From Thauera phenolivorans (lineage in GTDB: Bacteria > Pseudomonadota > Gammaproteobacteria > Burkholderiales > Rhodocyclaceae), in assembly GCF_001696715.1 (NCBI RefSeq), contig NZ_MBFM01000006.1:1-37868 (forward strand): a stretch of 37,868 nucleotides of DNA. Reading direction: 5' to 3'. The position numbers and the translations under genes are program-made. The first letter of the stretch is position 1. Every line of letters starts with the position of its first letter. Positions 1 to 37,868 of the stretch are shown piece by piece. The notes below the pieces were generated by a model. The model was not told where the DNA came from and made no database searches. It saw only the letters and a program-made list of their open reading frames with translations.

Positions 1-242
1 GTTGTAGTGGCATTTTTGAAAGTGTGCTCCAGAAAACACAAGCACTTGCGAGCGTAACTGTCGAACTCGGGGAGCCTCCTTGCATCTCGCGAAGGATGGG
101 GCAGAGGGAGCACAGATCACGCGCTTGTGAGTCCTTCTCCTCAGCCCGAGCGGGGACCGCCGGCGCTTCCGCCCCGGCGGCTTTCTTCTTTCGGATCGAC
201 CCGCTCCGCGCCAAGGCGACTCGGCGAGTGTTTTCGCGCGGC

Positions 243-809
243 TCAGTCGCTCAGAATGCGCCGTCCGGGAAAGAAACCCTTAATCTCCTGAAACGTCGGG
301 CAGCCCAGCACACCCACCGGAGCCTGGCGCGCGGCGGTCGCGTTCGATGGTTTCTGTGCAGACGTCTCCTTGGGCGGCGGCGCAAACCAGAACAGGAACG
401 CCAGCGATGAGAGCACGACGACCAAGGAAGACCAGTTCCATGGACGACGTGCTTCTGCAATGAGGTGTTGGAGCTCGATCTTGTTGCTGACCGAGTGGCC
501 GATCTTCGGTCCGTCATAGTCGGCTTCGCCCCTCAGCTGAGACTCGACCGCCCCGGCGCGCGTGATGGCCTGCTGGCTGATCGCGCGATGGTAGAGCTCC
601 CATACCATGAAGAGGAGCGTCAGCACGATCGCGCCGGCGAACATCCATCCTCGGCTTCCTCTCATGCCTTCCGCATAGGTCGCCGCGGTCAGACCGGCGA
701 TGATCACAAAGAGGAGGCCCTTGACGCGCATGGCGTGGTTCTCGTGCCGGCCGATGACTTCCTGCAGCAGCTTGAGTTCTTCTAAGGCAAGATCACCGTT
801 AAGCAGCAT
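243..809 (-). CDS. hypothetical protein with three membrane segments
   Basis: This 188-residue protein is not one I recognise. Three hydrophobic stretches are visible at about residues 31-46, 55-73 and 127-143, with a charged, probably cytoplasmic, loop at 74-125 and a short Pro/Ala-rich tail after the last segment. The ATG is preceded by a purine-rich GGAAGGG a few bases upstream, which supports the start. The gene stands alone, and the following 242 nt to the window edge hold no convincing gene. It lies next to a toxin-antitoxin pair and REP-like hairpins, so it may belong to an accessory patch, but no function can be assigned from sequence. Confidence 0.7.
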   Translation of the reverse strand: MLLNGDLALEELKLLQEVIGRHENHAMRVKGLLFVIIAGLTAATYAEGMRGSRGWMFAGAIVLTLLFMVWELYHRAISQQAITRAGAVESQLRGEADYDGPKIGHSVSNKIELQHLIAEARRPWNWSSLVVVLSSLAFLFWFAPPPKETSAQKPSNATAARQAPVGVLGCPTFQEIKGFFPGRRILSD

Positions 810-926
810 GGCCCTTCCCTCCCCGTGTCGCTTGGTTTACGTATAGCGCGTCCGCGCGGGGAGCGGGCAAGGTGGTTGACGTCAATGACCAGGATGCGCC
901 GGCAAGCGACGCCGATCGCAGGCACC

Positions 927-1008
927 GTAGGAGCGCAGCCCTCTGCGCGATGAGCGGCGGTCGGGCGCGCGATGACGGCGGCTATCGGCCTGGGGGCAGG
1001 CCTCCTAC
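927..1008. repeat. REP-like hairpin pair (array 1)
   Basis: Two 25-bp hairpin elements lie in inverted orientation: a type A copy at 927-951 (GTAGGAGC, GCAG-CCCT-CTGC stem-loop, GCGAT) and a diverged type B copy on the other strand at 984-1008. The pair fills most of the gap between the hypothetical membrane protein and vapC. The ends are shared with the other arrays in this window. Confidence 0.8.
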
Positions 1009-1046
1009 AGCAGGCGGAGACGGGTTCGGCACGGGGAGTTGGGCGC

Positions 1047-1439
1047 TTACCAAAGCACGTTCACCCCGAAAAGTCCGAATACCGGATCGCAGGTCACCAA
1101 CACCAGGCCCTCCAGCTCGCTCTGCGCGGCCAGCATGCGATCGAAGGGATCACGATGCGCGAGCGCGTAGCCGCCCGCCTTGAGGCAGTGGTAATAGCTG
1201 ATCGGCAGATACTCGAAGCCGTCGGCGCTCACGAGTTCATCGAAGCGGGCGACCGCCTCCCCCGCCTCGCCGAGCTTGCCGATACGATGCTTGGTCGCCA
1301 GCTCCCACGGGCTCGCGGCGCTGACGAGAACGGTGCTGGCCCTGTCGGCGATCGCCTCGCGCGCCTTCGGCGAAAGATGCGGATCATCGGTCCACCACCA
1401 CAACAGCGCATGGGTGTCGAGCAACAGACGCATCCTCAC
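1047..1439 (-). CDS. vapC: VapC-family PIN-domain toxin
   Basis: PIN-domain ribonuclease of a type II toxin-antitoxin system, 130 residues counted from the GTG start. The N-terminal LLLDTHALLWW block is typical of this VapC subfamily. The acidic residues expected for Mg2+-dependent cleavage are visible: D8, E46, D97 in HRDPFDR, and D118. The GTG start at 1439 overlaps the antitoxin stop by 4 nt (GTGA); an in-frame ATG two codons later is the alternative. VapC toxins normally cleave tRNA or rRNA, but the target here is unknown. The upstream neighbour is its matching Phd/YefM-type antitoxin. Confidence 0.88.
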   Translation of the reverse strand: MRMRLLLDTHALLWWWTDDPHLSPKAREAIADRASTVLVSAASPWELATKHRIGKLGEAGEAVARFDELVSADGFEYLPISYYHCLKAGGYALAHRDPFDRMLAAQSELEGLVLVTCDPVFGLFGVNVLW

Positions 1440-1666
1440 TCCCAGGCGGCGAGCTCTTCGGGCGGCAGCGGCTCGAAGAAGGCCTCGGATAGGTGCTTGC
1501 CAGCGAGGCGGCCGGGTTTGCGCGCAGTCGCCTCGGGCGCGAGTGGCATCAGTCGCGCATAGGGCTTGCCCGCCTTGGCAAGGATGATCTCCTGCCCGGC
1601 ATGCGCCTGCTCGAGCAGGCGGGAGAGTTGTGTCTTGGCCTCGTGGACATTGACGATTAGGGGCAT
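1436..1666 (-). CDS. Phd/YefM-type (VapB) antitoxin
   Basis: Antitoxin of 76 residues beginning MPLIVNVHEAKTQLSRLLEQ, the characteristic N-terminal DNA-binding fold of the Phd/YefM (prevent-host-death) family. The C-terminal half, rich in Ala, Pro and Glu, is the expected toxin-wrapping tail. I chose the ATG at 1666 over a much longer upstream frame because GGAGG sits 5 nt upstream and the homology begins there. It is translated just ahead of, and overlapping, the PIN toxin. A 12-bp palindrome about 30 nt upstream is a plausible autoregulatory operator. Confidence 0.88.
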   Translation of the reverse strand: MPLIVNVHEAKTQLSRLLEQAHAGQEIILAKAGKPYARLMPLAPEATARKPGRLAGKHLSEAFFEPLPPEELAAWE

Positions 1667-1694
1667 GACGGCCTCCATCGGACTAAGTTGATTG

Positions 1695-1706
1695 GCTAAG
1701 CTTAGC
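1695..1706. promoter_or_regulatory. candidate operator of the VapBC operon
   Basis: A perfect 12-bp palindrome GCTAAGCTTAGC lies 29 nt upstream of the antitoxin start, in a local AT-rich patch. Phd/VapB antitoxins usually repress their own promoter by binding such palindromes. The role is inferred, and no strong promoter hexamers are visible. Confidence 0.5.
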
Positions 1707-1837
1707 TCTGAAAAAGGCGGCGTACCAGCGACTGTAGGGGCAGGCACGCGTTCGGCACGCAGCGATGAAGTCCAAGACAGCAGCCCCCCAAATAGTGCAA
1801 ACCGCAGATCGCAGGTCACGAACAGGCGGCGGATCCG

Positions 1838-2143
1838 CTATCCCGAGCACGTGACGAGCAGCGTGACGAGGTAGGAAGCGACGAAGAACGCATAGCCCAG
1901 GAACAGGCACCAGGTATGCAGCGCACTCCACGTCTGGGCCTTGCCGAGGAGCTTGGCGAAGAGATCGCCCTTCCATACGTGAAATTCCGCGCCGACCTTA
2001 TTACCGAGCGGGGTGGCGCCAAGCTTGCTGGCGCGAAACCCCGCCTTGGCCATCCACACCGCCGGCAGCGCAAGTAAGATCAACCCGACAAAGCCAAGGG
2101 CATCACCCAGCTTGGGCCAGCACCAGACCTCGGCGAACGACAT
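1838..2143 (-). CDS. small two-TM membrane protein, unknown
   Basis: Protein of 101 residues with two hydrophobic segments at about 16-33 and 76-97, separated by a loop containing Lys, Trp and Phe. The ATG at 2143 is 14 nt after the stop of the XRE regulator gene, so it is probably the last gene of a three-gene minus-strand operon. A longer frame reaches upstream into the regulator gene but reads Arg-rich shadow sequence there. I do not recognise a family. Its place behind a regulator and an unknown small protein suggests an accessory module. Confidence 0.6.
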   Translation of the reverse strand: MSFAEVWCWPKLGDALGFVGLILLALPAVWMAKAGFRASKLGATPLGNKVGAEFHVWKGDLFAKLLGKAQTWSALHTWCLFLGYAFFVASYLVTLLVTCSG

Positions 2144-2157
2144 CGGCTTCCGCCCCC

Positions 2158-2535
2158 CTACGCATCGCCAGCGTGCTGGATGGCAGAATGGATCAGTGCG
2201 GCCTCGGACTCGCGGCCGAGCGGAACGGTGACCAGTTCGCCGTCGCTCGCGAACACGTAGGCCACCGCGGCATTGCAAGCCTGGGCATAGGCCTCGATGC
2301 TAGCCGCGCTCGGGAAGGCGCCGGAGGCCGACTCCATCCGCGACACGAAGGCCTGGTCCTTGCCCATCGCCCCCGCCAGCTCGGTCTGCGTGAGTCCGGC
2401 GTTCCGGCGCAGCCCGACGAGGGCGAGAGCCAGATCGCGCCGTGGTTCGGAATCGCGCAGCCGGCGGTCGAGCTCGGGCGATTCCCGACGGAGCTCGTCC
2501 ATCACTGACTTCATGGTCCTGCTATCACTTGTCAT
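2158..2535 (-). CDS. XRE-family helix-turn-helix regulator
   Basis: DNA-binding protein of 125 residues. A Cro/C1-type HTH occupies about 38-90, with the typical GLTQTELAGAMGKDQAFVSR core at 47-66. The N-terminal extension, which includes MDELRRESPELDRRLRD, resembles antitoxin-type XRE proteins that follow a toxin gene. ATG at 2535 was chosen; ATG at 2514 is possible. It lies 32 nt downstream of the unknown gene at 2568-2924 and upstream of the small membrane protein. It probably regulates the operon through the palindrome at 2948-2961. Confidence 0.8.
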   Translation of the reverse strand: MTSDSRTMKSVMDELRRESPELDRRLRDSEPRRDLALALVGLRRNAGLTQTELAGAMGKDQAFVSRMESASGAFPSAASIEAYAQACNAAVAYVFASDGELVTVPLGRESEAALIHSAIQHAGDA

Positions 2536-2567
2536 CGATCCTGCCTCCAGCGCGGCTATTTTGCATG

Positions 2568-2924
2568 TCAGGGATAGGGAGTCCGCCCGGGCGAAGCCAG
2601 GCCGTGCGCCTTGCACGCCTCGGCGTAGACTTCGTCGCGAGCGGGATTGTTGCGCGTCAGGCCGAGATAGGTGTAGCGGTCGGTGCCGACCTCCCGCGTC
2701 AACATGGCGCTCCTGGGGTCGCCGTCCTTGACCGGAAGGGCGTAGGTCTGAAAACGGTTGTCCAGGGTCTCGATCCGCTCCCGCTCGTCCCATCCGTATC
2801 GGTTCGTCTTGACGACGAAAAAGTAGAAGGCCTCCTGAAAATCCAGATCCTGCCCGCGCAGTTCGTCCATCACCCGACCCGGCGGATCGGAATAGCAAAC
2901 GAATTCGTAACGATCCTGATCCAT
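2568..2924 (-). CDS. unknown 118-aa protein upstream of XRE regulator (possible toxin)
   Basis: A soluble 118-residue protein, rich in aromatic and charged residues, without a domain I can name. Its position as first gene, followed by an XRE regulator, matches the HigB-HigA order of toxin then antitoxin, but the sequence does not look like a typical RelE/HigB fold, so toxin function is only a guess. A GAGG Shine-Dalgarno lies 7 nt before the ATG. A promoter with an embedded palindrome sits directly upstream, which supports this as the first gene of the operon. Confidence 0.6.
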   Translation of the reverse strand: MDQDRYEFVCYSDPPGRVMDELRGQDLDFQEAFYFFVVKTNRYGWDERERIETLDNRFQTYALPVKDGDPRSAMLTREVGTDRYTYLGLTRNNPARDEVYAEACKAHGLASPGRTPYP

Positions 2925-2941
2925 TCCTCAGCCTCGTTATG

Positions 2942-2970
2942 TATTTTTGTTCATATGATCAAAAAGTCAA
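2942..2970 (-). promoter_or_regulatory. promoter with embedded operator for the XRE module
   Basis: Read on the minus strand, TTGACT (2970-2965) is followed by an exact 17-nt spacer and a weak AAAATA -10 box (2947-2942), about 18 nt from the start codon. The spacer contains a 14-bp imperfect palindrome (2948-2961; TGTTCATATGATCA on the plus strand, one mismatched pair). A repressor bound there would block RNA polymerase, as expected for autoregulation by the XRE protein. Confidence 0.55.
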
Positions 2971-3005
2971 CCCCGACCGAACGCCCTGGTCAAGCTTAGA
3001 CGACG

Positions 3006-3133
3006 ATCGCCCTGGGGGCAGGGCTTCTACAGGGGCGCCGGTCGCAGGCACCGTAGGAGCGCACCCCTGTGCGCGATGGCGGCGGTTGTGCCGGCGATGA
3101 CGGCTGCTATCGCCCTGGGGGCAGGGCGCCTAC
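3006..3133. repeat. REP-like hairpin array 2
   Basis: Three 25-bp elements alternate in orientation: type B at 3006-3030 (minus), type A variant at 3053-3077 (plus) and type B at 3109-3133 (minus). Together with the promoter region at 2942-2970 this accounts for the 323-nt gap between the XRE module and the prenyltransferase gene. Confidence 0.8.
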
Positions 3134-3247
3134 CGCGGGCGGGAGCGCCGCGAGGCGTCTGTCGCACCGCAGCAGAAATTTCTCGAAACCGCACGCCGCA
3201 TGGCAGACTAGCACCCATCCCCTCCCCGCTGCACCTGCCGCCAGAAC

Positions 3248-4219
3248 ATGCCCGACACCCTCCCCCTGATCGCCCCGGGCGAACCCCATCCCGCCCGCCT
3301 GACGCACCCGCTGTGGCGCTACTTCCTCGCCACCCGCCCGGCCTTCCTCTCGGTCACCCTCGTCGGCTGCCTCGTCGGGCTGGCGACCGCCCACCACGGC
3401 GGCGTCGCCATCGATCTCGCCACCGCGATCGTCACCGTGCTGTTCGCCCTCGTCGCTCAGGCCGGCGTGAATGTCCTCAACGACTACTACGACGCCGAGA
3501 GCGGCGCCGACGAGCGCAACGAGGAGCGCATCTTCCCCTTCACCGGCGGCAGCCGCTTCATCACCAACGGCGTGCACACCGCCCGCCAGACCCGCATCTT
3601 CGGCTTCGCCCTGCTCGGCGCGGTGATCCCCGCCGGGCTGTGGCTCGCCTGGCAGGCCGGCCCCGGGCTGATCGCGATCGGCATGGCCGGGTTGTTCGTC
3701 GGCTGGGCCTACTCCGCGCCGCCGCTCGCGCTGGTGAGCCGTGGCCTCGGCGAAGTGGCGATCACCCTGTGCTGGCTGCTGGTGGTGATCGGCGCCGACT
3801 ACGTGCAGCGCGGCGGCTTCTCGCTGCTGCCCGCGCTCGCCGGCCTCTCCTACGCGCTGCTGGTGGCCAACGTGCTCTACATCAACCAGTTCCCCGACCG
3901 CGCGGGCGACGCCGCCGCCGGCAAGCGCACCCTGGTCGTGCGCCTCGGCGCCGACGCCGCCAAGTGGGGCTACCTGCTGATCGCGATCGTCGCCTACGCC
4001 TGGCTGGTGGCGATGGTCGCCGGCGAGCACCTGCCGCGCTACGCCGCCGCCGCCGGGCTCACCCTGGTGGTGTCCTTCTCCGCCGCGCGTCAGCTGATCG
4101 CCGACGCCGCCCGGCCCGCCGAGCTCGCCCCCGCGCTCAAGCTCACCATCCTCGCCGCCAACCTGCACGGCCTCGTGCTCGCCGCCGCGCTCGCCTTCGT
4201 CGCGCCGGTCGGCGGCTGA
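3248..4219 (+). CDS. UbiA/MenA-family polyprenyltransferase
   Basis: Integral membrane prenyltransferase of 323 residues. The first aspartate-rich motif [11 protein letters not shown] is at 78-88, and the second is the NQFPDRAGD block followed by AAGKRTL. Between and after these lie about eight hydrophobic helices. Such enzymes attach an isoprenoid chain to an aromatic acceptor, as in menaquinone or ubiquinone synthesis. The NDYYD-x-x-SG-x-D form and the GKRTL tail resemble MenA more than UbiA, but the acceptor cannot be fixed from sequence. It ends 19 nt before ruvA, so the two are probably co-transcribed. A second family member is at 22461. Confidence 0.82.
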
Positions 4220-4238
4220 ACCCCGGGGCCACGCTGAC

Positions 4239-4838
4239 ATGATCGGACGCCTCACCGGCACCCTGCTCGAAAAGAACCCGCCGCAGATCCTGCTCGACGT
4301 GCACGGCGTCGGCTACGAGATCGACGTGCCGATGAGCACCTTCTACGGCCTGCCCGCCACCGGCGCGGCGGTGAGCCTGCACACCCACTTCGCGGTGCGC
4401 GAGGACGGCCACTTCCTCTACGGCTTCGCCACCCACGAGGAGCGCACCGCCTTCCGCCAGCTGCTCAAGGTGAGCGGCGTGGGCGCGCGCATGGCGCTCG
4501 CGGTGCTCTCCGGGCTGTCGGTGAACGACCTCGCGCAGGCGGTGGCGCTGCAGGAAGCCGGCCGCCTGGTGAAGATCCCCGGCATCGGCAAGAAGACCGC
4601 CGAGCGCCTGCTGCTCGAGCTGCGCGACAAACTCGGCAAGGCCCTGCCCGAGCTCGCCGGCGCGCGCCTGGCCGCCGCGCCCGGCGCCGAGCCCGACGCC
4701 CGCAGCGACATCCTCAACGCCCTCCTCGCACTCGGCTACAACGAGCGCGAGGCGCTCGGCGCGATGAAGGGGCTGGCGGAGGAAGTGGGCGTGTCGGAGG
4801 GCATCCGGCTGGCGCTGAAGGCCTTGTCCAAGGGTTGA
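4239..4838 (+). CDS. ruvA: Holliday junction branch migration protein RuvA
   Basis: Junction-binding subunit of the RuvABC resolvasome, 199 residues, the usual length. The N-terminal OB-fold begins [12 protein letters not shown]. Two helix-hairpin-helix motifs that grip the DNA backbone are visible ([14 protein letters not shown] and [15 protein letters not shown]), and the C-terminal RuvB-contacting domain ends in LALKALSKG. RuvA tetramers hold the four-way junction while RuvB drives migration. The gene follows the prenyltransferase by 19 nt. ruvB is downstream on the same strand but separated by a 381-nt block of REP-like hairpins, and ruvC is about 17 kb away. Confidence 0.97.
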
Positions 4839-4858
4839 GCAACGGCGCCCGCGGCCAT

Positions 4859-5148
4859 GTGGGAGCCCTGCCCTCAGGGCGATAAGCCGCGGTTGTGCGG
4901 CCGATAACGACCGCCATCGCCCTGGGGGCAGGGCTCCTACGGCGGGGCGGTGCGCGGTGGCACCGTAGGAGCGCAGCCCTCTGCGCGATAGCGGCGGTTG
5001 TGCCGGCGATGCGGCCGCTATCGCCCTGGGGGCAGGGCTCCTACCGGGGGGCGCCCGTCGAAGGCGCCGTAGGAGCGCAGCCCTCTGCGCGATTAAGGCG
5101 GTGGTGCGCGCGATGCGGCTGCAATCGCCCTGGGGGCAGGGCTCCTAC
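4859..5148. repeat. REP-like hairpin array 3 (between ruvA and ruvB)
   Basis: Six 25-bp hairpin elements fill the 381-nt ruvA-ruvB gap: type B at 4859-4883 (plus, GTGGGAGC variant), 4916-4940, 5020-5044 and 5124-5148 (all minus), and type A at 4965-4989 and 5069-5093 (plus). From 4916 on, B and A alternate with a period near 104 bp, suggesting tandem duplication of an A/B pair. No ORF in the gap is convincing. Confidence 0.85.
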
Positions 5149-5219
5149 CGGGGGTCATGACTGGACAAAACCCCAGCTCATGCCACCCAAGCCGGGCCAC
5201 GAGCGGCTAAACTCTCGCC

Positions 5220-6278
<1,059 letters not shown>

Positions 6279-6308
6279 GGGGAAGGCGCCGGCCGCGGCA
6301 GACCGGCT

Positions 6309-6803
6309 TCAGCCGGCGGCCATCAGCTGGCGGGCGCGGTCGGCGGTGTCGAGCACCTCGTCGAGCGTGCGCGACACGAGCAGCGAGCCGAAGTGCGTCA
6401 GCGCCGCCTGGCTGACGAAGAGATGGCCGTTCTCCTCGCGTCCGACCCAGCCCAGCTCGACCAGGCGGGAGACCTTGCGTCGCACCGTCTCGCGCGGCAG
6501 GCCGGCGGCGGAGGCGATCGAGAAGGTGTTGCAGGGCCGCAGCCGGCAGCGCCAGTCGCCGCTCGTGCCCTTCCACTCGAACTCGTCGCGCGGACCGATG
6601 TTGTGCAGTGCGATCTCGCCGAGCAGGATCGGCAGCATGATGTCGTGGTCGAATTCGTCGTACCAGCCGCGCAGGCTGCGCATCTCGTGGCGCGCCAGCA
6701 GCAGGGCGATCGAACGCAGGGCCCGCCGCGACGGCGAAGCCGAGGGCGACGCGGATTCGGTGTCGGGCTTCCCCTCGGGAAGCGATCGGCTGCTGCGGGA
6801 CAT
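6309..6803 (-). CDS. small winged-helix transcriptional regulator (Crp-type HTH)
   Basis: Protein of 164 residues. After a disordered Ser/Pro-rich head (1-30) comes a helical segment, then a C-terminal winged HTH whose recognition region GLPRETVRRKVSRLVELGWV (about 101-120) resembles the Crp/Fnr-type HTH. No cyclic-nucleotide domain is present. The ATG at 6803 has AGGAG 5 nt upstream. The gene lies downstream of xerC on the same strand with a 167-nt gap that contains an 11-bp perfect inverted repeat, a candidate operator. Target genes are unknown. Confidence 0.75.
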   Translation of the reverse strand: MSRSSRSLPEGKPDTESASPSASPSRRALRSIALLLARHEMRSLRGWYDEFDHDIMLPILLGEIALHNIGPRDEFEWKGTSGDWRCRLRPCNTFSIASAAGLPRETVRRKVSRLVELGWVGREENGHLFVSQAALTHFGSLLVSRTLDEVLDTADRARQLMAAG

Positions 6804-6907
6804 GGCACTCCTGGGCTGCCCTGCCGGCCTGCGTTGCGCGCGGCGGCACCGGGGCGGTTGGTCGTTGCAATCGAAATGTCGAGGACGAGCATACCCAAGC
6901 GCCATCT

Positions 6908-6937
6908 CCGTCACTGCGGAGGAATGCGCAGTGACGG
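6908..6937. promoter_or_regulatory. 11-bp perfect inverted repeat upstream of the wHTH regulator
   Basis: CCGTCACTGCG (6908-6918) and CGCAGTGACGG (6927-6937) are exact reverse complements separated by 8 nt. The repeat lies 105 nt upstream of the regulator start and partly overlaps a -35-like GTGACG on the minus strand that precedes a TATGCT box by 15 nt. No T-tract follows on either strand, so an operator is likelier than a terminator. Confidence 0.5.
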
Positions 6938-6970
6938 CACCGGAGGCCCCAGCGAGTGTGGAATTTGCCG

Positions 6971-7879
6971 CTATTTGCTGCGCGCGCGCGGGTGCGCCTG
7001 GTCGTACACCCGGGCCAGATGCTGGAAATCGAGATGGGTATAGATCTGGGTGCTGCGGATGCTGGCGTGGCCGAGCAGCTCCTGCACCGCCCTCAGGTCC
7101 CCGCTCGACTGCAGCATGTGGCTGGCGAAACTGTGGCGCAGCATGTGGGGATGGACATGCACGCCGAGGCCGAGCGCACGTGCGCGCACCTCGAGCCGGC
7201 TGCGGATCGCGCCCGGGCTCATGCGCGTGCCGGTGCGGGTGACGAACAGCGCCGGCTCGCCCGCGCGCGCGAGCTGGGCGCGCAGCGTGGCCCAGGCCTG
7301 CAGCGCCGTCCACGCCTTGCCGCCGACCGGCACGCTGCGGCTGCGGCCGCGCTTGCCGGTGACGGTGACCATGCCTTCGGCCCGATCGAGGCCGCGGTCG
7401 ACATCGAGCCCGGCGAGCTCGGACAGGCGCAGGCCGGAGGAATAGAAAAGCTCGAACATCGCCAGATCGCGCACCTCGAGCAAGCTCTCGGCGGGCGGGT
7501 CGAGCAGGGCCTGGGCCTGGTCAGGCGACAGCGCGCGCGGCAGCAGGGCGGGCGACTTCGGCGGACGGATGCCGTCCACCGGATTGGCGCGATGGCCGCG
7601 ATGACGGATCAGCCAGCGGTAGAGGCCGCGCCAGGCCGACAGGCAGCGACCGATCGAGCGCCCCGAGAGGCCCTCGCCGTGCAGGCGGCCGACGAAGCGG
7701 CGGATGTCGTGCGGCGCGAGCGCGGCCAGTTCGCGCCCTTCGGCGAGCACGGCGAGGCGCTCGAGGTCGTAGCGGTAGGCCTCAAGCGTGAGCGCCGCGG
7801 CGCGCCGCTGGCTGGCGAGCCAGAGCAGCCACTCCTCGCCGCCGGGCGGCAGCGCGGACGCGGCAGGCGCCTCGTTCAC
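6971..7879 (-). CDS. xerC: tyrosine recombinase XerC
   Basis: Site-specific recombinase of 302 residues that, with XerD, resolves chromosome dimers at dif. The N-terminal SAM-like core-binding domain spans about 10-95 and the catalytic domain 115-295. All catalytic residues are visible: R151, K176, H245 and R248 in HMLRHS, H271 in LLGHASI, and nucleophile Y280 in QIYTH. The GTG start at 7879 overlaps the DUF484 stop (GTGA), and homology begins a few residues later. The dapF-DUF484-xerC order matches the classical proteobacterial cluster, supporting housekeeping XerC rather than a mobile-element integrase. Confidence 0.95.
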   Translation of the reverse strand: MNEAPAASALPPGGEEWLLWLASQRRAAALTLEAYRYDLERLAVLAEGRELAALAPHDIRRFVGRLHGEGLSGRSIGRCLSAWRGLYRWLIRHRGHRANPVDGIRPPKSPALLPRALSPDQAQALLDPPAESLLEVRDLAMFELFYSSGLRLSELAGLDVDRGLDRAEGMVTVTGKRGRSRSVPVGGKAWTALQAWATLRAQLARAGEPALFVTRTGTRMSPGAIRSRLEVRARALGLGVHVHPHMLRHSFASHMLQSSGDLRAVQELLGHASIRSTQIYTHLDFQHLARVYDQAHPRARSK

Positions 7880-8532
7880 CCCGCGATCTCGCACAGCAGC
7901 GCGGCGGCGGCGAGTTCGCCGATGCGGCCGAGGTAGAGCGTGCCCATGCCGGGATAGAAGCGCTCGGGCTCCGGGCTGCCGAGCGCGAGCAGCCCGAACA
8001 GCTGGCCGTGGCGGCGCAGCGGCATCAGCGCCACCGAGTGCACGTGGATCGCCGCCTCGCCGAACCAGGCCAGCACCTCGACCTGCTCGGGGGTGCCGCA
8101 ATAGGGGTGGCGGAGGCTCTCGAAGTACTCGCGCGCCTCCTCGCTGACCGCCATGAACTCGGTTTCGGCGCGCGCCATCGCCCCGCCCCACAGGCGCAGG
8201 CCGACGTGGGGCACGGCGAAGTCCTCCTGCAGGCTGAGGATCAGCGCCTGGCGCACCGCCTCGAAGCTGCCCGCCTCGAGCAGGGCGAGCGCGAGCCGAT
8301 GGACCTTCTCGCTGATCTCGTCGTTCTCCTCGCCGAAGGCGATCAGCTGGGAAAGCTTGTGCTCGAGCTGGCGGATCTTGTCGCGCAGCGCGTGCTGCTG
8401 GCGCTCGACGAGCGAGATCGCCTGACCGCCGTGCTGCGGATGGGGCACCGTGAGGCGGGTGAACAGCTCCTCGTGATCGGCGAGAAACTCCGGGTTCTGC
8501 TGCAGGTAGAGGGCGACATCTTCGGCATTCAT
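7876..8532 (-). CDS. DUF484 family protein (GAF-like)
   Basis: A 218-residue protein of the DUF484 family, typically encoded between dapF and xerC. The N-terminus (MNAEDVALYLQQNPEFLADH) and the short coiled coil (SLVERQQHALRDKIRQLEHK) are hallmarks. The remainder resembles a GAF-like sensory fold. The family's function is not established. The gene starts 77 nt after dapF and overlaps xerC by 4 nt, so translation of xerC is probably coupled to it. Two perfect copies of a 13-bp sequence (GGTTGGGAAGCGG, 8581-8606) lie just upstream, between dapF and this gene. Confidence 0.92.
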   Translation of the reverse strand: MNAEDVALYLQQNPEFLADHEELFTRLTVPHPQHGGQAISLVERQQHALRDKIRQLEHKLSQLIAFGEENDEISEKVHRLALALLEAGSFEAVRQALILSLQEDFAVPHVGLRLWGGAMARAETEFMAVSEEAREYFESLRHPYCGTPEQVEVLAWFGEAAIHVHSVALMPLRRHGQLFGLLALGSPEPERFYPGMGTLYLGRIGELAAAALLCEIAG

Positions 8533-8580
8533 CGGCGAGGCTCCTGGCCGGCGCGGAGCGCGCGGCGCAATGCGGAAATG

Positions 8581-8606
8581 GGTTGGGAAGCGGGGTTGGG
8601 AAGCGG
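8581..8606. repeat. 13-bp tandem duplication
   Basis: GGTTGGGAAGCGG occurs twice in direct tandem (8581-8593 and 8594-8606) between dapF and the DUF484 gene. It looks like a slippage product, and no function is evident. Confidence 0.8.
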
Positions 8607-8609
8607 GGA

Positions 8610-9443
8610 TCAGGCGAGCTCGATCTCGCCCTCGAACACGGTGACCGCGGGCCCGGTCATCATCACCGGCGCGCCGGGGCCGTCCCAGGCGATCTCGAGC
8701 TCGCCACCACGGGTGTCCACCCGCACCGGCGACTCGAGCAGGCCGCGCAGGATGCCGGCGACCACCGCGGCGCAGGCCCCGGTGCCGCAGGCGAGCGTCT
8801 CGCCCGCGCCGCGCTCGAAGACGCGCAGCCGGATGCGATGCGGGTCGGCGACCTCCATGAAGCCGGCATTGACGCGGGCGGGGAAGCGCGGATGGCGCTC
8901 GATCGCCGCGCCCTGCGCCGCCACCGGTGCGGCCTCGACGTCGGCCACCACCTGCACCGCATGCGGATTGCCCATCGACACCGCGGTGATCGCCACGATC
9001 CGGCCATCGACCTCGAGCGGCTGCACCACCGCGTCGGAATCGGAGACGAAGGGGATCTTCGCCGGCGCGAGCTCGGGCACGCCCATGTCCACCGTCACCA
9101 GGCCGTCCTCGCGCAGGCGCGGGGCGACCAGGCCGGACTTCGTCTCGACGCGGATTTCGCGCCGCTCGGTGAGCCGCTTGTCATGGACGAAGCGGACGAA
9201 GCAGCGCGCGCCGTTGCCGCACTGCTCCACCTCGCCGCCGTCGGCGTTGAAGATGCGGTAGCGGAAATCGACCTCGGGCCGGCTCGCCGGCTCGACCACC
9301 AGCAGCTGGTCGCAGCCAACGCCGAAATGGCGATCGGCGATCGCCCTGACGCGCGCCGGGGTGAGCTCGACCGGCGCGCGCGTGGCGTCGATGACGACGA
9401 AGTCGTTGCCGAGGCCGTGCATCTTGGTGAAGCGCAGTTTCAT
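8610..9443 (-). CDS. dapF: diaminopimelate epimerase
   Basis: Converts LL- to meso-diaminopimelate in lysine and peptidoglycan synthesis; cytosolic, PLP-independent, using a two-cysteine base pair. Both catalytic cysteines are present: C75 in EQCGNGARC and C219 in TLACGTGAC. The 277-residue length and the N-terminus [15 protein letters not shown] match the family, fixing the start at 9443 rather than 23 codons further upstream. It heads the dapF-DUF484-xerC operon. The 407-nt region upstream is almost entirely REP-like hairpins. Confidence 0.97.
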
Positions 9444-9526
9444 GGGGGGCCGCTGGTTTCGCGAAGGACGGGGTGGCCCGGATTCTCCCCCCTGCGCCCC
9501 GCTATCGTCCACCCTGCCGCACCCCC

Positions 9527-9817
9527 GTAGGAGCCCTGCCCCCAGGGCGATAACGACCGCCCCGCCGGCACGACCGCCGCAATCGCGCAGAGGGCTGCGC
9601 TCCTACACCCGGCATCACCCCCGCCGCACCCCGTAGGAGCCCTGCCCCCAGGGCGATAGCCGCCGCCCCGTCCGCACCACCGCCGCCGATCGCGCAGAGG
9701 GCTGCGCTCCTACACCCGGCATCACCCCCGCCGCACCCCGTAGGAGCCCTGCCCCCAGGGCGATAGCCGCCGCCCCGCCCGCACCGCCGCCGATCGCGCA
9801 GGGGGCTGCGCTCCTAC
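9527..9817. repeat. REP-like hairpin array 4, triplicated about 106-bp unit
   Basis: Six elements alternate: type B on the plus strand at 9527-9551, 9633-9657 and 9740-9764, and type A on the minus strand at 9582-9606, 9689-9713 and 9793-9817. Successive B copies are 106 and 107 bp apart and the intervening spacers are nearly identical, so this is a tandem triplication of one B/A module. It fills the gap between dapF and the acyltransferase genes, and no gene is supported in it. Confidence 0.88.
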
Positions 9818-9850
9818 ACCCCGTGCGCGACCGCGTGGCCGGACCCATGC

Positions 9851-10723
9851 TCAATACAGCTTCGGCTCGCCCGGCGGCCGGGTCTTGAAGCGGCGGTGCA
9901 CCCAGTAGTACTGCTCGGGCATGGTGCGCACCACGCCCTCGAGCCAGGCGTTCATGCGGCGCACGTCGGCCTCGACCTCGGCGCCGGGGAAATCCTCCCA
10001 CGGCGCGCCGAGCTCGAGCACGTAGCCCTGGCCGCCGGGCAGGATACGGGTGACGCAGGGCACCACCGCCGCCCCCGCCAGCCGCGCCAGGCGCGGCAGG
10101 CCGGTGATGGTCGCCGCCGGCACGCCGAAGAAGGGCACGAAGATCGACTCCTTGCGGCCGTAGTCGAGGTCGGGCAGGTAGTAGAGCGGCCGGCCCGACT
10201 TCATCGCCTTCACCGTGCTGCGCACGCCGTCGTGGCGCGACAGCAGCAGCTGGTCGTTGAAGCGGCTGCGGCCGTGGTGCAGCCAGTGGTCGAAGACCTT
10301 GTTCTTCTGCGGCGAATACACGCTGACGAAGTCGCCCTCCATCGACAGCCGGGTGCCGGCCATGTCGAGGCCGAGGAAGTGCGGCGCGAGCAGCAGCACC
10401 GGCCGCCCCGCGGCGCGCAGGGCCTGCAGGTGCTCGAGGCCGTCGACGCGGCAGATGCGCCGCAGCCGCGCCGGGCCCGCCCACCAGGCGAGGCTGCGCT
10501 CGAGCATGCTGCGCCCGACGAGGCCGAAGTGGCGGCGCGCGAGCGCGCGGCGCTCGGCGTCGTCGAGCGCGGGAAAGCACAGCCGCAGGTTGGTCAGCAC
10601 CACGCGCCGGCGCGAACGCGCGACGAGGTAGAGCAGGCGGCCGAGCGCGGTGCCGAGCGGCGCGAGCAGCGCCAGCGGCAGGAAGTGCAGCAACCACAGC
10701 AGGCCGATCATCAACCGGCTCAT
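9851..10723 (-). CDS. LpxL/HtrB-family lipid A acyltransferase (second copy)
   Basis: Membrane-bound acyltransferase of 290 residues, likely adding a secondary acyl chain to Kdo2-lipid A. An N-terminal hydrophobic anchor (about 5-35) is followed by the NLRLCFP block and the catalytic HX4D motif (HFLGLD). Further conserved blocks (PDLDYG, FFGVPAATITGLPRLA, and C-terminal YWVHRRFKTRPPGEPKLY) fit the LpxL/LpxM family. The ATG overlaps the stop of the upstream paralogue (ATGA), so the pair is translationally coupled. Which of the two adds which chain cannot be told from sequence. Confidence 0.9.
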   Translation of the reverse strand: MSRLMIGLLWLLHFLPLALLAPLGTALGRLLYLVARSRRRVVLTNLRLCFPALDDAERRALARRHFGLVGRSMLERSLAWWAGPARLRRICRVDGLEHLQALRAAGRPVLLLAPHFLGLDMAGTRLSMEGDFVSVYSPQKNKVFDHWLHHGRSRFNDQLLLSRHDGVRSTVKAMKSGRPLYYLPDLDYGRKESIFVPFFGVPAATITGLPRLARLAGAAVVPCVTRILPGGQGYVLELGAPWEDFPGAEVEADVRRMNAWLEGVVRTMPEQYYWVHRRFKTRPPGEPKLY

Positions 10724-11586
10724 CACGCCTCGGCCTCCGCCGCCGGCCTCGCCGCGCGCGGCTGCTTGTAGCGGTTGTAGCCCCACAGGTACTGCTGCGG
10801 GCATTGCAGGATCATGCGCTCGACCTCGCGGTTGATGATCGCGGCGTCGGCCTCGATCTCGCCGGTGAGCGCCTCGGCGGGCGCCTGCAGACGGAACACG
10901 TAGCCTTCGCCGCGCGGCAGGCGCTCGGCCCAGGTGTAGATCACGCGCACGTTCTTCACCGCCGCGAGACGCGCGGCCAGTGTCATGGTCCACGCCGGTC
11001 GGCCGAAGAAGGGCGCCCACACGCCTTCGCCCGCGCCCGGCACCTGGTCGGGCAGCATGCCGACCGCGCCATGGCCGCGCAGCACCTTCACCAGCTTGCG
11101 CACGCCGGAGACGTCGGCCGGCGCGGTCTCCATCTGGCCGCGCGCGCGGCCAGCCTCCATGAAGGCGTGCAGCTCGGTCTTGCGCGGCGGGCGGAACAGC
11201 ACGGTGATCGGGATGTGGGCGGCGATGCACTGCGCGGTGATCTCGAAGCAGCCGAGGTGGGGGGTGATGAAGAGAATGCCCGCGCCATCGGCGCGCGCCT
11301 GCTCGACCAGCGCCCAGCCCTCGGTGCGCACCACCTTGCCCACGACCTCGTCGGCCGGTCGCAGCCAGATCCAGGCCACTTCGAGCGCCTGGCGGCCGGC
11401 CTCGGCGACCGCCTGCGGCAACAGCCCGGCGGCGCGCTCGCCGGTGGCCTGGGCGAGGTTGGCCTGCAGCCGGCGCCGATACGAGGGCGAAGAGAGATAG
11501 ACGACCCAGCCCGCCCAGCCTCCGAGACGGTGCAGCCAGGAGAGCGGAAGGCGGGCGAGCAGGCGGAACAGGAATTGGAACAGCAC
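10723..11586 (-). CDS. LpxL/HtrB-family lipid A acyltransferase (first copy)
   Basis: Paralogue of the next gene, 287 residues from the GTG at 11586. It begins with the hydrophobic anchor LFQFLFRLLARLPLSWLHRLGG and the SPSYRRRLQANL block typical of the family. The catalytic motif is HX4E (HLGCFE) rather than HX4D; both forms occur in these acyltransferases. A distal PQQYLWGYNRYKQPR block is conserved. An in-frame ATG at 11655 would add 23 residues of non-conserved sequence and is less likely. The gene diverges from metK, with the two promoters sharing the 266-nt gap. Confidence 0.88.
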   Translation of the reverse strand: MLFQFLFRLLARLPLSWLHRLGGWAGWVVYLSSPSYRRRLQANLAQATGERAAGLLPQAVAEAGRQALEVAWIWLRPADEVVGKVVRTEGWALVEQARADGAGILFITPHLGCFEITAQCIAAHIPITVLFRPPRKTELHAFMEAGRARGQMETAPADVSGVRKLVKVLRGHGAVGMLPDQVPGAGEGVWAPFFGRPAWTMTLAARLAAVKNVRVIYTWAERLPRGEGYVFRLQAPAEALTGEIEADAAIINREVERMILQCPQQYLWGYNRYKQPRAARPAAEAEA

Positions 11587-11637
11587 GCTGACGCAGGCCC
11601 CTGAAATGTCGGAAAAACCCTGATGCCGACCGGTGAT

Positions 11638-11667
11638 TTGGAGCGCCGGCCGCACAGGGGCTACAAT
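11638..11667 (+). promoter_or_regulatory. candidate metK promoter
   Basis: TTGGAG at 11638-11643 and TACAAT at 11662-11667 are 18 nt apart. Transcription from here would begin near 11674 and give a leader of about 180 nt that contains the terminator-like hairpin before metK. The -10 box is good and the -35 box is weak. Confidence 0.5.
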
Positions 11668-11763
11668 TATCGCCCAGCCGCCGAGTTAACTCGACAACTT
11701 GCAGGGCGGCCTGCGCAGCGCACCCTTCCCGGCGCGCCGGACGCGAGACCAAATGCTGCTAAA

Positions 11764-11839
11764 GCGTCGCCTGCTCGATGAAGTCCCCGGAGCTGGCGAG
11801 ACGCAAGTCAGTCGCCAATTGCGGGGATTTTGTTTTTTT
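11764..11839 (+). promoter_or_regulatory. terminator/antiterminator leader of metK (candidate attenuator)
   Basis: A long helix runs from TCCCCG (11784-11789) through GGCGA (11795-11799), with a 12-nt loop, back through TCGCC (11812-11816) to CGGGGA (11822-11827). It has two mismatches and is followed by a T-rich tract (11828-11839). This is an intrinsic terminator ending 13 nt before the metK start codon. An upstream TCGCC (11767-11771) preceded by GCG can pair instead with GGCGA and CGC (11795-11804), which would dissolve the terminator. That is the usual design of a transcription-attenuation switch. The signal sensed is unknown, and I could not match it to a known SAM riboswitch class. Confidence 0.6.
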
Positions 11840-11852
11840 GCAGGAGAACATC

Positions 11853-13019
11853 TTGAGCAAGGAATACCTCTTCACCTCGGAATCGGTGTCCGAAGGCCAT
11901 CCCGACAAGGTCGCCGACCAGGTCTCCGACGGCGTGCTCGACGCCATCCTCACCGAGGATCCGCATGCGCGCGTCGCCTGCGAAACGCTCGTGTCGACCG
12001 GCCTCGTGGTGATCTCGGGCGAGATCACCACCACCGCCCACCCCAACTACCGCGAGATCGCGCAGGACGTCATCCGCCGCATCGGCTACGACAACTCCGA
12101 GATCGGCTTCGACTACAAGAGCTGCGCGGTGCTGGCGGCGATCAACCGTCAGTCGCCCGACATCGCCCAGGGCGTGGACAAGGCCAGCGACGACCCGCTC
12201 GACCAGGGCGCCGGCGACCAGGGCCTGATGTTCGGCTACGCCACCGCCGAAACGCCCAGCCTGATGCCGCTGCCGATCTACTACGCCCACCGCCTGATGC
12301 AGCGCCAGGCCGAGGTGCGCAAGGACGGCCGCCTGCCCTGGCTGCGCCCCGACGCCAAGAGCCAGCTCACGGTGAAGTACGTCGACGGCAAGCCGGTGGC
12401 GATCGACACCGTGGTGGTGTCGACCCAGCACGACCCCGACGTGACCCAGGAACAGATCCGCGAGGCGGTGATCGAGGAGATCATCAAGCCGGTGCTGCCG
12501 CCCGAGCTGATGCGGGGCGACGTGCGCTACCTGGTGAACCCCACCGGCCGCTTCGTGGTCGGCGGCCCGCACGGCGACTGCGGCCTCACCGGGCGCAAGA
12601 TCATCGTCGACACCTACGGCGGCGCGGCCCACCACGGCGGCGGCGCGTTCTCGGGCAAGGATCCGTCCAAGGTCGACCGCTCGGCCGCCTATGCCGGCCG
12701 CTACGTGGCGAAGAACATCGTCGCCGCCGGCCTGGCCGACAAGTGCGAGGTGCAGGTGGCCTACGCGATCGGCGTCGCGCGCCCGGTGTCGCTGATGGTG
12801 AACACCTTCGGCACCGGCCGCATCGACGACACGCGCATCGCCGAGCTGGTGCACAAGCACTTCGATCTGCGGCCACGGGCGATCATCGCGAGCCTCGACC
12901 TGCTGCGGCCGGTCTACTCGCGCACCGCCGCCTACGGCCACTTCGGCCGCGACGAGCCCGGCTTCACCTGGGAGGCGACCGACAAGGCCGCCGCCCTGCG
13001 CGCCGACGCCGGGCTCTAG
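11853..13019 (+). CDS. metK: S-adenosylmethionine synthetase
   Basis: Makes SAM from methionine and ATP; cytosolic tetramer. The 388-residue length is normal. Family signatures are present: [12 protein letters not shown] near the N-terminus with the ATP-contacting H16, [12 protein letters not shown], and the P-loop-like [19 protein letters not shown]. The start is an unusual TTG at 11853, chosen because AGGAG lies 6 nt upstream and homology begins exactly there. An in-frame ATG at 11778 would place translation across the terminator hairpin. It leads a methyl-cycle block (ahcY, tlyA-like, metF) and is probably controlled through its leader. Confidence 0.96.
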
Positions 13020-13050
13020 CCTCCGTTTGCCAGGGGCGCGACCGCCGTTT

Positions 13051-13181
13051 ATCGCGCAGAGGGCTGCGCTCCTACCGTGCCTACGGCGAACGCACCCCCT
13101 GTAGGAGCCCTGCCCTCAGGGCGATGGCAGCCGTGTCGAGGGCACAGTCGCCGTTTATCGCGCAGAGGGCTGCGCTCCTAC
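13051..13181. repeat. REP-like hairpin array 5
   Basis: Type A copies on the minus strand at 13051-13075 and 13157-13181 flank a type B copy on the plus strand at 13101-13125. A degenerate fragment (GTAGAATCCC) follows at about 13207. The A copies are 106 bp apart, the same period as array 4. Confidence 0.83.
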
Positions 13182-13221
13182 GGTGCCTGCGGCGGACGCA
13201 GCCCCTGTAGAATCCCCTACC

Positions 13222-13243
13222 CCCGCGCGAGCGGGTCGTTTTT
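13222..13243 (+). terminator. possible intrinsic terminator before the antiporter gene
   Basis: CCCGC (13222-13226), loop GCGA, GCGGG (13231-13235), then a run of five T at 13239-13243. The stem is only 5 bp, so strength is uncertain. It would separate metK transcription from the antiporter gene. Confidence 0.45.
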
Positions 13244-13265
13244 GGTTCTCCCCATAGAGTCTCCC

Positions 13266-14348
13266 ATGCTCCAGCAAGCCCTGATGTTTGTCCTCGGCCT
13301 CGCCACCCTCGTCATCGGTGCCGACGTGATGGTGCGCGGCGCCTCGCGCCTGGCGGTCTCCTTCGGCGTGTCGCCGCTGGTCGTCGGCCTCACCGTGGTC
13401 GCCTTCGGCACCAGCGCGCCGGAAATGGCGGTGTCGGTGGGCGCGGCGCTCGGCGGCACGCCCGACCTCGCGATCGGCAACGTGGTGGGCAGCAACATCG
13501 CCAACGTGCTGCTGATCCTCGGCATCTCGGCACTGATCACGCCGCTGCTGGTGGACGAGCAGATCATCCGCCAGGAGATCCCGATCATGATCGGCGCCTC
13601 GGCGCTGCTGGTGGTGATGTCGCTCGACGGCGGCATCGGCTTCATCGAGGCCGCCGCCCTGTTCGGCCTGGTGATCGCCTACACCGTGTTCCTCGTCGTG
13701 CAGTCGCGCCGCGCCTCGAAGGCGACCCAGGACGAGTTCGAGACCGAGATCTCCACCTCGTCCTGGGACAGCCACTGGGCGGTGCAGCTGGCGCTGATCG
13801 TCGTCGGCCTCGCGATGCTGGTGCTGGGCGCGGACTGGCTGGTGGGCGCCGCGGTGTCCTTTGCCCGCGCCTTCGGCGTCAGCGACCTGGTGATCGGCCT
13901 CACCGTGGTCGCGATCGGCACCTCGATGCCCGAGGTCGCCACCTCGATCGTCGCCGCGCTGCGCGGCCAGCGCGACATCGCGGTGGGCAACGTGGTCGGC
14001 AGCAACGTCTTCAACATCCTCGCCGTGCTCGGCGTCACCGGCCTGGTGTCGGGCAGCGGGCTGCCGGTGTCGGAGGCGGCGCGCAACTTCGACCTCTGGG
14101 TGATGCTCGCGGTGGCCTTCGCCTGCCTGCCGATCATGATCACCGGGCGCGAGATCGCGCGCTGGGAAGGCATCGTTTTCCTCGGCTACTACGCGGCGTA
14201 TACCGCCTGGCTGGTGCTGCAGGCGCAGAAGCACGAGGCGCTGCCCGCCTTCTCCGGCGTCATGCTCGGCTACGTGATGCCGCTCACCGTGATCACCCTG
14301 GTGGTGAGCATGGTCCGCCACAACGGGCACGGCAAGGCCGGAGGCTAG
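13266..14348 (+). CDS. sodium/calcium exchanger family protein (YrbG-like)
   Basis: Inner-membrane cation antiporter of the CaCA superfamily, 360 residues. The two inverted alpha-repeats are clear. The first reads GTSAPEMAVSVGAAL then GNVVGSNIANVLLILG; the second reads GTSMPEVATSIVAALRG then GNVVGSNVFNILAVLG. The acidic residues in the GTS-x-PE motifs bind the cation. About ten hydrophobic helices are visible. It sits between metK and ahcY but has no evident tie to the methyl cycle. The transported ion in this organism is not known. Confidence 0.93.
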   Translation: MLQQALMFVLGLATLVIGADVMVRGASRLAVSFGVSPLVVGLTVVAFGTSAPEMAVSVGAALGGTPDLAIGNVVGSNIANVLLILGISALITPLLVDEQIIRQEIPIMIGASALLVVMSLDGGIGFIEAAALFGLVIAYTVFLVVQSRRASKATQDEFETEISTSSWDSHWAVQLALIVVGLAMLVLGADWLVGAAVSFARAFGVSDLVIGLTVVAIGTSMPEVATSIVAALRGQRDIAVGNVVGSNVFNILAVLGVTGLVSGSGLPVSEAARNFDLWVMLAVAFACLPIMITGREIARWEGIVFLGYYAAYTAWLVLQAQKHEALPAFSGVMLGYVMPLTVITLVVSMVRHNGHGKAGG

Positions 14349-14372
14349 TGTCGGACGCGCGCCGTCGCGGTA

Positions 14373-14378
14373 TATAAT
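14373..14378 (+). promoter_or_regulatory. -10 box of the ahcY promoter
   Basis: A consensus TATAAT lies 10 nt before the SAH riboswitch, which would place the transcript start near 14385 and make the riboswitch the very beginning of the mRNA. The -35 region is poor. Confidence 0.65.
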
Positions 14379-14388
14379 CGAGAACTTT

Positions 14389-14528
14389 CCGAGGAGCGCT
14401 GCGAGGCGCCGGCTGCCGAGGCAGCCACGGCCCCCAGGCTCGGAACCCGCCAACACGGCGGGCAGCAGCACAACGGCGCTCACCTGCTTTCATTCTCAAC
14501 CCTGCCGGGTTCGGGATGTCGGGTGAGC
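14389..14528 (+). promoter_or_regulatory. SAH riboswitch and expression platform upstream of ahcY
   Basis: The aptamer (14389-14484) carries the conserved blocks of the S-adenosylhomocysteine riboswitch: CCGAGGAGCGCTGC at the start, CCAGGCTCGG in the middle, and AACGGCGCTCACC at the end. CCGAG (14389-14393) pairs with CTCGG (14439-14443), and GAGCGC (14394-14399) is complementary to GCGCTC (14476-14481). Downstream, GGTGAGC (14522-14528) is the exact complement of GCTCACC (14478-14484), so ligand-bound and ligand-free folds compete. SAH binding should raise ahcY expression, as known for this class. Confidence 0.93.
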
Positions 14529-14591
14529 AAGCCGCGCGGTCCATGACGACCGCCCTCCCCCTCCCTTCCCGGCCATAGCATGGAGCTTCAC

Positions 14592-16007
<1,416 letters not shown>

Positions 16008-16022
16008 CCGGTGGCACCTGCG

Positions 16023-16047
16023 GCAGGAGCGCAGCCCTCTGCGCGAT
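16023..16047 (+). repeat. single REP-like element (type A)
   Basis: One type A copy (GCAGGAGC variant start, perfect GCGCAG-CCCT-CTGCGC hairpin, GCGAT end) lies 15 nt after the ahcY stop, between ahcY and the TlyA-like gene. As a hairpin near the 3' end of ahcY it might stabilise the upstream mRNA segment. Confidence 0.75.
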
Positions 16048-16102
16048 AGGCGGCGGTGCCTGCGAGCTGCATCGATACCGGCAAAAGACGATCGTCACGT
16101 AT

Positions 16103-16945
16103 ATGAGCATGAACTCCTTCCACGCCCGCCAGGGCAAGCCGAAACCGGCGGCGCACGCCAAAGGCCCGGCGGACCGCCACGGCCTGCTGCGCGTCGACCA
16201 GCTGCTGGTGGCGCAGGGACTGGCGCCCTCGCGCACCGCGGCGCGTGCGCTGATCGAGGCCGGCCGCGTCACCCATGCGGGCGAGCCGGTCGCCAAACCG
16301 GCGCTCGAGCTGCCGCCCGACGCCCGCCTCGCGGTGAGGCCGGACGACAGCGACCGCTTCGTGTCGCGCGGCGCGCTCAAGCTGGAGGGCGCGCTCGCGC
16401 GCAGCCGGCTCGACGTGCGCGGCATCGGCGCGCTCGACATCGGCCAGTCCACCGGCGGCTTCAGCGACTGCCTGCTGCAGGCGGGGGCGGCGAAGGTGGT
16501 CGGGGTCGAGGTCGGCCGCGACCAGCTCCATCCGCGCCTGCGCAACGATCCGCGCTGCGTGACCCTCGAGGGTGTCAACGCCCGCGCGCTGACCGCCGCC
16601 GATCTCGGCAACCACTTTCCGCCGGGCGGCTTCGAGCTCATCGTATGCGACGCCAGCTTCATCTCGCTCAGCCTGCTGCTGCCGCAGTGGCCGGCGCTGC
16701 TCGCGCCCGGCGGCCATGTGCTGGCGCTGGTGAAGCCGCAGTTCGAAGTCGGCCCCCAGGGCATCGGCAAGGGCGGCATCGTGCGCGACCCCGCGCTCTA
16801 CGCCGAGGTCGAGGCGAAGCTGCGCGCGGCCGCGCGCGCCGCCGGGCTGCGCATCCTCGACTGGTTCGATTCGCCGATCGCCGGCGGCGACGGCAACCGC
16901 GAATTCTTCTTCCACGGCATCCGCGCGACGGACGCCGCCACCTGA
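16103..16945 (+). CDS. TlyA/hemolysin-A-family rRNA methyltransferase
   Basis: A 280-residue protein with an S4 RNA-binding domain (LLRVDQLLVAQGLAPSRTAA, about 29-48) followed by a Rossmann methyltransferase of the FtsJ type. The SAM-binding region is ALDIGQSTGGFSDCLL, and VCDASFISL is the conserved motif IV. Family members 2'-O-methylate ribosomal RNA, although the group is often annotated as hemolysin A. ATG at 16103 was taken; ATG at 16109 is equally possible, and neither has a clear ribosome site. Position between ahcY and metF fits a SAM-consuming enzyme expressed with the recycling genes. Confidence 0.9.
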   Translation: MSMNSFHARQGKPKPAAHAKGPADRHGLLRVDQLLVAQGLAPSRTAARALIEAGRVTHAGEPVAKPALELPPDARLAVRPDDSDRFVSRGALKLEGALARSRLDVRGIGALDIGQSTGGFSDCLLQAGAAKVVGVEVGRDQLHPRLRNDPRCVTLEGVNARALTAADLGNHFPPGGFELIVCDASFISLSLLLPQWPALLAPGGHVLALVKPQFEVGPQGIGKGGIVRDPALYAEVEAKLRAAARAAGLRILDWFDSPIAGGDGNREFFFHGIRATDAAT

Positions 16946-16959
16946 ACCCGGAACCCCCC

Positions 16960-17796
16960 ATGAGCAAGACCGAACTCTCGATCGAATTCTTCCCGCCGAC
17001 GACGCCGGAGGGCACGGCAAAGCTGCGCGCCACCCGCGAGAAGCTCGCCGAACTCAAGCCGGCGTTCTTTTCCGTGACCTACGGCGCCGGCGGCTCCACC
17101 CGCGAGCGCACCTTCGCCACGGTGAAGGAGATCGCCGCCAGTGGCTGCGAGGCCGCGCCCCACCTGTCGTGCATCGGCTCCACCCGCGAGGGCATCCGCG
17201 CAATCCTGCAGGAATATGCCGACGCCGGCATCCGCCGCATCGTCGCCCTGCGCGGCGACCTGCCCTCGGGCGTGGGCGACCCGGGTGAGTTCCGCTACGC
17301 CAACGAGTTGGTGGAGTTCATCCGCCGCGAGACCGGCGACCGCTTCCGCATCGAGGTCGCCGCCTATCCGGAATGGCATCCGCAGGCGCGGAGCCCGCGC
17401 GACGATCTGCTCGCCTTCAAGCGCAAGGCCGACGCCGGCGCCGATTCGGCGATCACCCAGTACTTCTACAACCTCGACGCCTACCTGCACTTCGTCGATG
17501 CGGCACGCCGCCTCGGGGTGAACATCCCGATCGTGCCGGGCATCATGCCGGTCGGCACCTTCTCCAAGCTGGCGCGCTTCTCGGATGCCTGCGGCGCCGA
17601 GATCCCGCGCTGGATGCGCAAGACCTTCGAGAGCTACGGCGACGACAGCGCCTCGGTGCGCGCCTTCGGCCTCGACGTGGTAACCCGGCTGTGCGAGCAG
17701 CTGATCGCCGCCGGCGCCCCCGGCCTGCACTTCTACAGCATGAACCAGGCCGGCCTCACCACCGAGATCTGCCGCCGCCTCGGCCTCGACCGCTGA
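16960..17796 (+). CDS. metF: methylenetetrahydrofolate reductase
   Basis: FAD enzyme of 278 residues reducing 5,10-methylene-THF to 5-methyl-THF, the methyl donor for homocysteine to methionine. The N-terminal LSIEFFPPTTPEG carries the catalytic Glu region, and SVTYGAGGSTRERT and PHLSCIG are family motifs. It ends with the conserved LHFYSMNQ block. It starts 14 nt after the TlyA-like gene and completes the ahcY-tlyA-metF run, so it probably shares the SAH riboswitch-controlled transcript. It converges with the EamA gene, with 7 nt between stops. Confidence 0.96.
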   Translation: MSKTELSIEFFPPTTPEGTAKLRATREKLAELKPAFFSVTYGAGGSTRERTFATVKEIAASGCEAAPHLSCIGSTREGIRAILQEYADAGIRRIVALRGDLPSGVGDPGEFRYANELVEFIRRETGDRFRIEVAAYPEWHPQARSPRDDLLAFKRKADAGADSAITQYFYNLDAYLHFVDAARRLGVNIPIVPGIMPVGTFSKLARFSDACGAEIPRWMRKTFESYGDDSASVRAFGLDVVTRLCEQLIAAGAPGLHFYSMNQAGLTTEICRRLGLDR

Positions 17797-17803
17797 GCGC
17801 CGC

Positions 17804-18721
17804 TCAGGCGGGCTTGCGCGCCATCACGAGCACGCCGCCGACCACCATCGCGGTGCCGATGAGCTGGATCGCACCGACCGGTTCGTCGAGCAGCAGCCAG
17901 CCGAGCAGGATGGTGGAAGCGGGGCCGATCGAGCCGGTGAGCGACACCGGCCCGGCGCCGAGGCGGCGGATCGCCTCCGACACCAGCCACACCGGAGCCA
18001 CCGTGCTCACCACCGCCATCGCCAGCGACAGGCCATACACCTGCCAGGGCTGGGCGAGCAGCAGCGCCGGCTCGCGCAGCGCGAAGAACTGCGCGATCGC
18101 GCCGAGGCAGGCGAAGCTGGTGGCATAGGCGGAGAAGCGGGTGGCGCCGGTGCGCCCCACCACCTCGCCGTTGCCCATCAGGTAGATCGCGAAGGCGACC
18201 GCGCTGCCGAACACCAGCAGGCTGCCGAGCGCGACCTCGCCCGCGCCGCCGCCGGCGAAGCGGAAGTCGTGGCCGAGCGCGACCGCGATGCCGAGGTAGC
18301 ACAGCGCGAGCGCCGCCCCCATCCGCTTCGTGATCGGCTTGCCGAGGAAGAGCGCCGAGGCCACGATGACCAGGGTCGGGTAGGTGTAGAGGATCAGGCG
18401 CTCGAGGGTGGCCGAGATGTACCTGAGGCCGAGGAAGTCGAGATAGCTCGCGAAGTAATAGCCGATCAGGCCGAGGACCAGCATCCAGCCCCAGTCGCGC
18501 GCGGCGATCGGCGCCGCCGCGCGCCGGCTCGCCACCACGCCCATGGCGAGGAAGAAGGGCAGCGAGAAGCCCATGCGCAGCGCGAGCAGGGTTTCCGCAT
18601 CTACGCCGTGGCGATAGGCGAGCTTGACCAGGATCGCCTTGAAGGAGAAGCCGATCGCGCCCAGCAGCGCGAAGGCGAGGCCGACGCCCCTGCCGCCGCC
18701 CTCCGCGCCGGGGGCCCGCAT
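17804..18721 (-). CDS. EamA/DMT-family transporter
   Basis: Inner-membrane drug/metabolite-type exporter of 305 residues. Two repeated EamA units of five hydrophobic helices each are visible (about 14-145 and 165-300). The substrate is unknown. The ATG overlaps the last base of the upstream HerA-like gene's stop codon (TGATG), so the two are probably translated from one mRNA, although a functional tie is not obvious. It converges on metF. Confidence 0.88.
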
Positions 18722-20247
18722 CAGCGCCGGCTGCTGCCGCCGAGCAGGGAGCCGAGCAGGCCGCGGACGATCTGGCGGCCGATCGAGCTGCCGATGGTGC
18801 GGGTGACCGTCTTCGCCGCGATCTGCATCAGGCCGTCACGCTTGCCGCCGCGCGGACCGGTGGAGCCGAACAGGATGTCGTTGAGGCCGCCGCCGTCCTG
18901 CTGCGGCGCCTCGGCGGCCCTCGCCTCGGCACGCGTGGCCGCCGCGTCCGCCTGGGCGCGCAGCATCTCGTAGGCCGACTCGCGATCCACTTCCTTCTCG
19001 TAGTGGCCGTAGATCAGCGAGCCCCGGACGATCGCGTCGCGCTCGGCCTCGGTGAGCGGGCCGAGGCGGGAGTCGGGCGCGATCACGAAGCAGCGCTCGG
19101 TGATCTGCGGCCGGCCCTTGTCGTCGAGGAAGGAGATCAGCGCCTCGCCCACGCCGAGCTCGGTGATCGCGGCGACGGCGTCGAACGCGGGATTCGGCCG
19201 CATCGTGTCGGCGGCGGTCTTCACCGCCTTCTGGTCGCGCGGGGTGAAGGCGCGCAGCGCGTGCTGCACCCGGTTGCCGAGCTGGCCGAGCACCGCATCC
19301 GGCACGTCGAGCGGGTTCTGGGTGACGAAATAGACGCCCACCCCCTTGGAGCGGATCAGGCGCACCACCTGCTCCACCTTGTCGAGCAAGGCCTTGGGGG
19401 CGTCGTCGAACAGCAGGTGGGCCTCGTCGAAGAAGAACACCATCTTCGGCTTGTCCGGGTCGCCCACCTCGGGCAGCTGCTCGAAGAGCTCCGACAGCAG
19501 CCACAGCAGGAAGGTGGAGTAGAGCTTGGGCGAGTGGTAGAGCTTTTCCGCGGCGAGCACGTTGATCACGCCGCGGCCCTCGGCATCGCACTGCATGAGG
19601 TCGGCGATGTCGAGCATCGGCTCGCCGAAGAAGACGTCGCCGCCCTGTTCCTCGAGTCCGAGCAGGTTGCGCTGGATCGCGCCGATCGAGGCGGCGGAGA
19701 TGTTGCCGTACTCGGTGGTGAAGTTCTTCGCGTTCTCGCCCACGTACTGCACCATCGCGCGCAGGTCCTTGAGGTCGAGCAGCAGCATGCCGTTGTCGTC
19801 GGCGATGCGGAACACCAGCTGCATCACCCCGGTCTGGGTGTCGTTGAGGTTGAGCAGGCGGGCGAGCAGGTAGGGGCCCATGTCGGAGATCGTGGCCCGC
19901 ACCGGGTGGCCCTTCTCGCCGTACACGTCCCAGAACACGGTGGTGTTGGCGCGCGGCGCGTAGTCGGTGATGCCGATCGCCGCCAGGCGCTCGAGCAGCT
20001 TGGGCGAGGCGGTGCCGGCGGCGGCGATGCCGGAGAGGTCGCCCTTGATGTCGGCGACGAACACCGGAACGCCGATATTGGCGAAGGACTCCGCCATCTT
20101 CTGCAGGGTCACCGTCTTGCCGGTGCCGGTGGCGCCGGTGATCAGGCCGTGGCGGTTGGCCAGGCGCGGCAGCAGGTGGAGCTCGTGCGCGGCGTTCTTC
20201 GCAATCAGCATCGCTTGGGTCATCTCGTCACCGTCATTCGTGGGCAT
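18721..20247 (-). CDS. HerA-like helicase/ATPase (DUF853, YjgR-type)
   Basis: A 508-residue P-loop ATPase. Walker A is GATGTGKT near residue 40 and Walker B is [13 protein letters not shown]. The C-terminal quarter is Ala/Gly-rich with a tail [13 protein letters not shown] typical of the family. These proteins are related to HerA and FtsK-type translocases, but the cellular role of the YjgR group is not established. ATG at 20247 gives a length near the family norm of about 500; ATG at 20223 is an alternative. It is transcribed away from yebC across a 198-nt gap. Confidence 0.9.
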
Positions 20248-20400
20248 GCCGCCGAGTTTATCAGGGCGCCCCGCAGGCGGCGACGCAGCGGTCGTAGCCG
20301 GCCTCGCAGCCGGCGCGGTCGCCTGCGGCACGCCTGCAAGATGGCGTGCTCGCCCCGCGAATCTACCAGAGCCCCCGGGGCAAGGCCCGCCCCCGGGTTG

Positions 20401-20406
20401 TATAAT
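20401..20406 (+). promoter_or_regulatory. -10 box of the yebC promoter
   Basis: A perfect TATAAT lies 40 nt before the yebC ATG. No good -35 box is seen 16-18 nt upstream. The preceding gap (20263-20340) contains GC-rich inverted repeats, including arms CCGCAGGCG and CGCCTGCGG. Confidence 0.6.
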
Positions 20407-20445
20407 GCGCGACTTTCAATCGCTTACGGCAGCATCGAGGGGTTT

Positions 20446-21174
20446 ATGGCTGGTCATTCCAAGTGGGCAAACATTCAGCACCGCAAGGGTCGTCAGGACG
20501 AGAAGCGCGGCGCGGCCTTCTCCAAAATCGCCAAGGAAATCACCGTGGCCGCCAAGATGGGCGGCGGCGACCCCGGCTTCAACCCGCGCCTGCGCCTGGC
20601 GGTCGACAAGGGCAAGGCGATCAACATGCCCAGGGACAAGATCGACAACGCGATCAAGAAGGGCACCGGCGAACTCGAGGGCGTGAGCTACGAGGAGGCG
20701 CGCTACGAGGGCTACGGCATCGGCGGTTCGGCGGTGATGGTCGACTGCCTCACCGACAACAAGACCCGCACCGTCGCCGACGTGCGCCACGCCTTCTCAA
20801 AGTACGGCGGCAACATGGGCACCGACGGCTGCGTCGCGTTCCAGTTCAAGCACTGCGGCCAGCTGATGTTCTCCCCCGGCACCGACGAGGACGCGCTGAT
20901 GGAAGCCGCGCTCGAGGCCGGCGCCGAGGACGTCATCACCAACGACGACGGCTCGATCGAGGTCGTCACCGGGCCGTGGGAATTCACCGCGGTGAGGGAG
21001 GCGCTCGAGCAGGCCGGTTTCACCGCCGAGTTCGGCGAGGTGACGATGAAGCCGCAGAACGAGACCGAGCTCGAGGGCGAGGACGCGGCGCGCATGCAGA
21101 AGCTGCTCGACGCGCTCGAGGCGCTCGACGACGTGCAGGAGGTGTACACCTCCGCGGTGTTCGACGACGAATGA
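20446..21174 (+). CDS. yebC: YebC/PmpR-family regulatory protein
   Basis: A 242-residue cytosolic protein beginning [18 protein letters not shown], the invariant start of the YebC/PmpR family. Members have been reported as transcription regulators and, more recently, as helpers of translation through difficult sequences. AGGGG lies just upstream of the ATG. The yebC-ruvC pairing is common in proteobacteria; here a ybjQ gene is inserted between them, and ruvA and ruvB lie about 16 kb upstream. Confidence 0.96.
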
Positions 21175-21216
21175 GCGCGGGTTAGAATTCCGCTCACATC
21201 CCAAGGAGGCAAGACC

Positions 21217-21534
21217 ATGCTGCTCACCACCACCACCGTCGTCGAAGGCAAGCCTGTTCGCGACTACCTCGGCGTCGTCAACGGTGAGGCGATCATCGGC
21301 GCCAACCTGTTCAAGGACATGTTCGCCTCGATCCGCAACGTGGTCGGCGGCCGCGCCGGCAGCTACGAGCGCACCCTGTCCAACGCCCGCCGCATCGCGA
21401 TGGACGAGATGGCGGCCGAGGCGAAGCGGCTCGGCGCCAACGCGGTGATCGGCATCGACGTCGACTACGAGGTCCTCGGCACCGACAACGGCATGCTGAT
21501 GGTTTGCGTGAGCGGCACCGCGGTAAAGGTTTGA
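21217..21534 (+). CDS. ybjQ: YbjQ-family protein (heavy-metal-binding-domain fold)
   Basis: A 105-residue protein of the YbjQ/DUF74 family: [28 protein letters not shown], and the repeated [17 protein letters not shown] block are diagnostic. The family forms pentameric rings, and its function is unclear. A strong AAGGAGG lies upstream. Its TGA stop overlaps the proposed TTG start of ruvC, which suggests that ruvC translation is coupled to it. Confidence 0.9.
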
Positions 21535-22097
21535 ACCCTTCCGGCTTCGGCGGCGCCGCCGCGAGCGGCGTCGCCACCCGCATCCTCGGCCTCGACCCCG
21601 GCCTGCGGATTACCGGCTTCGGCCTCATCGACAGCCTCGGCAGCCAGCTGCGCTATGTGGCCAGCGGCTGCATCAAGACCCGCGACGGCGAGCTCCCCGG
21701 CCGTCTCAAGACCCTCCTCGACGGCGTGCGCGAGGTCATCGCCACCTACCGGCCCGACGTGGTGGCGGTGGAGAAGGTCTTCGTCAACGTCAATCCCCAA
21801 TCCACCCTGCTGCTCGGCCAGGCGCGCGGCGCGGTGATCTGCGGCGCGGTGGCGTGCGAGCTGCCCGTCACCGAATACACCGCGCTGCAGGTCAAGCAGT
21901 CGGTGGTGGGCTACGGCAAGGCGCACAAGGAGCAGGTGCAGGACATGGTGCAGCGCCTGCTGCGCCTCGACGCCAGCCCCGGCGCCGACGCCGCCGACGC
22001 GCTCGCCTGTGCGATCTGCCACGCCCACGGCAGCCACGGCTTCGGCGGTCTCGCCGGCGTGGGCGCCCGCCGCCGCGGCGGCCGCGCGCTCGGCTGA
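21531..22097 (+). CDS. ruvC: Holliday junction resolvase RuvC
   Basis: Endonuclease that cuts four-way junctions bound by RuvAB. The catalytic acidic residues are visible: the Asp in RILGLDPGL, the Glu in VAVEKVFVN, and the Asp pair in [14 protein letters not shown] near the C-terminus. From TTG at 21531 the protein is 188 residues, against about 173 in E. coli, with a short Gly/Ala-rich N-terminal extension. No ATG or GTG is available near the conserved [11 protein letters not shown] at 21531 overlaps the ybjQ stop (TTGA); a further TTG at 21504 is possible. The gene is separated from ruvAB. Confidence 0.92.
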
Positions 22098-22135
22098 GAC
22101 CGGCGCACGCGCGAAGAATTTTTTTGGCGCAGGCC

Positions 22136-22164
22136 TTGCGCGCGCCGGCGGCGCTCGGTATTAT
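22136..22164 (+). promoter_or_regulatory. tRNA-Lys promoter
   Basis: TTGCGC (22136-22141), an exact 17-nt spacer and TATTAT (22159-22164) precede the tRNA gene by 50 nt. This is one of the clearest sigma-70-like promoters in the window. Confidence 0.7.
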
Positions 22165-22214
22165 TCGCGCCTTCTCGATCGGCCAGCGACATCGCCGATC
22201 CGCCGCAAGGCAAC

Positions 22215-22290
22215 GGGGGTATAGCTCAGTTGGTAGAGCAGCTGACTCTTAATCAGTAGGTCCTAGGTTCGAATCCTAGTGCCCCCACCA
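22215..22290 (+). tRNA. tRNA-Lys (anticodon CUU)
   Basis: A 76-nt tRNA with encoded CCA. The acceptor arms are GGGGGTA and TGCCCCC. The D-loop region is GCTCAGTTGGTAGAGC, the anticodon loop is ACTCTTAA with CTT at 22248-22250, and the T-arm loop GGTTCGAATCC is intact. It has its own promoter and a downstream terminator. No duplicated 3' tRNA fragment or integrase is seen nearby, so it is not evidently an integration site. Confidence 0.97.
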
Positions 22291-22306
22291 ACGAATTCAA
22301 GCATTT

Positions 22307-22338
22307 GGGCCAATCCGCGAGGGTTGGCCCTTTTGCTT
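22307..22338 (+). terminator. intrinsic terminator after tRNA-Lys
   Basis: GGGCCAATCC (22307-22316), GCGA tetraloop, GGGTTGGCCC (22321-22330), then TTTTGCTTT. A 10-bp stem with one G-T pair and a T-rich tail makes a convincing terminator 17 nt past the CCA end. Confidence 0.85.
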
Positions 22339-22460
22339 TGAGGCGCCCGGCGGGCGAGCGACCCGCGCGCGTCACATGCGCGTGCGACAATCCGCGCAAA
22401 AAAAAGCGAGTCCGACCCCATGTCAGAGAAACCCCTTCCTGCCACCTGCCGGGGTGGCGC

Positions 22461-23375
22461 TTGAGCACCCACGCCCTGCCACCGCGACCGGCCGCCCCGA
22501 TCGTGTGGTGGACCGCGATCCGGCCGCGCACGCTCGGCATGTCGCTCGCGCCGGTGGTGCTCGGCAGCGCGCTCGCGCTCGCCGAGAGCGGCGCGCTCGA
22601 CTGGCTGGTGCTGCTGGCCACGCTCGCCTGCGCCGCGCTGATCCAGATCGGCACCAACCTCTACAACGACGCGATCGATTTCGAGCGCGGCACCGACCGC
22701 CCCGACCGCAAGGGCCCGCTGCGGGTGACCCTCGCGGGCTGGGCGAGCGCGGGCGAGGTCAAGCGCGGCGCGCTGTTGTGCCTGCTGCTCGCGCTGCTGC
22801 TCGGCGCCTACCTGTGCACCGTCGGCGGCCTGCCGATCCTCGCCATCGGCATCGCCTCGCTGCTCGCGGGCTGGGCCTATTCGGGCGGCCCCTGGCCGAT
22901 CTCGCATTCGCCCTTCGGCGAGCTCTTCGTGCTGCTGTTCTTCGGCGTGCTCGCGGTGCTCGGGAGCCACTGGCTGCAGTCGCGCACGCTCGACCATCTC
23001 GACGTGCTCGCCGGGGTGGCGGTCGGCGCGCCGGCGGCGGCGGTGCTGCTGGTGAACAACTTCCGCGACCGCGAAAGCGACCTGCGCGGCGGCCGCCGCA
23101 CGCTTGCGTCGCTGCTCGGCCCGCGGCGCGCCTGGCTGGTGTTTGCGCTGCTGGTGCTCGCGCCGCTCGCGGCCCTGGTGGCGATCGGCCTCGGCGGCCA
23201 CCCCGGCGCCGTGCTCGGGCTGGTGTGCGCGCCGACGATGCTGGCGCTCGCGCGCCGCTTCCGCACCGCGCCCGGCGCGGCGGCACTGAACGCGGTGCTG
23301 GTCGACACCGCGCGCGCCGGCACCCGTGCCGGCCTGCTGGCGGCGGCGGGCATCGTCGGCCTCGCCGTGCTCTAG
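22461..23375 (+). CDS. MenA/UbiA-type prenyltransferase (second copy)
   Basis: Membrane prenyltransferase of 304 residues from a TTG start at 22461, with GGGGTGG just upstream. The first Asp-rich motif is NLYNDAIDFERGTDRPDR and the second is VNNFRDRESDLRGGRRTL; both fit 1,4-dihydroxy-2-naphthoate prenyltransferase (MenA)-like enzymes, which add the isoprenoid tail to a quinone precursor. The upstream in-frame extension from 22305 covers the terminator and is not coding. It is followed within 10 nt by a BASS transporter gene. The substrate is not provable here, and the enzyme coexists with another family member at 3248. Confidence 0.83.
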   Translation: MSTHALPPRPAAPIVWWTAIRPRTLGMSLAPVVLGSALALAESGALDWLVLLATLACAALIQIGTNLYNDAIDFERGTDRPDRKGPLRVTLAGWASAGEVKRGALLCLLLALLLGAYLCTVGGLPILAIGIASLLAGWAYSGGPWPISHSPFGELFVLLFFGVLAVLGSHWLQSRTLDHLDVLAGVAVGAPAAAVLLVNNFRDRESDLRGGRRTLASLLGPRRAWLVFALLVLAPLAALVAIGLGGHPGAVLGLVCAPTMLALARRFRTAPGAAALNAVLVDTARAGTRAGLLAAAGIVGLAVL

Positions 23376-23384
23376 ACCGAAACG

Positions 23385-24269
23385 ATGATCACCGACGTCC
23401 TGCTCCCCGCGGCACTCGCCTTCATCATGTTCTCGGTCGGTCTGGCGCTGAAGGCGGAGGACTTCCGCGAGGTGTTCCTGCGCCCCGGGCCGCTGCTGAT
23501 CGGTCTGTGCGGCCAGCTCCTGCTCGTGCCCTGCGCGGCCCTGCTCACCGCGCTCGCCTTCGGGCTGCCCCCGGCGCTCGCGGTGGGGCTGCTGATCCTG
23601 GCCGCCTGCCCGGGCGGCGCCAGCTCGGGCTTCCTCACCCATCTCGCCGGCGGCAACGCCGCGCTCTCGCTCAGCCTGACGGTGATCAGCAGCCTCGCCG
23701 CGCTGCTCAGCTTCCCGCTGCTGGTGCAAGTGGTGCTGGCCGACTTCGGCGGCGGCGCGCTCGCCGGCGGCGCGCTGCAGCTCGCCGCGCTGCCGGTCGA
23801 GCGGCTGATCGGCAGCGTGCTGGTGGTGACCACCCTGCCGATCGTCGCCGGCATGCTGCTGCGGCACAAGGCGCCGGCCTTCACCCGCCGCCGGGAAGCG
23901 GCGATCGGCCGCATCGCCACCTGGTTCTTCGCCGCGATCGTGGCCGGCACCTTCGCCTCCCACCAGCACACCATCCTCGACAACCTGCTCGCGGTCGGTC
24001 CGGCCGCGCTCACGCTCAACCTCGCTGCGATGGGCGGCGGCTATGCGCTGGTGAGGCTGGCCCGCGCCGCGCCGCGCGACGCGGTCGCGGTGGCGATGGA
24101 GTGCGGGCTGCAGAACGCCGGGCTGGCGATCTTCGTCGCGCTCGTGCTGCTGCGCCAGCCGGCGCTCGCGGTGGCGGCGGTGGTTTATGCGCTGACGATG
24201 AACTTCGGCGCGCTCGGCCTGGTGTTCGCCGCGAAGCGGCGCGCGATGCGGGTCGAATTCGCCCGCTGA
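23385..24269 (+). CDS. bile acid:sodium symporter (BASS) family transporter
   Basis: A 294-residue membrane protein with about nine or ten hydrophobic helices. The signature AACPGGASSGFLTHLAGGN is the sodium-binding region of the BASS/SBF family, and the later ECGLQNAGLAIFVAL block is the second conserved crossover. The substrate is an unspecified organic anion. It begins 10 nt after the prenyltransferase gene and converges on the MerR-B12 regulator, with 13 nt between stops. Confidence 0.9.
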   Translation: MITDVLLPAALAFIMFSVGLALKAEDFREVFLRPGPLLIGLCGQLLLVPCAALLTALAFGLPPALAVGLLILAACPGGASSGFLTHLAGGNAALSLSLTVISSLAALLSFPLLVQVVLADFGGGALAGGALQLAALPVERLIGSVLVVTTLPIVAGMLLRHKAPAFTRRREAAIGRIATWFFAAIVAGTFASHQHTILDNLLAVGPAALTLNLAAMGGGYALVRLARAAPRDAVAVAMECGLQNAGLAIFVALVLLRQPALAVAAVVYALTMNFGALGLVFAAKRRAMRVEFAR

Positions 24270-24282
24270 GCCGGCTCGCCCT

Positions 24283-25194
24283 TCAGTCCGCAGCCGCCGC
24301 GCGCCACTCGCGCAGCGCCGCCAGCGTGTCGGCCAGATCCTCGACCACGCGCACGCCCGGCAGGCGCTTCTGCCTGCCCTTCAGCGCCGCGCCGCCGGCC
24401 CAGATCGCGATCGACGCGGGCAGCATCGCGCGCAGCTCGAGCAGGCCGTCGAGCGCCTGCCGCCACGGATAGGCGGCGCTGAAGGAGAGGCCGACGACGT
24501 CGAAGCCGCCGCCCACCGCCGCCTCGCGCAGGTCCACGATCGGCGTGCGCGCCCCGAGCGACAGGCAGTCCGCGCCCTCGGGCGCCAGCGTCGCCTCGAC
24601 CATCAGCAGGCCGAGGGTGTGCACCTCGTCGGGAAAGGTCGACAACAGCACGCGCGGCGGCGCGCCGGTACCGGCATAGGCGCCGATCGCCGCGCGCAGC
24701 ACGTTCTGCACCTGCTCGGTATATAGGTGCTCCTCGGCAACTTCGATCTCGCCGCGCATCCACGCTTCGCCGATCGCCTGGTTGAGCGGCGCGATCGTGT
24801 CGGCGACGAAGCCCTGCAAGCCCTGTCGCAGCAGCGCCTGGCGCAGTGCTGCGGCGAGCTCCGCGCTGCGATGCAGGCGGACGTACTGCAGCAAGGGGCA
24901 GGGGACGGGCGTCGCCCCGGCACCGGCCTCACCCTCCACGATCAGCGCGCGCAATTCCTCGACATCCGCGCCGACGACCTTCGCCGGCCGCCGCCCCTGG
25001 TCGAGCAGGCGGCGCACCAGGCGAAGCTTCTCCACCTGCGCCGCGGGATAGAGGCGCTCGCCGTTGGCGTCGCGCATCGGCGCGGGAAAGCCGTAGCGGC
25101 GCTCCCACACCCGCAGCGTGTCCTTCGCCACGCCGGTGTCGCGCTCCACCGCGGAAATGCCGAGGGCGCCTTCGAGTTCGGGAGCTTCGTTCAT
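24283..25194 (-). CDS. MerR-family regulator with B12-binding domain (CarH/LitR-like)
   Basis: Predicted light-sensing repressor of 303 residues. The N-terminal MerR HTH (about 11-75) includes GVAKDTLRVWERRYGFPAP. A helical cobalamin-cap domain follows, with W145 and E155-H156 in the W-x9-EH arrangement described for CarH. Then comes a Rossmann B12 domain with H192 in EVHTLG, the cobalt-ligand motif. In CarH, adenosylcobalamin drives tetramer binding to DNA and light breaks the complex. All key residues are present, so photosensing is plausible but unproven. ATG at 25194 fits homology. It is divergent from the lipid-gene run across an operator-bearing promoter, and no cobalamin riboswitch is seen. 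Confidence 0.9.
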   Translation of the reverse strand: MNEAPELEGALGISAVERDTGVAKDTLRVWERRYGFPAPMRDANGERLYPAAQVEKLRLVRRLLDQGRRPAKVVGADVEELRALIVEGEAGAGATPVPCPLLQYVRLHRSAELAAALRQALLRQGLQGFVADTIAPLNQAIGEAWMRGEIEVAEEHLYTEQVQNVLRAAIGAYAGTGAPPRVLLSTFPDEVHTLGLLMVEATLAPEGADCLSLGARTPIVDLREAAVGGGFDVVGLSFSAAYPWRQALDGLLELRAMLPASIAIWAGGAALKGRQKRLPGVRVVEDLADTLAALREWRAAAAD

Positions 25195-25198
25195 TTCT

Positions 25199-25214
25199 GT
25201 CCTGGACAAAGTTG
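25199..25214. promoter_or_regulatory. operator copy 1 of the CarH/LitR-like regulator
   Basis: GTCCTGGACAAAGTTG lies 10 nt upstream of the -35 box of the divergent promoter and 4 nt from the regulator's own start codon. It is an exact reverse complement of 25266-25281. The core GTCCTGGAC is itself palindromic around the central base. Confidence 0.75.
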
Positions 25215-25224
25215 AAATTTGGGC

Positions 25225-25253
25225 TTGACGGCCGCGTTCACGACCCCTATCTT
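25225..25253 (+). promoter_or_regulatory. divergent promoter of the lipid-modification gene run
   Basis: TTGACG (25225-25230), an exact 17-nt spacer and TATCTT (25248-25253) give a good sigma-70-like promoter reading into the 77-aa ORF. It is bracketed by the two arms of the 16-bp inverted repeat, so a regulator bound at both arms could cover it. Confidence 0.72.
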
Positions 25254-25265
25254 AGGAACACCAGA

Positions 25266-25281
25266 CAACTTTGTCCAGGAC
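25266..25281. promoter_or_regulatory. operator copy 2 of the CarH/LitR-like regulator
   Basis: CAACTTTGTCCAGGAC, the perfect inverted partner of 25199-25214, lies just downstream of the predicted transcription start and ends 7 nt before the first ATG. The arm centres are 67 bp apart, about 6.4 helical turns. Confidence 0.75.
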
Positions 25282-25288
25282 GAACGCG

Positions 25289-25522
25289 ATGAACTCGACA
25301 GATCTCCAGACCTACATGCGTCCCGCGACGACCGCCGGAATGGCCCTGTCCTTGCTTGCGTTCGGCGCCTTCGCCGGCAGCCTGGACGGGCGCGCGACGG
25401 CGATCGCTGCCACCCCCAAGCCGGCCACATCTGTCCAGGACAATCTGGACAGCAGCCGGCTGGAGGCGAAGCTCTTCCTGCACCGCCCGGGCTTCGTCGC
25501 CACCGCGGGCGCCACGCGCTGA
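25289..25522 (+). CDS. unknown 77-aa protein, first gene after the divergent promoter
   Basis: A small protein I do not recognise. One hydrophobic segment at about 16-30 (AGMALSLLAFGAFAG) is followed by a hydrophilic tail, so it may be a membrane-anchored or exported peptide. AGGA lies 9 nt before the ATG. It is the first gene after the operator-controlled promoter and ends 73 nt before the FAD oxidoreductase gene. A third copy of the operator core (25433-25441) lies within its coding sequence and encodes part of the tail. It could instead be a leader whose main role is to carry regulatory DNA. Confidence 0.6.
   Translation: MNSTDLQTYMRPATTAGMALSLLAFGAFAGSLDGRATAIAATPKPATSVQDNLDSSRLEAKLFLHRPGFVATAGATR
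25432..25443. promoter_or_regulatory. third operator-core copy inside the 77-aa ORF
   Basis: TGTCCAGGACAA repeats the palindromic core GTCCAGGAC of operator copy 2 in the same orientation, centred 159 bp downstream of that copy's core. A further GGACAG half-site follows 3 nt later. It may be an auxiliary site permitting DNA looping. Confidence 0.55.
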
Positions 25523-25595
25523 CGATGACCAAGCGCCCCTGGCCCCGTCCATTCCATTTCGCCCAGCCCCGCCCCAACCGCTCAGGACCGACCCG

Positions 25596-26987
25596 ATGAA
25601 CGCCCCCGACCCCCTCACCCTCCACGGCCTGCCGCCCGGCCGGCACCCACTCGCCGGCGTCGAGCGTCGGGACGGCGCGCGCCGGATCGCGGTGATCGGC
25701 GGCGGCATCGCCGGGCTCGGCGCGGCCTGGCTGCTGTCGCCGCAGCACCGGGTGACGCTTTTCGAGGCCGGCGACTACGTCGGCGGCCACACCAACACGA
25801 TCGACGTCACCGTCGAGGGCCGCAGCCACCCGATCGACACCGGCTTCCTGGTCTTCAATCGCCGTACCTATCCCAACCTGTGCGCGCTGTTCGAACGCCT
25901 CGGCGTGAGCTCGGTGGCGAGCGAGATGAGCTTCGGCGTCAGCCTCGCCGATCCCGCGATCGAATGGGCGGGCGCGGATCTCTCCACCGTGTTCGCCCAG
26001 CGTCGCAACCTGCTGCGCCCCGCCTTTCACGGCATGCTCGCCGACATCCTGCGCTTCAACCGCGAGACCACGCGCATGGCCGCCGGCGGCGACACCCCGG
26101 CGCTGAGCCTCGGCGAGTATCTCGCCGCCGGGCGCTACGGCGAGGCCTTCTGCCACTGGTACCTGCTGCCGATGGCGGCGGCGATCTGGTCCTGCCCGAC
26201 GCGCACCATGCTCGACTATCCGCTCGCCACCTTCGTGCGCTTCTGCCACAACCACGGCCTGCTGCAGATCCTCGACCGCCCGCAGTGGCTGACGGTGAAG
26301 GGCGGCGGCCGCGAGTACGTGCGCCGCATCGTCGCCGCGCTCGACGACGTGCGCGTCGCCACCCCGGTGCTCGGCGTGGACCGCCGCGCCGACGGCGTGT
26401 GGCTGCGCAGCCGCAATCGCCTGGAGCGCTTCGACGAAGTGGTGTTCGCCTGCCACAGCGACCAGACCCTGGCCCTGCTCGGCGCCGGCGCGAGCGCCGA
26501 CGAGCGCCGCATCCTCGGCGCGGTGCGCTACCAGCCCAACCTCGCCCTGGTGCACACCGATCCGGCGCTGCTGCCGCGCCGGCGCAAGGTGTGGTCGGCG
26601 TGGAACTACCTCGCCGGCGCCGGCCGCGCCGACGACCGCCCGGTGTCGGTGAGCTACCTGATCAACCGTCTGCAGCCGCTGCCCTTCGAGACCCCGGTGG
26701 TGGTGTCGCTGAATCCCTTCACCGAGCCCGCGGCCGACAAGCTGCTCGCCCGCATCGAGTATTCGCATCCGGTGTTCGACCAGGCGGCGATCGCGGCGCA
26801 GGCCGCGTTGCCACAGATCCAGGGCCGGCAGCGCAGCTGGTTCGCCGGCGCGTGGACCGCCTACGGCTTCCACGAGGACGGGTTGAAGTCGGCGGTCGCG
26901 GTGGCGGCGGCGCTCGGCTGCGAGATCCCGTGGGCGCCTGCGCCGGCAACTCCGACCGCCGCCCCGGCGCTGCGCGAGGCGGCGTGA
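25596..26987 (+). CDS. FAD-dependent oxidoreductase (amine-oxidase/desaturase-like)
   Basis: A 463-residue flavoprotein. The FAD dinucleotide fold is at 31-55 (RIAVIGGGIAGLGAAWLLS), followed by the GGHTNTIDV flavin contact block and a conserved FLVFNRRTYPNL stretch. The C-terminal NAD(P)-binding-protein signature WFAGAWTAYGFHEDGLKSAV is typical of the group encoded beside DUF1365 and CFA-like genes. The family is related to amine oxidases and carotenoid desaturases, so oxidation or desaturation of a lipid chain is a reasonable inference. AGGA sits 8 nt before the ATG. The stop overlaps the DUF1365 start by 1 nt (TGATG). Confidence 0.85.
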   Translation: MNAPDPLTLHGLPPGRHPLAGVERRDGARRIAVIGGGIAGLGAAWLLSPQHRVTLFEAGDYVGGHTNTIDVTVEGRSHPIDTGFLVFNRRTYPNLCALFERLGVSSVASEMSFGVSLADPAIEWAGADLSTVFAQRRNLLRPAFHGMLADILRFNRETTRMAAGGDTPALSLGEYLAAGRYGEAFCHWYLLPMAAAIWSCPTRTMLDYPLATFVRFCHNHGLLQILDRPQWLTVKGGGREYVRRIVAALDDVRVATPVLGVDRRADGVWLRSRNRLERFDEVVFACHSDQTLALLGAGASADERRILGAVRYQPNLALVHTDPALLPRRRKVWSAWNYLAGAGRADDRPVSVSYLINRLQPLPFETPVVVSLNPFTEPAADKLLARIEYSHPVFDQAAIAAQAALPQIQGRQRSWFAGAWTAYGFHEDGLKSAVAVAAALGCEIPWAPAPATPTAAPALREAA

Positions 26988-27772
26988 TGAGTACGTACGG
27001 CGCTGATCCGCGCCTCGCGCCCGCCGCCTGCTTCGGCGCGGTGATGCACGAACGCCACGTGCAGGCGGACAATCGCTTCGTCTATCCGGCGGCCTTCCTG
27101 CGCCTGCCGCTGTCGCGCCTCGACGCCCTGCGCGTGCCGCTGCTCGGCATCGACCGCCGCAACCTGTTCGCCGTCCTCAGCCGCGACCATGGCGCGCGCG
27201 ACGGATCGCCGCTGCTGCCCTGGCTGCGCGCGCTGCTCGCCGAACGCGGCCTGGCCGCCGCCTGCGACGGCGAGGTGATGCTGCAGACCATGCCGCGCGT
27301 GCTCGGCTTCGTGTTCAACCCGGTCAGCTTCTGGTTCTGCCACGACCGCGGCGGCGCGCTGCGGGTGGTCCTCGCCGAGGTCAACAACACCTTCGGCGAA
27401 CGCCACAACTACCTGGTGCACCACCCCGACCTCGCCCCCATCCTCCCCGGCGAGGCGCTGGTGGCGCGCAAGGTCTTCCACGTCTCGCCCTTCTTCCCGG
27501 TGGGCGGCGAATACCGCTTCCGCTTCGAGGGCCGCGGTGCGGTGCATGCGGTAGCGATCGACCTCTGGGACGGCGGCGTGCGCCAGCTCAGCACCCGGCT
27601 GTCGGGGCGCGCCGAGCCGCTCGACGGCCGCGCGATGGCGAAGTGGCTGCTGCGCCACCCCTTCATGACCCTGGGCGTGATCGCCCGCATTCACTGGCAG
27701 GCGCTGCGCCTTGCCGTGCGGCGCGCGCGCTTCCACCGCAAGCCCGCGCCCCCGCTCGAGGAGACCACCTGA
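26987..27772 (+). CDS. DUF1365 family protein
   Basis: A 261-residue protein of the DUF1365 family, recognised by the GAVMHERHVQADNRFVYP opening and the central LGFVFNPVSFWFCHD block, followed by VLAEVNNTFGERHNYL. Its biochemical role is not known to me. In many bacteria it accompanies an FAD oxidoreductase and a CFA-synthase-like methyltransferase, as here. Starts and stops overlap by 1 nt on both sides, so expression is tightly coupled to both partners. Confidence 0.88.
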   Translation: MSTYGADPRLAPAACFGAVMHERHVQADNRFVYPAAFLRLPLSRLDALRVPLLGIDRRNLFAVLSRDHGARDGSPLLPWLRALLAERGLAAACDGEVMLQTMPRVLGFVFNPVSFWFCHDRGGALRVVLAEVNNTFGERHNYLVHHPDLAPILPGEALVARKVFHVSPFFPVGGEYRFRFEGRGAVHAVAIDLWDGGVRQLSTRLSGRAEPLDGRAMAKWLLRHPFMTLGVIARIHWQALRLAVRRARFHRKPAPPLEETT

Positions 27773-29022
27773 TGAACGCCCTGGACCACAGCCTGCAGCC
27801 CGCGCTGCAAACTCTCGCCAGTCTCGGCCGCGCCCGCCTGCCACGCGCCACCCGGCTCGCGCTCGAGCTGCTCGACGGCCTCGAGGGCGGCGCCCTCGTC
27901 GTCGAGCTACCCGACGGCATGCAGCTGCGCGCCGGCCATGGCGCGCTGGTCGCCCATCTGCGGGTGCGCGACCACGCCGCCTTCGACCAGGCCCTCGCGC
28001 ACGGCGACATCGGCTTCGCCGAGGCCTGGATCGACGGCCACTGGGACACCGGGGACCTCACCGGCCTGCTGCGCCTGCTCTCGCGCAACCGCGCCGCCCT
28101 CGGCAGCGCGATCCACGGCCGCATGTTCCGCCTGCTCGGCCACCGCCTCGCCCACCTGCTGCGCGCCAACACCCGCAGCGGCGCGCGGCGCAACATCGAG
28201 GCCCATTACGACCTCGGCAACGATTTCTACGCGCTCTGGCTGGACCGCACGATGAGCTACTCGGCGGCGGTGTTCGCGGGCGCGGACGACAGCCTCGAGG
28301 ACGCCCAGCTGCGCAAGTACCGCCGCGTTCTCGACGCGCTCGACGCCCGCCCGGGCCAGACCATCCTCGAGATCGGCTGCGGCTGGGGCGGCTTCGCCGA
28401 GGTGGCCGCCACCGAGTACGGCTGCCAGGTGCTGGGCCTGACGCTGTCGCCCGCCCAGCTCGAGTTCGCGCAGGCACGCGCCGAGCGCGGCGGCTTCGCC
28501 CGCCAGGTGGAGTTCGCCCTGTGCGACTACCGCGACGTGCGCGGGCAGTACGACCATATCGTGTCGATCGAGATGATCGAGGCGGTCGGCGAGCGCTTCT
28601 GGCCCGGCTATTTCGCCCAGCTCGCCGCGCGCCTGAAGCCCGGCGGGCGCTGCATGGTGCAGGCGATCACGATCGCCGACGCGCTGTTCGCCCGCTACCG
28701 CCGCGGCACCGACTTCATCCAGCGCCACGTCTTCCCCGGCGGCATGCTGCCCTGCCCGGCCGAGGTCCGCCGTCAGGCCGCCGGCGCCGGCCTCGCGCTC
28801 GCCGGCGACTTCGCCTTCGGCCGCGACTACGCGCGCACCCTGGCGCACTGGCACGAGCGCTTCACCGCGCGGCTCGACGCGGTGAAGGCGCAGGGCTTCG
28901 ACGAGCGCTTCGTGCGCAAGTGGCGCTTCTACCTCTCGTATTGCGAGGCCGGCTTCGACAGTGGCGACATCGACGTCCATCACTACCTCCTCACCCACGC
29001 CGGCGGAGGCGGCGAGCGATGA
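27772..29022 (+). CDS. CFA-synthase-like SAM-dependent lipid methyltransferase
   Basis: A 416-residue enzyme of the cyclopropane-fatty-acid synthase family. The HYDLGNDFYALW block and the SAM motif EIGCGWGGFAEVA (about 199-211) are clear. In E. coli Cfa the active-site bicarbonate is held by C139, E239, H266 and Y317. My manual alignment puts Ala where the Cys should be (MSYSAAVF instead of YSC) and Gln at the His position (MVQAITI), while the Glu (SIEMIEAVG) and Tyr (FYLSYCEAGF) remain. This suggests methylation of an unsaturated acyl chain without ring closure. It overlaps DUF1365 by 1 nt and the next gene by 4 nt. Confidence 0.9.
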   Translation: MNALDHSLQPALQTLASLGRARLPRATRLALELLDGLEGGALVVELPDGMQLRAGHGALVAHLRVRDHAAFDQALAHGDIGFAEAWIDGHWDTGDLTGLLRLLSRNRAALGSAIHGRMFRLLGHRLAHLLRANTRSGARRNIEAHYDLGNDFYALWLDRTMSYSAAVFAGADDSLEDAQLRKYRRVLDALDARPGQTILEIGCGWGGFAEVAATEYGCQVLGLTLSPAQLEFAQARAERGGFARQVEFALCDYRDVRGQYDHIVSIEMIEAVGERFWPGYFAQLAARLKPGGRCMVQAITIADALFARYRRGTDFIQRHVFPGGMLPCPAEVRRQAAGAGLALAGDFAFGRDYARTLAHWHERFTARLDAVKAQGFDERFVRKWRFYLSYCEAGFDSGDIDVHHYLLTHAGGGGER

Positions 29023-29594
29023 ACGCCCGGCGCGCCGCCGCGTGGCGCCTGCCCGCCCTGCTGATGCTGGCGATCGGCCTGCTGCTGCCCGCGCTCGCCG
29101 CGGCGCGCAGCCTGCCGCCGGCGGTGGAGACGCTCGCCGGGCCGCTGCGCTTGGCGGGCGAAGGCGAGATGCGCTGGTTCGGGCTCAAGCTCTACGACGC
29201 CGCGCTCTGGGTCGAGCCGGAGGTCGAGCCGGTCGCTGCCACCCGCAGCGCCGGCCACGCGCTGGCGTTGCGCTACGCGCGCGCGATCGACGCCGGGCGC
29301 CTGGTCGACACCAGCATCGACGAGATGCGCCGCATCGGCGGCCACGACGAGGCCAGTCTCGCGCGCTGGCGCACCCAGCTGATGCAGGCCCTGCCTTCGG
29401 TGGCGGCGGGCGACACCCTCGTCGGCCTGCACCGCCCGGGGCGCGGCGCGAGCTTCTGGCACGAGGGCCGGCTCACCGCCCACGTCGACGATCCCGCGCT
29501 GGCCCGCGCCTTCTTCGCCATCTGGCTCGATGCGCGGACCCGCGCACCGGCGCTGCGTGCCCGCCTGCTCGGGCTGGACGGCGCGTCGCGATGA
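29019..29594 (+). CDS. exported chalcone-isomerase-like protein
   Basis: A 191-residue protein with an N-terminal signal peptide (hydrophobic core at about 11-28, probable cleavage after ALAAA). The mature part starts with the pattern LAGEGEMRWFGLKLYDAALW, characteristic of bacterial chalcone-isomerase-like (CHI-like) proteins. These bind or handle fatty acids or hydrophobic ligands, and true isomerase activity is not expected. It overlaps the methyltransferase gene by 4 nt (ATGA) and the transporter gene by 4 nt. Confidence 0.8.
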   Translation: MNARRAAAWRLPALLMLAIGLLLPALAAARSLPPAVETLAGPLRLAGEGEMRWFGLKLYDAALWVEPEVEPVAATRSAGHALALRYARAIDAGRLVDTSIDEMRRIGGHDEASLARWRTQLMQALPSVAAGDTLVGLHRPGRGASFWHEGRLTAHVDDPALARAFFAIWLDARTRAPALRARLLGLDGASR

Positions 29595-30913
29595 CACCGG
29601 CGTCGCTGCCCCGTCCCGCCCTCGTCGCCTACGGCGCGCTCGGCCTGCCGCTGGCCTTCGCCGCGCTGCCGCTCTATGTGCACGTGCCGCGGCTCTACGC
29701 CGGCGAGGCCGGCTTGTCGCTGGCGGCGGTGGGCGCGGTGCTGCTCGCCGCGCGCATCGTCGACGCGGTCACCGACCCGCTGCTCGGCTGGGCGAGCGAC
29801 CGCCTCGCCGGCCGCCGCCGCACCATCCTCGCCGCGACCGTGCTGCTCGGCGCCAGCCTGCCGCTGCTGCTGTCGCCGCCCGCCGGCGCCGGCGCCGCCT
29901 GGCTGTTCGGGCTGCTCGTGCTGGTCTCGATCGGCTACTCGGCGGCAACCATCGCGCACAACGCCTGGGGCGCCGAGCTGGCACCGACGCCGGATGCGCG
30001 CACCCGGGTGGTGGCCAGCCGCGAGGCCTTCGCCCTCGCCGGCGTGCTGCTCGCGGCGGCGCTGCCCGCCCTGCTCGCCGCCGGCGATGGCGAGGCCGCC
30101 GGCCTGGCGCGGCTGGGCTGGCTTTTCCTGCCCTTGCTCGTGCTGGCCGGTGCCTGGACCCTGCTCGGCGCGCCGCCCTCGCCGCCGCGCGCGGTGCAGC
30201 GCCCTGCGCCGCTCGCGAGCCTGGCCGGGGCGCTGCGCGATGCGGCCTTCGTCCGCCTGCTCGCGGTGTTCGCCGTTAATGGCATCGCGGCGGCCGTGCC
30301 CTCGGCGACCGTGCTGTTCTTCGTCGCCGACGTGCTGCGGGCCGACGCCCAGGCGGCAGGCCTCTTCCTCGTGCTGTACTTCCTCGCCGCCGCCGCCAGC
30401 CTGCCGCTGTGGGTCGCGCTGTCGCGGCGGATCGGCAAGCTGCGGGCCTGGCTCGCGGGCATGCTGCTCGCGGTCGCGGTGTTCGCCTGGGCGGCGCTGC
30501 TCGGCAGCGGCGAGCTCGCCGCCTTCGCGGCGATCTGCCTGCTCTCGGGCGTCGCGCTCGGCGCCGACCTCAGCCTGCCGCCCTCGATGCTCGCCGACCT
30601 GATCGCCGCGCCCGCGCCACCGGCGCGCGCCGGCATGCGGGCGGGCGCCTGCTTCGGCTGGTGGAGCTTCGTCACCAAGGCCAACCTTGCGCTCGCCGCC
30701 GGCACCGCGCTGCCGCTGCTCGCGGCCCTCGGCTACGCGCCGGGCGCGCGCGAACCGGCGGCGCTCGCGGCGCTGGCGGCGGTGTATGGCGTGCTGCCGG
30801 TGGTGCTGAAACTGGCCGCCGCGCTGCTGCTGTGGACCTGGCGCGCGCGGCTGGCGCCGCCGCTTCCCATTCACCCTGCGGCTGCGGCCGCCCTGCGGGA
30901 GATCCGCTCGTGA
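29591..30913 (+). CDS. MFS transporter (GPH/MFS_2-like)
   Basis: A 440-residue membrane protein with about twelve hydrophobic helices. The DAVTDPLLGWASDRLAGRRR loop between early helices is typical of the glycoside-pentoside-hexuronide/MFS_2 group, a family that also includes lipid carriers. The substrate is unknown. Its place in the lipid gene run makes a lipid or lipid precursor more plausible than a sugar, which is inference. It overlaps both neighbours by 4 nt. Confidence 0.86.
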   Translation: MTPASLPRPALVAYGALGLPLAFAALPLYVHVPRLYAGEAGLSLAAVGAVLLAARIVDAVTDPLLGWASDRLAGRRRTILAATVLLGASLPLLLSPPAGAGAAWLFGLLVLVSIGYSAATIAHNAWGAELAPTPDARTRVVASREAFALAGVLLAAALPALLAAGDGEAAGLARLGWLFLPLLVLAGAWTLLGAPPSPPRAVQRPAPLASLAGALRDAAFVRLLAVFAVNGIAAAVPSATVLFFVADVLRADAQAAGLFLVLYFLAAAASLPLWVALSRRIGKLRAWLAGMLLAVAVFAWAALLGSGELAAFAAICLLSGVALGADLSLPPSMLADLIAAPAPPARAGMRAGACFGWWSFVTKANLALAAGTALPLLAALGYAPGAREPAALAALAAVYGVLPVVLKLAAALLLWTWRARLAPPLPIHPAAAAALREIRS

Positions 30914-31440
30914 AACGACTTCTTTTACTGATTGCCGGCCTGATCGGGCTGGCGGGGTGCGCTTCGGTGGATATCGACAAATATCGCGGCCAGACGCCGG
31001 TGCTCGAGCTGCGCGACTACTTCGACGGCACGCTCGACGGCCATGGCGTGTTTCAGGACCGCTCGGGCGAGGTGGTCAGACGCTTCCATGTGCGGATCGA
31101 CGCGAGCTGGGCGGGCGAGGTCGGCACCCTCGACGAGCATTTCACCTATTCCGACGGCAGCACCCAGCGCCGGGTGTGGACGATCACCCGCCTCGGCGAG
31201 GGTCGCTACGTCGGGCGCGCCGACGACGTCGTCGGCGAGGCGCGCGGCGAGGCCGCCGGCAACGCGCTGCGCTGGCGCTACGTGCTCGCGCTGCCGGTCG
31301 ATGGCAAGGTCTACAAGGTCGATTTCGACGACTGGATGTTCCTCATGGACGATCGGGTGATGCTCAACCGCTCGTCCATGAGCAAGTGGGGCTTCCGGCT
31401 CGGCGAGCTCACCCTGAGCTTCTACAAGCGGGGCGGGTGA
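30910..31440 (+). CDS. DUF3833 family lipoprotein
   Basis: A 176-residue predicted lipoprotein: signal peptide MKRLLLLIAGLIGLAGC with the lipobox LAGC and lipidated C17. The following YRGQTPVLELRDYFDGTLDGHGVFQDRSG stretch is the DUF3833 signature. Function unknown; members are commonly found near SDR and CFA-like genes. GTG start at 30910 overlaps the transporter stop (GTGA), and the final TGA overlaps the SDR start by 1 nt. Confidence 0.88.
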   Translation: MKRLLLLIAGLIGLAGCASVDIDKYRGQTPVLELRDYFDGTLDGHGVFQDRSGEVVRRFHVRIDASWAGEVGTLDEHFTYSDGSTQRRVWTITRLGEGRYVGRADDVVGEARGEAAGNALRWRYVLALPVDGKVYKVDFDDWMFLMDDRVMLNRSSMSKWGFRLGELTLSFYKRGG

Positions 31441-32255
31441 TGGGCGCGCTCGCCGCCCTGCTGCGCCCGCCGAACGCGCCGATCCGCGGCTGGCGTGGGC
31501 GCCGGGTGTGGATCGTCGGCGCCTCGAGCGGCATCGGCGCCGCGCTCGCGCGCACGCTCGCCGCGCGCGGTGCGCGGCTGGCGCTGTCTGCGCGCGGCCG
31601 CGAGGCGCTCGAGAAGGTCGCCGCCGACTGCGGCGCGGCCATGGATGGCGAGCCGGCGCTGGTCGAGCCCCTGGACCTGACCCGGGCGGAGGACTTCGCT
31701 GCGGTGCGCGACCGCCTGCTCGCGCGCTGGGGCGGGCTCGACCTCGTGGTGCTCAACGCCGGCACCTACCGGCCGCTGCGCGCCTGGGAGCTCACGCCGG
31801 CGGCGATCCGCGACACGGTCAACACCAACCTGATCGGTCCGATGGACGCGGTCGCCGCGCTGGCGCCGACGCTGTGCGCCCAGGGCGAAGGCGCGATCGC
31901 GCTGGTCGGCAGCGTCGCCGGCTACGGCGGACTGCCGAAGGCGACGGTGTACGGTCCGTCGAAGGCGGCGCTGGCCAACTTCGCCGAGACCCTGCACCTC
32001 GATCTCGCCCCGCGCGGGGTCTCGGTGTTCCTCATCAGCCCCGGCTTCGTCGCCACCCCGCTCACCGCCGCCAACGACTTCCACATGCCCGCGCTGCAGA
32101 CCCCGGCGCAGGCGGCGGAGGCAATCGTCGCCGGCTTCGCGCGCGGCGCCTTCGAGATCCACTTCCCGCGGCGCTTCACCATGGTGCTGCGGCTGCTGCG
32201 CTGGCTGCCGCGCCGGCTGTATTTCCCGCTGGTGCGCAAGGTGACCGGGCTGTGA
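31440..32255 (+). CDS. short-chain dehydrogenase/reductase
   Basis: A 271-residue SDR. The nucleotide-binding motif is VGASSGIGAALARTLAARGA and the NAG motif is LNAGTYRP. The catalytic triad appears as Ser in LVGSVAGYGG and the Tyr-x3-Lys of YGPSKAAL. A C-terminal extension (RRFTMVLRLLRWLPRRLYFPLVRKVTG) is hydrophobic and basic, suggesting peripheral membrane association. The substrate is unknown. It is the eighth gene of the run and overlaps both neighbours. Confidence 0.9.
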   Translation: MGALAALLRPPNAPIRGWRGRRVWIVGASSGIGAALARTLAARGARLALSARGREALEKVAADCGAAMDGEPALVEPLDLTRAEDFAAVRDRLLARWGGLDLVVLNAGTYRPLRAWELTPAAIRDTVNTNLIGPMDAVAALAPTLCAQGEGAIALVGSVAGYGGLPKATVYGPSKAALANFAETLHLDLAPRGVSVFLISPGFVATPLTAANDFHMPALQTPAQAAEAIVAGFARGAFEIHFPRRFTMVLRLLRWLPRRLYFPLVRKVTGL

Positions 32256-32716
32256 GCGCGCCGGCCGGCCGCGACGATGCCGCCGCGAACATCGACTGCC
32301 GCGCCGGGGTCGACGCCCTGGTGCGCTTCTACGAGACGCTGTCGCCCGACGCGCTCGCGCACATCGGCGAGATCTACGCCGCCGACGCGCACTTTGCCGA
32401 CCCCTTCAACGCGGTGCGCGGCAGGGAGGCGATCGCGCGCATCTTCGCCCACATGTTCGCCACCGTCGATGCGCCGCGCTTCGTCGTCACCGGGCGCTTC
32501 GTCGACCGCGACCGGGCGATGCTCGCGTGGGACTTCCACCTGCGGCTGCGCGGGCGCGACACCCTGATCCGTGGCGCCACCGAGCTGCGCTTCGATGCCG
32601 ACGGCCGGGTCGTGGAGCACCGCGACCACTGGGACCCGGCGGCGGGGATCTACGAGCGCCTGCCGCTGCTCGGCGCGCCGCTGCGCTGGCTGCGAACGCG
32701 GCTGGCGGCGCGCTGA
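32252..32716 (+). CDS. NTF2-like (SnoaL-type) protein
   Basis: A 154-residue protein with the cone-shaped NTF2 fold pattern: VRFYETLSPDALAHIGEIYAADAHFADPFN at the start and GRVVEHRDHWDP near the end. Such proteins act as small-molecule isomerases, hydratases or binding proteins. GTG start at 32252 overlaps the SDR stop (GTGA). It is the last gene of the run. The 166 nt between it and the convergent phosphodiesterase gene show no clear gene or terminator. Confidence 0.85.
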   Translation: MSAPAGRDDAAANIDCRAGVDALVRFYETLSPDALAHIGEIYAADAHFADPFNAVRGREAIARIFAHMFATVDAPRFVVTGRFVDRDRAMLAWDFHLRLRGRDTLIRGATELRFDADGRVVEHRDHWDPAAGIYERLPLLGAPLRWLRTRLAAR

Positions 32717-32882
32717 ACCGACGCCGCGCCAGATCGCCGGCCTGCGCTAGCGCGTGCCCCGGCCGCCACAGACGGCGAACACCTCGCACAATGCCGGGCC
32801 CATGAAGGCATCGGCCCGGATGATCAGCACCCTGTGGCCGGCGAGCATTCCCGTGCGCATGTGGACGCCTTTCAAGGTGATT

Positions 32883-33821
32883 TCAGCCGTCCGCGGCGAA
32901 CGGGAAGCGATTCGGATAGTCGGTGATGATGCCGCTGACCCCCGCCCGGCACAGCGCCTCCATCTGCACGGGATCGTTGCAGGTCCACACGAAGACCATG
33001 CCGCCGGCGGCGCGTACTTGGTCGATGCCGCGCGTGTCGAGGCGGCCGCTCACCGAGCCGAAGCCGAGCGAATCGCCCTCGCCATGGCAGCAGGGATGGT
33101 AGGCGTCGGCGTCGAGCAGGCGCAGGTAGTCCGCCGGGCGCGCCAGCCGCTCGCCGGTGAGGACGCCGGTGGCGATCTCGTCATCGAGCGCACGCAGGGC
33201 GAGCAACTGCTCGTGGTCGAAGGACGACACCAGCACGCTGCGCGCCAGCCCGGCGGCGCGCACCCGCTCGACGACGGCGGCCGCCACGCCCTCGTAGAGG
33301 CGCGGGATGGACTTGATCTCGATGTTCAGCATGAGGTCGCAGCGCCGCGCCCGCGCCAGCACCTCGGCCAGGGTGGGGATGCGGATGTCGCCGGCGGCGA
33401 GGCGCAGCCGCTCCGCCGCGGGCAGGTGGCGCGCCAGCTCGGCCTCGCCGAGCGTGCGCAGGAAGGCCTGGCGACGGGCGGCGGGCAGCGCGAGCTCGCG
33501 CGCATGCCAGCTGCCGGCATCCAGCGTGCGCAGCTCGGCGGCGTCGAAATCCGAGATGAAATCGTCGGCGCGCCCCGGGTAGCGCGCCGCGACGTCGGTG
33601 CAGCGGCCGAGGCGGTCGTCGTGATGGACGACCAGCTCGCCGTCGCGCGCGGGATGGACGTCGAGCTCGACCATCGCGCAGCCGAGCGCGGCCGCCTTCT
33701 CGAAGGCGGGGAGCGTGTTCTCGGGGGCGAAGGCGCGCGCGCCGCGGTGGCCGACGACGATCGTGCGTCCCGCCGCCAGCGGGTGGCCGGAAGGCGACAG
33801 CAGGGTGCGGGGAGAAAGCAT
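32883..33821 (-). CDS. glycerophosphodiester phosphodiesterase
   Basis: Hydrolyses glycerophosphodiesters from phospholipid turnover to glycerol-3-phosphate and an alcohol. The 312-residue protein has the GDPD catalytic set: H25 and R26 in GHRGARAFAPENT, E52 and D54 in VELDVHPARDG, and H67 in VVHHDD. No signal peptide is evident, so it is probably cytosolic (UgpQ-like). It converges with the lipid gene run and is on the same strand as the phasin gene, separated from it by a strong terminator. Confidence 0.93.
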   Translation of the reverse strand: MLSPRTLLSPSGHPLAAGRTIVVGHRGARAFAPENTLPAFEKAAALGCAMVELDVHPARDGELVVHHDDRLGRCTDVAARYPGRADDFISDFDAAELRTLDAGSWHARELALPAARRQAFLRTLGEAELARHLPAAERLRLAAGDIRIPTLAEVLARARRCDLMLNIEIKSIPRLYEGVAAAVVERVRAAGLARSVLVSSFDHEQLLALRALDDEIATGVLTGERLARPADYLRLLDADAYHPCCHGEGDSLGFGSVSGRLDTRGIDQVRAAGGMVFVWTCNDPVQMEALCRAGVSGIITDYPNRFPFAADG

Positions 33822-33874
33822 GCGGGCGGAAACGGTCTGGGGGCGGACTTCGATTCTAGTTCGCCGACCGCGTT

Positions 33875-33910
33875 CGCAAAGAAGGGGCCCTCGCGGGCCC
33901 CTTCTTTGCG
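33875..33910 (-). terminator. strong intrinsic terminator of the phasin gene
   Basis: A perfect 16-bp inverted repeat (33875-33890 and 33895-33910) with a TCGC tetraloop. On the minus strand, the descending arm GGGCCCCTTCTTTGCG supplies a T-rich run inside the stem, 36 nt past the phasin stop. The symmetry means it could also act on the plus strand. Confidence 0.85.
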
Positions 33911-33945
33911 CTACGTCAGGCGTGCGACGCGCGCCCTGTCCTTGT

Positions 33946-34527
33946 TCAGGCAGCGACCTTCAGCGCGGACACCGCGGCCTGGGTGTTCTTGCTCACGGTC
34001 TCGACGGCGACGTCGGTGGCGCTCTTCACGCCGGCCTGAGTGGACTCGGTGACCTGCTTGGCGACCTCGGTGGCAGTCTGGTACACCGAGGTGACGCTGG
34101 CGACCGCGCTCTTGAGCGCCTTCACCGCCGCATCGGCGCCGAAGGGCGCGTTCTTGAGCGCACCCTCGAGCGTGGCATTGGCATTGTGCACCAGCACAAG
34201 CGCCTCGGCCTCGGCGAGCTTGACGAGGTCCGACTGTGTCTGCGCGGTGATGCCGGCGACGCTGCCGAAGTAGGTCACGGCCTTCTCGAGCGCCGGCGCG
34301 ATCGCGCCGAGCTGCACCGCGGCGAGGGCCTTCGGGTCCTTCGCGGCGAGCAGCTTGCGGATCAGCTCGGCGCTGTCGTCGATCGTGGCGCGGGTGGCGG
34401 CCACGTTGAGGGCGACGAGCTTCTCGGCGGCGGCGAACACGCTGCTGCCGGCGGTGCCGATGGTCTTCAGGTTGGTTTCGAGTTTGGCCTTGCCGGTTTC
34501 GACGATCTTTTCGGGGGTGACGCTCAT
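33946..34527 (-). CDS. phasin family protein
   Basis: A 193-residue PHA-granule surface protein. It is almost wholly helical, Ala/Lys/Val-rich and without cysteine, starting MSVTPEKIVETGKAKLETNL and containing the phasin signature around AAAEKLVALNVAATRATIDD. Phasins coat polyhydroxyalkanoate granules and control their size. GAGGAG precedes the ATG by 7 nt. The much longer upstream extension of this frame is not coding. Strong terminator downstream and operator-like repeat upstream fit a highly expressed, regulated monocistronic gene. Confidence 0.93.
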   Translation of the reverse strand: MSVTPEKIVETGKAKLETNLKTIGTAGSSVFAAAEKLVALNVAATRATIDDSAELIRKLLAAKDPKALAAVQLGAIAPALEKAVTYFGSVAGITAQTQSDLVKLAEAEALVLVHNANATLEGALKNAPFGADAAVKALKSAVASVTSVYQTATEVAKQVTESTQAGVKSATDVAVETVSKNTQAAVSALKVAA

Positions 34528-34568
34528 GATGATCTCCTCTGTCAGGGGTGCCACCGCTAAAAGGTTCC

Positions 34569-34608
34569 GGTGCAGCGCCATGTTGCACTGCACCAAAAAA
34601 GGATGCAA
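34569..34608 (-). promoter_or_regulatory. phasin promoter with inverted repeat (candidate PhaR-type site)
   Basis: On the minus strand, TTGCAT (34608-34603), a 17-nt spacer and CAACAT (34585-34580) form a moderate promoter. An inverted repeat GGTGCAG (34569-34575) / CTGCACC (34588-34594) flanks the -10 box. TGC/GCA-rich palindromes are typical of phasin regulator (PhaR) operators, so repression here is plausible. Confidence 0.5.
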
Positions 34609-34761
34609 GTACTTTTTACAGGCAGGCTCAGGACACCCGCGTGAACTGGCACAATCGGTCCAAGCCCACCCAGTCGACCGCTGTCCGACCATGCCCCGCC
34701 CGCTACCGCCCTCTTCTTTCATGCCCTGCCGCGCAACCCTCCGGCCGCGCCCGGCAGCCTC

Positions 34762-35847
34762 GTGGTGAGCGCCTCGTCCACCTCGCTGGCGCGCAAGCTG
34801 GCGCTCGCCTATGCGCTGCTGATCGCCTACGCCTGCCTGCATCCGCTGACCGGCTGGCGCGCCTCCGGCCTGCCGGTCTTCGACTACCTGTTCGCGCCCT
34901 GGCCGAAGTACTTCATCCGCGCCGACCTCGTGTTCAACGTCGCCGGCTATCTTCCGTTCGGCTTCGTGCTCGTCGCCGCGCTGCCGTCGCGCTGGGGCGC
35001 GGCGCGGCGCGCGGGCATCGCGATCCTGTGCGGCGGTCTGCTCAGCTTCGGCCTCGAGACCGCGCAGAACTTCCTGCCGGCACGGGTGGCGAGCAACATC
35101 GACATCGGTGGCAACCTGCTCGGCGCGGCGCTCGGCGCCCTGCTCGGCGTGCGCTGGGGGGCGCGTGTGTTCGCCAGCCACGGCCTGCTGCTGCGTTGGC
35201 GCGCGCGCGCCGTGATCCGCGGCCACAGCGGCGACGCCGGGCTGATCCTGCTCGGGCTGTGGCTGCTCGGCCAGCTCAACGTCACCGACCTGCTGTTCGC
35301 CACCGGCGACCTGCGCAGCCTGCTCGGTATCCCGCCGCCGCTCAACTTCTACCCGGCGCGCTTCATCGCCTTCGACAGCGCGCTCACGGTGAGCTCGCTG
35401 CTCGCGGTCGGCCTGTTCGCACGCTGCATGCTGCGCGACTCCGCAGCCGGCTCGATCCTCATCCTGCTGCTGCTCGGCGTCGGCGCCAAGACGCTCGCCG
35501 GCGCCACCTTCTTCGATCCCGCCCAACCGCTGTCCTGGCTGACACCGGGCGCCGCCCGCGGCCTGATGATCGGCCTGCCGGTGCTTGCGCTGACGCTGCT
35601 GCTGCCGCGCATCGTGCAGCATGCACTCGCCGGCACCTCGCTGCTGGTGGCCACCGCGCTGGTCAACCTGATCCCGGAGAACCCCTACTTGATGCTCGGC
35701 CATCGGCTCAGCAGCTACAGCAACTTCCTGAGCTTCCACGGCCTCACCCAGTTGGTCGACAGCCTGTGGCCCTTCCTCGCCCTCGCCTACCTGTCCGCGC
35801 TCGGCCTGTGGCGCGGCGAACACCTCGCCGGCGAGCGCCGCCTATAA
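34762..35847 (+). CDS. VanZ-family membrane protein
   Basis: A 361-residue membrane protein with about ten hydrophobic segments. The N-terminal part holds the VanZ-like pattern: FNVAGYLPFGFVLVAALP followed by the SFGLETAQNFLPARVASNIDIGGNLLGA block. Named after a teicoplanin-resistance accessory protein, the family has no settled function, and a resistance role should not be assumed. GTG at 34762 was taken; GTG at 34765 is equally good. It is divergent from the phasin gene and 25 nt upstream of the ferredoxin gene. Confidence 0.83.
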   Translation: MVSASSTSLARKLALAYALLIAYACLHPLTGWRASGLPVFDYLFAPWPKYFIRADLVFNVAGYLPFGFVLVAALPSRWGAARRAGIAILCGGLLSFGLETAQNFLPARVASNIDIGGNLLGAALGALLGVRWGARVFASHGLLLRWRARAVIRGHSGDAGLILLGLWLLGQLNVTDLLFATGDLRSLLGIPPPLNFYPARFIAFDSALTVSSLLAVGLFARCMLRDSAAGSILILLLLGVGAKTLAGATFFDPAQPLSWLTPGAARGLMIGLPVLALTLLLPRIVQHALAGTSLLVATALVNLIPENPYLMLGHRLSSYSNFLSFHGLTQLVDSLWPFLALAYLSALGLWRGEHLAGERRL

Positions 35848-35872
35848 TCGCCGCAACGATGGAGATCCGCCG

Positions 35873-36196
35873 ATGAGCTATTTCAAGCACCACGTCTTCT
35901 TCTGCTGCAACCAGCGCCCCGCCGGCGAGTCGTGCTGCAACGACCACGCCGCCAGCGCGATGCAGACCCACGCCAAGGAACGCATCGCCGCGCTCGGCCT
36001 CAAAGGTCAGGGCCAGGTGCGCATCAACAAGGCGGGCTGCCTCGGCCGCTGCGACGACGGCCCGGTGCTGGTGGTCTATCCTGACAACGTCTGGTACACC
36101 TACATCGATCAGGAAGACATCGACGAAATCATCGACAGCCACCTTGTGCATGGCCGCATCGTCGAGCGCCTGCGCCTGCCGGAGAACGACGCATGA
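35873..36196 (+). CDS. thioredoxin-like [2Fe-2S] ferredoxin
   Basis: A 107-residue protein of the (2Fe-2S) ferredoxin-domain group with a thioredoxin fold. Candidate cluster ligands are C11 or C12 (FFCCNQR), C21 or C22, C56 and C60 (AGCLGRCDDGP). The tail (YTYIDQEDIDEIIDSHL) is typical of the family. It probably transfers electrons in the cytosol; the partner is unknown. Its stop overlaps the start of the hydrolase gene by 4 nt, a pairing that suggests co-expression. Confidence 0.9.
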   Translation: MSYFKHHVFFCCNQRPAGESCCNDHAASAMQTHAKERIAALGLKGQGQVRINKAGCLGRCDDGPVLVVYPDNVWYTYIDQEDIDEIIDSHLVHGRIVERLRLPENDA

Positions 36197-36855
36197 CCCG
36201 CCCGCTCCCCACCGAAACCGTGCTGATGCGCGGCCCCGCCGGCCACATCGAGCTGCTGGTCGACAGCCCCGCGGCAGTGCATGGCATCGCGCTGATCTGC
36301 CATCCCCACCCGCTATACGGCGGTGCCAACACGAACAAGGTCGCGCATACGCTCGCGCGCAGCTTCCGCGACCTCGGCTACGTCGCGCTGCGTCCCAACT
36401 TCCGCGGCGTCGGCCAGAGCGAGGGCGAGCACGACCACGGCGAGGGCGAGACCGAGGACATGCTCACGCTGATCGCGCGCGCCCAGTCGCAATGGGGCAG
36501 CCTGCCGCTCGCGCTCGCCGGCTTCTCCTTCGGCGGCTTCGTGCAGACGCGGGTCGCCAACCGGCTCGCCGGCGACCTCGCGCCGCCGCGGCAGATGGTG
36601 CTGGTCGGCATGGCCGCCGGCGCCGCCGCCGACGGCGCGCGGCACTACGACACCCCGGCACTGCCCGAGGCCATCCGGCCGCTGATCATCCACGGCGAGA
36701 ACGACGAGACGGTGGCGCTCGCGAACGTGCTCGACTGGGCGCGACCGCAGGACCTGCCGGTGACCGTCGTCCCCGGCGCCGACCACTTCTTCCACGGCAA
36801 GCTGCACGTCATCCGCGAGCTCGTCGCCCGCAACCTGCCGTCGCTGGTGGGCTGA
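36193..36855 (+). CDS. alpha/beta hydrolase (dienelactone-hydrolase-like)
   Basis: A 220-residue hydrolase. The oxyanion-side motif HPHPLYGG is at 37-44 and the nucleophile is S112 in GFSFGG. The acid is probably the Asp in HGENDETV and the base the His in PGADHFFHGK. This compact group is often encoded beside ferredoxin-like genes in proteobacteria, and the substrate is unknown. It overlaps the ferredoxin gene by 4 nt and is followed after 25 nt by the secreted protein gene. Confidence 0.9.
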   Translation: MTRPLPTETVLMRGPAGHIELLVDSPAAVHGIALICHPHPLYGGANTNKVAHTLARSFRDLGYVALRPNFRGVGQSEGEHDHGEGETEDMLTLIARAQSQWGSLPLALAGFSFGGFVQTRVANRLAGDLAPPRQMVLVGMAAGAAADGARHYDTPALPEAIRPLIIHGENDETVALANVLDWARPQDLPVTVVPGADHFFHGKLHVIRELVARNLPSLVG

Positions 36856-36880
36856 GGCGGCTGCGGGAGGGATCGACGCC

Positions 36881-37591
36881 ATGGCCCGGACGACCGCGAC
36901 CCTGCCCCTGATCGTGCTCGCGCTGTGCGCCGCCAGCGCGCACGCCGCCGAACCGCTGGTCGCCGAGCTGGTGGGTGAGCGGCTGTTCGAGACCGAGCGC
37001 GCCGACGTCGCGGTGAGCGGCTCCGTCGTGGTCGGCGTCGCCACCCGCCGTGCCGGCGGCGGCCGCGCGCTGGCGAAGCTGCAGCTCTCGCCCCGCCCGC
37101 TGCCGGACGACGGCCAGGTCTGCCTGACCGTGCTGTCGCGCGACGGCGTGTATTACTCGCGCAACAGCTTTCGGCTGCCGCCCGACAGCGAGGGCGCGAC
37201 CGTGCGCCTGCCCTATGCGACCACCCGGGCGGCACGCCTGGCCGACTACGGCAGCGAGGACCTCGCGGTGCTGATCACCGCCGGCAGCTGCGAGCAGGGC
37301 GACGACCGCGCCTACCTCCTGGCCGACGCCGCTGCGCCACAGCCACCGACCACGATCCGGCTGCTGATCAACTCCTTCGGCGCCACCGACGTCTTCTTCC
37401 GCACCGGCTCACCCGTCACCGAGGGCAGCTGCACGGCGATCACCACCGGCCGCCGAACCAGCTTCGACCACTGGTGCGACATCCCCTGGCCGCAGGGCAG
37501 CGAGCGGCGCGAGCTCGTCATCGAGCGTGAACGCTACGGACGGGCGATGCCGGTGGTGAGGCTGGCGCTGCCGCTGTTCGCGGGCGACTGA
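36881..37591 (+). CDS. secreted protein of unknown function
   Basis: A 236-residue protein with a signal peptide (MARTTATLPLIVLALCAASAHA, probable cleavage before AEP). The mature part is rich in beta-type sequence and contains four cysteines, which could form disulfides in the periplasm. I recognise no domain. Its TGA overlaps the ATG of the next gene by 1 nt, so it is likely the partner of that membrane protein. Confidence 0.75.
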   Translation: MARTTATLPLIVLALCAASAHAAEPLVAELVGERLFETERADVAVSGSVVVGVATRRAGGGRALAKLQLSPRPLPDDGQVCLTVLSRDGVYYSRNSFRLPPDSEGATVRLPYATTRAARLADYGSEDLAVLITAGSCEQGDDRAYLLADAAAPQPPTTIRLLINSFGATDVFFRTGSPVTEGSCTAITTGRRTSFDHWCDIPWPQGSERRELVIERERYGRAMPVVRLALPLFAGD

Positions 37592-37868
37592 TGGACGCCC
37601 CGCCCGCCCTCGCCGGGCTGCAGCGCGCCGCCGCCACCGGGGCCGCGCTTTGGAAATTGCTACTGTCGCTCGCCGTCGCCATCGTGCCGCTGGCGGTGAT
37701 CGCCTTGCTCGTCCTTCTTTGCCTGGCCTGGCTGTCGCCGGCCGGCTGGTATTTCAGCATCCACGCCCGCAGCGCGGTGGCGGCACTGGAGCTGCCACAG
37801 GCGCTGGAGACCAGCTGGCGCATCGAGGGCGCGACGCTGTGCGCCACGCAGGATCTGTCGGCGCTGCC
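37591..37868 (+). CDS. membrane protein, N-terminal part (cut by window end)
   Basis: About 92 codons are visible before the sequence ends. The start MDAPPALAGLQRAAATGAAL is followed by a long hydrophobic segment (about residues 22-50, LLLSLAVAIVPLAVIALLVLL), then a predicted extracytoplasmic region beginning SPAGWYFSIHARSAV. The start overlaps the stop of the secreted protein gene. Function cannot be judged from this fragment. Confidence 0.7.
   Translation, partial: MDAPPALAGLQRAAATGAALWKLLLSLAVAIVPLAVIALLVLLCLAWLSPAGWYFSIHARSAVAALELPQALETSWRIEGATLCATQDLSAL

Follow-up and report, generated by a model that had tools for sequence, protein, structure and literature searches.

In the window, which is the whole stretch of 37,868 nucleotides of Thauera phenolivorans DNA analyzed here, a MerR-type regulator gene (MerR-B12) is divergent from an operon of ufa-like genes, and its product is probably an AdoCbl-type LitR/CarH repressor which is released by light and controls the formation of a methyl-furan fatty acid by this operon. 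A preliminary description had read the region as a candidate light- and B12-controlled lipid-modification locus under a CarH protein. The direction of that reading holds, as the three Ufa families are contiguous, the regulator is conserved and the candidate operator is also found at photolyase and cryptochrome-like genes of relatives; however, a plain CarH is a poor match for a protein that has no histidine at the H132 position of TtCarH and reaches 129 bits with the NCBIfam CarH equivalog, below its cut-off of 400 bits, nor an operator that is an inverted repeat.

The open reading frame coordinates and Pfam families bear out the described arrangement of MerR-B12 opposite nine plus-strand genes, the last eight of which overlap, with 1 or 4 nt at each of the seven junctions. 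The features of the locus are as follows:

24283..25194, minus strand: MerR-type regulator with MerR_1, B12-binding_2 and B12-binding domains, 303 aa, ATG start (Pfam)
25196..25210, no strand: candidate operator O1, 1 mismatch, 1 nt from the regulator ATG and 5' of the -35 of ufa (repeat match)
25225..25253, plus strand: putative ufa operon promoter, sigma70-like TTGACG-N17-TATCTT (sequence match)
25249..25277, minus strand: putative regulator gene promoter, sigma70-like TGGACA-N17-TAAGAT, with its -35 inside O2 (sequence match)
25270..25284, no strand: candidate operator O2, 1 mismatch, spaced from O1 by 74 bp or roughly 7 helical turns (repeat match)
25289..25522, plus strand: small open reading frame, 77 aa, exported-looking by eye (reading of the frame)
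25430..25444, no strand: candidate operator O3, 2 mismatches, within the 77-aa frame and 160 bp from O2 (repeat match)
25596..26987, plus strand: UfaD-like FAD desaturase (amine oxidase/NAD_binding_8), 463 aa (Pfam; PMC7380195)
26987..27772, plus strand: UfaO-like DUF1365 protein, 261 aa (Pfam; PMC7380195)
27772..29022, plus strand: UfaM-like CFA-family SAM methyltransferase (CMAS), 416 aa (Pfam and residue comparison)
29019..29594, plus strand: chalcone isomerase-like exported protein, Chalcone_3 (Pfam)
29591..30913, plus strand: MFS_2 transporter, corresponding to an MFS gene in Rhodobacteraceae operons (Pfam)
30910..31440, plus strand: DUF3833 protein, N-terminus lipoprotein-like by eye (Pfam)
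31440..32255, plus strand: short-chain dehydrogenase, SDR (Pfam)
32252..32716, plus strand: NTF2/SnoaL_2-like protein (Pfam)

No Pfam family matched the 77-aa frame. In four related loci (L031-L034), a frame of like size lies directly 5' of a glutathione peroxidase gene, which is not present at the window's locus.

The three domains of MerR-B12 score above their Pfam cut-offs, which is the domain organization of class I LitR/CarH proteins, and the residues W145, E155-H156 and H192 pointed out earlier are present in the translation (the searches began at 25191, one codon late, with a protein of 302 aa and residue numbers one lower). The 54 homologs compared come from 21 loci of the genus and the best 29 outside it, together with the window and L198-L200; L193, which gave no match, was dropped, and L022 was kept though it is cut off upstream. 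The tryptophan, glutamate-histidine pair and histidine of the AdoCbl site (W131, E141-H142 and H177 of TtCarH) are kept in all 54, and none shows a histidine at the H132 position, which is Met146 in the window's protein. A further point against a CarH-type light sensor is that the GxxH of a published light signature (PMC11796333) corresponds to DEVH in MerR-B12; in its favor, the genome encodes an AdoCbl-forming CobO/BtuR. The domains and the kept AdoCbl-site residues suggest an AdoCbl-type class I LitR/CarH-like protein, which would bind AdoCbl, respond to light and act as a repressor.

In Rhodobacter, UfaD, UfaO and UfaM are reported to make furan fatty acid jointly, UfaO being the DUF1365 protein whose step brings O2 into the furan ring (PMC7380195). 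The UfaD-, UfaO- and UfaM-like genes of the window are contiguous in one overlapping operon, which thus holds the gene set of the ufa pathway. A likeness to UfaM and UfaD had been proposed before, and both families are indeed present, but the correspondence of DUF1365 to UfaO had been missed. Orthology is suggested by family, gene order and named relatives, in a comparison that lay outside the Ufa sequences of R. sphaeroides and R. palustris. The UfaM-like protein has A, A and Q where E. coli Cfa has C139, H240 and H266; these three Cfa residues are replaced in 57/57 operon CFA-like sequences and kept in the genome's own Cfa paralog. The 57 sequences form one clade that excludes this paralog (support 0.98), with RSP2144 outside the comparison. 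At 50 loci chosen by DUF1365, a FAD gene is nearby in all and a CFA-like gene in 45; some genomes are represented twice in both sets. A plain cyclopropane synthase was rejected for the UfaM-like protein on its changed active-site residues, which make simple cyclopropane formation unlikely, and we infer a furan fatty acid as the lipid product of the operon. The predicted UfaO structure is a good model (pLDDT 86.6, 25 sequences) with weak matches to calycin-like barrels in the PDB, the best being nitrobindin (3wjb; E 3e-3, TM 0.34/0.50), so that a calycin-like fold can be taken only as a lead. When PDB sequences were searched with a UfaO profile, the only matches were three RNase P proteins, with E about 0.02.

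A survey of 250 genomes from the order found the regulator in 76 (with E down to about 1e-45 as the threshold, which leaves out 6 of the 82 genomes with regulator matches), a UfaO homolog in 113 (E <= 1e-20) and both in 68, against 34 expected; in 56 the regulator lies within 12 kb of UfaO. The pairing is therefore more frequent than by chance. Within the genus (29 genomes), the regulator is present in 22, which include all 20 genomes that bear UfaO. Among the papers listed by literature searches, which were limited to open papers, none named this pairing of a MerR-B12 regulator with a ufa operon, and the searches did not find the palindrome described below.

The candidate operator is a 15-bp inverted repeat, TTTGTCC(A/T)GGACAAA. 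With up to 3 mismatches allowed, the window contains seven matches where 0.06 would be expected, and six of the seven fall at O1-O3. A pair of repeats precedes ufa in 18/18 genus genomes (G019, G021 and G025 were left out of this count), spaced by 63 bp in 12, 61 bp in one and 74-75 bp in five, and a third site recurs in L031, L032 and L034, again at 160 bp, whereas L033 has it at 175 bp. In 36 of 80 sites, the distance between the TGGACA of the operator and a TAnnnT is exactly 17 nt; each of the other spacings from 12 to 25 is seen in 0-1 of 80. The site counts are drawn from related genomes and are non-independent. With up to 1 mismatch, the repeat occurs in 22/22 regulator-bearing genus genomes and in 2/7 genus genomes that lack the regulator. 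Its likeness fades outside the genus, where, over 32 loci, 17 show up to 2 mismatches, six show 3 and nine show 4-5. Published CarH operators are tandem 11-bp direct repeats, although plastic operators are reported too (PMC9304148). TnnACA repeats of that kind were found in 0/80 sites at -11 and 8/80 at +11, and a CarH-type tandem operator was rejected as absent among the 80 sites. The Pseudomonas-type operator T(G/A)TACA-N12-TGTA(C/T)A was likewise rejected, with no match at up to 2 mismatches in the window; of 50 scanned loci, L193 has two such sites, L197 has one and the others have none.

Elsewhere in the window's genome, a 1-mismatch site occurs at only one other locus, matches at 3 mismatches are at background (27, against 22 for a reversed control), and the single photolyase gene has no operator site nearby. 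In relatives, operator sites lie at phrB, cry-like, FolM-type SDR (pteridine), DUF3429 and ABC1 genes; the contexts counted for the genus exclude six 1-mismatch sites (G005, G007, G008:C187, G016:C18, G017:C23 and G021:C190). A genus site in L114, between chemotaxis-receptor and hydrolase genes, is a misfit for a light regulon.

In the dark, AdoCbl-bound MerR-B12 would occupy O1 and O2, between which its own promoter and that of ufa face each other, and O3, inside the first gene, would assist binding. From the site match, the protein on O2 would cover the -35 of its own promoter; it would probably bridge or wrap the ufa promoter, because O1 and O2 share one face of the DNA. Light would break the Co-C bond, the repressor would leave and the ufa operon would be made. 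UfaM would then methylate cis-unsaturated acyl chains on phospholipid, UfaD would desaturate its product and UfaO would add O2, giving a methyl-furan fatty acid that may help against singlet oxygen or related oxidants. More tentatively, and with appreciable doubt, a branch of AdoCbl photoreceptor-repressors without His132 might run furan-lipid synthesis within a light-stress regulon through pairs of inverted repeats, helically phased at 6 or 7 turns and flanking the promoter, that act as a light-released DNA bridge.

Since the His132 ligand switch is absent in 54/54 homologs, MerR-B12 could instead sense AdoCbl (B12 status) or the oxygen/redox state, light having no direct part. TtCarH H132A is reported to stay mostly tetrameric after light, with an earlier report of disassembly cited in the same paper (PMC10442372), and formation of 11Me-10t,12t-18:2 and of the furan requires O2 (PMC7380195). 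On the other hand, a light response is reported both for CtMerR, in which this residue is Arg, and for photocobilins, in which it is Gln or Tyr (PMC11796333); other cobalamin photoreceptors compared here likewise have no histidine there, and in relatives the operator recurs at genes for photolyase and cryptochrome-like proteins. This alternative is rather unlikely. It is less probable still that the product is a cyclopropane or simple methyl-branched fatty acid, with the FAD and DUF1365 proteins acting elsewhere: the CFA-like protein does match CMAS, and CFA synthase is among its relatives, but the three replaced residues and the neighborhood of the DUF1365 genes described above speak against it. 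A separate LOV or other photoreceptor, with the MerR protein as the DNA-binding part only, would follow P. mendocina, where PmSB-LOV frees PmlR2 (PMC9758184); we hold it slightly more improbable again, as MerR-B12 retains its two B12 domains with their ligand residues and the Pseudomonas class II proteins do not have the full B12 site.

If the preferred reading of a light-released AdoCbl-type repressor of ufa is true, a single switch would couple light and vitamin B12 to antioxidant lipids of the membrane, and the role of B12 photoreceptors would be broadened beyond carotenoids. An operator and a regulon would be in hand for tests, a CarH family without His132 is useful for understanding how the light signal leaves cobalamin, and residue changes at C139/H240/H266 may distinguish UfaM-like proteins from true cyclopropane synthase.

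The R. sphaeroides RSP1091-1087 operon lies beside rpoE-chrR. It comprises ufaD, ufaO and three more genes, with ufaM (RSP2144) elsewhere (PMC7380195). The window shares the order UfaD-UfaO-MFS-DUF3833-SDR with Rhodobacteraceae (6/9 relatives' loci among the matches listed), and in Rhodobacter ruber (L261) the same core has as its divergent neighbors, and likely regulator, genes for a sigma factor and a ChrR-cupin protein. Unlike Rhodobacter, the window's operon includes ufaM and Chalcone_3, and the MerR-B12 gene replaces sigma/ChrR. In Pseudomonas, ufaM is already known to be controlled by light through a LitR of another class: ufaM and phrB of P. mendocina are light-induced 25-33 fold, and the pplR1/pmlR1 cluster of P. 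putida and P. mendocina resembles the window in joining a LitR-family gene with ufaM, FAD, SDR and phrB genes (PMC9758184). Promoter P6650 likewise has two regulator sites; however, the Pseudomonas class II proteins differ in their incomplete B12 site, LOV partner and operator (PMC9758184). The blue-light response of Vibrio cholerae likewise has a LitR-like MerR protein, VCA0056, which goes with phr, and a CFA-like gene induced by light, the CFA synthase gene VC1122, which unlike that of the window is in another locus (PMC5241685). The class IV LitR of Vibrio reportedly has no B12 domain (PMC9758184). CarH of Thermus thermophilus and Bacillus megaterium shares with MerR-B12 the MerR and two B12 domains, the W/EH/H ligands and the overlap with a -35; MerR-B12 differs from it in the absence of H132, in its inverted-repeat operator and in the adjoining genes, which are for lipid in the window and repair at relatives' sites instead of carotenoid. 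A bridge by paired inverted repeats would be unlike the contiguous tandem-repeat operators of AdoCbl-type CarH, and paired sites have a precedent in the B12-free PmlR2 of Pseudomonas.

Rereading of the window sequence together with Pfam searches bore out the coordinates, strands and overlaps of the preliminary description: 7/7 junctions among the eight genes at 25596-32716 overlap by 1 or 4 nt, and the CarH residues W145, E155-H156 and H192 claimed for the MerR-B12 regulator (merR, minus strand, ATG start codon at 25194) are present. Both B12 domains were found by Pfam in this protein, whose full-length matches beyond the genus show at most 55% identity. The AdoCbl-site ligand residues are kept in 54/54 regulator homologs, and the position of H132 of Thermus CarH is occupied by Met (28 homologs), Val (9), Leu (7), Ala (3), Ser (3), Ile (2), Thr (1) and Phe (1). 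H132 makes the light-state bond in Thermus CarH; according to the available text of PMC10442372, its Ala mutant is mostly tetrameric in light, with an earlier contrary report cited there, and an excerpt of PMC11796333 describes CtMerR as still light-responsive despite Arg at this position. CobO/BtuR is encoded in the window's genome. No light, B12 or lipid measurement on this regulator family was found in the searched open-access literature, which counts against the main reading. UbiA-type prenyltransferase and bile-acid-type symporter coding lies downstream of merR (22503-24269), and a gene for a glycerophosphodiester phosphodiesterase (32883-33821), encoded on the other strand, faces the operon end.

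The putative operator is a 15-bp inverted repeat, TTTGTCC(A/T)GGACAAA, with two copies, of 1 mismatch each, in the 94 bp that separate merR from the plus-strand genes.

Putative operators and small ORF ahead of the ufa operon
25196-25210, O1, 1 mismatch to the inverted repeat
25270-25284, O2, 1 mismatch to the inverted repeat
25430-25444, O3, 2 mismatches to the inverted repeat
Plus strand, 77-aa ORF ahead of the eight overlapping genes

The window contains seven matches at ≤3 mismatches, six of them at O1-O3, against 0.06 expected. The only other 1-mismatch site genome-wide (C9:420038) lies between divergent FAD oxidoreductase and ABC1 (UbiB-like) kinase genes (L083 6958-9592); relatives' versions of this locus have DUF3429 and cryptochrome-like genes added. 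At ≤3 mismatches the whole genome gives 27 matches versus 22 for the reversed control, therefore weaker genomic matches carry little meaning. No site was found near the single photolyase gene of this genome, which also counts against the main reading.

Sites at ≤1 mismatch of TTTGTCCASGACAAA were found in 24/29 genus genomes: every one of the 22 that carry a strong ortholog of the regulator, and in addition G012, which is 68% complete, and G023. With reversed-pattern controls the total across the 29 genomes was four matches (in G003, G015, G023 and G025). The retrieved sites are located at merR, the ufa/folE2/gpx operon, phrB, cryptochrome-like, FolM-type SDR, DUF3429 and ABC1 genes, with the exception of a perfect operator between chemotaxis-receptor and alpha/beta hydrolase genes (L114 3491, G005). 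For 32 loci from beyond the genus, mismatches at the best upstream site number ≤2 in 17 loci, 3 in six and 4-5 in nine, shuffled controls averaging about 5.7.

Spacing was analyzed on 80 sites that contain a TGGACA core and have no more than 2 mismatches, drawn from the window and the loci of the genus. The distance from TGGACA to TAnnnT is exactly 17 nt in 36/80 and occurs 0 or 1 times at every other spacing from 12 to 25 nt; the predicted promoter of the window's own regulator fits this arrangement. Sequence conservation is limited to the 15 bp of the operator. A site pair precedes ufa in 18/18 genomes examined, its members being separated by 63 bp in 12 genomes, by 61 bp in one and by 74-75 bp in five, including the window; since the genomes are related, these spacings are not independent events. 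The difference between the two main spacings is close to one helical turn and suggests that the paired sites would be bound on one DNA face. The second site has 3 mismatches in 6/18 genomes, and by eye a TTGACA/G hexamer lies between or beside the pair in 12/18. Sites with 2-3 mismatches number only 35 in 588,159 bp of partly overlapping loci, and many are pair partners.

UfaD-, UfaO- and UfaM-like genes are consecutive in the window. In R. sphaeroides, as reported in the accessible part of PMC7380195, UfaM methylates cis-vaccenate and the FAD protein UfaD (RSP1091) then desaturates the methylated product; the furan forms when the DUF1365 protein UfaO (RSP1090) inserts O2, and RSP1089-1087 are dispensable for its formation. 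Among named records of Rhodobacteraceae type, the best 80 of 585 UfaO matches, the FAD gene is matched in 79/80, SDR in 75/80, MFS in 68/80 and DUF3833 in 62/80, and the order UfaD-UfaO-MFS-DUF3833-SDR occurs in 6/9 loci viewed in full. Rhodobacter ruber (L261) shares the operon core, with 46% (FAD protein) and 44% (DUF1365 protein) identity to the window; its divergent partners are sigma factor and ChrR-cupin protein genes, whereas here it is the MerR-B12 gene. The closest solved structure, by sequence, to the window FAD protein is LkcE. The UfaO/DUF1365 model (26987-27772) has a beta-rich predicted fold weakly like nitrobindin and other calycins, a likeness that might hint at its cofactor.

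Glutathione peroxidase (gpx) and FolE2 (folE2) genes lie between the small ORF and ufaD in four relatives (L031-L034); both are absent from their place in the window (25289-25596), a further point against the main reading. In another locus (L043) a Na+/Pi cotransporter gene (14837-16618) separates merR from ufaD, and other genus members show a gap of similar size, so that merR and ufa each have an operator of their own in these cases. Across 250 genomes of the order, the regulator is found in 76, UfaO in 113 and both in 68, within 12 kb of each other in 56.

The UfaM-like protein was aligned to E. coli Cfa at C139, E239, H240, H266, I268 and Y317, several of which bind bicarbonate. The other CFA protein of the window's genome retains all six. 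Among 57 ufa-operon sequences, C139 is replaced by S (33), A (23) or G (1), H240 by A (56) or R (1), and H266 by Q in 57/57, with E239, I268 and Y317 unchanged throughout; the 57 form a single clade (support 0.98) with the paralog outside. The replaced residues and the separate clade argue for a methyltransferase other than a cyclopropane synthase.

For Pseudomonas, LitR-dependent light control of a ufaM cluster has already been published (PMC9758184, available text), and the site-linked gene set here resembles the PplR targets named there: phrB, ufaM, folE and cryB. The same text gives two regulator sites for P. mendocina P6650, thus pairing as such has precedent. Tandem 11-bp repeats are absent at the 80 sites, unlike the Thermus and Bacillus CarH operators as described in the accessible portion of PMC9304148. 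In view of the Pseudomonas case, what is new here is the predicted AdoCbl-type regulator, the putative operator with its geometry, and the active-site mark.
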